NCBI RefSeq assembly: GCF_029869925.1
Contig: NZ_CP118605.1
Span: 1,302,001 to 1,366,000 of the forward strand
Length of the DNA: 64,000 bases
Direction of reading: 5' to 3'
Origin: Microbulbifer bruguierae
GTDB lineage: Bacteria; Pseudomonadota; Gammaproteobacteria; Pseudomonadales; Cellvibrionaceae
Positions 1 through 64,000 of the stretch are shown here, piece after piece (within the stretch, counting starts at the first letter, position 1; each line of letters opens with the position of its first letter). The position numbers and the translations under genes are program-made. The notes under the pieces are model-generated. The model saw nothing but the letters and a program-made list of their open reading frames with translations. It did no database searches and was not told the DNA's origin.

Positions 1-2654
1 CTGATGCCTTCAAACTGGGCGCACAACACCAGAAAGACCACCAGTGCGGCAATGGCGTAGGTCATCGCCACTTCCCGTGAGCTCTCCTCCAGTGAATTCG
101 CCTCGCCGAGGAACGTAATCCCCACGTCTTCCGGTAGCAGTTCACTGGCAAGCTGCCTCATATCCTCAACCGCGCTCGCCAGTGGATAACCTGAATCCAG
201 TCCGGCATCGATTTCTATAGCACGGCGCTGGCCATGGCGATCCAGCTCTGCGGCCACGCTCTCTTCTCGCAGAGTGACCATGCTCGAGAGCGGCAACAGA
301 TCACCGCGTTCACTCTTCACGTAGAGATTGACCAGATCTTCCGGAGAGGAAATCGTACTGTTCGCCGTTTCCAACATAATGGGTACCGCTTGGTCCCCCA
401 CATTCAGGTCCACCACATCAAGGCCATCGACAACCGCGCGCAGTGTGGTGGCAATATTGGTTAGCGGTACGCCAAGATCGGCGGCGCGACGACGATCGAT
501 TTCAATGGACAGCTGTGGCTGGGTCGGGCGATAACTGATTTCCGGGCGACTCAGGTACGGCAGCCGATCTTCGATGGCGCGGACCATGTTTCGGGAGGCC
601 TGGTAAATGCGCTCATAATCATTTCCCACCAGTGCCACTTTGATACCACCGCCACCACCGCGCAAGGACAGACTGTTGGGGCTGCTTACGCGAATACGCG
701 CTCCGGGAATCTGTTCGAGGGGGCCCTGAATTTCGTCCTTTAATGCCTGCTGAGAAATGGTGCGTTGATCCCAGTCAGCCAGGGGCAGCGTGATCTGCGC
801 GCGGTTCGGATCCCATTGGCCTATTTTGGTCATCACGTCGGTAACATCCCCGCGCTCAACCAGAGGTCTGACCACATCCTCGATATGTTCCGCCTGGCGG
901 GCAATATAGTTCTGGCCCACACCGTCGGGACCGGTAGCATTCACGTAGAGAATGCCGCGGTCTTCCTCCGGTAGCAGCTCTTTACCCAGCACGGTGTAGA
1001 GCGCACCGGCGCCAACCGCGAGTAACATGGCCACGGCAAAACTCAACCAGCCGTGGCGCAGGCAGGAGACCAGGCTGCGCTGATACATATCCCCCAGCCG
1101 TTCCCCCATTTTTACCACGCTGTGATACAGGGTTGAGTTGGGTTCACTCCCGGCAGTGCGGGTGATTCGTGCAGTGAGCATCGGCACCAGTGTCAATGCC
1201 ACGACAGACGACAGCGCCACCGCGGTGGCCAATACCAGACCAAATTCGCGGAACATTCGCCCGGCGGTACTGGGCAACAGCGCAATGGGGATAAAGACGC
1301 TCACCAGTACCGCCGTGGTCGCCAGCACCGCAAAAATTACCTGGCGGGTACCGAGTACCGCAGCCGCGCGCGCGCCCATACCCGTACTGCGCAGGCGCTG
1401 AATATTTTCCAGCACCACGATCGCATCATCCACCACCAGACCGGTCGCCAATACAATCGCCAGCAGGGTCAGAATGTTGATGGAAAAACCCATCAACCAG
1501 ATACCCGCAAGAGTGCCAACAAGCGCGATGGGAATCGCCGTACTTGGTACCAGAGTCGTGCGGATATTGCCGAAGAACAGCCAGATGGCGGCAATCACAA
1601 TCAATATCGTATAGCACAGGCTGGCAACCACCTCCTTCACCGAGCCCTTGATAAATACCGCGCGATCTTCGGTGATGGTGATCTTGAGGTTGTCGAAGCG
1701 AGCATTGAGCGCCGCGACTTTTTGGTAAACGCCATCGCTGATTTCGATGGTATTACTCTGGGCCTGGCGCACGACACCAAGGCCGATCACCGGGCGATCA
1801 TTGAGAAATACCAGGGACTGTACATCTTCCGGAGCAAAAGACACGTGGGCAACATCAGCAACGCGTATATCCCCACGAATAATCGTATCGCGCACCTGTT
1901 CTTCGGTGATCGTGGACGCATCCGTGCGCACCAGTAACTGCTGGTCTTCGGAATTGAAACTGCCGGAGGGCACATCCAAAGGTGCGTTCTGCAGCACCGC
2001 CGCAATATCACTGACCGTCAGGCCAAAACTCGTCAGGCGCAGTGGATCCAGAACCACCCGCAACACCCGCTGGCGCTGTCCGGAGATCGGCACGTCCGCC
2101 ACACCGTCGATGGAAATCAGCTCGGGAATAATATCTTTTTCGATGATGTAGGTGAGCGCTTCATCGCGCAGGGTGTCACTGGTCACGGCCAGCTGCATGA
2201 TCGGCTCCGGCTGATCCGCCGCTTTTATCACCGTCAGCCGCTCGACATCTTCCGGCAGGTTGCGCTCCGCCTGGCTCACGGCCTCGCGTACATCCGCGGC
2301 GGCGGTATCCAGGTCGACGCTCGAATTAAATTCGATATGAATACGAAAACTGTTTTCTTCACTGGAAGATTCGATGTGCCTGATCCCGGAAACCCGGGCC
2401 ACCGCCCCCTCGACGATACTGGCGACCTCCGCGTCCATGGTTTCCGGCGAGGCACCGGGCAAAGCCCCGCGCACGGAAACGATGGGCACATCCACATCCG
2501 GCAGCTCGCGCACTTCCACCGCACTGAAGGCGGCGATACCGGCGATGGCGATCAGCAGGTTCAGTACCAGAATCAGCACCGGCCGCCGGATGGCCAGCGA
2601 GGCAATATCGTTGCGGTGCGCGTCCACGGAATTATCAAGGCTTCGCTCGCTCAT
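1..2654 (-). CDS. RND efflux pump permease, HAE-1 type (3' end beyond window)
   Basis: Inner-membrane proton-driven pump of the AcrB/MexB class, expected to export hydrophobic compounds through a tripartite channel. About 884 residues are visible, beginning with an ATG at 2654; the C-terminus lies beyond the left edge. TM1 is at residues 24-43, followed by a large periplasmic porter region and then TM2 near 340-360. TM4 carries the paired aspartates (D409, D410, in LVVDDAIVVLENI) that relay protons in this family. The start lies 4 bases after the stop of the lipoprotein adaptor gene, so the two are surely co-transcribed. No outer-membrane partner follows within the window; the channel encoded at 7318-8703 may serve. 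The substrate cannot be read from sequence. Confidence 0.93.
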   Translation of the reverse strand, partial: MSERSLDNSVDAHRNDIASLAIRRPVLILVLNLLIAIAGIAAFSAVEVRELPDVDVPIVSVRGALPGASPETMDAEVASIVEGAVARVSGIRHIESSSEENSFRIHIEFNSSVDLDTAAADVREAVSQAERNLPEDVERLTVIKAADQPEPIMQLAVTSDTLRDEALTYIIEKDIIPELISIDGVADVPISGQRQRVLRVVLDPLRLTSFGLTVSDIAAVLQNAPLDVPSGSFNSEDQQLLVRTDASTITEEQVRDTIIRGDIRVADVAHVSFAPEDVQSLVFLNDRPVIGLGVVRQAQSNTIEISDGVYQKVAALNARFDNLKITITEDRAVFIKGSVKEVVASLCYTILIVIAAIWLFFGNIRTTLVPSTAIPIALVGTLAGIWLMGFSINILTLLAIVLATGLVVDDAIVVLENIQRLRSTGMGARAAAVLGTRQVIFAVLATTAVLVSVFIPIALLPSTAGRMFREFGLVLATAVALSSVVALTLVPMLTARITRTAGSEPNSTLYHSVVKMGERLGDMYQRSLVSCLRHGWLSFAVAMLLAVGAGALYTVLGKELLPEEDRGILYVNATGPDGVGQNYIARQAEHIEDVVRPLVERGDVTDVMTKIGQWDPNRAQITLPLADWDQRTISQQALKDEIQGPLEQIPGARIRVSSPNSLSLRGGGGGIKVALVGNDYERIYQASRNMVRAIEDRLPYLSRPEISYRPTQPQLSIEIDRRRAADLGVPLTNIATTLRAVVDGLDVVDLNVGDQAVPIMLETANSTISSPEDLVNLYVKSERGDLLPLSSMVTLREESVAAELDRHGQRRAIEIDAGLDSGYPLASAVEDMRQLASELLPEDVGITFLGEANSLEESSREVAMTYAIAALVVFLVLCAQFEGI

Positions 2655-2658
2655 CGAT

Positions 2659-3747
2659 TCACAACCCCGCCATGCTCGTGACACTGAGCCCTTCGCGCAT
2701 ACGCTGGGTACCTTCGGTGACCACCTGGATGCCTTCCGGCAACTCGGCATCCACTAGAATCGCCCCCGGTACCCGCTGCACTACCGTAGCGGGAATACGT
2801 TTGCTCCTGCCGTCGTCCACCCCCCACACAAAAGCACCGTCATTGCCCCACTGCAGGGCCACCTCGGGAATCAGTGGATAGCGGCCACTCACCAACGTCA
2901 GAGACACGCGGAAGCTCATACCGGGACGCAACAGATCTTGGGAATTGTCTACCAAAGCGCGCGCGGCAAAGGTGCGGGTTTGCGGATTGATTCGACTGTC
3001 GATTTCCACCAGCCTGCCCTGATGCTGCGGGCTGCCATTAGCCCAGGTGGACACGGCGATCGTCTGATCCTGCTGAATCTGGCCGAGAAACAGCTCCGGC
3101 ACCTGGAAAGTCACCAGCAGGTTGCTGCGATCATCAATGGTGGTAATGGCGGTGGAGGTGTCCACCCGGGCACCTGGATCCAGGTCAGTGATGCCGATAA
3201 AGCCGTTGAACGGTGCCGCTATGGTGCGATAACCCAGTGCCACCTGGGCTCGATCAAGATTGAGACGTGCGCGCTCGACCGCACTGCGGGCATCGTCCAG
3301 AGCACTCTCTGTTACCGTGCCGGAAGCGCGGGTGCGCTCGTAGCGGCCGAGCAGCCGCCGGGCATCTTCCAGTTCGACACTGGCAATTTTCACCGCCAGG
3401 TGCTGGTCCCGGTCATCCAGGCGAACAACAGCCTGCCCTGCTTTCACCTGCTCTCCCGCCGTAACGGCGACCTCCACCACTTCGCCGCTGACTTCCGGGT
3501 ACAAAGTCACGCTTTTGACCGCACGGGAAGTCCCTACGGCCTCGATATTGACCTTGCGCGGATGCCACTCCACGACTTCAGTGACGACGGGCTGCGCCGG
3601 GACATCACGTTTTAAAAGCGTTGTGTCACTATCGCCTTTGCAGCCGGCAACGCCCGCGACAATCAACAGCAGCGTGGTGAAAGTGGAAATAGGAAAGCGG
3701 CGAGCGGATCCTTGCTGGGTTAAATTCACTGCGGCACCTGTTGGCAA
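2659..3747 (-). CDS. RND periplasmic adaptor (membrane fusion protein), lipoprotein
   Basis: Adaptor linking the RND pump to an outer-membrane channel. The 362-residue protein has a lipobox (VAGC) with the lipidated cysteine at residue 36, so it should be anchored in the inner-membrane outer leaflet as AcrA/MexA are. A lipoyl half-motif (EVSGEVVEVAVTAGEQVKAG) lies near residues 85-105, followed by an alpha-helical hairpin, the second lipoyl half (AAPFNGFIGI) and the beta-barrel (RPGMSFRVSL). It is immediately upstream of the RND permease gene and 86 bases downstream of the MacB-like permease. An internal start would shorten the unusually long pre-lipobox segment. Confidence 0.9.
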   Translation of the reverse strand: MPTGAAVNLTQQGSARRFPISTFTTLLLIVAGVAGCKGDSDTTLLKRDVPAQPVVTEVVEWHPRKVNIEAVGTSRAVKSVTLYPEVSGEVVEVAVTAGEQVKAGQAVVRLDDRDQHLAVKIASVELEDARRLLGRYERTRASGTVTESALDDARSAVERARLNLDRAQVALGYRTIAAPFNGFIGITDLDPGARVDTSTAITTIDDRSNLLVTFQVPELFLGQIQQDQTIAVSTWANGSPQHQGRLVEIDSRINPQTRTFAARALVDNSQDLLRPGMSFRVSLTLVSGRYPLIPEVALQWGNDGAFVWGVDDGRSKRIPATVVQRVPGAILVDAELPEGIQVVTEGTQRMREGLSVTSMAGL

Positions 3748-3833
3748 TCAATACGGTGTATTCAGGGGAACGTAAGTCCTGCAGGTTACCGATTCTAAAT
3801 TGCAGTTTCCATCGCTCTCGCGATCCGCCCGCC

Positions 3834-5054
3834 TTATTCGTGTCGCAGCGCATTAATGGGATCTAGCCGCGCCGCCCGTCGCGCCGGCATATAGCCGAAA
3901 AGTACGCCGATCCCCGCGGAGAACACAAAGGAAATTAAATTGATCCCGATATCAAAGTGGTAGGGCAGGCCCATCAGTGCTGCCAGCACTACTGAGGCGA
4001 TGGTGGCCAGTAGGATGCCCAGCAAACCACCCAGCGCCGCCAGTACTACTGCCTCGATCAGAAACTGCAGCAGCACTTCCCGCTCCAAGGCACCAATGGC
4101 AAGACGGATGCCGATTTCGCGGGTGCGCTCGGTTACCGATACCAGCATGATATTCATAATACCGATGCCCCCGACCAGAAGGCTGACCGAGGCAACAGCG
4201 CCCAGCAATCCGGTAAGTACCTGGGTGGTGCCGGAAAGTGCATCGGCAATCTGACGGGTATCCAGCACATTGAAATCGTCATCTTCCTTATCCGCCAGGC
4301 GTCGGCGCTCCCGCATCAGTTGCGTCAACCGCTCCTTAACACGATCAATATCCGGCGCATTGGCCACCGAGATCATGATGTCCGAAATATTGCGGCGGCT
4401 GCCTGCGAGCCGGCGCTGCACCGCGCCCAGGGGCATCACGATCTTGTCATCCTGATCGCCCATAGCGGACTGCCCCTTGGACTTGAGCACACCGATAATT
4501 TCACAGGAAAAATTCTTCACCCGCAGTACATCGCCTACCGGCATATATTCGCTGCCGAACAACTCACTGCGAATGGTTTCGCCGATCACACACAGCGTGG
4601 ATCCGAGTCTGGCTTCCTGCTCATTGAAAAAACGCCCCGCGGAGAGCTCCCAGTTCGCGGCGATGAAATAGTCGCTGGTTGTACCCACCACCTCCGTTGT
4701 CCAGTTTCGGGAATACGCGACCAAGGTGGCACCCACTTCAATTTCCGGTGCGACCGCGGCAATGCCAAGAATCCTTGCGCGAATCGCTTCCACATCGTCC
4801 ATACGGAACGGAGGAGGACCGCTGGAGCCGGCGCTGCCGGGCGGTCCGCGACGAAAGCGCGCCTGGCGCAACATCAGCAGATTACTACCCAGGCTTTCCA
4901 CCTGCTGACGCACCGACTCGGTGGCGCCATTGCCCAGTGTAACCATGGTGATGACCGCGGACACGCCGATGACGATCCCGAGTACCGTGAGGAAAGACCG
5001 CAGTATGTTGCGACGCACTTCCCGCACCGCCAGCAGAAAACTACTCCACAGCAT
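3834..5054 (-). CDS. MacB-type ABC transporter permease (FtsX family)
   Basis: Permease half of a MacAB/LolCDE-like mechanotransmission ABC system. About 406 residues: TM1 near the N-terminus ([13 protein letters not shown]), a large MacB-type periplasmic domain, then three C-terminal helices of the FtsX fold ([20 protein letters not shown] motif, then two more). It ends in the family-typical [12 protein letters not shown]. The start is placed at the ATG at 5054, which overlaps the ATPase stop by 14 bases and has a good AAGGGAG ribosome site; an upstream ATG at 5114 would give a 74-base overlap. In classical MacB the ATPase is fused to this part, whereas here the two are separate genes. Likely role: export of a peptide, siderophore or drug through a TolC-like channel. 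Confidence 0.9.
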
Positions 5055-5763
5055 CGGAGCGCTCCCTTCCTGCATCACGGACTGATTCATCCCTTGCCAC
5101 TTTGCCATCCACAAAATGCACGGTGCGACGAGCGTAGGCTGCCATCTCTTCCTCGTGGGTCACCATCAGGATAGTGATGCCACTGTCGCGATTCAGGGAG
5201 ACCAGTAACTCCATGATTTCATGGCTGCGACGGGTATCCAGATTTCCGGTAGGTTCATCGGCGAGCAGCAGTGTGGGATTGGTGACAATGGCACGGGCGA
5301 TGGCGACTCGCTGCTGCTGGCCACCGGAAAGCTCCGCCGGCGTGTGATGCTCCCATCCCGCCAGCCCTACCTGGGCCAGCGCACGCCTGGCTGCTGCGGC
5401 GCGCACGTCTGCGGGTTCCCCGCGATACAGCAACGGCAGTTCAACGTTTTCCTGCGCCGACGTGCGCGCCAGCAGGTTGAACCCCTGAAACACGAAACCG
5501 AGGAAATGCCGACGCAACAGAGCCCGCTCATTGCGCGATAGCTTTTCCACACTGACATCGCGAAACCGGTAGTTGCCACTGGTGGGAATATCGAGACAAC
5601 CGATGATATTCATCACCGTCGACTTACCCGAGCCACTGGGCCCCATCACCGCGACGAAGTCTCCCTCCTCGACGATCAGGTCCACACCCTGCAGAGCCTG
5701 GAACGCGGCCGTCCCCTGGCCATAGCGTTTGGTAACGCCGGAAAACGCCAGCAGCGCACTCAT
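5041..5763 (-). CDS. ABC transporter ATP-binding protein, MacB/LolD type
   Basis: Cytoplasmic ATPase partner of the adjacent FtsX-type permease. In 240 residues it shows Walker [10 protein letters not shown] (41-49), the ABC signature LSGGQQQR, Walker [13 protein letters not shown] and the switch histidine (MVTHEEE). The [10 protein letters not shown] wording is typical of the MacB/LolD/FtsE branch. Its start overlaps the end of the adaptor gene by 4 bases and its end overlaps the permease start by 14 bases, so translation of the three is probably coupled. The substrate is unknown. Confidence 0.93.
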
Positions 5764-7301
5764 CCGCGGGCCCCTGAAAGTCCGGTAACCACGCGCATAC
5801 CTTCGCGCAGGTCGCCGTCAACAATCTCGGTGTAGCGACTGTCGCTGATCCCCGTGCGCACCCGCACAGGCTTGAGAATCCCGTCTTCGAGCACCCAGAG
5901 ACGGCGCGGCCCCTTCATTGGCAGATTCGACCCGGTATCGTCATTCCCGCGATTGCGGTTGCGCGGCCCCCGCATAAAACGCGGCGGGCCCGGCATCAGT
6001 TGCGAAAGAATACCGCCGCTTTCCCGCGCGCGATTGCCACCACGCTCGCCGGATCGCTCGGGCGGTCCTTCACCTGGTCCTGCACCGGGGGGCATGCCCA
6101 TTCCCGGCCCCATGCCAGGATCCCAGTCCCCTGGCACGCCCTCCGGTCCTTCGCCCTCTGGGCCCCCGGGACCATCGCTCATATCCAGGAAAAATTCGGG
6201 CATCAATTCCACCGGCGGGGTAAAGCGCAGTGCAGCGTTCGGCACCAGCAGCGCGTCCTCGCGGGACTGAGTGGTGATGGTTGCGGTCGCCGTCATCCCC
6301 GGACGCAGGGATTCATCCGGATTCGCCACCGACAACAGGGTCGAATAGGAAACGACGTTATCGACAATACTGGAACCGAGACTTACCCGGGTGACGTACG
6401 CGGGATATTCCCTTCCAGGCCAGGCATCCACCGAAAAACGCGCATTCAACCCTTTGCTGACCTGTCCTATATCGGCCTCGTCGACACTCACCTCAAGTTC
6501 CATTTTCGAGAGATCTTCCGCCAGTGTGAACAGGGTCGGCGCCGACAGGGAGGCGGCCACGGTCTGTCCGGGCTCCACCACCCGGGATAAAACCACTCCG
6601 TCAATGGGCGACACAATAATGGCTTTGGCCAGGTTGGTTTCCGCCGACGCCAGGTCCGCGCTGGCAGATTCCACATTTGCCGCGGCCACCGCACGATCGG
6701 CGCGGGCGCGGCGGTCCGCAGCCTCCGCGCTATCCATTTCTGCCTGTGACGGCAGGCGACCTTCGGTCGCTGCATGCAGGTCCTTGCGTCGCTGGTACTC
6801 ACGAGAGGCCTCAATAACGGTGGCCTCGGCCTGCTGCAGGCGGGCTTCGGCGGAAGCCAGAGACGCTTTACCCTTGCGCACCTGATCCTGCCACTGCACG
6901 GTGATCAGGCGGGCCAGCTCCTGACCTTTTTTAACGTGATCGTTGTAGTCCACGGATACGGTTTCCACGGTGCCGGAAACCTCGGTTCCAATGTCCACCT
7001 GGTTGAGCGGCTGCAGGTTTCCGGTGGCGGTAACCGTTACCTCGAGATTGCCGCGTCCGACGGACGCCGTGGAAAACTGCGGTGCGTCTGCGGCGGCAGA
7101 AAAGCCGCCAAAAGCCCAGTAACCGACAACCGCGACTCCGGCAAGTCCACCAGCAATCATCAATTTGCGGGAAAACCCGGCGCGATTCTCGGTAACGGAA
7201 TCCTTTAAGGAAAAGATACCGGCAATGCCCCCCTGCTTGCGGGATTTTGCCAACATGTCCTGTACAGAGGTATCGCTGCCACTCATCAAATTGCTCTCCA
7301 T
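5760..7301 (-). CDS. MacA-like periplasmic adaptor with a Gly/Pro-rich insert
   Basis: Adaptor (HlyD/MacA family) of the MacAB-type system. It has a single N-terminal membrane helix (about residues 47-63), lipoyl halves around NQVDIGTEVSGTVE and SPIDGVVLSR, a long coiled hairpin between them, and a beta-barrel (LRPGMTATATI). At 513 residues it is much longer than MacA (about 370). The excess is largely a low-complexity Gly/Pro/Glu/Arg/Met-rich stretch at residues 373-465 (bases about 5909-6187), placed between the barrel and the membrane-proximal domain. The start at 7301 was chosen for its GGGAG ribosome site; an ATG at 7331 would add ten residues and overlap the channel gene's stop by 14 bases. 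Confidence 0.88.
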   Translation of the reverse strand: MESNLMSGSDTSVQDMLAKSRKQGGIAGIFSLKDSVTENRAGFSRKLMIAGGLAGVAVVGYWAFGGFSAAADAPQFSTASVGRGNLEVTVTATGNLQPLNQVDIGTEVSGTVETVSVDYNDHVKKGQELARLITVQWQDQVRKGKASLASAEARLQQAEATVIEASREYQRRKDLHAATEGRLPSQAEMDSAEAADRRARADRAVAAANVESASADLASAETNLAKAIIVSPIDGVVLSRVVEPGQTVAASLSAPTLFTLAEDLSKMELEVSVDEADIGQVSKGLNARFSVDAWPGREYPAYVTRVSLGSSIVDNVVSYSTLLSVANPDESLRPGMTATATITTQSREDALLVPNAALRFTPPVELMPEFFLDMSDGPGGPEGEGPEGVPGDWDPGMGPGMGMPPGAGPGEGPPERSGERGGNRARESGGILSQLMPGPPRFMRGPRNRNRGNDDTGSNLPMKGPRRLWVLEDGILKPVRVRTGISDSRYTEIVDGDLREGMRVVTGLSGARG

Positions 7302-7317
7302 GGATTGCGTCTCCCGC

Positions 7318-8703
7318 TTACCAGCTGCCACCGAGTGCCCGATACAGACTGATCATTGCCAGGCTATTCTCTGCCCGCGCGCGCAGCAGGCTCTCTTCGG
7401 CACTCAACACCTGTCGCTGGGCATCCAGCACGGTCTGAAAACTCACAGCCCCGGTCTGGTAGCGGACAAATGCCAGGTCCTGACTGTTGCGGGCTAAATT
7501 CAGGTTTTCTGCCAACTGCGGAATACGGCGCTCGCTACTGTCGAGCGCCACGTAGGCATCGGCCACGTCAGCGAGGGCGGCAAGTAGGGTTTTCTGATAC
7601 GTATTGAGTGCCTGTTCGTACTGTGCATCACGTACCGTGACCTGTTCACGCAGCTTGCCGGCGTTAAACAGGGGAACACTGACAGAACCTAACAGGGAGC
7701 GGGCCAGATTCGCGGTATCGAATAGATCTGCAGCATCAAGGCTGCTGAAATCAAGCCCACCGCCGAGGCGAAAACTGGGATAGCGCGCGGCTTCAGCGGC
7801 ATCACGGCGGTAACTGGCCGCAGTAACTGCGTGTTCGGAAGCGCGCAGGTCCGGGCGACGACGCACCAGATCGGCAGAAATATTGCGGGTGTCGATTGCA
7901 AGGGGTGCCGCCACATAGGGCACCCCGGTAACTGCCTGCAGACGCTGGTACAGAGCCCGGGGTTCTTCCCCCGAAAGGACTGCGAGCGCATGCATGGATT
8001 GGCGCACGGCGCCCTCCTGATCCGGCACCTGGGCCTGTAACTGGCCGACACTGAGACGCGCCTGAGTCAATTCCAGCTCGCTGTCGAGTCCCACGTTATA
8101 ACGCGCCTCAATCAGTTCCGCCGTTTCCCGCTGTGCCGCCAGATTGCGATGGAGAATATTGGACTGCGCCTGGGCGCGGCGCAGGTTCACATAATTGCTC
8201 GCCACCTCCGCAGCCAGCGCCACTTGCGTATCTTCCAGCCTGGCGTTGGTCGCCTGCTGGTCTTCCTGCGCAGCGCGGGCACTATCGCGGTTACCGCCGA
8301 AGATATCCAACTGCCAAGCGGCATCCACACCCGCCCCATAGCGGCTGCTGTCGTCATTGCGCGACGCCGAACTGCCACCGTTTACTTCCGGTAAAAGAGC
8401 TGCGCCGGCAATGGCACTCTGGGCGCGGGCCGACTTCAGGGCTGCCTGTGCACTGCGTAGATCCGGGTTGGCCGCCAGCGCATCACTGATCAGATCCACC
8501 ATCAGTGGATCGTCAAAGCGCTGCCACCAGTCGGCGTGCACCTCGGGAAATTCAAGATCAGACCCGCTGCCGGGTTCAGAGCCTGCCGCGATAGAAAACT
8601 CTTCCGCGTGGCTGATCGCCGTGCACGGTAATGCCATACAGAGTGCGAGCGCCAACAGTCGGGGCGATCGGCAAAGAAAATTCGGAGGGGTTTTCACGGG
8701 CAA
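7318..8703 (-). CDS. Outer-membrane efflux channel, TolC/OprM-NodT family
   Basis: Trimeric outer-membrane exit duct for the downstream efflux systems. It is 461 residues with a signal peptide ending near AISHA-EE (about residue 33) and two OEP repeats, the usual duplicated helical barrel. Family wording includes RRPDLRASEHAV and the closing RALGGSW. Unlike most OprM/NodT members there is no convincing lipobox cysteine at the cleavage site, so it is probably not lipidated. It is the first gene of a six-gene run and the only channel gene visible, so it may serve both the MacAB-type and the RND pump. The first codon is TTG at 8703; GTG at 8697 is an alternative. Confidence 0.9.
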   Translation of the reverse strand: MPVKTPPNFLCRSPRLLALALCMALPCTAISHAEEFSIAAGSEPGSGSDLEFPEVHADWWQRFDDPLMVDLISDALAANPDLRSAQAALKSARAQSAIAGAALLPEVNGGSSASRNDDSSRYGAGVDAAWQLDIFGGNRDSARAAQEDQQATNARLEDTQVALAAEVASNYVNLRRAQAQSNILHRNLAAQRETAELIEARYNVGLDSELELTQARLSVGQLQAQVPDQEGAVRQSMHALAVLSGEEPRALYQRLQAVTGVPYVAAPLAIDTRNISADLVRRRPDLRASEHAVTAASYRRDAAEAARYPSFRLGGGLDFSSLDAADLFDTANLARSLLGSVSVPLFNAGKLREQVTVRDAQYEQALNTYQKTLLAALADVADAYVALDSSERRIPQLAENLNLARNSQDLAFVRYQTGAVSFQTVLDAQRQVLSAEESLLRARAENSLAMISLYRALGGSW

Positions 8704-8816
8704 ATGCGGTCTTATGCTGGAAAGCTAAAGCATGCCGCAGTTGCGCGTTAAGAAGGGTTAATTTCGCATAAATTTCATTAAGCGATTTCACCCCCGGCAG
8801 ATTGTTAAGAGGCCCT

Positions 8817-9830
8817 TCAAGCTTCCCGTGAAAATACCGCCAGGGGGTGTGTGGTGGTGATGGCCATCTGCACTCGATCGCCGTGCCGGGCTTTCACTTC
8901 ATGGCTGGTGCGCACCCGCAGCTGCGTGCCACCTTCAATACTGACCGCATACAGCCGCGAACAGCCTTCATAGCGCACCCAGTCGACCACTGCATTACCC
9001 ATATCCGAGGGCACCAGTGACAGATCGTCCGGGCGCAACAACAAATCCACCTCACCAGAGGCACCATTGATGGGAATACCCGGCGCGGGACCAAGAGCGG
9101 TGATCGCCTGGTTTTGCTGCAATGTTCCGGGGAGAAAGCTGGCCTCGCCCAGGAAGCGGGCGACGAACCGGCTCGCGGGCTCGGCAAAACACTTCTCCGG
9201 GGTATCCAGCTGTTCCAGTTTGCCGCCATTGAGGATCCCGACGCGATCCCCTACGGAGAGCGCCTCTTCCTGGTCGTGGGTCACCCAGATGGCTGGGACA
9301 CCGGCCTCTTTGAGCGCCTCGCGGATTTCCCAGCGCAGGCTGTCCTTGAGCGCGGCATCGAGATTGGAAAGGGGTTCGTCGAGCAGCACAAACGCCGGCT
9401 CGTGTGCCAGAGTGCGCGCCAGTGCAACGCGCTGCTTCTGCCCACCCGAAAGACGCGCGGGCTTTGCATGGCGGAACGGCTCCAGTCCCAATAGTTTCAG
9501 CCAGTGATCCGCCAGTGTGGTATCGGTCAGGCGAAAGCAGACATTCTGCTCCACCGTCAAATGGGGAAACAGTGCAAAGTCCTGAAACACCATACCCACA
9601 TTGCGTTTTTCCGGTGGTACCAGCTTGTCCGCTGTCGCGCGCCAGTTGCCCAGCGCAATCTCTCCCTCGGAAATGGGGATCAGTCCGGCCAGGGCCTGCA
9701 AAATAGTGGTTTTGCCACAGCCCGTCGGCCCCACGAGCATCAGGACTTCGTCCTCCGCCAGCGCGAGGTTCAGGTTTTTCACTACCGGGGTAGAGCCGTA
9801 GTGAACGGACAGATTGCTAACCTTCAGCAT
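8817..9830 (-). CDS. fbpC: Ferric-iron ABC transporter ATPase (FbpC-like)
   Basis: ATPase of a periplasmic-binding-protein-dependent Fe3+ importer. In 337 residues it shows Walker A GPTGCGKTT (34-42), signature LSGGQKQR, Walker B LLDEPLSNLD and switch histidine VTHDQEE, followed by a TOBE-type C-terminal domain (LLLRPDDLSLVP). Its ATG shares one base with the permease stop (TGATG), indicating coupled translation. The ferric assignment rests on the companion binding protein and the upstream Fur box; sequence alone cannot separate it from spermidine or thiamine relatives. Confidence 0.88.
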   Translation of the reverse strand: MLKVSNLSVHYGSTPVVKNLNLALAEDEVLMLVGPTGCGKTTILQALAGLIPISEGEIALGNWRATADKLVPPEKRNVGMVFQDFALFPHLTVEQNVCFRLTDTTLADHWLKLLGLEPFRHAKPARLSGGQKQRVALARTLAHEPAFVLLDEPLSNLDAALKDSLRWEIREALKEAGVPAIWVTHDQEEALSVGDRVGILNGGKLEQLDTPEKCFAEPASRFVARFLGEASFLPGTLQQNQAITALGPAPGIPINGASGEVDLLLRPDDLSLVPSDMGNAVVDWVRYEGCSRLYAVSIEGGTQLRVRTSHEVKARHGDRVQMAITTTHPLAVFSREA

Positions 9831-11362
9831 CAGGGATGGGTATTCTCAGTTACATCAAATTCGGCCCGGCGCTCGCCGGACAACATCAGTGCAAGTCCGA
9901 GAGCGGACATCAACACCAGCAGCAAGCCGGGAATGGCAGCGCGACCAAAATACCCCGCTTCATACACTCGCCACAAGTAGGTGGCCAGAGTTTCAAATCC
10001 GGTGGGGCCCAGCATCAGGGTGGCGGGAAGTTCGCGCATCGCCTCCAGAAATACCAGCGCCGCACCGGCCACCATTCCCCGCACCGTGAGCGGCAGGGTG
10101 ACGCGCTGGAAAGCTTCCCGTGGGCTGGCACCCAACAATCGCGCCGCCTTCACCAGACTCGGGTCCAGACCTTCCGCGGTGGAGCGCACAGAGCCAACCG
10201 CCAGCGGCAGAAAACGCAGCACGTAAGCGACGACCAACAGTCCCAGGGTCTGGTACAGGAACGGCAGCTGTAAACCGACGTACACCAGCGCCGTGCCCAT
10301 CACAATACCCGGCACCCCAAATCCGAAATAGGTCATACGCTCCATCAGGCGTCCGGCACGCCCGGCAATGGCCGCGTGGGCCACGGGTACCGCCAGTACC
10401 ACCGCGAAGATCGCCGCCAAAAAGGAAGCGTGTGCGGAGTTCCAGGCGTAGCTGAGTTCAAAACCTCCTGCGCCATCCCGTGCCAGCCAGATGCCGAATA
10501 CCGCCAGCGGCAGCACTATCGCCAGCATCAGCACCGGAGTCACCCCCAGTGCAATGAGCAGCCGCTGCCAGGGTTTCGGCCAGATCGTCAGATGTCGCCC
10601 GGGCCGCTCACGGCTACCGCGCACACGGGATTCCAGAAACAGTACCAGCCCTACAATCACCAGCAGTTGCAGTGACAGCATCGCCGCCTGACTGAGTCCG
10701 AACGCGTTGTATTCAACGAAGATCACCCGGGTAAAAGTATCCAGCCGCATGATCGCCGGCGTACCGAAATCCGACAGGGTGTACAGCGCCACCAGCAGGC
10801 CGCCGGCGGCGATGCCGGTCACTACTCGTGGCAATACCACACGCCACAAACTGACCCCCAGGGTCATGCCCAGGGTGCGGGCGGCATTGACCAGACTGGC
10901 GTCCAGACTGAGCAGCGAGGCCCGGGTGGTGAGCATCACAAAGGGGTAGGAATACAGGATCATCACAATGGTGGCCCCCACCAGCCCATCCATTGCCGGC
11001 ATCGGCAGACCGAGTATATTTTCGATCTCACCGCCACGGCCAAAGGCCGCATAGAGGGTAAAGGCTCCGATATAACTGGGAATCGCCAGGGGGGCCGCGA
11101 GCAGAATCAGCCACAGTCTGCGCCAGGGCATCTGCACGTAGGCGGTCAGCAGCGCCAATGGCACCCCGATCAGCACCGACCCGAGTACCGTAAATACCAT
11201 CAGGAGCAGGGTATTGGTCAGAACCTTGAGGTTGTGCGCATCAAACAGCTGCACCTCATCCGACGCGAGACCGACCAGTACCCCCACGGGCACTAGCGCC
11301 ACCAGCGCAATGATCAGAGCCAGCGGATAAGACGCCGGCCAGCGGGCGAACATTCGGCGCAT
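9830..11362 (-). CDS. fbpB: Ferric-iron ABC transporter permease, fused two-domain (FbpB-like)
   Basis: Inner-membrane channel of the Fe3+ importer. The 510 residues comprise two concatenated BPD_transp_1 permease domains (about 12 membrane helices), each with the EAA-loop signature (LVNAARTLGMTLGVSLWRVVLP in the first, LVKAARLLGASPREAFQRVTLP in the second, quoted here in short). This duplicated layout is typical of FbpB/SfuB. The gene shares one base with each neighbour (TAATG with fbpA, TGATG with fbpC), so the three form a tightly coupled operon. Confidence 0.9.
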   Translation of the reverse strand: MRRMFARWPASYPLALIIALVALVPVGVLVGLASDEVQLFDAHNLKVLTNTLLLMVFTVLGSVLIGVPLALLTAYVQMPWRRLWLILLAAPLAIPSYIGAFTLYAAFGRGGEIENILGLPMPAMDGLVGATIVMILYSYPFVMLTTRASLLSLDASLVNAARTLGMTLGVSLWRVVLPRVVTGIAAGGLLVALYTLSDFGTPAIMRLDTFTRVIFVEYNAFGLSQAAMLSLQLLVIVGLVLFLESRVRGSRERPGRHLTIWPKPWQRLLIALGVTPVLMLAIVLPLAVFGIWLARDGAGGFELSYAWNSAHASFLAAIFAVVLAVPVAHAAIAGRAGRLMERMTYFGFGVPGIVMGTALVYVGLQLPFLYQTLGLLVVAYVLRFLPLAVGSVRSTAEGLDPSLVKAARLLGASPREAFQRVTLPLTVRGMVAGAALVFLEAMRELPATLMLGPTGFETLATYLWRVYEAGYFGRAAIPGLLLVLMSALGLALMLSGERRAEFDVTENTHP

Positions 11363-12399
11363 TACAGTACGCCGACAGAGCGCATCAGCTTGAGCGTCGG
11401 ACGCAGGTCCGCAAGCTGGGTCAGGTCCACCTTGGGTGGAGATATGGTGTCGAGCGGCACCAGTCCCTGGGGCGGTTTGACGCCGTTGACCAGGGGGATT
11501 TCGAAGGCCTCGGAAGCGAGGTAGGACTGCACTTCCCGGGTCAGCAGGTAGCGGATGAAATTGATCGACAGATCGCCATCACTCAACGCCACAACACCGC
11601 CGGCATTCACCAGGCAACCAGCATCGTTTTTGGTAAACGCAAGGTCCACTTTGGCATCGGGCTTGCCGCTTTTCAGACGGAGAGTGTAATAGTGGTTGGC
11701 AAGACCCACATCCACTTCACCGCGTTCCACGCCCATCACCACGCCGAGTTCACCCGCGTAATTCTTGGCCTGCTTGTTCATCGCCCGCAGCCAGTCGCCA
11801 GTCGCCTTGTCTCCTTCCTGCAGGCGCATGGCGGTGACGAAAGACTGAAAGGCCGCGTATGCCGGTGCCCAGCCGACGGACAGGTTGCTGTCTGGCAGCA
11901 CCATGATGCTGTCAGGGATCTGCTCGGCAGTGAGTCGCTCCGTGTTAAACGGCAGGGTGCGGATGCGGCCGGTCACTGGCGCCCACTGGGGATACCGGAA
12001 ACCGGGTTTGAGCTGCCCGATAAGGTCTGCCGGCAGCGACCGAGCCAGTCCGGCCTCCGCTACCAGGCCAACGGCCCCAGAGTCCACCGCCCAGAAAACG
12101 TCGGCGCGACGCACACCGGCCTTGGCCTCCGCCACAATGGTATTCGCGAGCGCCGCGGTAACACCGCGGCGAATCTGCAGGTTCAGCTTGGGGTTACGCT
12201 TTTTGATGGCCTCAAGGACATTCTCGTAGAGACCACCCTCCCCGCGCCCGAGGTAAAGGGTGAGCTCACCTTCCAGTGCCGGCAACTGTTCCACGGAAAT
12301 GGCACTGGCCACCGGGCTTGCAGCCAGGGCCCTGGCGGACGGTAGGCAACTCAGGGCGCCGACCGCGGCCAGGCTATGCAAAAAATCTCTACGCTGCAC
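11362..12399 (-). CDS. fbpA: Ferric-iron periplasmic binding protein (FbpA-like)
   Basis: Binds Fe3+ in the periplasm and delivers it to FbpBC. It is 345 residues with an RRDF-containing N-terminus and a hydrophobic stretch ending ALAASPVA, which could be a Tat-type or ordinary Sec signal. The family's iron-binding adjacent tyrosines are visible at 237-238 (LANHYYTLRLKSG), and the extracellular solute-binding fold ends with PKVDLTQLADLRP. It is first of the fbpABC genes and lies 72 bases downstream of a secreted-protein gene controlled by a Fur box, fitting iron-repressed expression. Confidence 0.9.
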   Translation of the reverse strand: MQRRDFLHSLAAVGALSCLPSARALAASPVASAISVEQLPALEGELTLYLGRGEGGLYENVLEAIKKRNPKLNLQIRRGVTAALANTIVAEAKAGVRRADVFWAVDSGAVGLVAEAGLARSLPADLIGQLKPGFRYPQWAPVTGRIRTLPFNTERLTAEQIPDSIMVLPDSNLSVGWAPAYAAFQSFVTAMRLQEGDKATGDWLRAMNKQAKNYAGELGVVMGVERGEVDVGLANHYYTLRLKSGKPDAKVDLAFTKNDAGCLVNAGGVVALSDGDLSINFIRYLLTREVQSYLASEAFEIPLVNGVKPPQGLVPLDTISPPKVDLTQLADLRPTLKLMRSVGVL

Positions 12400-12471
12400 A
12401 GATAATCCTTACTGATCCTTATCGTTTGAACACCTACTATCGAGCGGGATCTTTAACGAATTGACGTACCG

Positions 12472-13290
12472 TTAAAAGACGTCTTTACGTTTCTTTTCCG
12501 CATCCATAAGCAGGGTTTTGGCCTTGTCCAGCTTGGCCTGCATGGCTTCCACTACCTTGCGCACGTCATCCACACTGGTTTTGCCATCCAGCGCCTGCGG
12601 CAGTGTTACATTGAAATCTTTTTCCAGGTCTTCGACGAGTGCGGCATCTTGCTCGATCAGTGCGCCTTCCACACCTTCAAAGCGGTGCAGGTAGGTGTCG
12701 TGGACGATATTGGTCGCGGCTTCCGGCAGTTTTTCTGCGTATTTGGCCACCACCCGGTCGAGACGGTGTTTGATATCGTCGAGGGTCTCCGGCATGGTAG
12801 TGGGCTCTGCTTCGGTGGTCTGCACCTTCGCCAGCAAGCCTTTTTCCTGGAACTGGGCGGCAAGCTTCACCGCACCCAGCCCCTGCCACAGGGCCTGATT
12901 CAACTTGACCTGTTCCGCACGTACCTTGGAAATTGGCGCACCGGCTTCAATTGCCTGTTTCACCCCGAAAATGCCCTGCCAGATATTGGCGTACACAGGA
13001 ACGTAGTTGGTTTCAATCGCGGAGTGGAAGTCCACTTCTTCCCAGTGCTCCACCATCACATTGGTGTCGGTGCCCTTCACGCCGTTCTTCTCGTAGGTGT
13101 CAACCACTTCGCCGTACTTGGCCACCAGCCAGCTCACTTCCTCAGAATAGGAACCGATATGTGCCTTCAGGTCATTGACGTGATCACCGATGGCGCCATT
13201 CGCGGATACCTGGCCAGCGGTGAACAGGGCGCACAGGCCGATAGCGAGGCTCAGTGCGCGATATTTCCCTACAAAAGATTTAGCTTGCAT
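12472..13290 (-). CDS. Secreted helical protein of unknown function, Fur-controlled
   Basis: Not recognised. The 272-residue product has a clear signal peptide (LALSIGL-like core, cleavage near GQVSA-NG), then is almost wholly alpha-helical and charged. It has a His/Glu/Asp cluster (MVEHWEEVDFHSAIETNY, about residues 80-100) and a heptad-like lysine-rich C-terminus. The ATG at 13290 is preferred because the signal peptide begins there and a GAGTGGA site precedes it; an upstream ATG at 13341 would run through the Fur box. Position between the Fur box and fbpABC suggests a periplasmic role in iron uptake, possibly metal binding or an accessory to FbpA. Imelysin/EfeO-like helical proteins are a fold to test, but no diagnostic motif was seen. 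Confidence 0.8.
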   Translation of the reverse strand: MQAKSFVGKYRALSLAIGLCALFTAGQVSANGAIGDHVNDLKAHIGSYSEEVSWLVAKYGEVVDTYEKNGVKGTDTNVMVEHWEEVDFHSAIETNYVPVYANIWQGIFGVKQAIEAGAPISKVRAEQVKLNQALWQGLGAVKLAAQFQEKGLLAKVQTTEAEPTTMPETLDDIKHRLDRVVAKYAEKLPEAATNIVHDTYLHRFEGVEGALIEQDAALVEDLEKDFNVTLPQALDGKTSVDDVRKVVEAMQAKLDKAKTLLMDAEKKRKDVF

Positions 13291-13320
13291 ACGTGTCCAC
13301 TCGTTTTGCGTCAAAATTGC

Positions 13321-13339
13321 GCAAATGATACTCATTATC
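13321..13339 (-). promoter_or_regulatory. Fur box
   Basis: The 19-mer GCAAATGATACTCATTATC matches the classical Fur consensus GATAATGATAATCATTATC at 16 of 19 positions, including the whole right half. It lies 31 bases upstream of the secreted-protein ATG at 13290, in promoter position for that gene and probably for fbpABC behind it. Expected effect: repression by Fur-Fe2+ when iron is plentiful. Confidence 0.85.
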
Positions 13340-13669
13340 AAAGATGGAATAAAGTACAGTTTTTAAGGAATTCTCTGTCTCTTGCGGGCCCGGATGGCGC
13401 CTGCCAGGCAAGGGCCCGGGGGGCAGCTCAAGGATTGACCGGTGCCCCTTGCAATGCCGGCGGGATACTAGCAGTCCGAGGCCGGTATTTCACCTTCTAC
13501 CCCAGCCCCTGTTCGATTGATTTCAGCCGCCGAAAGATCCACAAAAAGATTCCCGCGCAAGGCTGGAGCCCCAAGAGCTGGTATAGTTCCCCCATCACAG
13601 TCCCCTCGCCCGGAATCCTGTAACCACTCCAGCAAAGACTCCAGTAACAACTAATGAAGAGCGCTCCCG
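13340..13669. other. Divergent intergenic region
   Basis: This 330-base gap separates the iron genes (minus) from the cyclase gene (plus). It must hold the cyclase promoter, but no confident -35/-10 pair was found. One GC-rich inverted repeat is visible (CGGGCCC at 13385-13391 with GGGCCCG at 13412-13418, enclosing a second small palindrome), without a T-run to make it a clear terminator. No credible coding sequence was seen. Confidence 0.5.
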
Positions 13670-15193
13670 TTGATCACTAAGACCAAAGCCACTCTGCGGC
13701 ACGCTGTTGGCGGTCTACAAACGCGCCTGATCCGGTTGTTGCCCACTCATATCCCCATTGCGTTCAAACTGGCGCTGGTCATGACCCTGCTGCTGGTACT
13801 GGGAATGGCCAGTCTGGGCCTGTTTATCAGCGACAACCAGAACCACCTGATCCGCACCCAATTGCACGACTTCGGCAATACCATGGCGCAGCAGCTGGCA
13901 AAGCAGGCCAGTGAGCCGATCCTGTCGGAAAACAGTCTGAACCTGCGTATGCTGACCGCCAATCTGGATGGCGACCAAAAGGTTCTGGGTGCGGGTGTAT
14001 ACGCGCACGATGGCAAATTACTGTCGGCGACCGGGATTCAGCCCGATCTCTCCGCCCCCCTTCCCGATGTGCCTGAAGTCCTGTCCCGCCCCTGGTTCAG
14101 GCACCGCGCAAACGGATCTCAGGAACGGCTCATCAGCTTTATCGCCCCCGCCAACTACCAGGGCGTCCGGGTCGGCTCGGCTGTGGTAACCCTGTCGGCC
14201 TCGCAAATGGACAAAGCCGCCACCAGGGCCCGCCACGCCATTGTCTACGCCACTCTTGCCATGACTCTGCTGGCATCACTGCTGGCGTATTGGCTGAGCC
14301 GGCGCCTGTCCCTACCCATTCACCGCCTGATGGAGGCCACCCGGGCGATTGACCGCGGCGACCTGGCGACAAGGATCGATCAGCAACGCAACGACGAAAT
14401 CGGCTTTTTATTCGAGGGCTTCAACAATATGGCCGCCGGCCTGCTGAGAAAGTCCCAGGTTGAAGAGGTCTTTTCCCGCTATGTGTCGAAGAGCGTCGCC
14501 GACAAGGTGCTGGCCAACCTCGACGAAGTGCGGCTGGTGGACCGACCGATCGAGGCAACCGTGCTGTTTGCCGACATCACCGGCTTTACCGCGATGTCGG
14601 AAAAGCTGCAACCGAGCCAGGTCTCCGCGCTGCTAAACGAATATTTTTCGTATATTTCCCGAGCCTGTGCGTTGTATGGCGGGGTGGTCGACAAATTTAT
14701 CGGCGACTGTGCAATGCTGGTATTCGGGGTCCTGGAAGACGACAATGACCACGCATTCAACGCCGTCAGCTGCGCAGTATTGATCCAGCAGCTGGCCGCT
14801 CAGTTAAACCAACAGCGCCGCGCTGATGGAAAGCCTGAAGTGCACTTCCGTATTGGTATCAACTCCGGTGCGATGCTGGCCGGCAATCTGGGCTCCGACG
14901 AGCGAATGGAGTTCACGGTGGTTGGCGATGCCGTCAACCTGGCCTCCCGACTGTGTTCCGAAGCCCAGCCGGATCAAATTATCATTCGCCAACAACTGTT
15001 TACCATGCTGGAACCGCGCATCACTGCACAAGCCGAACAAACGCTGCCGATTCGCGGAAAATCGACTCCCGTGATGATCTATTCGGTACAGGATATTCAT
15101 CTGAATTATCATTTGCTGCTGCAAGCCAACCTGAAAAAAATTCTGGATATACCCGTCCGTCAACCGAGTCGACGAGCCATCGAAAATGCCTGA
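13670..15193 (+). CDS. Class III adenylate cyclase, membrane-bound with HAMP
   Basis: Makes cAMP from ATP in response to an unknown signal. The 507 residues run as TM1 (about 31-53), a periplasmic or extracytoplasmic sensor (54-188), TM2 (189-210), HAMP (about 208-262) and a class III cyclase domain (290-480). Catalytic features are present: metal-binding D302 and D346, K342 and D420 as expected for ATP recognition, and N423 and R427 for the transition state (VVGDAVNLASRL). This favours adenylate over guanylate cyclase. The first codon is TTG at 13670 after an AAGAG site; an in-frame stop lies just upstream, and the next ATG falls inside TM1. It overlaps the following lipoprotein gene by 8 bases. 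Confidence 0.92.
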   Translation: MITKTKATLRHAVGGLQTRLIRLLPTHIPIAFKLALVMTLLLVLGMASLGLFISDNQNHLIRTQLHDFGNTMAQQLAKQASEPILSENSLNLRMLTANLDGDQKVLGAGVYAHDGKLLSATGIQPDLSAPLPDVPEVLSRPWFRHRANGSQERLISFIAPANYQGVRVGSAVVTLSASQMDKAATRARHAIVYATLAMTLLASLLAYWLSRRLSLPIHRLMEATRAIDRGDLATRIDQQRNDEIGFLFEGFNNMAAGLLRKSQVEEVFSRYVSKSVADKVLANLDEVRLVDRPIEATVLFADITGFTAMSEKLQPSQVSALLNEYFSYISRACALYGGVVDKFIGDCAMLVFGVLEDDNDHAFNAVSCAVLIQQLAAQLNQQRRADGKPEVHFRIGINSGAMLAGNLGSDERMEFTVVGDAVNLASRLCSEAQPDQIIIRQQLFTMLEPRITAQAEQTLPIRGKSTPVMIYSVQDIHLNYHLLLQANLKKILDIPVRQPSRRAIENA

Positions 15194-16274
15194 TCGCCGG
15201 TTAACACTTGTCTCATTTTTATTTGGCTTATTTCTACTACCGCTATTGCCGGCGTGCAGTCTGATACCAAAGCAACAGATGGCGATGGAAGGTTTTTCAC
15301 CGGAGGCTCTGCGAACACTTCGCCAGCAGTCCGCAGAACTGAAGCGGCTGCAGAAACTGGATACCGCGACGCAGGATCAGCAACAGCAAATCACGCGGTT
15401 ACACACCAGCCTGCAAAAATTCGAGCGGAAAGTAATCCACAGCGCAATCCGCCTCGAAAAACAAAGCGACTGGCATGGGGCCGAACAACTGTTACGGGGC
15501 GCCACTCGGGTATATCCAGACAGCCAGCTGCTGGTCAGCACACAGCGGCAACTGGCAGAGCGCCGTCAATTGCGCGAAGAGCGTGTACGTATGGAGCTGG
15601 CAATCCAGCAGGGCGAGCAGTTGCTGAAGGACGCCGAGGCCTACCAGCAACTGCGGCAACTTCAAGGGCCTGGCCTGCTGAACTGGCTGGAGCTCAAGCA
15701 CCATCTCCGCAAAAGCCGTGAATCCGCGCAGGCACTACAGAAGTATTCTCAGCGCGCGCTGGCGCGGGAGGACTACGTATTGGCCCGGCGCGGCCTGGAG
15801 ATTGCGCAACGCCTGTACAGCGAAGACGCTCAGAAGGATAGCGATCAGCTCGAACAAATCGAACGCGACCTGGCGATGATCAATCGCCAACTTCAACCAC
15901 CGAAACCGCAACCCGTCAGCATTCCCAAAGTCAACGACGACATTACGGTGACGGAATTACAACAGGCTCTGGAAACCGGAGACCTTGTTAGCGCAAGACA
16001 ACATCTCAACCGTTTACAGCAACAATCGCCAGAGCACCCACAATTACTGCCGCTGCAATCCCGGTTTCACATCCAGCTAAATAACCGGGTTCAGGCCGCG
16101 ATCAAGCAGGGCAATGATTTATACAGCCAGGGGAGAATTGAGCCCGCGCTGGAGGTTTGGCGCCAGACCAGAATACTCGCCCCCGACAATATCGAGTTGC
16201 TGGGCAACATCCTCCGCGCGGAAAAAGTGCTGGAAAACCTCAAGGCCCTGTCGATACCTTCCAGTACACCGTAA
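15186..16274 (+). CDS. Lipoprotein with TPR-like helical repeats
   Basis: Not assigned to a named family. The 362-residue product begins with a lipoprotein signal peptide and lipobox LPAC (cysteine 24). Residue 25 is Ser, not Asp, so outer-membrane sorting by Lol is expected. The rest is Gln/Leu/Arg-rich helix; the last 60 residues (AIKQGNDLYSQGRIEPALEVWRQ, quoted in part) read as a tetratricopeptide repeat. Translation is coupled to the cyclase gene by an ATG-TGA overlap of 8 bases, so it may help localise the cyclase or transmit an envelope signal to it. That role is inferred from position only. Confidence 0.85.
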   Translation: MPDRRLTLVSFLFGLFLLPLLPACSLIPKQQMAMEGFSPEALRTLRQQSAELKRLQKLDTATQDQQQQITRLHTSLQKFERKVIHSAIRLEKQSDWHGAEQLLRGATRVYPDSQLLVSTQRQLAERRQLREERVRMELAIQQGEQLLKDAEAYQQLRQLQGPGLLNWLELKHHLRKSRESAQALQKYSQRALAREDYVLARRGLEIAQRLYSEDAQKDSDQLEQIERDLAMINRQLQPPKPQPVSIPKVNDDITVTELQQALETGDLVSARQHLNRLQQQSPEHPQLLPLQSRFHIQLNNRVQAAIKQGNDLYSQGRIEPALEVWRQTRILAPDNIELLGNILRAEKVLENLKALSIPSSTP

Positions 16275-16309
16275 AAAAATCCGCCGCAGAACTTCAACCA
16301 CCCCACTCC

Positions 16310-17521
16310 ATGAACTATTCCGTTTTTATTCCCTACCTGCTCGCCAGAGCCAGCCTGAGCTTGGCGAGTACCATGCTGACCGTCGCCATTGGCTGGCACC
16401 TGTATCAGTTGACCGGCGACCCTTACGACCTGGCCCTGGTCGGTCTGGTGCAGATCATCCCGATGCTGATGCTATTCATTGTGTCGGGGTGGGCAGTCGA
16501 CCACTTTTCCCGCAAGCGCATCCTGATTCTTTGTTCAGTGCTGGAAGGGTTCATACTGCTCGGGCTGGCAGCCTTTATGCACGACGGGGTTTATGACAAA
16601 ACCTCAATTTTTGCACTGCTATTTCTGCATGGATGCGTGCGCGCATTTTTTAGCCCCGCGCAACAGGCCATTCTGCCAAACATCGTCAGCGCCCAGGCAC
16701 TTTCCCGGGCGGTCGCGGTTACCACCACCGTCTGGAATGCTGCCTCGACCAGCGGCCCTTTTGTAGCCGGTCTGTTTCTGGTGTGGATGGATCAGGATAT
16801 TTACTGGCTACTGGGAGGGCTGGCTCTACTTGGCGCTTTGCTCTATTTAACCCTGCCACCTATTGCGCATACACGCCCTCTGGGGCGAGGTATTGAGCAG
16901 GTGCTGGAAGGCATTCATTTCATTCGTCGAAATCCCTTTGTCCTGGGCAGTATCAGTCTCGACCTGTTTGCCGTTCTGTTCGGCAGTGTAATGGCGCTAT
17001 TGCCCATTTACGCCGTGGATATTTTGAAGGTGGGTGCGGACGCCCTGGGCGTGATGCGCGGCATGCCGGCACTCGGGGCTGTGGTGGTCGGAGTTATCAT
17101 GACCCGTCTTTCCCTGAATCACACCGGTCGCAGCCTGTTTCTGGCGCTGGTGATTTTTGCCTTTTCCATTCTGCTATTCGCGGTATCGAAAAACTACTGG
17201 CTGAGCTTGGTGGCGCTGTTTGTGTACGGCGCCTCGGACATGATCAGCGTCAATATCCGCTCTACCCTGATTCAGCTGGCGACACCGGACGACCTGCGCG
17301 GGCGCGTCAGTGCGGTCAACTCGATCTTTATCGCCACATCAAACCAGATGGGCGACTACCGCGCCGGCGCTGTCGCCTCAGTGATTCCCGCCCCTGTCAC
17401 GGTGGCACTCGGTGGCGTGATGGCACTGGGTGTGGCGATCAGTGGCTACTTTATATTCCCGGCGATTCGCAAATTGAAAAAAATGAGCGAGCTGGAACAC
17501 AATCCAACGCAAGGAAAGTGA
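16310..17521 (+). CDS. MFS transporter, EntS/MFS_3-like
   Basis: Major facilitator carrier of about 403 residues with 10-12 membrane helices. The cytoplasmic loop after TM2 holds the family A motif (GWAVDHFSRKRI) and a second copy follows TM8. The overall style (RGRVSAVNSIFIATSNQMGDYRAG) resembles the enterobactin exporter EntS and related drug exporters. The start is taken at the ATG at 16310; the open frame extends back to 16157, but that stretch overlaps the lipoprotein gene and encodes no membrane helix. The ribosome site is weak. It ends 62 bases from the convergent allophanate hydrolase gene. The substrate is unknown. Confidence 0.87.
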   Translation: MNYSVFIPYLLARASLSLASTMLTVAIGWHLYQLTGDPYDLALVGLVQIIPMLMLFIVSGWAVDHFSRKRILILCSVLEGFILLGLAAFMHDGVYDKTSIFALLFLHGCVRAFFSPAQQAILPNIVSAQALSRAVAVTTTVWNAASTSGPFVAGLFLVWMDQDIYWLLGGLALLGALLYLTLPPIAHTRPLGRGIEQVLEGIHFIRRNPFVLGSISLDLFAVLFGSVMALLPIYAVDILKVGADALGVMRGMPALGAVVVGVIMTRLSLNHTGRSLFLALVIFAFSILLFAVSKNYWLSLVALFVYGASDMISVNIRSTLIQLATPDDLRGRVSAVNSIFIATSNQMGDYRAGAVASVIPAPVTVALGGVMALGVAISGYFIFPAIRKLKKMSELEHNPTQGK

Positions 17522-17583
17522 GTGTACGGGCTGCCGATATTGAATATTTCAACAGCCCGCTTCCGATCACGGATATTCAAACC

Positions 17584-19380
17584 TCACCGCGAGGCAAGCC
17601 ATCGCTTCCAGCCACCAAAGGCAGAAATTTCTTCTGCGCCCTCAAGGCCGTAAGGCTCGCAGATAAAGCCACTGACTTCACCGCCCTGCTCCAGCTGCAC
17701 CTTGCCGATGCCGAGCGGCGCGGGAATCCCGGCGACAAAGCTGCCAAACTCTTGCGCAGGTACAGACCACACTTCCACTTCAATCGCGGTCCCCGCAGCT
17801 TCATCCAGCACCAATCCGGGGCGTAGAGGCGGGCCGCCGGCTAACGCATACATCCGGTATATCGGCGCGGTGCGCGTGGCCGACTTCAGTGTTGCGCCCC
17901 GCTCCCGCAATTGCCAGTTGAGCGGTTGACCGTCGAGATGGGCCCCACACACCATCACATCAATATTTTCTCTCGAAGTTGTCACTGTGGCCGCGACAGA
18001 CTGGTGGTGAACCTGATCACGTCCCTGAGGTAACGGAATAAGCCGCTGGATACGATTGGCCATGGTCAACAGCGCGCGATCGGAAAACGCCTTGCCCACC
18101 AGACTGATTCCGAATGGCAGACCGGCGGCAGTAAACGCAGTGGGAACGGCGACAGCGGCAAGATCCAGCAGATTCATGAAGTTGGTGTAATACCCCAGCT
18201 GGCTGTTGTACTGCACCGGCTCCGCCAGCATTTCGTCAATGGTGAACAGTCTTCCCGCCGTTGGGGTCAGCAGACAGTCCAGGGTCTCCAACTGGCCCAG
18301 GCAGTGTTTTCTCAGCTCTTCCAACCGGTACTGAGCGCGGAACAACGCGGTGGCCGCCGGTGACTCTCCTGCTTCAACAATTTTGCGCACCACAGGATGA
18401 ACCGCGTCCGGACTTCGCTTGAGTACTGCCTCCATGGCGATATAACGCTCGCTGACCCAGGGCCCTTCGTAGAGCAGGCGCGCGACTTCATCGAAGGGTT
18501 CGTAGTCGACTTCGATCAACTGAAATCCATCGTCCTCCAGCTTTTCCAGTGTGTCCAAATAGGCCTGTTGGTAGCTCGCATCACCGAAAAAGCTCAGCTG
18601 ACGTTCCGGGATCACCCCGACACGCAGAGTTCCGGTGCGTATGCCAAAATGCCGCGCGCTGTTGGCAAACCGGTTGGCCCGACTGAAGCCATCCTGCGGA
18701 TCTTCCGCCTCGGCAGCAGCAAGTACCTGATTGGCATCGTCGACATTTAGCGCAAACACGCTGACACAATCGAGGCTGCGGCAGGCAGGCACTACGCCTC
18801 GGGTGGATAGCAATCCGCGGGTGGGCTTCAGTCCCACCAAATTATTAAAGCAGGCAGGTATCCTTCCAGAGCCCGCGGTGTCAGTCCCGAGACTGAAACT
18901 CGCGAGGCCAAGTGCCACCGCCACAGCGGAGCCTGAACTGGAACCTCCACTGATATAGTCGGGGTCGAAGGCATTGCGGCAGGCACCGTGAAACGAGCGG
19001 GTGCCGTTCAGGCCCGTGGCAAACTGATCGAGGTTGGTTTTCCCCAATGGAATGGCGCCGGCGGCAATCAACTGTTCCACCACCGGTGCAGAACGCTCAG
19101 GCAGATAGGCGTACGCTTCACATCCGGCCGTCGTGGGTACGCCGGCCAGGTCGATATTATCCTTGATGGCGAAGGGGATGCCCCACAGGGGAAGTTCGTC
19201 CGGAGAGCGCTGTTCGATTTCCTGTAGATACCCTTCCAGCTCCGCTTCGGAGAGCTGATAAATCCAGATATTGTGCTCCGCCTTTTGCCGGGATTTTTCC
19301 AGTATATTTTGGATCAGTACACGCGGGGTCAGTTCGCCGCTGCCGTATGCCTGCTTCAACGCTGCTATATTCATATTCAT
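17584..19380 (-). CDS. atzF: Allophanate hydrolase
   Basis: Splits allophanate into CO2 and ammonia, the last step of carboxylase-dependent urea or guanidine breakdown. The 598-residue protein has an amidase-signature domain with K73 (AIKDN), the Gly/Ser loop GGSSSGSA (145-152) and the probable nucleophile S171 (DTAGSGRIP). It is followed by a C-terminal allophanate-hydrolase domain from about residue 460 (VMVCGAHLDGQPLNWQL). Its ATG shares one base with the carboxylase stop (TGATG). It is the last gene of the riboswitch-headed operon, where it would release two ammonia molecules per allophanate. Confidence 0.93.
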   Translation of the reverse strand: MNMNIAALKQAYGSGELTPRVLIQNILEKSRQKAEHNIWIYQLSEAELEGYLQEIEQRSPDELPLWGIPFAIKDNIDLAGVPTTAGCEAYAYLPERSAPVVEQLIAAGAIPLGKTNLDQFATGLNGTRSFHGACRNAFDPDYISGGSSSGSAVAVALGLASFSLGTDTAGSGRIPACFNNLVGLKPTRGLLSTRGVVPACRSLDCVSVFALNVDDANQVLAAAEAEDPQDGFSRANRFANSARHFGIRTGTLRVGVIPERQLSFFGDASYQQAYLDTLEKLEDDGFQLIEVDYEPFDEVARLLYEGPWVSERYIAMEAVLKRSPDAVHPVVRKIVEAGESPAATALFRAQYRLEELRKHCLGQLETLDCLLTPTAGRLFTIDEMLAEPVQYNSQLGYYTNFMNLLDLAAVAVPTAFTAAGLPFGISLVGKAFSDRALLTMANRIQRLIPLPQGRDQVHHQSVAATVTTSRENIDVMVCGAHLDGQPLNWQLRERGATLKSATRTAPIYRMYALAGGPPLRPGLVLDEAAGTAIEVEVWSVPAQEFGSFVAGIPAPLGIGKVQLEQGGEVSGFICEPYGLEGAEEISAFGGWKRWLASR

Positions 19381-22300
19381 CAGGCAATCTCCCCATATTC
19401 ACGTTCAACGTTATCCAACGCGTGTTCACTCATCGACTCACTTAACGATTCACTTAACGATTCACTTAACAACAGCAACACCTGTCCTGCACTGACACGC
19501 CCTCCTTCAGCCAGCAATACCCGAGTCACCGTGCCCGCCTCTGGCGCCAACACCGGCATTTCCATTTTCATCGACTCAAGCAACATAAGGAGCTCCCCCT
19601 CTTTGACTTGCTGCCCCTCTTTTACCAATACCTTCCACACACTGCCGGATACCGGTGCATCCACCGGGGTCCAGTCTTCCGGCCAGTCCGTCGCAGCCTC
19701 CGCAACCTCCGACTCCTCAACGGAAAAATGGAACTGACCCTGTGCGTGCCAATCTTTCAGCTCCTGCTCGAATGCAGCCTGGCGCCGTTGGCGGAAAGTG
19801 CCGATCTCGTCTGTGGCATCGTCCAACAGGGCGTTGTACTCGGCCAGGCTGAACTCGGTTTCCTCGATCCGCAGGGGATAATTACCCAGAGGAAAATCCC
19901 GGCGAATCTGCTGTAGCTCCTCATGACTCACCTCGTAAAAACGAATCTGGTCGAAGAAGCGCAATAGCCAGGGCTGGCTAAACACCTGGGGCTGCCGATA
20001 ACGATTCCACATCTGCAGCGTACGTCCGACAAATTGATACCCCCCGGGGCCCTCCATGCCGTATACACAGAGATAGGAACCGCCAATACCTACGGAGTTT
20101 TCCGCCGTCCAGGTTCGCGCCGGATTGTATTTGGTGGTTACCAGGCGGTGTGCAGGGTTAACTGGTGTAGCCACCGGCGCGCCCAGGTAAACATCTCCGA
20201 GCCCCATCACCAGATAGGAGGCGTCGAACACTATGTGTTTGACGTCGTCGATGGATTCAAGGCCGTTAATACGGCGAATGAATTCGAGATTACTGGGACA
20301 CCAGGGGGCACCCGCCCGCACCGCGCGATCGTATTTCTCGATCGCCTGGCGGCACGCTTCATCGTCCCAGGACAGAGGTATGTGAACGATGCGCGACGGA
20401 ACGCGCATTTCTTCCAGCTGCTGGGCCAATTCCGTTTCCGCACGCTCCAGATGGGCCAGCAGCGTCTCCTGATCAACCTGCAAACCATCAAAATGTATCT
20501 GTAGGGAACGAATACCTGGAGTCAATTCACGCATGCCTGACAGCGGATTCTGTTGCAGCCAACGCATCAGCGCATGAACGCGGAAACGCAGGCGGATATC
20601 CAGGACCTTCTCTCCGTATTCCACCAGCAGAAAATGATCGCCAGCGGCGCGGTACACAATCTCATCGCCAAACCTGCCTGCGCCGAAGGTTTTCAGAATT
20701 GGGGTTACCGGTGCTACCGACGCCCAGCTCTGATCAACCACCGTCAGACCCGCGATCTGATCTCGCTGCGCCCGCTCCAGCGCCCGCGCGTCCTGCGGCG
20801 ATACCGGTACAAACCGCAAGCTGTCTCCGGCTTTCAACTGTCCGAGCTTCCACAGATCCGCCTGAATCACCGTCGCGGGACACACGAAGCCACCAAGGGA
20901 AGGGCCGTCCGGGCCGAGAATCACCGGCATATCGCCCGTAAAGTCCACCGTACCAAAGGCGTAGGCGTTGTCGTGAATATTGGAAGGATGCAGGCCAGCC
21001 TCGCCGCCATCCTGACGCGCCCAGTCGGGCTTCGGGCCAATCAGGCGCACGCCGGTGCGGCTGGAGTTGTAATGCACTTTCCATTCGCTGGCGAAAAAAG
21101 TGTCGATATCCTTATCGGTAAAAAAATCCGGCGCTCCGTGAGGGCCGTAAATCACCCGCAATTCCCACTGGCTGGAGATTTCCGGGCGCAGTGCTTCCGG
21201 CACCTCCGTGCCCGTCCCCACCGGGACCTCGCGTTCCCGCAAATGCAGAACGTCGCCAGTACGCAATGCGCGTCCATTGTGGCCGCCAAACTGACCGAGA
21301 GTGAATGTGGAGCGGGATCCGAGATAAGCCGGACAATCAAACCCGCCCTGTACAAGCAGGTAAGTACGGGCACCTGCTTCACGAATGCGCCCACATTCCA
21401 GTACCTGACCTGCACGCACAGAAATCACCTGCCACAACGGAACCGGTATTTTATCCAGCGCAGGGGCGCAGTCGGCACCGGTAATCACTACCCGGCTATC
21501 GCAACTGAATCTGAGCGATGGCCCCTGCAGGGTAATTTCCAGTCCCGATGCATCCTCGTCATTGCCCAGTAATCGGTTGCCGAGGCGGAACGAATAGTTG
21601 TCGAACGGACCGGAAGGGGGGACCCCGATATGCCAGTAGCCCGCACGCCCCGGGTAATCCTGCACAGTGGTCTGTGTTCCCGGTTGCAATACGTCCACCC
21701 GCGCAGGGTGCCAACTGAAATCGTTCAGATAGCGGGTAGTGACTTCGCCGGCGACCAGTTTTTCGTCCTGCAATAGTGCGCGGAGATACGACAGGTTGGT
21801 CTCAGACCCGTAGAGACGTATTTCTCCGAGGACAGCGCGCAGCTTCTCCAGTGCCGCCGCCCTGCTCGCTGCCAGCACGATCACCTTGGCCAGCATGGGA
21901 TCAAAATAGGGAGATACTTCGATACCCGCCTCTATCCAGTGGTCGATACGAACACCTTCGTACTGAGGGAATTGCACTTCCGTCAGCAAGTCGGCACAGG
22001 GCTGGAAATCCCGATAGGGATCTTCTGCGTAAATACGCACCTGAATACTGTGGCCCGAGGACTGCAATTTTGCACGTCGCTGAAACAGGTCTGCCACCTC
22101 GCCCGCGGCCAGACGCAGCATCCACTCCACCAGATCAATTCCATAGACTTCCTCGGTCACCCCGTGTTCTACCTGAAGGCGGGTGTTCACTTCGAGGAAA
22201 TAAAACTGGCCGGTATCCGCGTCGTAAATGAACTCCACCGTGCCCGCATTGCGATACTTAATGCTGGCAACCAGCTTTTCCGCCGTGGCATACAGCTCGC

Positions 22301-23054
22301 GGCGGACTTCGTCGGTCAACCCCGGCGCAGGGCATTCTTCCACTACTTTCTGATTGCGACGCTGAGACGAGCAGTCGCGTTCGCCAATAGCCAGCGCCCC
22401 ACCGCAGCCGTCACCGAATACCTGTACCTCGATATGGCGTGCGCGATCGATAAATTTTTCGATGAATACACCATCATCGGAAAAATTGTTCGCGCCCAGG
22501 CGCTTCACGGATTCGAAGGCATCGGTCAGGTCTGACTCCATCCGACACACCTGCATACCGATACCGCCGCCGCCAGCGGTACTCTTCAGCATCACCGGGT
22601 AACCGGTAAACCCAGCCTGCCGCTTGGCTGCGTCCAGGCTTTCCAGCAGATCACTGCCTTCCAGCAGTGGCACACCGGCTCGTCGGGCCAGATCCCGCGC
22701 GCGGTGTTTCAATCCAAAGATCTCGATTTGCTCAGCCGTCGGCCCCACAAAGACAATGCCTTCACGTTCACAACGTCGCACAAACGTGGCATTTTCACTG
22801 AGAAAACCATAACCGGGATGAATGGCCGTAGCGCCGGACTCCCGCGCAATGGCAAACAGTTTATCTATATTGAGATAGGTATCCGATGCTGCGCCACTAC
22901 CCAATGGCCAGGCTTCATCGGCCGCGCGCACGTGCAGGCTCTCCGCATCCGATTCTGCGTAAACCGCCACCGAACCGATACCCATTTTTTTCAGGGTGCG
23001 AATGATACGCACGGCAATAGCGCCGCGATTGGCAATCAGAACTTTGCTAAACAT
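19380..23054 (-). CDS. Biotin-dependent guanidine/urea carboxylase
   Basis: ATP- and biotin-dependent carboxylase annotated in relatives as urea carboxylase. Since the operon is headed by a guanidine-I riboswitch, the physiological substrate is probably guanidine, giving carboxyguanidine. The 1224 residues run as biotin carboxylase with ATP-grasp (1-450, e.g. STAGGGGIGMQ), a KipI/KipA-like carboxyltransferase region (about 460-1050), and a biotinyl domain with the ESMKME motif whose acceptor is K1163. The last 30 residues are an unusual SESL-repeat tail. A good AGGA site precedes the ATG. It shares one base with the allophanate hydrolase gene. Urea as the true substrate is not excluded by sequence reading. 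Confidence 0.92.
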   Translation of the reverse strand: MFSKVLIANRGAIAVRIIRTLKKMGIGSVAVYAESDAESLHVRAADEAWPLGSGAASDTYLNIDKLFAIARESGATAIHPGYGFLSENATFVRRCEREGIVFVGPTAEQIEIFGLKHRARDLARRAGVPLLEGSDLLESLDAAKRQAGFTGYPVMLKSTAGGGGIGMQVCRMESDLTDAFESVKRLGANNFSDDGVFIEKFIDRARHIEVQVFGDGCGGALAIGERDCSSQRRNQKVVEECPAPGLTDEVRRELYATAEKLVASIKYRNAGTVEFIYDADTGQFYFLEVNTRLQVEHGVTEEVYGIDLVEWMLRLAAGEVADLFQRRAKLQSSGHSIQVRIYAEDPYRDFQPCADLLTEVQFPQYEGVRIDHWIEAGIEVSPYFDPMLAKVIVLAASRAAALEKLRAVLGEIRLYGSETNLSYLRALLQDEKLVAGEVTTRYLNDFSWHPARVDVLQPGTQTTVQDYPGRAGYWHIGVPPSGPFDNYSFRLGNRLLGNDEDASGLEITLQGPSLRFSCDSRVVITGADCAPALDKIPVPLWQVISVRAGQVLECGRIREAGARTYLLVQGGFDCPAYLGSRSTFTLGQFGGHNGRALRTGDVLHLREREVPVGTGTEVPEALRPEISSQWELRVIYGPHGAPDFFTDKDIDTFFASEWKVHYNSSRTGVRLIGPKPDWARQDGGEAGLHPSNIHDNAYAFGTVDFTGDMPVILGPDGPSLGGFVCPATVIQADLWKLGQLKAGDSLRFVPVSPQDARALERAQRDQIAGLTVVDQSWASVAPVTPILKTFGAGRFGDEIVYRAAGDHFLLVEYGEKVLDIRLRFRVHALMRWLQQNPLSGMRELTPGIRSLQIHFDGLQVDQETLLAHLERAETELAQQLEEMRVPSRIVHIPLSWDDEACRQAIEKYDRAVRAGAPWCPSNLEFIRRINGLESIDDVKHIVFDASYLVMGLGDVYLGAPVATPVNPAHRLVTTKYNPARTWTAENSVGIGGSYLCVYGMEGPGGYQFVGRTLQMWNRYRQPQVFSQPWLLRFFDQIRFYEVSHEELQQIRRDFPLGNYPLRIEETEFSLAEYNALLDDATDEIGTFRQRRQAAFEQELKDWHAQGQFHFSVEESEVAEAATDWPEDWTPVDAPVSGSVWKVLVKEGQQVKEGELLMLLESMKMEMPVLAPEAGTVTRVLLAEGGRVSAGQVLLLLSESLSESLSESMSEHALDNVEREYGEIA
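19434..19469 (-). repeat. Three 12-base tandem repeats inside the carboxylase gene
   Basis: Three consecutive 12-mers (CGACTCACTTAA, then CGATTCACTTAA twice on the plus strand) encode a repeated Ser-Glu-Ser-Leu peptide. They sit after the biotinyl domain, near the very C-terminus of the carboxylase. Because 12 is a multiple of 3, unit gain or loss would keep the frame, so copy number may vary between strains without inactivating the gene. Confidence 0.85.
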
Positions 23055-23149
23055 TTTGCGTCCTGCCCGGGCCGTCCCGGTGTGAAGTGCGACAGTGGCC
23101 GTCCACTGAAGTTTTTGAAAATTTCGCTAGGAAGACGACAGCTCAAGCA

Positions 23150-23791
23150 CTATTGGTCCCAGATCAGTACTGCGACCGGGGTAGGATTGTAACCATTACA
23201 GGGGTTGTTCAATTGCGGGCAATTGGAAATCAGCACGATCACGTCCATACATGCACGCATCTCCACATATTTTCCCGGTGCGGAAATGCCATCCGCAAAC
23301 GTCAGTCCACCGGCTTCCGTCACCGGTACATTCATGAAGAAATTGATATTGTGGGAGATATCTCGCTTGTCGAGTCCGTATTCCGGGTGCTCGGCAATGG
23401 CCAGCATCCAGCTATCCCGACAGGCGTGCATACAGCGTTTTTCCAGTGCGTAACGCACGGTATTACTTTCGGTCGCGCAGGCGCCACCTAGAGTATCGTG
23501 ACGTCCGCAGGTATCGGCAATGATCTCCAGCATGGGATTATTTTCATTGGAGCGCAGCACACTGCCCGCAGTGAGGTATACATTACCCTGCTCGCGAATT
23601 GTATCCATCGCAGAGTATCGTTCACCGGGGTCTTCAGCGTTGAAAAACAGGGTGTCCGCGGCCTGGTTACCTTCCAGGTCTAGAATACGAATAACCTGGC
23701 CTTTTTTTAATGTGTGTAGGAAGTAGTCGCCGGCAGCGACCATTTCCCGGAAATCCACTGCCTTATCGTCGTATTGGGATTCGGTAATCAT
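23150..23791 (-). CDS. DUF1989 protein, UAAP2-type; probable carboxyguanidine deiminase subunit
   Basis: One of two DUF1989 proteins historically called urea-carboxylase-associated proteins. Published work on such pairs (CgdA/CgdB) showed that together they deiminate carboxyguanidine to allophanate plus ammonia, bridging the carboxylase and the hydrolase. The 213-residue product has family wording such as [21 protein letters not shown] (shown in part), a conserved cysteine segment ([12 protein letters not shown]) and [13 protein letters not shown]. The start at 23791 follows a GAGAGAAG site; the frame is open upstream to 23902, but that part overlaps the neighbouring gene and looks non-coding. 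It lies 34 bases behind the other DUF1989 gene. Confidence 0.88.
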
Positions 23792-23825
23792 GAATTGCTT
23801 CTCTCTTGTTCTGCTAACCGGAAGC

Positions 23826-24542
23826 TCAGGTGCCGAGATGATAGAGCGCGTTGTTTTGGAAACCCCGCTGGTTTTCTTCGCACCAGTTGCGGCAAACGTC
23901 ATCTGATGCTATCGGTGCAGCGAGACCGAGCTCCACCTGTATTGGCAGTGCTGGATAGCTGTCAGCCTGACTCAGGGGATGTGGGCAGGAATGGAGAATG
24001 ACCAGAGTGTCCATCTCAAACCGCAACACCACCCGATCGCCGGCACGGGCGGTGGTGTCATCCAGATAAAGATTGCCCTCCTTATCCGTGGCGACCTTGC
24101 TGAACCAGTTGACGTTTGCCGCCAGATCCTGGCGATTGAGACCGTACTTTTCCATCTCCACCAGGAACGCGTCGTGACCATTCTGGAACCACCCATTGCG
24201 ATGGTGCTGATAGTCGCGTGCTCCCCATTTTTCGGCAATGTGTGAATAGCGGGTGTTACCACATACTGTGTCGTGCCAACCATGGTCATCTTCGATGATC
24301 GAAGCGAATATCCTCCCCATGTCGGAGTAGAGACAATTGCCCCGGGACAGGCGAAAGGTGTGCTGACATTTCAGTGTATCCGGTGCGTTATAGCGCTCAA
24401 GCAGGTTTTCAGGATTGTAAAACAGCATACCTGCATTGCCCCCTCCGTGCAGATCCGTCAGGCGCAGCTGGGTGCCTCGACGCATGCGGAACGACCAGTG
24501 CCCCCCCCCGGGAATTTCGGTGCTGTACTGGTATTCATTCAT
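23826..24542 (-). CDS. DUF1989 protein, UAAP1-type; probable carboxyguanidine deiminase subunit
   Basis: Partner of the preceding DUF1989 protein; the two are expected to form a heteromeric deiminase acting between carboxylase and allophanate hydrolase. The 238 residues open with the family motif [21 protein letters not shown] (given in part) and contain [13 protein letters not shown], whose His and Cys resemble the DUF1989 metal-binding set. The gene overlaps the ATPase gene by 8 bases, so uptake and catabolic genes form one transcript. Assignment of the names CgdA and CgdB to the two genes was not attempted. Confidence 0.88.
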
Positions 24543-25392
24543 TGATCAGTTCCTGCTTTTTGCTTTTGGTGCCGGGCTTTTTCAGATCACTGATTTCGGT
24601 TGGAAACATATCCACTGCATCCAGACGGATCGCCTCTTCGGCGATATCACTCTCGATTTTCCGGTAAAGATCGCCATCGGTTTTCCCTACAGGCAAATCG
24701 TAGGTAATGGATGCTCCGTAGCGCCCCGGTGCGTGTGGATCCTGACGAACTTTGTCAAACACCCACAAGCGAGTACCGAGATAAAATCCCTCCTGCAGGT
24801 CGTGAGTGACCATAAATACGGTTAGGGCGTTTTCCCGCCAAAGTTGCAATACGAGTTTGTGCACATCCGCGCGTATACCGGGATCGAGGGCACCGAAGGG
24901 CTCATCCAGCAATAGAATACGCGGGCGATTGATGAGTGCCTGGGCGATGGCGAGACGCTGCTTCATACCGCCCGAAAGCATATGCGGATATTTATCCAGA
25001 GTGTGCTGTAATCCCACGCGCTCCAGTAGCTCAAGCGCTTTTTTACGCGCATCTCTTTTTGCCGCACCAAAAAGTAACCCGGTGATTCCCGGACGGGACA
25101 TGGCGCAGGCAGCGATCACATTGTCGAGCACAGACATATGGGGAAAAACCGAGTACTGCTGAAATACGATACCGCGGTCCGGGCCCGGCTCGTCAGGAAT
25201 AGTCTTACCGTCCAGCAACAACTGCCCGCGAGTGGGTTTTTCCGTACCCAGTAGCATTTTCAGAAAGGTACTTTTACCACAACCGGAACTGCCCACCATG
25301 GTGACGAACTCACCCTCTGAAACAGTGTTGTTCAGTCCTTCCAGCACCTGGGTATCGCCGTAACTCTTCCAGACGTTGTTCAATTCAATCAC
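24535..25392 (-). CDS. ABC transporter ATPase, probable guanidine importer
   Basis: ATPase of a nitrate/taurine-type importer. In 285 residues it shows Walker A GSSGCGKST, signature LSGGMKQR, Walker B ILLLDEPFGALD and switch VTHDLQEG, with a C-terminal extension of about 60 residues (MFPTEISDLKKPGTKSKKQ). It overlaps the permease gene by 4 bases and the DUF1989 gene by 8 bases. The guanidine substrate is inferred from the riboswitch and the co-transcribed catabolic enzymes; relatives are labelled urea-carboxylase-associated or taurine transporters. Confidence 0.9.
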   Translation of the reverse strand: MIELNNVWKSYGDTQVLEGLNNTVSEGEFVTMVGSSGCGKSTFLKMLLGTEKPTRGQLLLDGKTIPDEPGPDRGIVFQQYSVFPHMSVLDNVIAACAMSRPGITGLLFGAAKRDARKKALELLERVGLQHTLDKYPHMLSGGMKQRLAIAQALINRPRILLLDEPFGALDPGIRADVHKLVLQLWRENALTVFMVTHDLQEGFYLGTRLWVFDKVRQDPHAPGRYGASITYDLPVGKTDGDLYRKIESDIAEEAIRLDAVDMFPTEISDLKKPGTKSKKQELINE

Positions 25393-26210
25393 GCCGCACC
25401 TCCCGGCAAGTACCAGGGAAACAGTTTTTTATTCATCACGCGCAGGGCATAGTCCAATAGAAATGCCAACAACGTTATCCAGGCTACATAAGGCAGAATC
25501 ACGTCCATTGACAGATAACGGCGAACCAGAAAGATGCGATAGCCAAGGCCATCGGTCGAAGCGATGGCTTCGGACGAGATCAGAAATAACCAGGCCGCAC
25601 CCAGTGCGAGGCGCACGGATTCTGTCAGCCGCGGTAATAATTGCGGCAGAATTACCCGGGATAGAATCTGAGTACTATTGGCACCGAGTGTCTGGGCTTT
25701 GACCAGCTGCTCGAAGGGGATTTCTCCCGTACGTTGCAGCATGTCGCGGGCAATAAACGGGGTAATACCGATAGCGATCAACGCCACCTTGGAAATCTCC
25801 CCCAACCCGAAAACGATAAACAGGATTGGCAACAAGGCCAGAGGTGGTACTAGTGAAATCACCGTCAGTAGAGGCGATACCGAAGCGCCAACCAGGGGAA
25901 TGGCGCCGGTGAACATTCCCAGTAGCAAACCAATGGTCGCCGCGATCAGTACCCCAAGACCCAGGCGCTTCAGGCTGCTCACCGTATCCTGCCAGAAAAT
26001 GATCTTGCCGGTGCGTTTACTGGGCTCTGCCGCCATTCGATGTACCGCATCACCCATTTGGGAAAACGAAGGTAGCAGCTTGTCTTTTTCGTTTTCTGCC
26101 AACCTCGCCTGTGAGCCCGCCATATAAATCATCAGGATCAACAAAAACGGCAGCAGACCCAGAAACAGCGCGCCGCTTTTGCCAGGCTTCAGATTTATCA
26201 GGCGTTTCAT
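25389..26210 (-). CDS. ABC transporter permease, probable guanidine importer
   Basis: Inner-membrane channel of 273 residues with one BPD_transp_1 domain and about six helices. The EAA-type cytoplasmic loop is visible (LVKAQTLGANSTQILSRVILPQ, given in part). It belongs to the SsuC/TauC branch. It lies between the binding-protein gene (60 bases upstream) and the ATPase gene (4-base overlap). Confidence 0.9.
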   Translation of the reverse strand: MKRLINLKPGKSGALFLGLLPFLLILMIYMAGSQARLAENEKDKLLPSFSQMGDAVHRMAAEPSKRTGKIIFWQDTVSSLKRLGLGVLIAATIGLLLGMFTGAIPLVGASVSPLLTVISLVPPLALLPILFIVFGLGEISKVALIAIGITPFIARDMLQRTGEIPFEQLVKAQTLGANSTQILSRVILPQLLPRLTESVRLALGAAWLFLISSEAIASTDGLGYRIFLVRRYLSMDVILPYVAWITLLAFLLDYALRVMNKKLFPWYLPGGAA

Positions 26211-26270
26211 CGGGCTTCTCTCATCATCACGTTATCTTCCAGATTGTCGCAACGCTACTGCCAAAACACA

Positions 26271-27311
26271 TCAAAGCTTGTCATCGGCCGCCAACTGCAT
26301 ATAGGTGGGATCGAAACGAAATTTGATATTGGTTTCGTCACCGTAAGTGCCTGCAGGCATTTCGATACCGACAAACTCGGCACTGGGTACACCGTTGCCC
26401 AGAAGGCCGTGATCGAAGGAGAACTCTGCAACACTTTTCATCGACGCAAGCAACTTCTCACTGTTAGTGAGTGTCAGTGCTTGTGCAGGGGTGTAGAACA
26501 TTTCAGTACTGGCCAACTGCGCTTCATAGCCGGCCAGATCGGTGCCCGAGGCGGTGGCCATATGCGTTTTTGCTGCAGAGGAGGCGTCTTGCTCACCGGA
26601 CATCAATTCCATGATTTCATACCAGGCGCCTACTAAGGCCTTGCCCAGTGCCGGTGTGGATTTCAGGGTTTCGGTGTTCACCACCAGCAGGTCGATAATT
26701 TCGCCGGGAATTTTTGAAGAATCGAACACCGTCTGACTTTCGGGCATGGCCTCAATCTCGCCGAGCAACGGATTCCAGGTAGCAACCGCAGTGACGCCAT
26801 CGGTACCGTAGGCGGCGACCATGTCTGCGTCTGAAGTATTCACGACGGTGATATCTGCTTCACTCAGACCGACGGACTCCAGCCCACGCGCCAACAGGTA
26901 GTGGGAAACACTGAGCTCCACCAGATTGACACTCTGTCCTTTTATTTCCGCGAGATCCTTGCCGCCTTTCAATACGATGCCATCATTGCCGTTGGAGAAA
27001 TCTCCGACAATCAGTGCGGTACTGTCGACACCACCAGCGGCGGGAATCGTCAGCGCATCCATATTGGTCATGGTGCAGGCATCGAACTCACCCATGGTGT
27101 ATTGATTTACAGACTCGATATAGTCGTTTATCTGTACGACTTCGATATCAATCCCGTATTTATCGCCCCATTTTTTGACAATGCCCTGTTCGGCACCATA
27201 GGACCACGGCATCCAGCCAACATAGATAGACCAACAGACCTTGAAGCTTTCTTTCGCGCAGGCTGCAGAAGAGAGTGTGAGGGTAAAAAGTAGAATGGCG
27301 AGACGCTGCAT
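26271..27311 (-). CDS. ABC transporter substrate-binding protein, probable guanidine binder
   Basis: Periplasmic receptor of the importer: 346 residues with a Sec signal peptide cleaved near AACA-KES and an NMT1/TauA-like fold (CWSIYVGWMPWSYGAEQGI near the mature N-terminus). Aromatic and acidic residues early in the mature chain would suit a small cation such as guanidinium, but this is inference. It is the first gene after the riboswitch, and its ATG follows a strong GGAGG ribosome site. Being first makes it the most direct target of riboswitch control. Confidence 0.9.
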   Translation of the reverse strand: MQRLAILLFTLTLSSAACAKESFKVCWSIYVGWMPWSYGAEQGIVKKWGDKYGIDIEVVQINDYIESVNQYTMGEFDACTMTNMDALTIPAAGGVDSTALIVGDFSNGNDGIVLKGGKDLAEIKGQSVNLVELSVSHYLLARGLESVGLSEADITVVNTSDADMVAAYGTDGVTAVATWNPLLGEIEAMPESQTVFDSSKIPGEIIDLLVVNTETLKSTPALGKALVGAWYEIMELMSGEQDASSAAKTHMATASGTDLAGYEAQLASTEMFYTPAQALTLTNSEKLLASMKSVAEFSFDHGLLGNGVPSAEFVGIEMPAGTYGDETNIKFRFDPTYMQLAADDKL

Positions 27312-27430
27312 CGCAGACCTCCAGTGTTTTCCGGTTTATATTCCAGGTTCACAGCAGTCGCAGCATTTCAGCTTCAATGGCGCTTGCTATTTGGGTTACG
27401 CAGAGAGCTCTTGGCAACGCTAACGCGCCA

Positions 27431-27579
27431 AACAGGTCTCCCGGGCTTTTATCCCGCCGTGTAACCCCTCTGGAAATCGGACTGGAGATTCCAATCGATC
27501 AGCCAAACAGGTCGGATGCTCTCGGACCAGACATCAAGGAAAGCAACGTTTCATTGACCGGAACCCTAGCGTCCTATTG
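27431..27579 (-). promoter_or_regulatory. Guanidine-I riboswitch (ykkC aptamer)
   Basis: Read on the minus strand, the aptamer's conserved segments occur in order: CTAGGGTTCCGG (27570-27559), CTGGTCCGAGAG, ACACGGCGGGATAAAAG, and GCCCGGGAGA ending near 27437. The flanks AATAGG (27579-27574) and CCTGTT (27436-27431) can pair to close the P1 helix. This is the class that senses free guanidinium and turns genes on. It lies about 120 bases upstream of the binding-protein start and so controls the whole seven-gene operon. No clear terminator hairpin with a U-run is seen between aptamer and ATG, so the switching mechanism is not evident. Confidence 0.93.
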
Positions 27580-27618
27580 AACAGATTGTCTCAATGGCAC
27601 TAATGCCAAGAGTCTTGC

Positions 27619-27647
27619 ACTCTAAATACATTCAACATGTATGCCAA
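27619..27647 (-). promoter_or_regulatory. Candidate sigma-70 promoter of the guanidine operon
   Basis: On the minus strand TTGGCA (27647-27642) and TAGAGT (27624-27619) are separated by 17 bases, placing transcription start near 27611, about 30 bases before the riboswitch. The -35 is good and the -10 is fair. It is supported mainly by its position. Confidence 0.4.
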
Positions 27648-27795
27648 GCGCTAAAAACCACCAAGGCAGGCGATAAGCGGCCATTCTGGTCTAAAAGAAC
27701 AGGAGGAGAGACGCTACTGCGCACCAAAAAAGAACAAACAGGCACCCTTCTCGTGCGCAACCACCAAGTCCCGAGTAACCGCACCCGTGTTGCCC

Positions 27796-29475
27796 CTAAA
27801 TCATGCTCCACTGACCACTGTAAGCCGCGAATAAAAATACAACGAGATTCGTCACAGCATGCGCTGTAATAGCATCGCCGATATGTTGAGAACGCAAACG
27901 CACAAATGCATAGACAAGCCCGGCAACCGTGCCTGCTACCCAGGCATCATGCATCGCACCAAAGGTAAGTGAAGATACCAGTACCGCCACTCCCGACAGA
28001 GCCAATCTCCCGCGGGTATAGCTGGACGAGCGGCTGAGCTTGCACAACAAGTAACCCCGAAAGGCCAGTTCCTCTGCAATTGGTACAGCGATTACCGCCC
28101 CTAAAAAACGAAACAACAACCACAAACCAGACCAAAGCACGGGTGCGTCCAGCAGGTTTTCAGTAAATATCCGATCGGTTTGTGGTGCGGAGTTAAACAA
28201 CATCACTATCCAGATCAGGGCAACGCCAATGCCACAACCAAATGCGAGCAGATTCGGGCGATATGGTACCAGGCGCAGTGTTGGGAAAACCCAGATGAGA
28301 GCAAGCAGTACCGCAATCACTCGCAATGGATACAGCCAAACGAATTCGGACGATATTGCTGATGTCACCAATACCGTTCCAAGTAACACGATCAAAGGCA
28401 TGAGTGTCGCAACAGCCTGCTCGCTGTTATCAGGAGACCTGGATACCGGTGAACCGAGCTGCACCATTCCCGAGTTGCCCGCATTTGGCTTCGCCACAAA
28501 ACTCCATCGACCAGCAAACCACAAGAGCGCCAATGAGGTCACGATAAATGCAATCCACCCGGCCTGAGAGTGAAAGCCACCTATGGCGACATCCGCAGAC
28601 CAGTGATAGCCCAAGGCAACCAACGCGGTAATCCGCACCACATTCAACAACCATATAATCGAAATCCCCAGGGGAAACAGGATGAAAGCGCGGGGAAAGC
28701 GAAACTCTTTAAAGTTGATATACATGTACAGTGAAAGAAACGCCGTAATCAATCCAATACCTTCATAACCAGAACAGGCTGGCGCCACACTGACAATAAA
28801 GTCGCCCAGACCAAGTATTTTCTGACCAGGTTCCACCACTACCAGCTCGGGATTAAATAGGGTCAGCAGATTTGAGCTCAGGAGGAACGTCAAGGTACTC
28901 AGCGGCGTCCAGAGGCGGTTCGCCCAGGCAGTAAAAAGCCAGACTATTACCGAGATTAGCGCTGCGGCAAGCACGCGCTTGCGATAACGCGCCAGGATTT
29001 CCAGCCAAAACCGTATAGGTGCCGACATAAGAGTCCAACACAACAGGCACGCCGAAAGTTCAACGCACCAAAGCAGAAATTCAGATAAGGCTGCTTGATT
29101 TCCATCACTGGCGTCATCAAAAATCACGGCAGAACTCTGCAGGAAAAACCAGTAACTTAATATTTGTGGCAGAAAATATATACCAGCGCGTTTGACATTG
29201 GCTTCAAACTGAATAATTTTCCACAACGTGCGCAATTCCCGCTGCAGTAATACACACAGAATCACAAGAAACAGCACAGCAATTTTGGCAACCTGCCCCA
29301 TATAGCCAAAGGATATACGCCACCCCTGAGCGGCACCGTCCATCACCAGGGTGTAAGCATCAAAGCGCTGGCTGATATAGAGTAGCTGGAGCACCAGCAG
29401 CAACGCTATCCCCGCCTGCAATACAGCCCTAGGATGTATTGGTAAATAAAGACGTTCCCTGGCGAAATTATCCAA
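27796..29475 (-). CDS. xrtE: Exosortase fused to CPBP-family protease (XrtE-type, VPEID-CTERM system)
   Basis: Membrane transpeptidase-like enzyme expected to cut C-terminal sorting tails of exported proteins. The exosortase half carries the catalytic Cys (APACSGYEG, C234), Arg (NVVRI, R281) and His (GGFHSQAGW, H302), within about eight helices. The C-terminal half is a CPBP/CAAX-type glutamic protease domain with EELAFRG (E468-E469), FGAMH (H509) and HAVTN (H539). This fusion defines the described exosortase E class. The frame is open to a TTG at 29535, but its first 15 codons encode an intrinsic terminator, so the TTG at 29475 (GGAA upstream) is preferred; the start is uncertain. The probable substrate is encoded next door at 29543-29860. 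Confidence 0.9.
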   Translation of the reverse strand: MDNFARERLYLPIHPRAVLQAGIALLLVLQLLYISQRFDAYTLVMDGAAQGWRISFGYMGQVAKIAVLFLVILCVLLQRELRTLWKIIQFEANVKRAGIYFLPQILSYWFFLQSSAVIFDDASDGNQAALSEFLLWCVELSACLLCWTLMSAPIRFWLEILARYRKRVLAAALISVIVWLFTAWANRLWTPLSTLTFLLSSNLLTLFNPELVVVEPGQKILGLGDFIVSVAPACSGYEGIGLITAFLSLYMYINFKEFRFPRAFILFPLGISIIWLLNVVRITALVALGYHWSADVAIGGFHSQAGWIAFIVTSLALLWFAGRWSFVAKPNAGNSGMVQLGSPVSRSPDNSEQAVATLMPLIVLLGTVLVTSAISSEFVWLYPLRVIAVLLALIWVFPTLRLVPYRPNLLAFGCGIGVALIWIVMLFNSAPQTDRIFTENLLDAPVLWSGLWLLFRFLGAVIAVPIAEELAFRGYLLCKLSRSSSYTRGRLALSGVAVLVSSLTFGAMHDAWVAGTVAGLVYAFVRLRSQHIGDAITAHAVTNLVVFLFAAYSGQWSMI

Positions 29476-29490
29476 ATCACTATTCCATTC

Positions 29491-29520
29491 AAAAAAAAAC
29501 CCCGGTGCGAAAACCGGGGC
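29491..29520 (-). terminator. Intrinsic terminator between sorted protein and exosortase genes
   Basis: On the minus strand a 7-base-pair GC stem (CCCCGGT/ACCGGGG, 29519-29513 with 29506-29500) with loop TTTCGC is followed by nine T residues (29499-29491). It lies 23 bases after the stop of the small APEID protein gene. It would end most transcripts there, limiting the read-through that reaches the exosortase gene. It also falls inside the longest possible exosortase frame, which argues against the TTG start at 29535. Confidence 0.85.
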
Positions 29521-29542
29521 TCTTACATCATTCAACTAAAAA

Positions 29543-29860
29543 TCAACATTTTTTTGACGCACGTCTTTCACGACGAACAGCAACCAACCCCGCGAGTAAT
29601 GCGAACGCAATACCTGCCCCGGCAACATCAATTTCCGGAGCAGCATGCATTTTTTTGTCTCCGTCATACTTACCACTCGGGGAAGATCCGTGGCGGCTAG
29701 CAGACTTAGCACCACCATTGTGCTTATTGCCATCATGTTGCTTATAGCTATCATGACTGCCAACAATATCACGGTGCTTGCCACCGTTCCCACCGTCAGC
29801 TAACGCTAAAGGTGAAGAAAGCATCAACACCGCCAAACTGGCATATACATACTTTTTCAT
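29543..29860 (-). CDS. Secreted protein with VPEID-CTERM-like sorting tail
   Basis: Probable substrate of the adjacent exosortase. The 105 residues have a Sec signal peptide (cleavage near LALA-DGG, residue 21), a short mature region of about 52 residues rich in Gly, His, Lys, Asp and Ser (hydrophilic and probably unstructured), then APEID (74-78), a hydrophobic helix (79-95) and the basic tail RRERRASKKC. The motif reads A-PEID where the described family has V-PEID. The His/Lys/Asp-rich core could bind metal ions or polysaccharide, but no enzyme domain is present. It is followed by a strong terminator, fitting a product made in larger amounts than the enzyme. Confidence 0.88.
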   Translation of the reverse strand: MKKYVYASLAVLMLSSPLALADGGNGGKHRDIVGSHDSYKQHDGNKHNGGAKSASRHGSSPSGKYDGDKKMHAAPEIDVAGAGIAFALLAGLVAVRRERRASKKC

Positions 29861-30309
29861 TGATTTGGTCCAAGTAAATACCGCTGCTTCTCAGCGAGCA
29901 TCCATTCAAATTCTGATCCACAATACGAATCAGTGTCCATTTTCAGCATCCTGCGTGCTACTCAAACATTCTTTATATTTATCAACATCTATGAAAGGGA
30001 ATAAGTCCCGCTCAAATAGATCGCTCTACAATTAACTGCAAAGTTTAAAGGGGCGCCTGTAACCATGGCGGTCGTACGGCCTTTAAATCAGGCCCCCAAA
30101 ATGAGAGGTCAGACATTCGCCCAGGCCATAAACGTGACACACCCCCAAAAAAGATGTGACCCAGTTAATACCGCTGAGCGTATCGGCAGATTAAATGCCA
30201 TTTTTGTCCAAGTCCAGTAGCTATGATCCCGGGTAATTATTCAACAGCAAAAATAGGCGTCGAATTCTACTTTGATCGCACGCGCCCTGCCGAAATTTTT
30301 CCCGAAAAC
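29861..30309. other. Intergenic region upstream of the sorted-protein gene
   Basis: This AT-richer gap of about 450 bases must hold the minus-strand promoter of the APEID protein. One weak candidate is TTGCAG with TATTTG 17 bases later, near 30000-30040 on the minus strand. Its base composition differs from the GC-rich neighbours. No gene, tRNA or terminator was recognised. It borders the decayed segment to the right and may include DNA left by rearrangement. Confidence 0.45.
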
Positions 30310-30681
30310 TCAGATTAACGCGGGCTGGGGAATCAAAGGAGGAAATTCCCGCCGAAGCAAGAAGGGACGGATTACTCTGGCTCCAGACTCACGAGTGGCC
30401 AGGTGAAGTAACAAAAGGTCCACGTGGTCAACATCAAGTTTCTTCAGACTCTCCTCAACAGACGGCAGGAAGTCATCCTTGCCAAATTCTGTCGTCCAAT
30501 CCTTGGCCATATGTGATATCTCATCCCGCGGGATACCGGATACCTTGATAGCCGCACCAGCCGCGGCTTCGTTACCATAAATTTGAGCGGTATCGATGTG
30601 GCGAAAACCGAGTTTCAGCGCTTCCGGTAGTACCTCAGCAACTTCCTTGTCAGATAAAAGGTAAGTACCAATCCCGAGCAC
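30310..30681 (-). pseudogene. Aldo/keto reductase remnant (frameshifted)
   Basis: N-terminal part of an AKR5-type aldo/keto reductase (2,5-diketogluconate reductase-like). Residues 1-96 match the family: LGIGTYLL, HIDTAQIYGNE, a lysine segment and LKKLDVDHVDLLLLH, so the tetrad Asp, Tyr, Lys and His positions survive. Directly after LLLLH the frame is lost. Skipping one C near base 30401 restores WPLVSLEPE, the expected continuation, before a TAA at 30374-30372. The remaining two thirds of the enzyme are missing. The 5' end is also doubtful: family-like residues extend upstream of the GTG at 30681 to an in-frame TAG. It is surely non-functional. Confidence 0.85.
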
Positions 30682-30758
30682 CGGGATCTTCCCTTCGCTT
30701 TGATGTTGTGCCTACCTACTCCTGTTTCCCGTTCGCTAACGTTTTGGAATCTCGCGGC

Positions 30759-31544
30759 TTAGCCATTTGCGCATGGCGTTTTTGCCTTCTCTTCTTCCGC
30801 CAGAATTTTGTGCTCGCGACCAGCGGCCTGCGTAGCTTCGTCCCCGCCGACAAGACTGGTTACGCCCGCTTGCAGGGCTTCATACCCTTGCAGTGCGACT
30901 TGTGCAGGATCATTCTTCCAGCTGTTGTCGCCAAAGCTTGTGTTCCCCATTCCGGCGCGGGCGTGAAACTCTGTCGCCGTAGCCCCGGGGTGCAAGAGCG
31001 TGAACTGAACACCAGTTCCGCGCAGCTCTTCGCGCAATCCGTGCCCAAAAGAAGTCATAAAGGCTTTGCTGGGACCGTACACCGACTCGTAGGGGATAGG
31101 CGTGGTTGCAGAGAGCGAACTCACGAAGAGAACTTTTCCACCGCCATTTTCCACCATTCCGGGAAGCAGGGCGTGGCAGAGCCGCACGGTAGAACCAATA
31201 TTGAGATCCAGCAGTTGCAGGTGCCGCTGCAACTCAATATCAAGAAAAGCACCACCGATGGCGATACCCGCGTTCAGCACCAGCACATCCAATGGTCGCC
31301 CCGTGTGTTTCACGGCCGCCACAACAACGTCGACGCCTTCTTTGGTAGAGAGGTCCGACTGAACGGGCGTTACCACAACCCCTTCCTGCTCCAGTTCTGC
31401 TGCCGCGGCATGAACACGATCACTGGCACCGGTAATAATCAGATCATAATGATCCCGCGCCATCAGGCGAGCCAGTTCCAGCCCAATTCCGGCTGAGCCT
31501 CCGGTGATAAGTGCGAGCGGGCGATTGATCATATTGTCATCCAT
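30759..31544 (-). CDS. Short-chain dehydrogenase/reductase, classical type
   Basis: NAD(P)-dependent oxidoreductase of 261 residues. It has the Rossmann motif GGSAGIG (15-21), the NAG motif (VLVLNAGIA), catalytic Ser in VSSLSA and the YGPSK active-site pair. The hydrophobic, fairly short C-terminus fits the SDR family with unknown carbonyl or alcohol substrate. The ATG at 31544 has a GAGAGG site and overlaps the stop of the broken SDR upstream by 16 bases. It is the only intact gene in a stretch of broken ones, so it may be either still selected or simply not yet disrupted. Confidence 0.87.
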   Translation of the reverse strand: MDDNMINRPLALITGGSAGIGLELARLMARDHYDLIITGASDRVHAAAAELEQEGVVVTPVQSDLSTKEGVDVVVAAVKHTGRPLDVLVLNAGIAIGGAFLDIELQRHLQLLDLNIGSTVRLCHALLPGMVENGGGKVLFVSSLSATTPIPYESVYGPSKAFMTSFGHGLREELRGTGVQFTLLHPGATATEFHARAGMGNTSFGDNSWKNDPAQVALQGYEALQAGVTSLVGGDEATQAAGREHKILAEEEKAKTPCANG

Positions 31545-32059
31545 TTTTTAAACCTCTCGGCATAGTCAGGGTGCCAGCGCGACAGCGCCGGGCGGTTCTG
31601 GATCATGTCATCAGCGGCCCACAAAATGCGCCTGGCGTCCATCGCCGGTGTCACTTCGTTGTCTGGGCACAGAATGTAGAAGTCCTCCTCGATTAACCTG
31701 GGAATGAAATAGTCGACCACCTGCTCCGCACTCCAGGGTGCCTCGGGCTTGAGCTGGGTAGCACTGTCGATAATGGCGGCGTTGTTGATCAGTAACTGTA
31801 CCGAGCCGAAGCGGTCAATGGTTGTGTCACGCTAGCGCGTGAGGTCTGCGTAATTTGCGACATCCCCAGTGACGCACACCAACTCGGTTTCCAGCGTCTG
31901 GACCATCGCGCGCAGAGCGCGTTCATCTCGGTCGAACAACGCCAGACGCATTCCTCGCCTGGCGAGTGATTGGGCAAGTGCGGAACCTATCCCCTTTGCG
32001 GCGCCGGTAATCACCGCGACCTTGCCAAGCCCAAGTATTTCAGTCATTCGTTCAGTCAT
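31529..32059 (-). pseudogene. SDR pseudogene: internal stop and central deletion
   Basis: From an ATG at 32059 (AGGGAATAGGT upstream) the frame reads an SDR N-terminus: VAVITGAAKGIGSALA, FDRDERAL and CVTGDVAN. An in-frame TAG follows at about 31834, but the same frame continues with RFGSVQLLINNAAI. It then jumps directly to a C-terminal segment (FYILCPDNEVTPAMDARRIL) normally found about 100 residues later. The part carrying the catalytic Ser, Tyr and Lys is absent. Both lesions lie in one uninterrupted frame, so this is a deletion plus nonsense mutation rather than a frameshift. No functional product is expected. Confidence 0.88.
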
Positions 32060-32204
32060 ACCTATTCCCTCAGCTTTCCGGAACAAATCCGTGAGAGGCA
32101 ACAGTGGCAATGCACCTGAAATTCATGGCAAACCACCAGGGTTCAAAACGGCTCGCGAGAGGTTTCCCCTTTACAGCACAAATCGGCTTTTGGGTTGAAC
32201 AAAT

Positions 32205-32528
32205 AGTAACAGTCAGACCCCCGCGGGGAGGGACCTACTTACAGAACTTCAGGCGGGCTTTGCGCTGATCGAAAATGGTCTGGAGGCTCTGAATAACTAT
32301 CGAGATCGCCCGGCCGGCCAATTGCGGATCAATGTGCTCAGTGATGCAGCACGGCTGGTCGTCGCGCCGATTCTTGCGCAATACACGGCAACCTATCCGG
32401 AAGTCAGGCTGGAGTTGTCCGTCGACGACAGAATAATCGACGTCGTCAAAGAGGGGTTTGACGCGGGAATCCGCTATGGCTGTACCGTCCCGGAAGACAT
32501 GATCGCTCTGCCCTTGGGACCGGAATGA
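32205..32528 (+). pseudogene. LysR-family regulator remnant
   Basis: A plus-strand stretch of about 107 codons reads as the middle of a LysR regulator: TPAGRDLLTELQAGF, LEALNNYRDRPAGQLRIN, then the ligand-binding lobe with AARLVVAPILAQY and VKEGFDAGIRYG, ending MIALPLGPE and a TGA. The N-terminal helix-turn-helix (about 60 residues) is gone, with a stop just upstream, and about 100 C-terminal residues are missing. LysR genes of this subgroup commonly sit divergently from SDR or AKR genes, which matches the broken neighbours to the left. Confidence 0.82.
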
Positions 32529-32703
32529 GGCGCTGCGGGCCCCAGTACGCATGATGCAGCAGCGTGACCGATAAGCGCGCCCCGCACAGAACCAAAACCA
32601 GGGAATTAGCACATAGCGACAGGCAATTTACGGTGGATTGTCGATGCACTGAGATTGGGCTAAGTAATCCAGCGATTTCCGTTATGTATTGGCGATGTAA
32701 AAC

Positions 32704-32737
32704 AAAAAGCCCGGCGTGATCGCCGGGCTTTTTGTTT
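32704..32737. terminator. Bidirectional intrinsic terminator after guaA
   Basis: A perfect 8-base-pair stem GCCCGGCG/CGCCGGGC (32709-32716 with 32721-32728), loop TGAT, is flanked by A5 on the left and T5G on the right. It can therefore terminate in both directions. It lies 40 bases past the guaA stop on the minus strand. Confidence 0.9.
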
Positions 32738-32776
32738 TTAGTAGCTGCTATTGCCAGACGCGGCCGGTAATAGCGC

Positions 32777-34354
32777 TCACTCCCACTCAATCGTGGCAGG
32801 CGGCTTGCTAGAGACGTCGTAGGTCACCCGCGAGATATTTTCGATCTCGTTGATGATGCGGTTGGACACTTTCTCGATCAGCTCGTAAGGCAGGTGCGCC
32901 CAGCGTGCGGTCATAAAGTCCACGGTTTCTACCGCGCGCAGCGCCACCACGTACTCGTAGCGGCGGCCGTCGCCCACTACGCCCACGGATTTGACTGGCA
33001 GGAACACCACAAACGCCTGGCTGGTTTTGTGGTACCAGTCCGCCTTGTGCAGCTCTTCGATAAAGATCGCATCCGCTTCGCGCAGGATATCCGCGTACTC
33101 TTTTTTCACTTCGCCGAGAATACGCACACCGAGACCCGGGCCCGGGAAGGGGTGGCGGTAGACCATGTCGTAAGGCAAGCCCAGTTCGAGACCGATCTTG
33201 CGCACTTCGTCCTTGAACAGTTCGCGCAGCGGTTCCACCAGCTCAAACGCCATGTCTTCCGGCAGGCCACCCACGTTGTGGTGGGACTTGATTACGTGCG
33301 CCTTGCCGGTTTTGGCGGCGGCGGACTCGATCACATCCGGGTAGATGGTGCCCTGGGCCAGGAACTTCACATCCTGCAACTGTGTGGCTTCCTTGTCGAA
33401 AATTTCGATAAAGGTGTTGCCGATAATTTTGCGTTTGGCTTCCGGCTCGTCCACACCGGTGAGGCGGGACAGGAAGGCCTCTTCCGCATCACTGCGGATC
33501 ACGCGCACCCCCATGTTATCGGCGAACATCTGCATGACCTGATCGCCTTCGTTTTTACGCAGCAGGCCGTTGTCCACGAAAACGCAGGTCAGCTGGTCGC
33601 CGATCGCCTTGTGCAGCAGTGCCGCCACCACGGAACTGTCGACACCCCCGGAAAGGCCCAGCAGCACTTTCGAGCTGCCGACTTGCGCGCGCACCTTGGC
33701 AATGGAGTCTTCGATGATGTTTTCCGGAGTCCACAGTTTTTCGCAGCCGCACAGCTCGATAACGAAGTGTTCGTAAATGCGGGTGCCCTGCAATGTGTGG
33801 GTCACTTCCGGGTGGAACTGCACTCCGAAGAAATTCTTTTCTGCGTGGTACATGCCGGCGATCGGGCAGGACGGTGTGGAGGCCATCAGCTCGAAGCCTT
33901 GCGGCATTTTCACCACTTTATCGCCGTGGCTCATCCATACGTCCAGCAATGCATTGCCGGCATCGTCCAGGTGATCCTTGATGTCGTGCAGCAGCGCAGA
34001 ATCACCTTCGACTTTTACCTGTGCGTAACCGAATTCGCGCACGTTGCTGCCTTCCACCGCACCGCCCAGCTGGTGCGCCATGGTCTGCATGCCGTAACAG
34101 ATACCCAGTACCGGCACACCCAGATCAAATACGGCTTGCGGTGCGCGGGGGGAACCCTCTTCCGGCACGGATTCCGGCCCGCCGGCGAGAATGATGCCCT
34201 TGGGGTTGTACTCGCGAATTTCCTCGTCGCTCATGTCGAAGGCGCGAATTTCGGAGAACACACCGAGTTCCCGTACGCGGCGGGCGATCAATTGGGTGTA
34301 CTGGGAACCGAAGTCCAGAATCAGGATTCGGCTGGAATGAATATCTTGGCTCAT
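32777..34354 (-). CDS. guaA: GMP synthase (glutamine-hydrolysing)
   Basis: Converts XMP, glutamine and ATP to GMP. The 525 residues match the usual length. The N-terminal class I glutamine amidotransferase has the nucleophile elbow GICYGMQ (Cys near residue 86) and the His/Glu pair in FHPEVTHT. The ATP-pyrophosphatase domain has the P-loop [10 protein letters not shown], followed by the C-terminal dimerisation domain ending PPATIEWE. It lies behind guaB on the same strand, as in many gammaproteobacteria, but is separated from it by 195 bases holding two hairpin structures. Confidence 0.97.
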
Positions 34355-34383
34355 GGCTTACTCGATCAGTTTTGCCTGAAAAG

Positions 34384-34410
34384 ACAAACGGACCCACCGG
34401 GTCCGTTTGT
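34384..34410 (-). promoter_or_regulatory. Strong hairpin between guaB and guaA
   Basis: Perfect 12-base-pair stem (ACAAACGGACCC with GGGTCCGTTTGT, loop of three). On the minus strand it is followed by CTTTTC, only a weak T-run, and guaA begins 29 bases later. It could be a leaky terminator or attenuator setting the guaA/guaB ratio, or a stability element protecting one half of the message. Confidence 0.6.
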
Positions 34411-34462
34411 TATTAAATTCGACCCCGGGAAGTACTCTCGACGTTGAGAGCCTCCCCGGGAG

Positions 34463-34541
34463 CGCGGGGCCCCAGCTCCGCAAGGCAGGCGCGAAGCCCG
34501 CCCTAAAAATCATGGCTATTGTGCGGAGCTGGGGCTCCGCA
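34463..34541. repeat. Inverted repeat in the guaB-guaA spacer
   Basis: Two arms, GCGGGGCCCCAGCTCCGC near 34463-34480 and GCGGAGCTGGGGCTCCGC near 34523-34540, are reverse complements at 17 of 18 positions and are spaced by about 40 bases. The second arm is also self-complementary at its ends. The layout (paired GC-rich palindromes in a spacer just past a gene end) resembles a REP/BIME-type element. Confidence 0.65.
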
Positions 34542-34549
34542 CCTCGGGA

Positions 34550-36034
34550 TTAGCGGCCACCGACCGGATAGTTCGGAGCTTCCTTGGTGATCTGCACGTC
34601 GTGAACGTGAGACTCGCCCATTCCCGCCGCGGTTACCCGCACGAATTGCGGTTTGGTACGCATGATTTCCATGGTCACACTGCCGGTATAACCCATGGCA
34701 GAACGCAGTCCACCCATCATCTGGTGAACGATAGCGGAAATCGGACCTTTGTAAGGTACGCGCCCTTCGATGCCTTCCGGCACCAGTTTTTCCGCGCCCT
34801 GGCTGGCATCCTGGAAATAGCGATCGGAAGAACCCTGGGTGCGCGACATGGCGCCCAGCGAACCCATGCCGCGATAGGATTTGTAGGTACGTCCCTGATA
34901 CAGCTCCACTTCACCCGGCGCCTCTTCGGTACCGGCGAACATGGAACCCATCATTACCGCATAGGCACCTGCAGCGATGGCTTTGGAAATATCGCCGGAG
35001 AACCGGATACCACCGTCGGCAATCAACGGAACACCGGTACCTTCCAGGGCTTTGGCCACTTCGGCAATGGCACTTACCTGAGGAACGCCGATACCGGTCA
35101 CGATGCGGGTGGTACAAATGGAACCGGGGCCGATTCCCACTTTCACCGCGTCGGCGCCGGCTTCCGCCAGGGCAGTAGCCGCTTCTCCGGTGGCAATATT
35201 GCCGCCGATCACATCGACCTGCGGATGCATTTCTTTGATACGGCGGACGCGATCGATCACATTCTTACTGTGGCCGTGAGCGGTATCTACCACCAGTACA
35301 TCGACACCGGCTTCGACCAGTGCTGCTACGCGGTCGTCAGTATCCGGGCTGGTACCTACGGAGGCACCCACGCGCAGACGACCATCGCTGTCTTTACAGG
35401 AGTTGGGGTACTGCTCAGCCTTGTTGTAGTCCTTGACCGTGATCAGGCCTTTCAGCTCGAACTTGTCGTTTACTACCAGTACTTTTTCGATGCGGTGCTT
35501 GTGCAGCAGCTCGCGTACTTCTTCTGGAGCAGCGCCTTCTTCACAGGTTACCAGACGCTCTTTTGGCGTCATGATACTGGCGACAGAAACGTCCAAGTTG
35601 GTCTGGAAGCGCACGTCGCGGCTGGTGACAATACCGACCAGGTCGCCTTTTTCCATCACCGGTACACCGGAAATGTTGTGGTGACCGGTAAGTGCAATCA
35701 GCTCACGCACGGTAGCGTCAGATTCGATGGTAATCGGGTCTTTTACGACACCGGCTTCGAATTTTTTCACCGCACGCACCGCCAGAGCCTGCTCTTCAAT
35801 AGACATGCTCTTGTGGATAATGCCGATACCGCCTTCCTGAGCCAATGCAATGGCCAGGCGCGACTCGGTCACGGTATCCATCGCGGCGGACACCAGCGGA
35901 ATATTCAGGGTTATATTACGAGACAGTTTTGTCTTCAGGGAAACGTCTTTGGCGGTAACCTCGGAGTAACCGGGCACCAGCAGGACGTCGTCAAAAGTGA
36001 GGGCTTCGCGCGCAATGCGCAGAGATTCAGACAT
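34550..36034 (-). CDS. guaB: Inosine-5'-monophosphate dehydrogenase
   Basis: Oxidises IMP to XMP with NAD+, the committed step to GMP. About 494 residues: TIM-barrel halves flanking a CBS-domain pair (about 95-205; [17 protein letters not shown] segment). The catalytic cysteine is in [10 protein letters not shown], the flap is [11 protein letters not shown], and the C-terminus is usual. The ATG at 36034 is chosen; a GTG two codons earlier (36040) is better spaced from the GAGG site, so either may be used. It lies divergently from xseA across 171 bases, as in E. coli and relatives. Confidence 0.96.
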
Positions 36035-36205
36035 GGACACTCAAACCTCAAGGGAGCGGGAATGGGTATCGGCGCGATTATAGCCGCAACATCCGCAGAA
36101 ACAAAAGACTATTTCGCAGCCGACGGGTGTGGACCGGCAAATCCCTTTACCTGTGCCGCCTTCCCTGCAATATTGGCCGCCCAAACCGGATCACATGAGA
36201 CCAAA

Positions 36206-37561
36206 ATGCTAAATACCCCGCCCGGAATCGCCTCCCCGCTTCCCACCGACGGAAAACCTGTCCTCACCGTCAGCGAGCTCAACCGGGAAGTGAAACACCT
36301 GCTGGAAGGCAGCGTGCCACTGTTGTGGGTAGGTGGCGAAATTTCCAATTTTGCCGCTCCTAGCTCCGGGCACTGGTACTTCACCCTCAAGGACGCTCGC
36401 GCCCAGGTGCGTTGCGCCATGTTCCGTGGACGCAACCGCAGCGTGCGCTTCCAGCCCGCTAACGGTCGTGAAGTACTGGCCCGGGCCAGAGTCAGCCTGT
36501 ATGAAGGGCGCGGCGAGTTCCAGTTGATCATCGAGCATTTGGAGGAGGCGGGCTTTGGCGCACTGATGCGCCAGCTGGAAGCCCTAAAAGCCAAGCTGCA
36601 GGCCGAGGGCCTGTTCGATCTGGAGCGCAAGAAGCCCCTGCCCTACTTGCCTGCCACCATCGGCATCATTACCTCGCCCACCGGTGCTGCGGTGCGGGAC
36701 ATGATCCAGGTGCTCGGCCGCCGCTACCCGGCCGCCCACATCGAACTGATTCCGGTTGCCGTACAAGGTCAGGGATCCGCGCGACAGATCGTCGAGGCCA
36801 TTGATCTGGCCGGGCGCCTGCGGCGCCACGACCTCCTGATCGTGGGCCGCGGCGGTGGCTCTCTGGAGGACCTCTGGTCCTTTAATGAGGAAATCGTAGC
36901 CCGTGCACTGGCCGCCTGCCCCATCCCCACCATTTCGGCGGTAGGACATGAAACCGACACGACCATTGCTGATCTGGTGGCGGACGTGCGCGCACCCACG
37001 CCCTCGGCGGCGGCGGAAATCGCCAGCGCCAATGCGGCAGCTCTCAGCGAGGAAATTGACAGCGCCCACCGGCGCCTGACCCGCGCAATGACGCTACAGC
37101 TACGTCATCTGCATCAGCAGGTACAGTTGATCAGCAACCGTATTCGCCACCCGAGGGAGCAGCTTCAGAATCGGGCCCAGCGCCTTGACCACCTGGAAAT
37201 GCGCCTTAAATCGGCCATCCGCAACAAGACGGTCGCCCGCGCCCAGCACCTCTCACAGCTGGAACGCGCTCTGACACACGTGCATCCGCAACATAGGATA
37301 GGGCGCGCACAGACCAGCCTGTCCCAACAACAACAGCGCCTGCACAAATCCATGCAGTTACTGCTGCAACACAAACGGGAACAGAGCCAGCACACAAGTC
37401 AGTTGTTGCACAGTGTCAGCCCTCTGGCCGTACTGGACCGCGGCTACGCCATTGTGCGCGACGATCAGCAACGGGTGATCCGCGATGCCAGCCAGGTCCG
37501 CTCTGGACAGCGCATCCATGCCAGGCTGGCCCAGGGTGACATTGCGGCGACGGTGGATTAA
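36206..37561 (+). CDS. xseA: Exodeoxyribonuclease VII large subunit
   Basis: Large subunit of the single-strand-specific nuclease involved in mismatch repair and processing of damaged DNA. The 451 residues have an N-terminal OB-fold (LTVSELNREVKHLLE, GEISNF, GHWYFTLKD), a catalytic domain with the family-typical TSPTGAAVRDM, GRGGGSLEDLWSFN and SAVGHETDTTIAD, and a long C-terminal coiled coil ending VLDRGYAIV. The frame stays open far upstream (to 34601) across the antisense of guaB; the ATG at 36206 is where homology begins. The ribosome site is weak. No xseB is seen nearby. Confidence 0.96.
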   Translation: MLNTPPGIASPLPTDGKPVLTVSELNREVKHLLEGSVPLLWVGGEISNFAAPSSGHWYFTLKDARAQVRCAMFRGRNRSVRFQPANGREVLARARVSLYEGRGEFQLIIEHLEEAGFGALMRQLEALKAKLQAEGLFDLERKKPLPYLPATIGIITSPTGAAVRDMIQVLGRRYPAAHIELIPVAVQGQGSARQIVEAIDLAGRLRRHDLLIVGRGGGSLEDLWSFNEEIVARALAACPIPTISAVGHETDTTIADLVADVRAPTPSAAAEIASANAAALSEEIDSAHRRLTRAMTLQLRHLHQQVQLISNRIRHPREQLQNRAQRLDHLEMRLKSAIRNKTVARAQHLSQLERALTHVHPQHRIGRAQTSLSQQQQRLHKSMQLLLQHKREQSQHTSQLLHSVSPLAVLDRGYAIVRDDQQRVIRDASQVRSGQRIHARLAQGDIAATVD

Positions 37562-37591
37562 TTACCCAAACACCACTACCCGGTAACTGCG

Positions 37592-38572
37592 TCAGGAGAG
37601 GGTCAGCACTATCTTGCCAATGTGCTGACTCGACTCCATCAGCCGGTGTGCTTCGACAACCGATTGCAGCGGAAAAGTAGCCGCTATCTGGGGCGCGATT
37701 TTGCCGGCGGCAATCAGAGGCCACACCTGCGACTCCAGGTCACGGGCGATTTTTGCTTTCACCTCCGGTGGCTGCGGACGCAGGGTTGAGCCGGTAAGCG
37801 TCAGCCGCTTCAACATTACCGGCAACAAATTCACTTCGACTTTGGCACCGGCAAGAAACGCAATATTGACGATGCGACCATCCTTCGCCGCACACTGGAT
37901 ATTGCGCTCTACGTAACCACCGCCAACCATATCCAGAATGACATCTGCCCCATTGCCATCGGTGGCTTGATTGATAACCTCGACAAAATCTTCTTCACGA
38001 TAATTGATTCCGCGCTCGGCCCCGAGCTTCTCACAGGCCGCGCATTTATCTGCGCTACCTGCGGTGGCAAATACCCGAGCACCGAGACTGGCCGCAATCT
38101 GAATAGCGGCAGTGCCAATACCGGAAGAACCGCCATGGACCAGCAGGGTCTCCCCCGCCTTCAGGTGTGCCCGGTGGAGTAAATTGCTCCACACGGTAAA
38201 AAAAGTTTCCGGCAGTGCTGCCGCCTCAACCTCGGTCAAACCATCGGGGACAGGCAGGCACTGCCCTGCGGGTGCCACCGCATATTCCGCGTAGCCTCCG
38301 CCATTGGTCAGCGCACATACACGATCGCCCACTTGCCAACGGCTGACACCATCGCCGATTGCGGTTACCTCACCCGCCACCTCTAACCCGAGTATCGGAG
38401 AGGCGCCCGGCGGCGGCGGATAAAAGCCTGCACGCTGTACAATATCCGGGCGGTTAACACCCGCCGCGGCAACCCGGATCAATACCTCACCCGCGCCCGG
38501 CTCCGGCCTGTGGCCTTCCGCCAGCACCATGCTTTCCGGGCCACCGTACTCCGGCAGATCGATATAGCGCAT
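37592..38572 (-). CDS. NAD(P)H quinone oxidoreductase, PIG3 family
   Basis: Zinc-independent medium-chain reductase of 326 residues, expected to reduce quinones with NADPH. It has an N-terminal GroES-like domain ([18 protein letters not shown]), the Rossmann motif [15 protein letters not shown], and the PIG3-type sequence [17 protein letters not shown] (in part). No zinc-binding cysteines are present. The start is the ATG at 38572 with a GGGGAG site; the frame is open to 38605 but the added residues are not family-like. It converges on xseA across 30 bases. Confidence 0.92.
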
Positions 38573-38629
38573 ACAGTTACTCCCCGATGTAAACAACGAT
38601 TGCAAATGAACTGGGGGAGATCCTACAAC

Positions 38630-38654
38630 AAAAAAAGCCCGGCTGGGCCGGGCT
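38630..38654 (-). terminator. Intrinsic terminator of the TonB receptor gene
   Basis: On the minus strand an 8-base-pair stem AGCCCGGC/GCCGGGCT (38654-38647 with 38643-38636), with a three-base loop, is followed by seven T residues (38636-38630). It lies 31 bases after the receptor gene's stop. Confidence 0.88.
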
Positions 38655-38684
38655 AAGCAAAGCTTGGAGGAGGTGAGGTAACGC

Positions 38685-40976
38685 TTAGATTTCGTAATTC
38701 AACTCAATGCCGACAATGCGTCCGCGATTGAGCGGTGTGAAGCTGGCCCCCACACCCCCAATGGTTTCGGGAAGCTGCGTGTCATTACCTTCGCTGACTT
38801 CATCCAGCATGTTCTTGCCAAACAATGCCACGCGATAATTGCCGGCATCCGGAGTGATTCCGATACTGAAGTCCACCATTTCCACCTCGCTTAACATCCC
38901 CCGATTGTCTTCGGTGTAGGCAGAGGCGTCGCGGTGGTTGTAGTTAAGACGGGAAGTCAAGGTACCCCAACTGCCGAGCTGAAGGTCGTGCACCATACCC
39001 ACCCCATAGGTCCAGGGGGCGAGACGGGGAATTTCCAGCGCATAATCCGCAGAATCCACCACCCCATCAGTACCACTGATATCCAGCCAGATATCATCGT
39101 ACTCACCATCGACATAACCCACATTCATGGTCAGCAGAAGATTGTCGGTAGCCGCCGCCATCATTTCGAATTCAGCGCCGCGAATGGTGGCGTCAGCGGT
39201 GTTGCGGATCAACTGGGTAACACCGGATATTGCGTTGGGCAGATTCAACTCCCGCTGCATATCCTCGATGGTATTGTGGAACAGCGCCATATTGGCCTTG
39301 ACCCGGCCGCCGAGCCATTGCGCCTTGCTGCCGATCTCGAAACTGTTCTGCTCTTCCTGATCGGTCGGCCCTGGGAGATAGGGCAATCCGTTGCTGGGGT
39401 CAACCCCGGTATTGCGCATGTTATAGCCGCCGCTGCGGAAACCCTTGGTCCATACCGCATAGGCTTGAGCAGAGTCACTCAGCAACCATTGCAAGCCCAC
39501 TTTGGGGGTAAATGCGCTCCACTCTTCGCTATCCGAAAAATCGTAAGCAGAGCAACCATCTCTATCACAGCCATTGCTGGGAAGAATGGTGGCGATATCC
39601 GCTGACTTATCTTCTTTTGAATAGCGACCGCCTAGTGTGAGCACCCAGGATTCATTTAGGTCAATATCTGCCTGGGTAAAGACTCCAACGGCCTTGTGAT
39701 CTTGCACACCACCGCCTGCCATCAACAAAGAGCCGCCGGAAAAGCTACGCTGCTCGATATATTCCAGGTCCTGGCTAAACCAGTAGAGGCCAGTAGTGAT
39801 AGCGGCGGCACCAAAGCGGCCGGAATAACGCAGTTCATTGCTGAGCTGACTCTGGTCGATCAAACTGTAAGAGTGGAAAATATGAATCGGTAAGGAATCG
39901 ATATCCCCTTCACCGTCAGTTTCATAACTCCGCCACGCCAGTACATTGGTGATGGTACCATTGCCAAAGGCGACGTCCTGATTGTACTCGGCAATCGCCT
40001 GGCTCCAGTCGGTATCCGCCCAACCTTCCTCATCGATTGCCAGCTCAAAAGAGTCTTCACTGTTGTCCCAGTCGGTGACCCCAACCGACGCAGCAAATGC
40101 CTGGGCGCTGGCACCCCGGTTTTGCCCGGTAGGGCCGTCTGCATCCACATGGCCTTTTTCCATACGCACGATCAGATCGGCGGACTCACCCATCTCGACG
40201 GTGAAACTGGGGCGCACAAACCAGGTAGTGGAAGCACCCAGATTGTCATTGCCGGTGGCCTTGTTTTCAAACCAGCCCTGGTCATCGCTATAGTAAGCCG
40301 TGAGTCGTCCATTGACGTTTTCACTGATCTGGCCAGAAATCGTTCCCGCCAGATTGGTTTCCTCTTGTGCGGTGGTGGAAAAGCGTACCTTGCTGGTGAA
40401 CTCTTCCGTGGGTTTCGCCGTTTTGACAACGACCGCACCGCCGGTAACATTGCGCCCAAACAGCAAGCCCTGAGGGCCACGCAATACCTCGATACCCTCC
40501 AGATCAAACAGATCCAGAATTACTCCGGCATTGATGCCCATGTACATACCATCCACAAATACACCCACCGTGGGATCGATGGAGGGGATGGAACTGCTGA
40601 CCCCGAGGCCGCGCACGGTGAAGTTGGCGGTACTTTTAATGGTCCCGGCATCATCCATCTGCACATTGGGCATCTTGAAGGCGAGGCTTTCCAGATCGCG
40701 GGTCTGCAGCGCTTCCAGCTGATCCGAAGAGTAGGCTGTAGCCGCAATCGGCACGTCCTGTAGCCTCTCAGCATCGCCGCGCTTACGGGCAACAACCTGC
40801 ACTTCTTCCAGCAGGGTGCTGACCGAATTCTCCGCGGCCTGAACGCTGCCTACACCACAGGCGAGCGACATGGCAGCAACAGAACAGGCAGAGGACAACG
40901 CCAGCTTTTTGCTCGTTGCAGCAGATTTATTCCATTGAAAGGGGGTTGGTGTGAAAGCGTCAAATGGGCTTCCCAT
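38685..40976 (-). CDS. TonB-dependent outer-membrane receptor
   Basis: Energy-coupled outer-membrane importer of about 763 residues. A signal peptide ends near VQAAENS, a TonB-box-like [10 protein letters not shown] follows, then a plug domain ([33 protein letters not shown] in part, [12 protein letters not shown]) and a 22-strand barrel to the C-terminus ([12 protein letters not shown]). The plug wording is that of the large receptor group seen in marine and sphingomonad-like bacteria for organic substrates, not of a well-known siderophore receptor, and no Fur box precedes it. The ATG at 40976 has a GGAGAG site. The two acyl-CoA dehydrogenase genes lie divergently 684 bases away, so a lipid- or sterol-like ligand is possible but unproven. 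Confidence 0.93.
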
Positions 40977-41660
40977 ATTTTCTCTCCATTGCACTAAGTT
41001 ATTTTTATGTAATTTCCAGCAACAGAAACACCGCGACCGGTACAACCTGTTCGTCGTTTGTCTAAGCAGACGATCCGATCAGCAACCGCGCTGTTTTCTG
41101 CCGGCCACCATACTCTGGCGCCGACAGCGGAAAGACTACTAGAGGTTTTTCCGTTACAAAAGTGAAACTTTCCGAGTAACTTGTTCCGGTTTTGTCGCGC
41201 CAGACAAACCGTATCCAGAGAAAGATAGTCGCAAAAACGGCCGAGCAAACATGACTTCATCGTCACACATAACATTCCCGAGCGTTTGTTTCCGAAATTC
41301 TCCAAAACACGGCTTACCCTGACGACCGGCAACCGGTTGATCCTTTTGGTAACAACTTCACTATCCACAAATGGACTTGGCCACACCGACGAGTTTGTTC
41401 CGCCTGTCCGAGCGGTGCCATAACCTCACCGGTAAAGTTTTGTCGGGTTCCATCTCTCCAGCAGGGGAAATTTCGCAACCCGGGTAAAACCTGTTTACCC
41501 ACCCCCCCCTCAAAAGCGGCGGCATTGCCATACTGCAATCTTCAGACGCAGTCCTCCGCCCCACCATTACCCCAGTGGTAGTGGTGTGGGCCGGATGCCC
41601 GGACCATTCTTTACCTCCCGGAAAAACCAACCAGAAAACAGTCTCGGGAGACAACTAACG
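40977..41660. other. Long divergent intergenic region
   Basis: This 684-base gap between the TonB receptor (minus) and the first acyl-CoA dehydrogenase (plus) must hold both promoters. A 19-base palindrome (separate entry) is the only distinct operator-like site. Short open frames here lack ribosome sites and family resemblance. No RNA gene was recognised. Confidence 0.5.
41482..41500. promoter_or_regulatory. Operator-like palindrome upstream of acyl-CoA dehydrogenase genes
   Basis: GGGTAAAACCTGTTTACCC is a perfect inverted repeat of 7-base arms (GGGTAAA/TTTACCC) around five bases. Such symmetry suits a dimeric repressor, for example of the TetR type that often controls fatty-acid genes. It lies about 160 bases upstream of the GTG at 41661. 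No regulator gene is adjacent. Confidence 0.4.
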
Positions 41661-42860
41661 GTGAACAGCGAGTACACACCAAAAGAACAGGAATTTCGCG
41701 CGGAGGTGAGAGAGTTTCTTCAGGAAAACCTGCCACAGGATATCCGCAGAAAAACCTTACTGGGCATGCACCTGAACAAAGACGACTGCGTGCGCTGGCA
41801 GAAAATCCTACACAAGAAGGGCTGGGCCGCGGTGAACTGGCCGGAGAAATTCGGCGGCACCGGCTGGAGCGCCAGTGAAAAAAATATTTTCGAAACCGAG
41901 TGCGCCCTCGCCGGCGCGCCGGAGGTTATCCCCTTCGGCATGAAAATGGTTGCACCGGTGATATTCACTTTCGGCAACGAAGAGCAGCAACAGCGCTTTC
42001 TTCCAGATATTCTCGCCAGCAACGTATGGTGGTGTCAGGGTTACTCAGAACCCAATGCGGGTTCCGATCTCGCTGCGCTCAAAACCACCGCCCGCCGCGA
42101 CGGCGATTACTACATCGTCAACGGTACCAAAACCTGGACCACGCTGGCCCAGTATGCGGACTGGATTTTCTGCCTGGTACGTACCGGCGAGCCGGGTGAA
42201 AAAAACCAGAAAGCCATCAGTTTTTTACTGATCGATATGCGCAGCCCGGGTATCAGCCTGTCGCCGATACTTACGCTGGATGGCTACCGGGAAATCAACG
42301 AAGTGCACTTCGACAATGTACGTGTCCCCGTGGCAAATCGCATTGGCGAAGAAGGCAAAGGCTGGACTTACGCCAAGGTACTGCTCACCCACGAACGTAC
42401 CAATATCGCCCGGGTTGCTCACTCCCGCTGCCAGCTGCAACGAGCCCGGGACCTCGCCAGTGCGACCAGCGACGGCGACGGAACCCTGATGGACAATGCG
42501 GTGTTCGCGCACAAATTCGCCGAAATTGAAATCGAGCTTCTGGCCCTGGAGTACACCGAACTGCGCACCCTGGACGCCATCCGCACCGGTCAGGCGCCCG
42601 GCCCGGAATCCTCGATATTGAAAATCAAGGGCACCGAACTGGCTCAGGCCATCGACGAACTGCATGCAGAAATTGCGGCCTGTAGCGGCATGCCCTACGT
42701 GCCCTGGCAACTGGAAGAGGAATTTGAAGGAGACACGGTCGGCAGTGACTCAGCCGTAAACAGCTGGCTGCGCTATTTCAACAATCGAAAATCATCCATT
42801 TACGGCGGCAGTAACGAAATTCAGAAAAATATCATTTGCAAGGCCGTACTGGGCCTGTAA
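41661..42860 (+). CDS. Acyl-CoA dehydrogenase
   Basis: FAD enzyme introducing an alpha-beta double bond into an acyl-CoA. The 399-residue product has the N-terminal helical domain, the flavin-binding middle domain (WCQGYSEPNAGSDLAALKT, TKTWTT) and the C-terminal helical domain ending SSIYGGSNEIQKNI. The longer branched style (VIFTFGNEEQQQRFLPDI) matches the subfamily paired with a second dehydrogenase in steroid or branched-chain degradation, where two different subunits form a heterotetramer. The GTG start at 41661 follows GGGAG; an ATG at 41586 in the same frame adds non-homologous residues. The next gene follows after 15 bases. Confidence 0.9.
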   Translation: MNSEYTPKEQEFRAEVREFLQENLPQDIRRKTLLGMHLNKDDCVRWQKILHKKGWAAVNWPEKFGGTGWSASEKNIFETECALAGAPEVIPFGMKMVAPVIFTFGNEEQQQRFLPDILASNVWWCQGYSEPNAGSDLAALKTTARRDGDYYIVNGTKTWTTLAQYADWIFCLVRTGEPGEKNQKAISFLLIDMRSPGISLSPILTLDGYREINEVHFDNVRVPVANRIGEEGKGWTYAKVLLTHERTNIARVAHSRCQLQRARDLASATSDGDGTLMDNAVFAHKFAEIEIELLALEYTELRTLDAIRTGQAPGPESSILKIKGTELAQAIDELHAEIAACSGMPYVPWQLEEEFEGDTVGSDSAVNSWLRYFNNRKSSIYGGSNEIQKNIICKAVLGL

Positions 42861-42875
42861 CCGGAGAACGCAGAT

Positions 42876-44009
42876 ATGGATTTTTCATTCAGCGAAGAAC
42901 AAGTGCTACTGCGGGACAGCGTGGCCCGCTTTATTCGCCAGGACTACACCTTCGAGTTACGGCAGAAAACCGTTACCGGCAATGAACCATTCAATCGCGC
43001 CCACTGGCAACAGTTTGCGGAGCTCGGCTGGCTGCTGGTGCCATTCAACGAAGAAGACGGCGGGCTCGGGGGCAGTGCCGTGGATCTGATGCTGGTGATG
43101 GAGGAATTCGGTAAAGGAATGGTGGTAGAACCGCTGCTCGCCAGCGCGGTACTCGCAGGCGGCTTGATCGCAGAGTGCGGCTCAGCCGCGCAGAAAAGCG
43201 ACTGGCTACTCCCGATGATGGAAGGACATTTGCAGCTGGCGTTCGCCTACGCCGAATCCCAAAGCCGGTTCGATCCAGGCAATATCGCCACTCGCGCAGT
43301 CGCCGATGGCGATCACTACCTGCTCAGCGGCCATAAAACGGTGGTGCTGAACGGCGCCGCCGCGGATGTTCTGGTGGTATCCGCGAACATTGGACAGGAA
43401 GGGGAGCCCGCCGTCAGTCTGTTAGTGGTGGATGCCGCAGCGCCCGGAATCAAGCGCAACAGCTATAAAACCGTCGACGGACACAATGCCGCAGAGATCT
43501 ACTTCGATCAGGTACTCGTGCCCCGGGCAAACCTGTTAGGTAAAGAAGGCGAGGCCCTGCCGGCCATCGAAAAAATCATCGACCGCGCCACCCTGGCCAT
43601 CTGTGCCGAAGCCGTGGGGGCGATGGAAAGCGCGCTGGAAAAAACACTTGAGTACACCAAAACCCGCAAACAGTTCGGTGTGAGTATTGCCAGTTTTCAG
43701 GCTCTGCAGCACCGCATGGCGGATATGTTTATCGAGTGCCAGCAAGCCAGATCCATTCTGATGATGGCGGCTATGGTCCTGGATACAAATGGCGGTACCG
43801 CTCCCGGCGCAATATCCGCAGCCAAGAGCCGTATCGGCAAGGCCGCGCGTCATGTGGGCCAGGAAGCGGTGCAGCTGCACGGGGGTATCGGCGTTACCGA
43901 TGAGCTGGATGTGGCGCATCTGTTCAAGCGACTGACCAGCATCCAGTACCTGTTCGGAAGCACCGATTACCACACCCGGCGGTTTATCGACAGCCGCATC
44001 AACAACTAA
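42876..44009 (+). CDS. Acyl-CoA dehydrogenase, second subunit-like
   Basis: A 377-residue acyl-CoA dehydrogenase homologue that starts directly at the family fold (MDFSFSEEQVLLRDS). The flavin region (FAYAESQSRF, LSGHKTVVLNGAAADVLVV in part) and the C-terminal QLHGGIGVTDELDVAHLFKR are visible. Residues differ from the first enzyme at the usual catalytic and FAD positions, so one of the pair may be structural. Such tandem unlike dehydrogenases form alpha2-beta2 enzymes in actinobacterial and proteobacterial sterol or side-chain degradation. The gene is 15 bases downstream of the first and shares its operon. Confidence 0.9.
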   Translation: MDFSFSEEQVLLRDSVARFIRQDYTFELRQKTVTGNEPFNRAHWQQFAELGWLLVPFNEEDGGLGGSAVDLMLVMEEFGKGMVVEPLLASAVLAGGLIAECGSAAQKSDWLLPMMEGHLQLAFAYAESQSRFDPGNIATRAVADGDHYLLSGHKTVVLNGAAADVLVVSANIGQEGEPAVSLLVVDAAAPGIKRNSYKTVDGHNAAEIYFDQVLVPRANLLGKEGEALPAIEKIIDRATLAICAEAVGAMESALEKTLEYTKTRKQFGVSIASFQALQHRMADMFIECQQARSILMMAAMVLDTNGGTAPGAISAAKSRIGKAARHVGQEAVQLHGGIGVTDELDVAHLFKRLTSIQYLFGSTDYHTRRFIDSRINN

Positions 44010-44022
44010 ACCGCGAGTAAAA

Positions 44023-44670
44023 TCATGGACTGAGTCGCTCAATCTGCCACTCACCACCGTCCAGCGCGCGGTAGACAAAACGGTCGTGCAGACGCGAAGC
44101 ACGCCCCTGCCAGAACTCTACCGCGTGAGGGATCACGCGGTAGCCCCCCCAGAACTCGGGCCGCGGCACTTCCTTGCCGTCAAATTTCTGCTGGTACTCG
44201 GCAAATTTGTCTTCCAGTACCTGACGGGAAACAATGGCATCGCTCTGATGGGACGCCCAGGCCGCGACCTGGCTGTCGCGGGGGCGAGAGCGGAAGTAGT
44301 CGTCGGCTTCGGCGTCCGTCAGCAACTCAGCCTTCCCACGCACGATGACCTGACGCTCGAGAAAATGCCAGGGGAACAGCAGCGACACCTTGGGGTTGGC
44401 GGTGATGTCCCAGGCTTTCTGGCTCTTCAGGTTGGTATAAAAAACAAAGCCGCGTTCATCAAAGCCTTTCAACAACACAATGCGCTGGGATGGCTGGCCA
44501 CTGGCATCGGCCGTGCTCAGGCACATGGCACTGGGGTCGGAAATATCCGCCTCGACCAGCTCCTGCAACCACCCCCGAAACTGAGTGATCGGATCATCCG
44601 CCAGATCGCCGCGCTGCAATCCCCCCTGCAGATATTCTCGCCGCCACTGATCAATTTCCATCGCTGTCAT
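44023..44670 (-). CDS. pdxH: Pyridoxamine/pyridoxine 5'-phosphate oxidase
   Basis: FMN enzyme that makes pyridoxal phosphate. The 215 residues (E. coli 218) show the hallmark segments PSQRIVLLKGFDERGFVFYT (in part), FPWHFLERQVIVRG, SHQSDAIVSRQVLE, PEFWGGYRVIP and the closing RLHDRFVYR. It converges on the acyl-CoA dehydrogenase gene with a 13-base gap. Confidence 0.96.
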   Translation of the reverse strand: MTAMEIDQWRREYLQGGLQRGDLADDPITQFRGWLQELVEADISDPSAMCLSTADASGQPSQRIVLLKGFDERGFVFYTNLKSQKAWDITANPKVSLLFPWHFLERQVIVRGKAELLTDAEADDYFRSRPRDSQVAAWASHQSDAIVSRQVLEDKFAEYQQKFDGKEVPRPEFWGGYRVIPHAVEFWQGRASRLHDRFVYRALDGGEWQIERLSP

Positions 44671-44893
44671 ACCCCTTTATCCATTCTAAAAACCAATTTC
44701 CAGATTTCCCGGCAAGTTTACGCAGTTGCGTGCCAATTCCCAATCCGCGCAATTTTCTCTCTTTTTCCCGGGGACTACACTCAATTTTCCTGCGTATTCC
44801 GCTCCACAAGCGCAGACTCTGCGGACGCTTGCAGCGCCTGGTGACGGCGGATAGGCTCGGTGCAAATTCGATAACGATGAAAGAGCTTGCCCC

Positions 44894-46543
44894 ATGCACG
44901 GAACGGATCCGCAATGCACTGATCAGCAGCCGCCCCGCCCCAGTACCGGTCCCAGCTGCGCACAGGTTCTGATGCACCTGCTGCGCCAGTACCACATCGA
45001 TACGGTCTTCGGTATTCCCGGCGTACACACCATTGAACTCTACCGCGGCCTGCCCGGCAGCGGCTTGACCCATATCACTCCACGCCACGAACAGGGCGCC
45101 GCCTTTATGGCAGATGGCTACGCCCGCGCCAGTGGCAAGCCCGGTGTGTGTTTCCTGATCACCGGCCCTGGCGTTACCAACGCCGCCACCGCCATGGCCC
45201 AGGCCTGGTCCGACTCTGTCCCCATGCTGGTGATCAGCGCGGTGAATCGCCGCGAGGATCTGGGGATGGGGCGCGGGCGATTACACGAACTGCCTCGGCA
45301 GCAGGATGTCAGCCGGGGGTTCTGTATCTGGCAACATACGCTGACCAGTGCCGAACAATTACCGGATGTGCTGGCGCGGGCTTTCCAGATGATGGTTGGC
45401 GGGCGCCCGGGGCCGGTACATATCGAAATTCCTGTCGACCTTTTTCCGGCCCCCATGCCGGGAGTGCTGACGGATTACCGGGCGGCGCCGGCACCGGTCC
45501 TGCCCGCAGCCAGCGCCGATGCTATCGCCAGCGCCGCCAAATGGCTCAGCAAGGCACGAAATCCCGTCATCCTGGTCGGCGGCGGCGCCCAGCAGTGCGG
45601 TGCAGCCTGTACCGCACTGGCGGAAAAACTTGCCGCGCCCGTATTTCTGTCGCTGGCAGCAAAAGGCATCGTCGACGAGCGCCACCCCCTGTGCGGCGGC
45701 GCCAACCTGAGTTTCAGCGATGTGCGCGCGCGCATTGAAAACGCCGATGTGGTCCTCGCCGTTGCCACCGAACTGGCGGAAACGGATCGCAACCTGGTCC
45801 GCGACAACTATCGTTTTAGCGGCAAATTGATTCGCGTGGATATCGACCCGGCGCAACTGGTGTGCAACGCCACCCCGGATCTCGCCATCTGTGCCGATGC
45901 CTGCGCGGTAGTGCAGCAGTTGTGTGATGCGTTACCCGCAGGCGACCAACAACGCCAGCAGCAGGTCGCCAGCGATGTCGCGGCATTAATCCGCGATTGT
46001 CGCAATGAATGGTGGACCGGTTCCGAAGAGCGTTTCCCCTGGGTCCAGGTGCTGCGGGAAGCCCTGCCGGCAGACGGCATTCTGGTGACCGACTCCACCC
46101 AGCTTGCCTACAACACCAACCACGCCCTGCCCCTGTACCACCCCCGCAGCCATATCACCTGCACCACTGGCTACGGCACCCTCGGCTTTGCGCTGCCCGC
46201 GGCCATCGGCGCGCGCCTGGCAAGCACGCGCCCGGTCGTTGGCCTGATCGGCGACGGCGGCATCATGTTCACCCTGGGCGAACTGGCGGCGGCGGTGGAA
46301 CAGCAGCTGCCGCTGCCGATTCTGGTCTGGAACAACAGCGGCTACGGCGAAATTCGTGATTTCATGGATGAGGCTGCGGTACCGCAGGAAGGCGTCAATC
46401 TGCACGCCCCGGACTTTGTCGCCCTCGCCCGCGCCTTCGGCGCCGAGGGTTGCCGTATCGACAAGCCGGAACAATTGAGCGCAGCGGTGGCCGAGGCGTT
46501 TGCGCGCAAGGGCCCGACTCTGATTGAAATCACCGCGCCCTGA
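44894..46543 (+). CDS. aruI: ThDP-dependent decarboxylase, probable 5-guanidino-2-oxopentanoate decarboxylase
   Basis: Acetolactate-synthase-like enzyme of 549 residues. The catalytic Glu is at 66 (RHEQGAAFMADGYAR), the middle domain follows, and the ThDP motif runs from GDGG to NN (about 450-480: GDGGIMFTLGEL ... LVWNNSGYGEI). The opening FGIPGVHTIELYRGL is the wording of AruI, which decarboxylates 2-ketoarginine to 4-guanidinobutyraldehyde in the arginine transaminase pathway. The aldehyde dehydrogenase gene immediately downstream suits that chemistry. No arginine transaminase gene (aruH) is adjacent, so the assignment is probable rather than certain. Confidence 0.82.
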   Translation: MHGTDPQCTDQQPPRPSTGPSCAQVLMHLLRQYHIDTVFGIPGVHTIELYRGLPGSGLTHITPRHEQGAAFMADGYARASGKPGVCFLITGPGVTNAATAMAQAWSDSVPMLVISAVNRREDLGMGRGRLHELPRQQDVSRGFCIWQHTLTSAEQLPDVLARAFQMMVGGRPGPVHIEIPVDLFPAPMPGVLTDYRAAPAPVLPAASADAIASAAKWLSKARNPVILVGGGAQQCGAACTALAEKLAAPVFLSLAAKGIVDERHPLCGGANLSFSDVRARIENADVVLAVATELAETDRNLVRDNYRFSGKLIRVDIDPAQLVCNATPDLAICADACAVVQQLCDALPAGDQQRQQQVASDVAALIRDCRNEWWTGSEERFPWVQVLREALPADGILVTDSTQLAYNTNHALPLYHPRSHITCTTGYGTLGFALPAAIGARLASTRPVVGLIGDGGIMFTLGELAAAVEQQLPLPILVWNNSGYGEIRDFMDEAAVPQEGVNLHAPDFVALARAFGAEGCRIDKPEQLSAAVAEAFARKGPTLIEITAP

Positions 46544-46565
46544 ATCGGCGCCTGCGCCTTGGACT

Positions 46566-46631
46566 GTAGGAGCCTGCTTGCAGGCGAACCGGGCAGTGCT
46601 CCGAATCGTTCGCCTGCAAGCAGGCTCCTAC
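46566..46631. repeat. REP-like element with perfect 24-base inverted arms
   Basis: Arms at 46566-46589 and 46608-46631 (starting GTAGGAGCCTGCTTGCAGG) are exact reverse complements over 24 bases around an 18-base loop. Each arm itself contains a smaller palindrome (GCCTGCTTGCAGGC). Sequences of this type are dispersed REP elements in pseudomonads and marine gammaproteobacteria; a near copy lies at 60244-60287. It sits between the decarboxylase and dehydrogenase genes and may stabilise or attenuate the upstream message. Confidence 0.88.
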
Positions 46632-46663
46632 AGACGAAACACAGAAAACGCGGAATAAACCCC

Positions 46664-48097
46664 ATGAAAGAAATTGGCAATCTGTCCACTCACAAGCTCT
46701 ACATCAACGGCGAGTGGCGCGACTCCAAAGGCGGCAACCTGCACCCGGTGATCAACCCCGCGACGGAAGAAGTCCTGTGCGAAGTCATCCAGGGCACCCT
46801 CGACGATGTGGACGACGCTGTGGCCGCCGCAAAAAATGCCTTCAAAGTGTGGCGCCACACCCGCGCAGCCAAACGCCAGGCGCTGATGCACGCGATTGCC
46901 GACGGCATGGAAGCGCGCAAACAGGACTTGGTGGATGCCGTTTCACTCGCGCTGGGCTGCCCCGCGCACATTACCGAGTGGCTGCATGTGGACGGTCCCA
47001 TCTACGCCATGCGCTACTACGCCGACCGCGCCGCGGTAATGGAGGAAACCGAGAAAGCCGGCCACTCCCTGATTCTGCGTGAACCGGTCGGGGTGTGCGG
47101 CTTTATCACTCCGTGGAACTATCCCCTGCACCAGTTCGTTGGCAAGGTGGCGCCAGCACTGGCGGCGGGCTGCTGCATGATTCAGAAGCCTTCCGAGACC
47201 ACGCCGCTGCAGGACTATGTGATGGCGGAAATCATCGACGCCGCTGGCGTACCCGCCGGCGTTTTCAACCTGGTGCCCGGCTCCGGCCCTGTCGTCGGTG
47301 CCGCCCTTGCTGCCCATGAAAGCATCGACATGGTGTCCTTTACCGGCTCCACCCGCGCCGGTGTCGAAGTGGCGAAAAGTGCCGCGCCCACCGTAAAGAG
47401 AGTCACCCAGGAACTGGGCGGCAAGTCGCCACTGATCATTACTCCAGATGCGGATCTCGACGCGGCGGTGCGCTGGGGCTGTGAAGATGTCTTCATCAAC
47501 AGCGGCCAGACCTGTACCGCCCTCACCCGCATGCTGGTGCCGGCAGAGCACTACGAGGAAGCGGTGGCGATCGCCAAACAGGTGGCCGAAGGCATCGCCA
47601 TGGGCACGGGTGACGACGCGTTTATGGGGCCCCTGTCCTCTGCCCGCCAGCGGGAAATCGTGCGTGGCTATATCGATAAAGGTATCAGCGAGGGGGCTCG
47701 CCTGGTGACCGGCGGCAGTGAAACGCCCGCGGGACTCGACCAGGGCTTCTACGTCAAGCCCACGGTGTTCGCCGATGTCACCAACGATATGGCTATCGCC
47801 CGCGAGGAAATCTTCGGTCCGGTCACCTGCCTGATACCCTACCGGGACATGGACGAAGCCATCGCTATCGCCAACGACACCGAGTATGGTCTTTCCAGCG
47901 GCGTCTGGGCCAAGGACGCCGAGAGCGCCATGCCCGTGGTGCGCCGAATCGAGGCCGGACTGTGTTTCGTCAACGGCGGCGAATTCAACTACGACGCGCC
48001 CTTCGGCGGGGTAAAGCGTTCCGGCAATGGGCGCGAGTTCGGCAACGCCGGCCTGGACGAGTTTATTGAGCTGAAATCGGTACAACTTCCCACATAA
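46664..48097 (+). CDS. Aldehyde dehydrogenase, probable 4-guanidinobutyraldehyde dehydrogenase
   Basis: NAD(P)-dependent aldehyde dehydrogenase of 477 residues. The catalytic Cys is C284 (NSGQTCTA), the general base is E250 (QELGGKSP), and GFITPWNYPL and FTGSTRAG are in the coenzyme site. Linked to the AruI-like decarboxylase, it would oxidise 4-guanidinobutyraldehyde to 4-guanidinobutyrate (the KauB step); other aldehydes are possible. The ATG at 46664 begins the family fold. The frame is open to 46559, but that part is the REP element. A long antisense open frame covers the gene and is a shadow. Confidence 0.88.
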   Translation: MKEIGNLSTHKLYINGEWRDSKGGNLHPVINPATEEVLCEVIQGTLDDVDDAVAAAKNAFKVWRHTRAAKRQALMHAIADGMEARKQDLVDAVSLALGCPAHITEWLHVDGPIYAMRYYADRAAVMEETEKAGHSLILREPVGVCGFITPWNYPLHQFVGKVAPALAAGCCMIQKPSETTPLQDYVMAEIIDAAGVPAGVFNLVPGSGPVVGAALAAHESIDMVSFTGSTRAGVEVAKSAAPTVKRVTQELGGKSPLIITPDADLDAAVRWGCEDVFINSGQTCTALTRMLVPAEHYEEAVAIAKQVAEGIAMGTGDDAFMGPLSSARQREIVRGYIDKGISEGARLVTGGSETPAGLDQGFYVKPTVFADVTNDMAIAREEIFGPVTCLIPYRDMDEAIAIANDTEYGLSSGVWAKDAESAMPVVRRIEAGLCFVNGGEFNYDAPFGGVKRSGNGREFGNAGLDEFIELKSVQLPT

Positions 48098-48228
48098 AAT
48101 CCTGACCCACAGCCACATGTCGCGGCGCTGTTGACTGCCGAGGCACCCATCGCTATCTTTGCCCGCGACATCAAGAGAGTGGCTGACGCCAACGCCAACC
48201 TGCCTACCGGGGCAAGGTGGTTTCTCGT

Positions 48229-48373
48229 CACAGACTGTATCAATGTGCAGTCTGTGTAGAGGATGGGGCTCTCGCTGGACCGATTTGGTTTCAGCGTTGC
48301 AATCCTACCGGGATGCGATGGGTTTCTTGTACCCATCTCGCTTCCGCCGTCAGTCCTCCAGAATTTTTGGAGG
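48229..48373 (+). promoter_or_regulatory. Structured leader with ribosome-site hairpin
   Basis: Three hairpins precede the 71-residue protein gene: CACAGACTG/CAGTCTGTG (48229-48256), GATGGGT/ACCCATC (48317-48337) and CCTCCA/TGGAGG (48355-48373). The last contains the GGAGG ribosome site five bases before the ATG, so the folded form would hide it. This suggests translational control by an RNA, protein or ligand. It matches no riboswitch class that I recognise. Confidence 0.5.
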
Positions 48374-48377
48374 GACC

Positions 48378-48593
48378 ATGTCCGAATTTACGCTTTCCAG
48401 CACCGACGTTATCGAAATCCAGATTGCCCCGCAGCGCAGTCGCACGGCAGTCCGGGCGGTAAAACGCAACGATCGACGCCTGTTGTGGCAACTGCTGTTC
48501 GACTCGACGGAAGATGCGCTGGCCTTCGCCACTCATTGCCGAGCCAGCGACGTACCAGTCACTGCCCACAAGGCCTGTGAGCTGGCCAGATAA
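48378..48593 (+). CDS. Small hypothetical protein, 71 residues
   Basis: Not recognised. The product begins MSEFTLSSTDVIEIQI. It is soluble, Arg- and Ala-rich, with predicted helices in the C-terminal half (LLWQLLFDSTEDALAFATHC) and two cysteines, and has no signal peptide or membrane helix. A strong TTGGAGGGACC ribosome site precedes the ATG, which is the main argument that it is real. The frame is open upstream to 48159, but the ATG at 48378 is clearly favoured. It sits alone between the aldehyde dehydrogenase gene and kbl behind a structured leader. Confidence 0.65.
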   Translation: MSEFTLSSTDVIEIQIAPQRSRTAVRAVKRNDRRLLWQLLFDSTEDALAFATHCRASDVPVTAHKACELAR

Positions 48594-48775
48594 CCAGATT
48601 TCATCGCGAAGGTCGGGTAATCGTCATAAATGACACCCCAACCTACACTTACGGCAGTTCGCCGGCGGATTCTCCACGAAGGGGACGGCACCGCCACAAC
48701 GGTCGTTAATCGGGAAGATCTCCCCAAGCACATAGTCCTACTGCCAAAAGCACCACAGGAGCCAATAACAACGTC

Positions 48776-49975
48776 ATGTCCAAGCCCGAGCAATTTTTCC
48801 AGCACCTGCGCGACGAACTGAAGCAGATCGAGGCCGACGGCCTTTACAAGCGCGAACGTATCATCACCTCTCAGCAAAGCGCTGAAATCCAGGTGAACAA
48901 CGATACCCAGGTTCTGAACTTCTGCGCCAACAACTACCTCGGGCTTGCCAACCACCCCGACCTGATCCAGGCCGCCAAGGATGGCCTCGACCAGTACGGC
49001 TTCGGCATGGCTTCCGTGCGTTTTATCTGCGGCACCCAGGACATCCACAAAGCGCTGGAATTCCAGCTGTCTGAATTCCTGCGCACCGAAGACACCATCC
49101 TCTATACCTCCTGTTTTGATGCCAACGGCGGCCTGTTTGAAACCCTGCTGGGCCCCGACGACGCCATCATTTCCGATGCGCTGAATCACGCCTCCATCAT
49201 CGACGGCGTGCGCCTGTGCAAGGCCAAGCGCTTCCGTTACGCCAACAACGATATGGCGGACCTGGAAGAACAGCTGAAAGCTGCCGACGCCGCCGGCGCA
49301 AAAACCAAACTGATTGCCACCGACGGTGTCTTTTCCATGGACGGTGTGATCGCCAACCTGAAAGGCATCTGCGACCTGGCTGACAAATACAATGCCCTGG
49401 TTATGGTTGACGACTCCCATGCGGTCGGCTTCCTCGGCGATCACGGCCGCGGCACCCATGAGTACTGCGACGTGATCGAGCGCGTCGACATTATCACCGG
49501 CACCCTGGGCAAAGCCCTCGGCGGCGCCTCCGGCGGTTTCACCTCCGGACGCAAGGAAATCATCGACCTGCTGCGCCAGCGTTCACGCCCATACCTGTTC
49601 TCTAACTCCGTGGCCCCTGCCATCGTCACCGCATCCCTGAAAGTGCTGGATATGCTGATCGAAGGCGGTGAACTGCGCGCGCAACTGGAAGAAAACTCCC
49701 GCTACTTCCGCGAGCGTATGGGCGAAGCCGGCTTCACCCTCGCTGGCGCCGACCACGCGATCATCCCGGTCATGATCGGCGACGCCGCGCTGGCGCAGAA
49801 GATGGCGGACAAGATGCTGGAAAAAGGCATTTACGTGGTGGGCTTCTTCTACCCGGTCGTACCCAAGGGCCAGGCCCGCATCCGCACCCAGATGTCTGCC
49901 GCGCACACCCGTGAACAGCTGGATCGCTGCATCGATGCCTTTATTGAAGTGGGGAAAGAACTCGAAATCATCTGA
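48776..49975 (+). CDS. kbl: Glycine C-acetyltransferase (2-amino-3-ketobutyrate CoA ligase)
   Basis: PLP enzyme that cleaves 2-amino-3-ketobutyrate with CoA to glycine and acetyl-CoA, the second step of threonine breakdown. The 399 residues (E. coli 398) show the alpha-oxoamine synthase fold: [39 protein letters not shown] and the PLP lysine K246 in [14 protein letters not shown]. The tdh gene follows by 116 bases, completing the pathway. Confidence 0.97.
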
Positions 49976-50091
49976 TTTTGATTGGGCGGATACAACGTAT
50001 CCCCCAGTCAGGTTCTGACGTCGCTAATTTTATTCGCCAAGCCTTAGGGTGGACATGCAACAACACGTGTCCACCATAAACAGAAGTATCT

Positions 50092-51117
<1,026 letters not shown>

Positions 51118-51157
51118 AATATTCGCTTGGCTTACAGAGCTTAAGTTCCGAATAGAA

Positions 51158-51282
51158 GGCCAAGTACCGGGTGGAGCATTTCGAAAGCGTCGCAAACAGG
51201 GACGTTTGCGACGCAGCCTACAGGGATGTATTGAAGGGGGGCGCCTAGCCCGGTTTCGAAATGCTCCACCCGGTGCTTGGCC
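51158..51282. repeat. Long nested inverted repeat after tdh
   Basis: Outer arms of 29 bases (51158-51186 and 51254-51282, starting GGCCAAGTACCGGGTGG) are reverse complements at 28 of 29 positions. Inside lies a second perfect 11-base-pair hairpin (GCGTCGCAAAC/GTTTGCGACGC, 51187-51197 with 51204-51214). At 125 bases overall, without coding capacity, it looks like a dispersed REP/BIME- or MITE-like element. Being just past tdh, it could also end or stabilise the kbl-tdh message. No T-run makes it a standard terminator. Confidence 0.85.
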
Positions 51283-51345
51283 GCCACACACTTAAAACAG
51301 AGCGCCCAGACCTCAAAACCGGAAAAACCCACAAGAGGTGAAACT

Positions 51346-51519
51346 ATGCTCAGAGTCATCAGCGTACTCCTCTTCGCCCTGCTACTGTTAGCCATAGCAG
51401 CCCACCTCTTCTACTCCCGAAAAGCATCAGAAGAAACCAGCCACCGGGCCCCATTCCCGATCCATCACCTGGCAACCGCCGCTACAACTCCAGTTTCCGA
51501 ATCAATCGCGTACTCGTAG
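51346..51519 (+). CDS. Small single-span membrane protein, 57 residues
   Basis: Not recognised. The product has one N-terminal membrane helix (LRVISVLLFALLLLAIAAHL) followed by a short hydrophilic tail (FYSRKASEETSHR and on), giving an N-in, C-out or cleavable-signal layout. The ATG has a good GAGGTG site seven bases upstream. Its last 38 bases overlap the 3' end of the convergent antiporter gene, which lowers confidence somewhat. Confidence 0.5.
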   Translation: MLRVISVLLFALLLLAIAAHLFYSRKASEETSHRAPFPIHHLATAATTPVSESIAYS

Positions 51520-52735
51520 TTCCCTGCACCAGCAGCGAAAACAGCACCACCCCAAATACCATCGACTGAATCGTCCACCAGTAAGGCAACTCCGTCGGCA
51601 GTGACAACACCAGCGCCACCGCAATCACGCCCCGCAGCCCACCCCAACTGAGAACCATGCGCCAATTCTTCGGCACCGGTGGCCCAATGAATCTGCAGAC
51701 GGGCGACAACAGAAATACCATAAATGCCCGCGCCCCAATCGCAGCGACAATGGCAATGATCATCGCCAGCCAGTGACGGGAAAACATCTCGGATGTAATC
51801 ACCAGTCCCATGATGACGAAGAGCAATGCGGCAAACAGCAGCCCCAACCATTCCCAGGTAGGCTCCGCGTGGACAAGGAAAGTCTCATATTGCTCACGCA
51901 AACAGGCCCGCGACACAATCGCACACAACATCACTGCGAGAATTCCAGAAACCCCAACCACGTGCTCGGCAAAATAAAAACTGCCGAATGCTGCCAGCAC
52001 CAGTACCATCAGTGCCGCCCCCGCCGAACGCAAAAACAGAATCACAATCGCCGTGAGCAAGCCACAGATGGAGCCCACCACAAGGCCACCGAAAAATACC
52101 ACGGTAATATAAAGTGCAAAACCACTTGGGCCAGCGATGGATTCACCGGTTGCCGCACTGCCCTCCATGGCACTGTGGCTGGCAATCCCCAGCACAAATG
52201 AAAACAGTACAATCGCTGCAGCATCATTGAACAGGCTCTCCCCCTCGACCAGTGTCAACAGTTCCTCATTGCCCTGGTGCACGCGCAGCCGCTCTACTAC
52301 CGACACAGGATCCGTTGCCACGAGTATCGCGCCGGTCAGCAGTGTGGCGATCCAGGGCAAACCATTTGGGTGGTGAATGCCGTAGTAGAGTAAAAGGGCT
52401 GTGATCAGCGCACAGATCACCGCGCCCAGAGTGGCAAACAGAAGAATGGGACCCAACCAGCGGAGCAGGAAATCCGGATCGATTTTCCAGGCAGATTGAA
52501 AAATCAGAATGGGCAGGATGACAAAAAATACCAGCTGGTGCAGGTTTCCTGCGCGTAGCCCGGTATCGTAATTGAACACCGGCAGCAGCACTCCGGCGAG
52601 CACGCCGGCGATCAGACAGCCAAGGGTATTGTCCCGCTTTAACACCCTGGCGATACCAAGACCAATGACGGCGGCCAGCGCCATATACAACCCCTGGCCG
52701 ACCAGAGTAATTACACCGTCCGCAGTGTGCGTCAT
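51482..52735 (-). CDS. Na+/H+ antiporter, CPA1/NhaP type
   Basis: Inner-membrane cation/proton exchanger for pH and sodium homeostasis. The 417 residues make about 12-13 helices. CPA1 ion-site markers are visible: ATDPVSVV (T141-D142-P143) and GESLFNDAAAIVLF (N170-D171), plus a conserved Arg-containing loop (LSWGGLRGVIAVAL) in the C-terminal half. It lacks a long cytoplasmic regulatory tail. It stands alone between the FMN glutamate-synthase-like gene (80 bases upstream) and a convergent small gene. Confidence 0.93.
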   Translation of the reverse strand: MTHTADGVITLVGQGLYMALAAVIGLGIARVLKRDNTLGCLIAGVLAGVLLPVFNYDTGLRAGNLHQLVFFVILPILIFQSAWKIDPDFLLRWLGPILLFATLGAVICALITALLLYYGIHHPNGLPWIATLLTGAILVATDPVSVVERLRVHQGNEELLTLVEGESLFNDAAAIVLFSFVLGIASHSAMEGSAATGESIAGPSGFALYITVVFFGGLVVGSICGLLTAIVILFLRSAGAALMVLVLAAFGSFYFAEHVVGVSGILAVMLCAIVSRACLREQYETFLVHAEPTWEWLGLLFAALLFVIMGLVITSEMFSRHWLAMIIAIVAAIGARAFMVFLLSPVCRFIGPPVPKNWRMVLSWGGLRGVIAVALVLSLPTELPYWWTIQSMVFGVVLFSLLVQGTTSTRLIRKLEL

Positions 52736-52815
52736 GAAAACTCCAGAATGTTGTCGGGCGGTTTAATTGCCAAGTGTTTTGCGTACCGGTGTATCTCCCG
52801 GGGGCAGTATCAGGA

Positions 52816-54360
52816 TTATTGAATGCCGCGATCAGAAGCAATCACTGACTTCGGCTGTACGTCCGGCACCAGATCCGAGAGCGGTACAGGTACGCCACGC
52901 TCGTTAATTACTTCTACATGGGAACGGCACAGCATGCGGGGTTCAGGCACACCGCAGGAGTGGGCAATGGTACCGACCTCATATTCCATATTGCGCGCGT
53001 AGTTATATACCCGCTCCGCCTTGTCCATCGGGTCCAGGCCCTGCTGTAAATCCGGATTGTGCGTGGTCACCCCGGTGGGGCAGGTGTTTTTGTTGCACTG
53101 CATGGCCTGGATACACCCCAGGGCAAACATGAAACCGCGGCCGCAGTTGATAAAGTCCGCCCCCATCGCCAGGGCCCAGGCCACCATCGAGGGAGTGAGC
53201 AATTTGCCGGCACAGATAATCTTTATTCGATCACGCAGGCCATATTGGCTGAGCAAATCCACCACCAGTGGCAGGCTGCGGTTGAGCGGTAACCCCATGT
53301 AGTCCATCAGGCTCTGGGGTGCGGCACCGCTGCCCCCATCGGCACTGTCGATAGTGATAAAGTCCGGTGCGGATTCCACGCCCCGGCGCTGGATGGATTC
53401 GCACAGTTCGTGCAGCCAGTTGCTGGTACCTATCACACACTTGAAACCGGTGGGTTTACCGGTGACCTCGCGGATATGTCCGATCATATCCAGCAGGCCA
53501 TCCACATCCCTGAATTCCGGGTGGCCATTGGGACTGATGGAATCCACCCCTACCGGGATGCCACGTACCTGGGCAATTTCCTCGGTGACCTTGATTCCGG
53601 GCAGTATCCCGCCCTTGCCCGGCTTGGCGCCCTGGGAGAGTTTCAGCTCAAACATCCTCACCTGTTTATAGGCCGCCACCTGCCGCAATTTTTCATCGGA
53701 CAGATTGCCGTCGTCATCCCGCACTCCATATTTCGCGGTGCCGATCTGAAACACTATGTCGCAACCGCCAGACAGATGGTGGGAAGACAAGCCACCTTCC
53801 CCGGTATTCATCCAGATCCCCGCCCTGTCCGCCCCCCGGGACAGTGCCGTCACCGCGGGTACCGACAGGGCACCGAAACTCATGCCGGAAATATTGAAAA
53901 TGGCGCGCGTGGTATAGGGTATACGCGCCGCGCCCTCCCCCACGGTCACCTCCCGCGGCGGCACCGCGTCCTTGGCCAGGGTGGGAAATGGGTGGTTGAG
54001 GAAGAGAATGTCACCGGGCTGATTCAGGGGGCGGGTGGAACCGAAAGCCAGGGTGGAATCCACATTCTTGGCAGCCCGGTAAACCCAGCTGCGCTGGGCG
54101 CGATTGAAGGGCATCTCCTCGCGATCGAGCGCGAAGAAGTACTGGCGAAAGAATTCCCCCAGGTGCTCAAACTGGTAGCGAAAACGCCCCAATACCGGGA
54201 AGTTGCGCCGTATCGCCTGCTTGGTCTGGCTGACATCGGAGAGATACAGATACACCACATAGAGCACCAGTAACACCAGCCCGAAGGCAAACAGCATGGC
54301 GAACACTTGCAGTACTTTTAGTGCAAACGCGTGAATGGCAGCTACGGCCTGAAGATCCAT
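52816..54360 (-). CDS. FMN-binding glutamate-synthase-like protein, membrane-anchored
   Basis: Homologue of the synthase domain of glutamate synthase without the amidotransferase domain. The 514 residues start with one membrane helix (LLVLYVVYLYL), then a TIM barrel with FMN-site wording (ISGMSFGALSVPAVTALSRGA in part, SADGGSGAAPQSLMDYMGLP in part) and the cysteine cluster CIQAMQCNKNTCPTG expected to hold a 3Fe-4S centre. The electron donor and true substrate are unknown for this subfamily; glutamate formation is not established. It is divergent from the radical SAM gene across 142 bases. Confidence 0.9.
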   Translation of the reverse strand: MDLQAVAAIHAFALKVLQVFAMLFAFGLVLLVLYVVYLYLSDVSQTKQAIRRNFPVLGRFRYQFEHLGEFFRQYFFALDREEMPFNRAQRSWVYRAAKNVDSTLAFGSTRPLNQPGDILFLNHPFPTLAKDAVPPREVTVGEGAARIPYTTRAIFNISGMSFGALSVPAVTALSRGADRAGIWMNTGEGGLSSHHLSGGCDIVFQIGTAKYGVRDDDGNLSDEKLRQVAAYKQVRMFELKLSQGAKPGKGGILPGIKVTEEIAQVRGIPVGVDSISPNGHPEFRDVDGLLDMIGHIREVTGKPTGFKCVIGTSNWLHELCESIQRRGVESAPDFITIDSADGGSGAAPQSLMDYMGLPLNRSLPLVVDLLSQYGLRDRIKIICAGKLLTPSMVAWALAMGADFINCGRGFMFALGCIQAMQCNKNTCPTGVTTHNPDLQQGLDPMDKAERVYNYARNMEYEVGTIAHSCGVPEPRMLCRSHVEVINERGVPVPLSDLVPDVQPKSVIASDRGIQ

Positions 54361-54502
54361 TCCCGTAATCCTTATTATGTGAAACTCTATTATTAAAACT
54401 CAGCGGTCATTGTATGCGCAGGAATACTGGCTTGCACAGTTTCCCGGCCGGCAATAAACTGTACAAACATACAGTAACCAACCGATCCATCAAAACTCAG
54501 CC

Positions 54503-55591
54503 GTGGCCAACGACTCCCCCACCAACCCTATCCAGTCCCACAAGGGGCGCGGCGCTGTCAGCAACCTGGCCGGGCGCTTTGTGGACCAGGTCAGCACCCG
54601 CGAGAGCGACGGTTGGCAACTGGAGCCCGAGGTACCCGAGCGCCTGGAAACCGTGGCGCTCGCGGAGAAGGCCAAGACCATCATCGCCACCAACAAGTCG
54701 CCGGATCTGCCCTTCAGCCAGTCGATAAACCCCTACCGCGGCTGCGAGCACGGCTGCATTTATTGCTATGCCCGGCCAGCACACGCCTATATGGACCTGT
54801 CCCCCGGACTCGATTTTGAAACCCGGCTGTTTTACAAGCCCAATGCGGCAACTTTGCTGGAGCAGGCGCTGCGCAAAAAGAATTACCAGTGCAGTCCCAT
54901 TGCCCTGGGCAGCAATACCGACCCCTACCAGCCCCTGGAAAAAGACAAGCAGATCACCCGGCAGATTCTGGAGACACTGCAACGCCATCAGCATCCGCTG
55001 ACCATCATCACCAAAAGCCAGCTGATTCTGCGCGACCTGCCGCTGCTGACTGAAATGGCACAGGACAATCTGGTGCATGTGGCTGTCAGTGTGACCACCC
55101 TCAGCAACGAGCTCAAACGCAAACTGGAACCCCGTACCGCGGGCCCAGCAGCGCGGCTGCGAACGATTGAGGCACTGGGCTCTGCGGGAATTCCTACGGC
55201 AGTGATGGCGGCGCCGATGATTCCCGCTCTAAATGATATGGAGCTGGAAAGCATCCTCGCCAGCGCGGCGGAGGCCGGTGCCATATACGCGGCCTATATC
55301 CTGTTGCGACTGCCATTCGAAGTGGCACCGCTATTTCGCCAGTGGCTGGCAGAGCATTATCCAGAGCGCGCGGAACATGTGATGAGCCTGGTGCAGCAGA
55401 GCCGGGGCGGGCAGGATTATCAGAGTGAATTTGGCCAGCGCCAGCGGGGAACCGGCGTGTTTGCCCAGTTACTGCAACAGCGGTTTCGAGTAAGCTGTCG
55501 CAAACTGGGACTGAACGAACGCAAGCTGGCGCTCGACTGCAACCGGTTTTTCCTGCCCCCGCAGCCCGGGGACCAACAGAGCCTGTTCTAG
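54503..55591 (+). CDS. Radical SAM protein, PA0069 family
   Basis: Probable 4Fe-4S S-adenosylmethionine enzyme of 362 residues. The cluster cysteines are C81, C85 and C88 in the CxxxCxxC motif (RGCEHGCIYCYARPAH). The rest resembles the SPL/photolyase-like radical SAM branch (GSNTDPYQPLEKD, VAVSVTTLSNEL). The protein ends with a Gln-rich tail. The reaction is unknown. The GTG start at 54503 fits the N-terminal homology. The GIY-YIG gene follows by 26 bases. Confidence 0.9.
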   Translation: MANDSPTNPIQSHKGRGAVSNLAGRFVDQVSTRESDGWQLEPEVPERLETVALAEKAKTIIATNKSPDLPFSQSINPYRGCEHGCIYCYARPAHAYMDLSPGLDFETRLFYKPNAATLLEQALRKKNYQCSPIALGSNTDPYQPLEKDKQITRQILETLQRHQHPLTIITKSQLILRDLPLLTEMAQDNLVHVAVSVTTLSNELKRKLEPRTAGPAARLRTIEALGSAGIPTAVMAAPMIPALNDMELESILASAAEAGAIYAAYILLRLPFEVAPLFRQWLAEHYPERAEHVMSLVQQSRGGQDYQSEFGQRQRGTGVFAQLLQQRFRVSCRKLGLNERKLALDCNRFFLPPQPGDQQSLF

Positions 55592-55617
55592 CTTGTGAAT
55601 ATTTTTTGGGAAGTGTT

Positions 55618-55899
55618 TTGTCCGACTGGTATGTCTATCTGATCCGCACCCGCTCCGACAGCCTGTACACCGGTATCACCCGGGACGTAGCGCGCCGCTT
55701 CGAGGAGCACAACAGCGGCGGCCCCAAGGCAGCGAAAGCACTGCGCGGCCGCGGCCCGCTGACGCTGGAATTCCAGCGAGAAGTGGCGAACAAGTCGGAA
55801 GCGTTGAAACTGGAACTCGAGATTAAGAAGTGGCCCAAGGCGCGCAAGGAAGCCCTGATTGCGGGCCACTTCAGCTTGCCCACACCGGAATCGGTGTAG
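55618..55899 (+). CDS. GIY-YIG nuclease-like protein, YhbQ type
   Basis: Small single-domain GIY-YIG protein of 93 residues. The signature appears as WYVYLIRT...SLYTGITRD with the conserved Arg (ARRFEEH), Glu and Asn-like positions following, and a helix LKLELEIKKWPKARKEALI. The family is linked to DNA repair or RNA turnover, but most members lack a proven function. The TTG at 55618 follows a GGGAAG site; another TTG at 55606 in the same frame lacks one. Confidence 0.88.
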   Translation: MSDWYVYLIRTRSDSLYTGITRDVARRFEEHNSGGPKAAKALRGRGPLTLEFQREVANKSEALKLELEIKKWPKARKEALIAGHFSLPTPESV

Positions 55900-55944
55900 G
55901 CAAAATCGTGGCAGGGTTGGCTGTGCAAGTCAGCTGCCGCGCAA

Positions 55945-57135
55945 TCAATCCAGAATGATATGCGGCAGGAACCGGGAAGAATCTTTGGTAATCAGGGTCG
56001 CATCCTCACGAATACAAATACCCGCCGCACTGTCGCCCACCACCCAGCTACCGAGCATGGTGTAGGCATCGCCACCGCGAAGCTCGTCGCGGAATTTGGG
56101 CAGTGCATGGAAGGCCTGGCGAATATAGCGCCCGTCGGCATAAGGCCCTTCGGCCGAAAGTTTTTCCCCGGTTCCGGTAATCAGATCCACATTGGCGCCT
56201 TCGCGGGAGAACAGGGGTTTACGCACCCAACCGGCCGCCATCGGGTCACTTCCGGGAGTTTCAAAAAATGCCGGCAACAAATTCGGGTGATCGGGGTAGC
56301 GCGCCCACAGCAGCGGCAGGATACCCTTGTTCGAAAGGAGCATTTTCCAGGCGGGCTCCACCATCTGGGTATTGGCGGCGAGCGTGGCACGGCCAAAATC
56401 TTCCTGCACGATGAATTCCCACGGGTACAGTTTGAACAAGCCCTTTATCGGGTGATCATCCAGGTCGACAAACTGCGGATTCTCGCCCTTGGCATCGGTG
56501 ATCACGCCGATATCTTCCAGCGCAATATAGTGCACATTCCGTCCCGCCTGCGCGGCAATATCCATCAGATAACTGACCGTGCCGCGGTCTTCGGCGTTGT
56601 CACGCACACTGGTGAAATAGAACGGCGTCGACAATTCCAGCTCGATAAACGCCTGCTCGATCTTGTCCTGCAGGGAATTGAACTGGTCCGCACGTTCCGG
56701 CAAAACGCCATTTTTGATCTGGTCTTCCAGCCACACCCACTGGAAAAAACCGGTTTCAAATAATGACGTGGGTGTGTCGTAATTGAGTTCGAGCAATTTC
56801 GCCGGGCCGGTGCCGTCGTACACCAGATCCATCCGGCCGTACAGATGTGGCTCACCGTTATTCCAGGAATTCCACACATAGCTCCAGTAATCCCGCGGGA
56901 TATTGAGCTGGGTGAGCATCTCCTCGCTGCGGGTGATATCCCCCACCATATCCATCACCATCTGGTGCAGCTCTTCCGTGGGCGCCTCCAGATCCTCTTC
57001 AATCTGCTGCAGACTGAACTGGTAATAGGCGGTTTCATCCCAGTAAGGCTCGCCGTCGAAGGTATGAAAATTGAATCCCACTTCTTCGGCGTAAGTGCGC
57101 CAGTTCGCGCGCTCAGCAACGCTGATCCGTTTCAT
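55945..57135 (-). CDS. Glutathionylspermidine synthase-like ATP-grasp protein (YjfC type)
   Basis: A 396-residue protein with the pre-ATP-grasp and ATP-grasp domains of glutathionylspermidine synthase but no amidase domain. Family segments include WNNGEPHLYGRMDLVYDG (in part), LLELNYDTPTSLFETGFFQW (in part), KLYPWEFIVQEDFG and FSREGANVDLI. In E. coli the homologue YjfC is encoded with DUF350 and DUF1190 genes as here, and its substrate is unknown. Likely role: ATP-dependent ligation of an amine to a peptide or carboxylate. The start lies 3 bases after the DUF1190 gene's stop. Confidence 0.92.
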   Translation of the reverse strand: MKRISVAERANWRTYAEEVGFNFHTFDGEPYWDETAYYQFSLQQIEEDLEAPTEELHQMVMDMVGDITRSEEMLTQLNIPRDYWSYVWNSWNNGEPHLYGRMDLVYDGTGPAKLLELNYDTPTSLFETGFFQWVWLEDQIKNGVLPERADQFNSLQDKIEQAFIELELSTPFYFTSVRDNAEDRGTVSYLMDIAAQAGRNVHYIALEDIGVITDAKGENPQFVDLDDHPIKGLFKLYPWEFIVQEDFGRATLAANTQMVEPAWKMLLSNKGILPLLWARYPDHPNLLPAFFETPGSDPMAAGWVRKPLFSREGANVDLITGTGEKLSAEGPYADGRYIRQAFHALPKFRDELRGGDAYTMLGSWVVGDSAAGICIREDATLITKDSSRFLPHIILD

Positions 57136-57138
57136 GTA

Positions 57139-57747
57139 TTAACCGCCGTAGCTGTTGCGCATTGCCGCCTGGTGGCCGAAGCCGCCGCGCCGCACCAGGC
57201 CCCCGGCTCGGGGCTGCATCTGCGAAGGCTTCAGCGAGACTGGGCCTGTCCCTTTCGCCACCGGGGTATTGTGGGCGGTACGGTAGGTGCCACGGTCATC
57301 GCGGGATTTGTATAGCGGTTGCGTGGGGACGCTAGCGCCTGCAGCTGCGGCCTTAGTACCTGTAGCGGCGGTATTCGTGCCTGCACTGGCGGCGCCCGGC
57401 TGCTGGAAACTGGCGCCGCGATTCATCATCTGCCCGGCGAGATAACCCATCATCATCGGCATAAAAACGCTGTGACCGGATGTGGTCTGCTGCGGCGCCG
57501 TCTCACACTTGCCATCACCGAAGTCCGCTTCGCACTCTTCCTTGCTCACGTATTTGGGTGCGACCTGAGGATGCAGCGCCTTGGCCTCGGCGTATTCGGC
57601 TTCGCACTGTTCGGTGTTCCACCCTCCGGCACTGCACTCCTCCGGATTGCTGTACACCATGCCCTGCACTTCTTTTTCACAGCCGGCAATCAGCAGTGTC
57701 GCTACAGGAACGGTCAATACCAGCGCGGCTTTTTTACTGCGTTTCAT
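57139..57747 (-). CDS. DUF1190 lipoprotein (YjfM/YgiB type)
   Basis: A 202-residue lipoprotein: signal peptide and lipobox IAGC (cysteine 23), then the DUF1190 core with conserved Cys/Glu spacing (CSAGGWNTEQCEAEYAEAK in part, KEECEADFGDGKCE), a Met-rich stretch (FMPMMMGYLAGQMM) and a low-complexity Ala/Thr segment before a Gly/Arg-rich C-terminus. The cysteines may pair in the periplasm. Function is unknown; the genomic link with DUF350 and the ATP-grasp protein is conserved in enterobacteria. Confidence 0.9.
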   Translation of the reverse strand: MKRSKKAALVLTVPVATLLIAGCEKEVQGMVYSNPEECSAGGWNTEQCEAEYAEAKALHPQVAPKYVSKEECEADFGDGKCETAPQQTTSGHSVFMPMMMGYLAGQMMNRGASFQQPGAASAGTNTAATGTKAAAAGASVPTQPLYKSRDDRGTYRTAHNTPVAKGTGPVSLKPSQMQPRAGGLVRRGGFGHQAAMRNSYGG

Positions 57748-57766
57748 CGTTTTCTTCCTGTATCTG

Positions 57767-58180
57767 TTAATAACTCATACATGCGGCGTTGATCAGGCCA
57801 ACCGCAATGGCCACCGTAGCGGCAAAAATTCCGGCAGCCATCTCACCGTTGTCGATGCGCTCGGGCAATTGCCTGAGAACCACACGCAACACCACAAAAG
57901 TGAGAATCTGGACGACCAGCGCCACCGCGCCCCAAACCGCGCAATCCAACAGGGACAGGGAATTGGTAATGGCGCTGGAGAGCGGCAGGGCAAAACCGAT
58001 AATCGCGCCGCCAAACGCCAGTGCCGCTGCAGAGTTATTCGCGCGAATCAGCGCCATCTCTGCGTGTGGCGTTATCCAGATATATATGCACACAAACACA
58101 AGCACCAGAACAATCGCCACCGCGAAATAAGCCAGAAAGGGAGGGATACCGTTTAATGATGACAATGTAGTAGCGAGCAT
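57767..58180 (-). CDS. DUF350 membrane protein (YjfL type)
   Basis: Inner-membrane protein of 137 residues with four predicted helices and the DUF350 pattern (NNSAAALAFGGAIIGFALPL in part, DCAVWGAVALVVQ). The ATG at 58180 has an AAGGA site; ten extra codons upstream are possible. First of the three-gene YjfLMC-like operon. The set is widely conserved but not biochemically explained. Confidence 0.9.
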   Translation of the reverse strand: MLATTLSSLNGIPPFLAYFAVAIVLVLVFVCIYIWITPHAEMALIRANNSAAALAFGGAIIGFALPLSSAITNSLSLLDCAVWGAVALVVQILTFVVLRVVLRQLPERIDNGEMAAGIFAATVAIAVGLINAACMSY

Positions 58181-58258
58181 GACCGTGTCCTTGATGGGGT
58201 TGGCAGGCATTTGCGAGGATAAAATTCTCTGGATTCTGACACAGAATAGGGAGCGGCT

Positions 58259-58358
58259 CTATAACACTGGCGGCGGCGCTACAACACTGGCCGCGGCGCT
58301 ATAACACCGGCAGCGGCGCCATAAAACAGGCGGCGGTGTGATAAAACAGGCAGCACCG
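58259..58358. repeat. Five 20-base imperfect tandem repeats
   Basis: Five consecutive 20-base units of the form CTATAACACTGGCGGCGGCG, each differing at 1-6 positions, fill the spacer between the DUF350 gene and the DUF3301 gene. The region 58181-58553 otherwise holds no convincing gene. The repeats lie 79-178 bases upstream of the DUF350 start and could affect its promoter spacing if copy number changes. Confidence 0.88.
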
Positions 58359-58553
58359 CTATCTGGCCCGGCCTGCATAAATGGTAGATTCCGCAGCGAC
58401 CAGCGTGTGCTTGTCTCGGACATTGCCGGCGCTGTTCGCCGGGCTTACCGCCAGACCGCAAAGTACTCTCACCCGGGATGGAGAATCCTGCCGGGCATAG
58501 TCCGCGCGCTGGTGGTATTCTTGCGCGGTCGTAAGAAAACAGATTAAACCGGT

Positions 58554-58874
58554 ATGTACTACTCACTCGGCGACTTGTTCTGGCTGTTCCTGCTGATTCT
58601 CGCAGCCTGGTACTTCTGGGCCGGCATGGCCGCAAAAGACCGTGTGCGCCGGATCGTAAAGGCACACTGCGCGGACACCGGCGTACAGCTGCTGGACGAT
58701 ACCGTGATGCTCCACCGCACCCGCCTCAAGCGCGACCGGAGCGGCCAGGTGCGCCTGCAGCGGCAGTACGAGTTTGAATTCACCTCCACCGGCGAGCGTC
58801 GCTACGGCGGTATTGCGGTACTGCACGGGCAGCGGATCACCCAGATCCAGCTTTCCCCCTTTCACCTGGCCTGA
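58554..58874 (+). CDS. DUF3301 membrane-anchored protein
   Basis: A 106-residue protein with one N-terminal membrane helix (LFWLFLLILAAWYFWAG) and a soluble domain of about 75 residues that fits DUF3301 (CADTGVQLLDDTVMLHRTRL, in part; QYEFEFTSTGERRYGG). Function is unknown. The DUF1653 gene follows 34 bases later on the same strand. Confidence 0.85.
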   Translation: MYYSLGDLFWLFLLILAAWYFWAGMAAKDRVRRIVKAHCADTGVQLLDDTVMLHRTRLKRDRSGQVRLQRQYEFEFTSTGERRYGGIAVLHGQRITQIQLSPFHLA

Positions 58875-58908
58875 GCGCTGCCGACACCACTACCCCGTAA
58901 GGAACTCC

Positions 58909-59121
58909 ATGCAGAAAGGCATTTACCGCCACTACAAAGGCAACCTCTACCACTTGATGGAAATTGCCACCCACAGTGAAACCGGGGAACAATTGGCCAT
59001 TTACCGGGCTCTGTATGATGACTTTGGTGTCTGGGCCCGCCCGCTGTCCATGTTCTCAGAAGCCCTGGAAAAGGATGGCCAGACGATTCCCCGCTTTGCC
59101 CTGGAAAAGGCCCTGGACTGA
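58909..59121 (+). CDS. DUF1653 protein
   Basis: Small soluble protein of 70 residues with the DUF1653 core: GIYRHYKGNLYHLMEIATHS (in part), LAIYRALYDDFGVWARPL and a final RFALEK. Function is unknown; members are small beta-rich proteins found in many proteobacteria. The ATG at 58909 has an AAGGA site. The frame is open to 58774, but that stretch overlaps the DUF3301 gene. Confidence 0.88.
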   Translation: MQKGIYRHYKGNLYHLMEIATHSETGEQLAIYRALYDDFGVWARPLSMFSEALEKDGQTIPRFALEKALD

Positions 59122-59170
59122 AGGTCGCACGAATAAAAGGTCACCTGGCCGCATATAACAAGGACACTCC

Positions 59171-60238
59171 GTGAACAACAAACAGATCCTGATCTACGGT
59201 GCCTATGGCTACACGGGCGAATTGATTGCCCGCAAGGCCGTGGCCAAGGGGCTCAGACCCATACTGGCGGGCCGCAGCTCAAGCAAACTGGAGCCCCTGG
59301 CTACGGAGCTGGGCCTGCCGGCGATTGCCGTCGGGCTGGACGATGAGGAGACGCTCAAGCGCACGCTGCAGGGAGTATCGGTAGTCATCCACTGTGCCGG
59401 CCCCTTCTCGGCGACCGCGGAACCGATGATGCGCGCCTGTATTGCCAGTGGCGCCCACTATCAGGACATTACCGGCGAGATGGCCGTGTACCAACAGGCG
59501 CACGCGCTGGACGCGGAGGCCAAGGCCGCCAATGTGGTGCTCTGCCCCGGTACCGGCTTTGATGTCATCCCCACCGACTGCCTCGCTGCCGCCCTGCACC
59601 GGGAAATGACCAGCGCCACCCACCTGACCCTGGGGTTCGACTCCGACTCCGGACTCAGCCCCGGTACCGCCAAGACCTCCATCGAGAGCCTTGGGGTAGG
59701 CGGCGCAATACGGCGCAATGGCAAGATCGAAGTGATTCCCCACGCGGAACTGACCCGCAAGATCAATTTCGGCCGCGGTGAAAAATTTGCCGTGGCCATT
59801 CCCTGGGGAGACGTCGCCACCGCCTACTACAGCACCGAGATTCCTAACATCGAGGTGTATATCCCGATGAGCCCAAGGCGGGCGAAGAAGATGAAGGGAC
59901 TCAACAAATTCCGCTGGCTGCTGCGTATGAACTGGATGCAGCAGTGGCTGAAAGGCAAGGTGGACAAGAGTGTGCGTGGCCCTACCGAAAACCAGCGCGC
60001 GGAGCAGAAAACCTGGGTTTGGGGAGAAGTCCGCAATGACCGCCGCGGCGAACGCCGGGTGGGTCGCGTGGTTACCGCCAACGGCTATGACGTCACCGTG
60101 AACGGCTCCCTCGCGGTGATGGAGTTCCTGCTCGCCTACCACGGCGAAGGCGGTTACTTCACGCCATCCAAACTCTGTGGTCCCGAACTGGTGGAAAAAC
60201 TGCCGGGCTCAGGCGCCATCAAGATCGGCATAGACTGA
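59171..60238 (+). CDS. Saccharopine dehydrogenase-like NADP-binding protein
   Basis: A 355-residue oxidoreductase-like protein with an N-terminal Rossmann fold (ILIYGAYGYTGELIARKAV, in part; LAGRSSSKLEPLA) and the family's catalytic-domain wording (VIHCAGPFSATAEPMMRAC in part, HYQDITGE). The type resembles trans-acting enoyl reductases and membrane-associated SDH-like proteins rather than lysine-pathway saccharopine reductase. The substrate is unknown. The start is a GTG at 59171 after AAGGA. Confidence 0.88.
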   Translation: MNNKQILIYGAYGYTGELIARKAVAKGLRPILAGRSSSKLEPLATELGLPAIAVGLDDEETLKRTLQGVSVVIHCAGPFSATAEPMMRACIASGAHYQDITGEMAVYQQAHALDAEAKAANVVLCPGTGFDVIPTDCLAAALHREMTSATHLTLGFDSDSGLSPGTAKTSIESLGVGGAIRRNGKIEVIPHAELTRKINFGRGEKFAVAIPWGDVATAYYSTEIPNIEVYIPMSPRRAKKMKGLNKFRWLLRMNWMQQWLKGKVDKSVRGPTENQRAEQKTWVWGEVRNDRRGERRVGRVVTANGYDVTVNGSLAVMEFLLAYHGEGGYFTPSKLCGPELVEKLPGSGAIKIGID

Positions 60239-60243
60239 AATCC

Positions 60244-60287
60244 GCAGGAGCCTGCCTTGTCCGGTTCGCCTGCAGGCAGGCTCCTAC
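60244..60287. repeat. REP-like palindrome, second copy
   Basis: Imperfect hairpin whose right arm (60264-60287, 24 bases) matches the right arm of the element at 46608-46631 with one difference. The left arm is degenerate. It lies 6 bases after the stop of the saccharopine-dehydrogenase-like gene, the usual place for REP elements. Confidence 0.85.
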
Positions 60288-60395
60288 AGTCACCCTGGCG
60301 CCCACAGTTCATCAATACCCCCACACCGGTGAGATTTCACAGTCCTGACATATTTTGTTCAAGTCCGTGCAATCTAAGCTTCGTACTTTTAACCC

Positions 60396-60923
60396 ATGCG
60401 AAGCTTACCTATCACTCTCAAAGCGGTAGATGTCTCCCTGGTGCTGCGAATGGCGCAGCGGGCGACCCGGCCAACCTCCCGCAGGAATTACCTGCTGTTG
60501 TCCCGATCTGCCGATGGCTGGCTCTATCTGGTGTCGCCGCTGCTGATCGCCCTGGAAAGTGCCGGTGCCGCCCTGCTGTTTCTCTACACCTGTGGCGCTG
60601 CCTTTGCCATTGAGCGCTCCCTCTACTGGACCATAAAAAATACCACCAAGCGCAATCGCCCACCGGAAGCCATCCCCGGGCTGCGCTCGATCATTGTGGC
60701 GAACGACCGCTTCAGCTTGCCTTCCGGCCACACCTCCGGCGCCTTCCTGTTTGTGACTATGCTGAGCCAATGCCTGAACCCACTCTGGGCCCTGGGGTAT
60801 TTCTGGGCTGCGGGCGTAGGCACGTCGCGGGTGGGACTTGGGGTCCACTTCCCAACCGACGTCTGCGCCGGCGCCTTGCTAGGGACCTGTGTAGGCTTTG
60901 CCGTCAGCGGCGCACTGCTGTAA
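60396..60923 (+). CDS. PAP2-family membrane phosphatase
   Basis: Membrane phosphatase of 175 residues, expected to act on lipid phosphates such as undecaprenyl pyrophosphate or phosphatidic acid. The three PAP2 motifs are present: KNTTKRNRP (about 80-88), PSGHTSGA (about 109-116) and SRVGLGVHFPTDV (about 144-156). Four or five helices are predicted. A glycosyltransferase gene follows 61 bases later, suggesting a joint role in envelope glycolipid metabolism. Confidence 0.92.
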   Translation: MRSLPITLKAVDVSLVLRMAQRATRPTSRRNYLLLSRSADGWLYLVSPLLIALESAGAALLFLYTCGAAFAIERSLYWTIKNTTKRNRPPEAIPGLRSIIVANDRFSLPSGHTSGAFLFVTMLSQCLNPLWALGYFWAAGVGTSRVGLGVHFPTDVCAGALLGTCVGFAVSGALL

Positions 60924-60984
60924 CAGGCTGCGCACGGCATTCGGCACTTTTTTACTCCAGTTTTTACTCCAGCGGAGAAGTCAT

Positions 60985-62094
60985 TTGAAAATACTGTACG
61001 GCGTTCAGGGCACCGGTAACGGGCATATTTCCCGCGCACGGGCGATGGCGGAAGCCTTCCAGCAATTCCCGCAGCTGCAAGTCCAGTGGCTGTTTAGCGG
61101 ACGCCCCCAGGAAAAGCTGTTTGCCATGGAAGCGTTTGGCGACTACTGGTGGCGGGAAGGCCTGACGTTTGTGCACAAAGAAGGGAAAATTGATCAACTG
61201 GCGACTACCCGACAATTAAATTTAAGACGCCTTCTGCAAGATATTCGCGAGCTACCGGTACAGGACTTCGATCTGGTCATCAGTGATTTCGAACCGGTCT
61301 CTGCATGGGCCGCGAAGAAACGCAAATGTCCGAGCCTGGGGCTGGGCCACCAATACGCATTCAATTACTCGATCCCCACCCCCGCTTTCGGCTGGACTGC
61401 ACGCAGCATTATGAAAGTCTTCGCACCGGTACAGGTCAGTCTGGGAATGCACTGGTATCACTTTGGTCACCCCATACTGCCTCCAATCGCCCACGCCCAT
61501 GAACAGCCAGCACCACAGGAAAAAGACCATGTGCTGGTATACCTGCCGTTCGAGTACGCAGAGCCACTGCTGAAGCAGCTGGCGCAGGTGTCGCAGACAT
61601 TCATCGTTTACGGTCTGCCCACCGATTTGCCCTGCGCCGACAACATCACCCTCAAGGCACCCTCTGTGGAAGGCTTCCGCGGCGATGTTGCCACCGCCAA
61701 AGCAGTCATCTGCAACAGCGGCTTTGAGCTGATTGCGGAAACCCTGACCCTGGGCAAACCGATCCTCACCCGCCCGCTCAAAGGACAGTTTGAGCAGGAA
61801 GCCAACGCAATGGCCCTGGATCAATTGCAACTGGCCAGGGTAGTGGACAATATCGACGCTGCCACCATCACCCACTGGCTGACGGGCAACCCTCTCGGTG
61901 TACGTATCCAATGGCCGGATGTGGCGGCAGCCATTGTCAACTGGGTAGCGGAAGGCCGTCCGACAACCCCGCAGATACTCGCCGACAGTCTCTGGGAGTC
62001 GGTAGTACCCGGCCGCGCCAGGCGCACTGCACAAAATACCGACACCCCCAAGCAGGAAAAACTGAATGGCATCGAAGGCAGCGAAAGCACTTGA
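60985..62094 (+). CDS. Glycosyltransferase, MJ1255/VC2487 family
   Basis: GT-B-type glycosyltransferase of about 369 residues. The N-terminal KILYGVQGTGNGHISRARAM is characteristic of the MJ1255/VC2487 family; the C-terminal donor-site region reads ICNSGFELIAETLTLGKPIL (in part). No signal or membrane segment. The TTG start at 60985 follows a GGAGAAG site; the frame is open to 60898, overlapping the PAP2 gene. Acceptor and sugar are unknown. Pairing with a lipid phosphatase suggests glycolipid work. Confidence 0.87.
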   Translation: MKILYGVQGTGNGHISRARAMAEAFQQFPQLQVQWLFSGRPQEKLFAMEAFGDYWWREGLTFVHKEGKIDQLATTRQLNLRRLLQDIRELPVQDFDLVISDFEPVSAWAAKKRKCPSLGLGHQYAFNYSIPTPAFGWTARSIMKVFAPVQVSLGMHWYHFGHPILPPIAHAHEQPAPQEKDHVLVYLPFEYAEPLLKQLAQVSQTFIVYGLPTDLPCADNITLKAPSVEGFRGDVATAKAVICNSGFELIAETLTLGKPILTRPLKGQFEQEANAMALDQLQLARVVDNIDAATITHWLTGNPLGVRIQWPDVAAAIVNWVAEGRPTTPQILADSLWESVVPGRARRTAQNTDTPKQEKLNGIEGSEST

Positions 62095-62249
62095 CCGAAA
62101 GTGACCAGAGACGAGGAATTTCATAATCGCTCCGGCTACGCAGCCATCGCGGCCTGTATAGCCATTACCTGAAAGATCATTGCCACTCCGCACCGCCCCT
62201 GCTTACTCTGAAACCACTGAAGATGTAACTCGAATACAGTGGAGCAATT

Positions 62250-64000
62250 ATGAGTGAGCAGTACCTTAAAGAGCGGGATATCGAGTTTCTGCTGTACGAA
62301 TTTCTCGATACCGAGGCGTTGTTGCAACGCCCCCGTTACCGCGAGCACTCCCGTGAAGTGTTCAACGCGACGCTACTCACCGCCCAGGCCATCGCGGAAA
62401 AATATTTTGCCAACCACTACGCCAAGGGCGACGCCTGCGAGCCCACCTTCGATGGCGACACGGTCACCCTGATCCCGGAAACACGCGAGGCATGGAAGGC
62501 GTTTACCGACGCCGGTTTTCTCGCTGCCCACTACGATTTCGAAGAAGGGGGTATGCAGCTCCCAGAGATTATTCTGCGCAGCGCCATGGCCTATATCAAC
62601 GCTGCCAACGTGAGCAGTGCGGCCTACCCTTTCCTTACACTCGGTGCTGCCAACCTGGTGCGCAGTTTTGCCAGTACCGAACTCAAGGAGCGCTACCTGC
62701 CGCCGATGATGGACGGCCGCTACGCTGGCACCATGGCACTCACCGAACCGGACCAGGGTTCAGCCCTCGCCGATATCCGCACCACCGCCACCCCCGCGGA
62801 CGATGGCAGCTACCGTATTCACGGACAGAAAATGTTTATATCCGGTGGCGACCAGTCGATGACGGAAAATATCGTGCATATGGTACTGGCGCGCATCAAA
62901 GGCGCACCGGTGGGCGTTAAGGGGATATCACTGTTTCTGGTGCCGAAATTTATACCCGCGGCTGACGGAAGCGAAGCAACCCGCAACGATGTACAGCTTG
63001 CAGGCCTGCTGCACAAGATGGGCTACCGCAATACCACCTCAACGGTACTCAGTTTTGGTGAAAACGGCGGTGCCGTGGGCTACCTGGTGGGCGAAGCCCA
63101 CAAGGGCCTCAGCTATATGTTCCAGCTGATGAACGAAGCGCGTATCGGCGTTGGTACCGGTGCCGCAGTACTCGGCTACCGCGGCTATCAGCATGCACTG
63201 CAATATGCCAAAGAACGCCCCCAGGGCCGCCTGCCCTCCAACCGCGACCCGCAATCGAGACAAGTGTCCATCATCCAGCACGCCGATGTACGACGTATGT
63301 TGCTGATGCAGAAAAGTTACGTCGAGGGAGGGCTGGCGCTGTGCTTTTACGCCTCATCCCTGTTTGAGGATGCGCACACCGCGGAATCAGAAAGCGAACG
63401 ACAGCAGGCCGCAACCCTGCTTGACCTGCTCACGCCCATCGTCAAGTCCTGGCCATCCAAGTACTGCCTAAAAGCCAACGATCTGGCGATTCAGGTTCTC
63501 GGCGGTTCCGGCTATATCCGCGAATACCCGCTGGAACAGCTCTACCGCGACAACCGGCTGAACCCGATTCACGAGGGCACTGAAGGTATTCAGGCAGTGG
63601 ACCTGCTGGGACGCAAGGTGCCCGGCAACGATATGGCCGGCTACAAACTGCTGGTGGAAGCGATTGAAAAAACGCTGCGGGAATGTACCGGCAACAGCAC
63701 CCTGGAAACACTGGCAGACGCATTGAAAAACGCGCTGAGCCAACTGAACGGCGTCACGGAAAATCTGCTGGGGCAGATGATAGCGAATACCGATCGGGGA
63801 CTGGCCAATGCCAGCCTGTATCTGGATACGTTCGGCCGGGTGGTGGTGAGCTGGATCTGGCTCCGTCAGGCGGTTATCGCATCACGAAAACTACACGCGG
63901 AAACCGCACCCAGCGATGAAGAGCAGAATTTCTACCGGGGCAAACTACAAGCCGCACATTTCTATATTGAGTGGGAGCTCCCGGAAATTCAGCCACAAAT
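62250..64000 (+). CDS. Acyl-CoA dehydrogenase, DmdC-like (3' end beyond window)
   Basis: Large acyl-CoA dehydrogenase of the 3-methylmercaptopropionyl-CoA dehydrogenase (DmdC/FadE-like) group. The 583 visible codons begin with an extra N-terminal domain (KERDIEFLLYEFLD), followed by the dehydrogenase fold with ALTEPDQGSALADIRTTA (in part), GQKMFISGGDQSM and the C-terminal QVLGGSGYIREYPLEQLYRD (in part) with HEGTEGIQAVDLLGRK. The extended C-terminal domain is cut by the right edge. The ATG has a GGAG site. DMSP degradation is one possibility, but most homologues act on ordinary acyl-CoAs. Confidence 0.92.
   Translation, partial: MSEQYLKERDIEFLLYEFLDTEALLQRPRYREHSREVFNATLLTAQAIAEKYFANHYAKGDACEPTFDGDTVTLIPETREAWKAFTDAGFLAAHYDFEEGGMQLPEIILRSAMAYINAANVSSAAYPFLTLGAANLVRSFASTELKERYLPPMMDGRYAGTMALTEPDQGSALADIRTTATPADDGSYRIHGQKMFISGGDQSMTENIVHMVLARIKGAPVGVKGISLFLVPKFIPAADGSEATRNDVQLAGLLHKMGYRNTTSTVLSFGENGGAVGYLVGEAHKGLSYMFQLMNEARIGVGTGAAVLGYRGYQHALQYAKERPQGRLPSNRDPQSRQVSIIQHADVRRMLLMQKSYVEGGLALCFYASSLFEDAHTAESESERQQAATLLDLLTPIVKSWPSKYCLKANDLAIQVLGGSGYIREYPLEQLYRDNRLNPIHEGTEGIQAVDLLGRKVPGNDMAGYKLLVEAIEKTLRECTGNSTLETLADALKNALSQLNGVTENLLGQMIANTDRGLANASLYLDTFGRVVVSWIWLRQAVIASRKLHAETAPSDEEQNFYRGKLQAAHFYIEWELPEIQPQ

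Follow-up and report, generated by a model that had tools for sequence, protein, structure and literature searches.

We confirm, at the level of sequence, that the 64-kb window (the whole stretch of DNA analysed here), which comes from a marine bacterium, carries an exosortase E gene next to the gene for its putative substrate. Both genes lie on the minus strand where the original prediction had placed them, and the family to which they belong had already been named. We consider it very probable that this cassette is a dedicated exosortase-E (XrtE) sorting system, with one substrate and one enzyme that work as in the mechanism proposed below. The sequence evidence for this reading consists of the gene pair itself, the intact catalytic sets, the tripartite signal, the exclusivity of the pair in its genome, its co-occurrence in the genus and a terminator that is kept in the genus.

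Our model begins with the substrate: its signal peptide would direct export, and its C-terminal helix would keep it in the inner membrane with the basic tail on the inner side. The enzyme's exosortase half (Cys234-Arg281-His302) may then cut at or near the PEID motif on the outer face, and the new C-terminus would be passed to an acceptor, most likely a lipid amine, by analogy with the proposal for archaeosortase A. The fused CPBP half may either remove the leftover helix or share in the cut. The product would be a peptide of ~53 residues, rich in His, Gly, Lys and Asp, that is anchored in the envelope or released. Last, the terminator between the two genes would let only some transcripts reach the enzyme gene, giving much substrate and little enzyme. 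In this model we infer export, the cut site, lipid transfer, the role of the CPBP half, the expression ratio and every chemical step.

To our knowledge, the reaction of bacterial exosortases has not yet been reconstituted. The value of the cassette is experimental, as an isolated one-to-one pair of one enzyme and one 105-residue target. Because no other exosortase or target was found in the genome, a knock-out or a two-gene transfer should give a single clean readout. The pair also illustrates that XrtE sorting pairs can be self-contained, easily lost and cargo-light.

The exosortase E/protease fusion

The enzyme gene (27796..29475, minus strand) encodes an exosortase E/CPBP protease fusion of the XrtE type, 559 residues long. 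It scored 229.8 bits against TIGR04162 (230.2 bits in the genome search), whose cut-off is 150; the alignment covered model positions 104-516 of 516, with the first ~100 positions unmatched. It also scored above the cut-offs of PF09721 (51.5 bits) and PF02517 (57.7 bits, cut-off 22.4). Its 41.4 bits against NF033192 lay under the cut-off of 75, which places it outside MrtJ/JDVT-CTERM by that model. The enzyme resembles TIGR04162 exosortase E/proteases in joining the two halves in a single chain, in having both catalytic sets and in scoring far over the cut-off, and we found no difference of kind. The XrtE-type fusion, with a Cys-Arg-His set and a CPBP set in one chain, had thus been recognized correctly. 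The enzyme had also been called compact, and here the prediction failed: its length is ordinary, since the TIGR04162 model has 516 positions and the ten nearest database relatives, among 120 listed of 3245, have 537-557 residues. The nearest named relative among those listed is from Microbulbifer sp. SA54.

The start of the gene is likely the TTG at 29475, as in database entry P0001, and by inspection we saw no in-frame ATG near it. The mechanical open reading frame (27796-29535, minus strand) has 579 codons from its first TTG, and its opening ~15 codons overlap the terminator at 29495-29524.

Both catalytic sets are intact. The exosortase residues, which are catalytic in the exosortase family, lie within 28570..28776 (minus strand) and are C234 (28774-28776), R281 (28633-28635) and H302 (28570-28572) in P0001 numbering. 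In the C-terminal half, the CPBP pattern of EExxxR, His and HxxxN is complete (E468/E469/R473, H509, H539 and N543; 27847..28074, minus strand). All nine residues were invariant in an alignment of 42 sequences, the window enzyme included, drawn from the 120 listed of 3245 relatives. When we searched GTDB genome contigs with the enzyme we found 174 relatives, some sharing a genome, and kept the best 80 as loci (872 kb). Among these best 80 of 174, the exosortase Cys-Arg-His set was present in 80 of 80 and the full nine-residue set in 76; two of the four exceptions (L100 and L123) end at contig edges. As for the other two, L083 has no CPBP set in the frame that was read, away from the contig ends, and L118 has a Leu at the 539 position (the His of HxxxN) and yet three targets. 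Decay, a frameshift or a misalignment may explain each.

The conservation of two catalytic sets bears on which half makes the cut. It is possible, but rather unlikely, that the sorting cut is made by the CPBP half, in the manner of a myxosortase, and that the exosortase half only recognizes the signal or transfers the product. According to PMC11980579, in which the CPBP family name is spelled out, MrtX is a CPBP enzyme that lacks an exosortase domain, and MYXO-CTERM proteins are cleaved by it in both Myxococcus and E. coli; moreover, the CPBP residues of XrtE are conserved almost as strictly as the exosortase residues. However, MrtX is described as requiring an invariant Cys in its target (PMC11980579), and XrtE-target sorting signals have no conserved Cys in either of our alignments. 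These are A2 (32 targets plus the window target) and A3 (one target per locus, 50 plus the window target, without L066, L077, L083, L109, L111, L112, L125, L126 and L127). The invariance of the exosortase Cys-Arg-His set also argues against a CPBP cut, and we favour cleavage by the exosortase half.

In VIA-align, the C-terminal half of the predicted model aligned with the SpdC and Rce1 structures at modest Z, and for the N-terminal half no trusted match was listed. Searched with the enzyme model, Foldseek found nothing in the PDB at E<=0.001, and a profile search of the PDB sequences was empty even at E<=1; by these two tests, therefore, the exosortase half has no solved relative.

The substrate and its transcript

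In the direction of transcription, the substrate gene (29543..29860, minus strand) comes first, just upstream of the enzyme gene, and the terminator lies between them. The 105-residue product is the sole match of the tripartite scan in the window and agrees with its earlier description as a small secreted protein that ends in APEID, a helix and a basic tail. Residues 1-21 (29798..29860, minus strand) form the signal peptide predicted by a simple AxA rule. They are followed by a cargo of 53 residues (29639..29797, minus strand), 81% of which are Gly, His, Asp, Lys, Arg, Glu, Asn, Ser or Gln, and by the C-terminal sorting signal (29546..29638, minus strand), made of PEID (29627-29638), the helix and the tail RRERRASKKC. 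The P and E of the motif were invariant in the 51 aligned signals of A3, which had themselves been chosen for that motif.

The system had been assigned to VPEID-CTERM, and this was borne out for the enzyme, which passes TIGR04162, and, by the curated cut-off, not for the substrate. In its position beside an XrtE gene, and in the motif-helix-basic-tail plan at the C-terminus of a predicted secreted protein, the window target is like TIGR04161 VPEID-CTERM proteins; unlike them, it falls below 33 bits. The whole protein reached 13.8 bits, for a cut-off of 33, and was not among the matches at E<=1; it is therefore not a member by that rule. The isolated signal reached 15.8 bits, still under the cut-off. 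TIGR04161 matched 22 of 33 targets taken whole (E<=1) and, among 51 signals taken in isolation, 39 (E<=0.1), the window's included; the M. aggregans target scored 14.3 bits. Among ten XrtE-adjacent targets (of 81) scanned singly, only L089 met the cut-off. As nine of the ten are excluded, annotation pipelines will leave many XrtE enzymes without a partner, and a broader model such as A3 might match many of them to their targets. A literature search for the term 'VPEID-CTERM' found no paper. The isolated window signal also scored 16.8 bits against the MYXO-CTERM-type model TIGR03382 (cut-off 15.85), and the whole protein scored 13.9, below that cut-off.

Sequence search found almost no relatives of the substrate. 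Among 5.8 billion proteins, it returned only the substrate itself and P0122 at E<=1, from 19 word-sharing candidates; we found the other relatives through the enzyme neighbourhood.

The strong intrinsic terminator (29495..29524, minus strand) consists of a GC stem and a T run that extends to ~29486. It follows the target gene in all three intact Microbulbifer loci (G000, G019 and G061), with its position unchanged in G019 and G061, and is still readable in the G017 remnant. In a wider set of 58 target-enzyme gaps (55 loci from the best 80 of 174, plus G000, G061 and the G017 remnant), 26 contained a terminator, some of them weak or distant, compared with 5.8 expected from dinucleotide shuffles; 32 had none.

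The mRNA leader (29861..29912, minus strand) is ~52 nt long and forms an 11-pair hairpin directly before the substrate start, which is kept in three of three intact Microbulbifer loci. Three one-sided changes retain G-U pairs, a single sequence has one broken pair, and two-sided changes are absent. Three sequences with these changes are too small a sample to establish an RNA element. When a covariance model of the leader was run on 34 sources, its strong matches were its three source loci only (four copies, one genome twice), and one further row (L072) had an E-value of 0.81. A role as a regulator shared with other lineages is thus unsupported by these 34 sources, none of which gave a further significant match.

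Pairing of enzyme and target across genomes

Our searches of the window's genome found no second exosortase. P-E-I-D codon sites occur 36 times in this genome; we translated all of them, and a helix, a basic tail and a stop follow only one, the substrate itself. The A3 profile likewise had one match in the genome at E<=0.1. The proposal of one enzyme with one adjacent substrate therefore holds for this genome, where each is the sole one found.

The pairing extends to relatives. In the best 80 of 174 loci (872 kb), a scan for PE[ILVM][DNS]-helix-basic-tail-stop found 81 proteins, all on the strand of the enzyme: 69 lie within 1 kb upstream of it (55 loci), eight farther upstream and four downstream. 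Single targets occur in 46 loci, two in six, three in five and four in two, and 21 loci have none. Seventeen of the target-less loci have at least 1 kb upstream, and when we read their tails by eye seven carried PEFD or PEIG forms (L062, L067, L074, L086, L091, L095 and L113) and ten did not. The same scan gave exactly one match in the 64-kb window and none in control DNA of the same genus (477 kb). This control DNA was made up of 44 stretches beside guaA and, from the own genome, 29 stretches around other PEID sites, without L129, L141, L145, L146 and L021, which are cassette or remnant loci.

Within Microbulbifer, the full enzyme occurs in three of 48 genomes (G000, G019 and G061), and the remaining rows were short CPBP-end matches only. 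Targets were found at E<1e-10 in the same three genomes and no other, and enzyme and target are adjacent in all three. Two of the three targets had been in the profile, so only the G061 target is independent of it; what counts, as far as sequence searches go, is the absence of a target from the other 45 genomes. Two of the 48 genomes are less than 90% complete.

All three pairs sit between guaA (GMP synthase) and the gene for a conserved protein of ~363 residues, which has no Pfam match at E<=1e-8 and lies at 15186-16274 in the window. At the same site, G017 (L141, ~2400-2710 reading away from guaA) has an N-terminal fragment of the enzyme with a stop codon and, beside it, what looks like a degraded target. 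In ten of the 48 genomes (G063, G058, G008, G025, G031, G028, G066, G068, G013 and G030) the site is empty, with the flanking genes at most ~270 bases apart. The ~363-residue gene is farther off in five genomes and was not found in the stretch taken in 29, two of those stretches being short. In a one-gene tree of guaA, genomes with an occupied, a decayed or an empty site are intermingled within one part of the genus. We read this pattern as a cassette that is probably old and has been lost several times in the genus. Repeated gain within the genus is possible as well, and the support of 41-71 on the branches near the window's leaves the order of loss and gain unfixed.

These data also bear on whether the substrate is processed at all, which is predicted from sequence. 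The small protein might be a plain membrane-anchored secreted protein whose gene neighbours the enzyme gene by descent, and its near-orphan status in sequence searches is consistent with that. We consider this very improbable, because the two genes are present in the same three of 48 genomes and seem to decay together in G017, because 69 of the 81 targets lie within 1 kb upstream of XrtE with none in control DNA, and because the sorting signal is kept while the cargo drifts. Among the three Microbulbifer targets, identity is 25-27 of 29 positions in the sorting signal, 14-17 of 21 in the signal peptide and 15-17 of 39 aligned positions in the cargo. A sorted substrate remains the reading that we prefer.

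The expectation that no polysaccharide genes lie nearby was upheld within the part of the window that was scanned: we saw none among the matches of 39 of its other open reading frames (ten scanned with NCBIfam and 29 with Pfam at E<=1e-8), some of which had no match. Of the neighbours with a match, the nearest are an uptake operon and metabolic genes, with no exporter. In the window, this guanidine operon and a transporter gene separate the enzyme from the ~363-residue gene. The operon is headed by a Guanidine-I riboswitch (27436-27580, 75.8 bits) and contains an ABC transporter, UAAP1/UAAP2, a urea (probably guanidine) carboxylase and an allophanate hydrolase; the whole unit (17584-27580, minus strand) stands between the enzyme and the ~363-residue gene, which in G019 and G061 borders the cassette. 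On the other side, between guaA and the cassette and beside an SDR gene, lies an apparently truncated aldo-keto reductase (30310-30681, minus strand) that covers positions 6-104 of the 267-position DkgB model and may be debris at a variable site.

Cargo, product and related systems

Two features of the substrate that had been singled out proved to be ordinary. Across 82 targets (81 from the best 80 of 174 loci, plus the window's), the residue before PE is V in 52, A in 22, I in three, T in three, L in one and G in one. The window's alanine does precede PEID, as noted earlier, and is common. The motif itself is PEID in 44 targets, PEMS in 19, PELD in eight, PEMD in five, PEIN in five and PELS in one. 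The mature part had been put at only about 52 residues; the predicted cut gives 53, which is long rather than short, as the median cargo is 23.5 residues in the 80 targets with a predicted cut. The window's cargo length falls in the upper fifth of family lengths. Thus, neither the alanine nor the cargo length is special to the window. Two of the 82 targets have no predicted cut, and a few predictions are plainly in error (L087 at 0 and L102 at 1). In Microbulbifer, the cargo keeps its kind, with 81-91% Gly, His, Asp, Lys, Arg, Glu, Asn, Ser and Gln and five to seven His.

In many members the cargo is minimal, and the question becomes what the real product is. It has at most 12 residues in 33 of the 80 targets, with two such cuts visibly wrong and many of the targets being tandem paralogues of Marinicaulis-type loci; by our own count, 19 loci among the best 80 of 174 have at least one target of this kind. 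As many relatives in many lineages have only 4-12 residues between the predicted signal-peptide cut and the motif, two cuts would leave a short peptide. We therefore raise, as a speculation that we ourselves think unlikely, that XrtE cassettes mainly make short, C-terminally modified peptides, probably lipid-bearing gene-encoded lipopeptides, rather than sort surface proteins. If this is true, XrtE pairs are self-contained two-gene lipopeptide cassettes, and the 53-residue peptide of the window is a long-cargo member of the class.

Bacteriocin-processing and immunity proteins are members of the CPBP family. A peptide toxin or bacteriocin served by its own maturation or immunity protein would suit a small, predicted secreted peptide with fast-changing cargo and a patchy distribution with decay, and we nevertheless find it most unlikely, since the cargo is, by inspection, of low complexity (Gly, His and charged residues) and neither amphipathic nor Cys-rich, some relatives have merely 4-8 cargo residues and the nearest matched neighbours include no exporter.

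Archaeosortase A is not known to carry a CPBP half. In Haloferax, this enzyme has been proposed to cleave its targets through a Cys thioester and then to transfer them to a lipid amine (PMC7157517); like XrtE, it is a Cys enzyme of the exosortase superfamily with a tripartite target and a proposed lipid transfer, and unlike the window enzyme it has several targets, with a PGF motif. The nearest precedent for the layout that we have seen is in the two-gene MrtJ/JDVT-CTERM neighbourhoods mentioned in PMC11980579, which also pair a dedicated enzyme gene, for a CPBP-type protease, with its target gene; in contrast, MrtJ and MrtX as presented there have no exosortase half, and the MYXO-CTERM targets have an invariant Cys (PMC11980579). 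Rhombosortase and its single GlyGly-CTERM target are usually adjacent, a pairing termed a dedicated system in PMC3237569; unlike XrtE, rhombosortase is an unrelated rhomboid serine protease with another motif (PMC3237569). The pair also differs from the exopolysaccharide-linked PEP-CTERM/EpsH sorting systems, since the window's genome has no match to TIGR02595 (PEP-CTERM targets) at E<=1 and no polysaccharide cluster was seen among the scanned reading frames. A methanotroph study that describes mutations in two exosortase genes (PMC5874918) has no bearing on the XrtE cassette.

Some loci carry tandem arrays. In L093, L097, L099, L115, L118, L120 and L121, which are Marinicaulis loci and another alphaproteobacterial locus, up to four tiny targets of 54-78 residues with PEMS or PEMD motifs stand in a row, and in L093, L115, L118 and L121 one longer member of each array has two Cys in its cargo.
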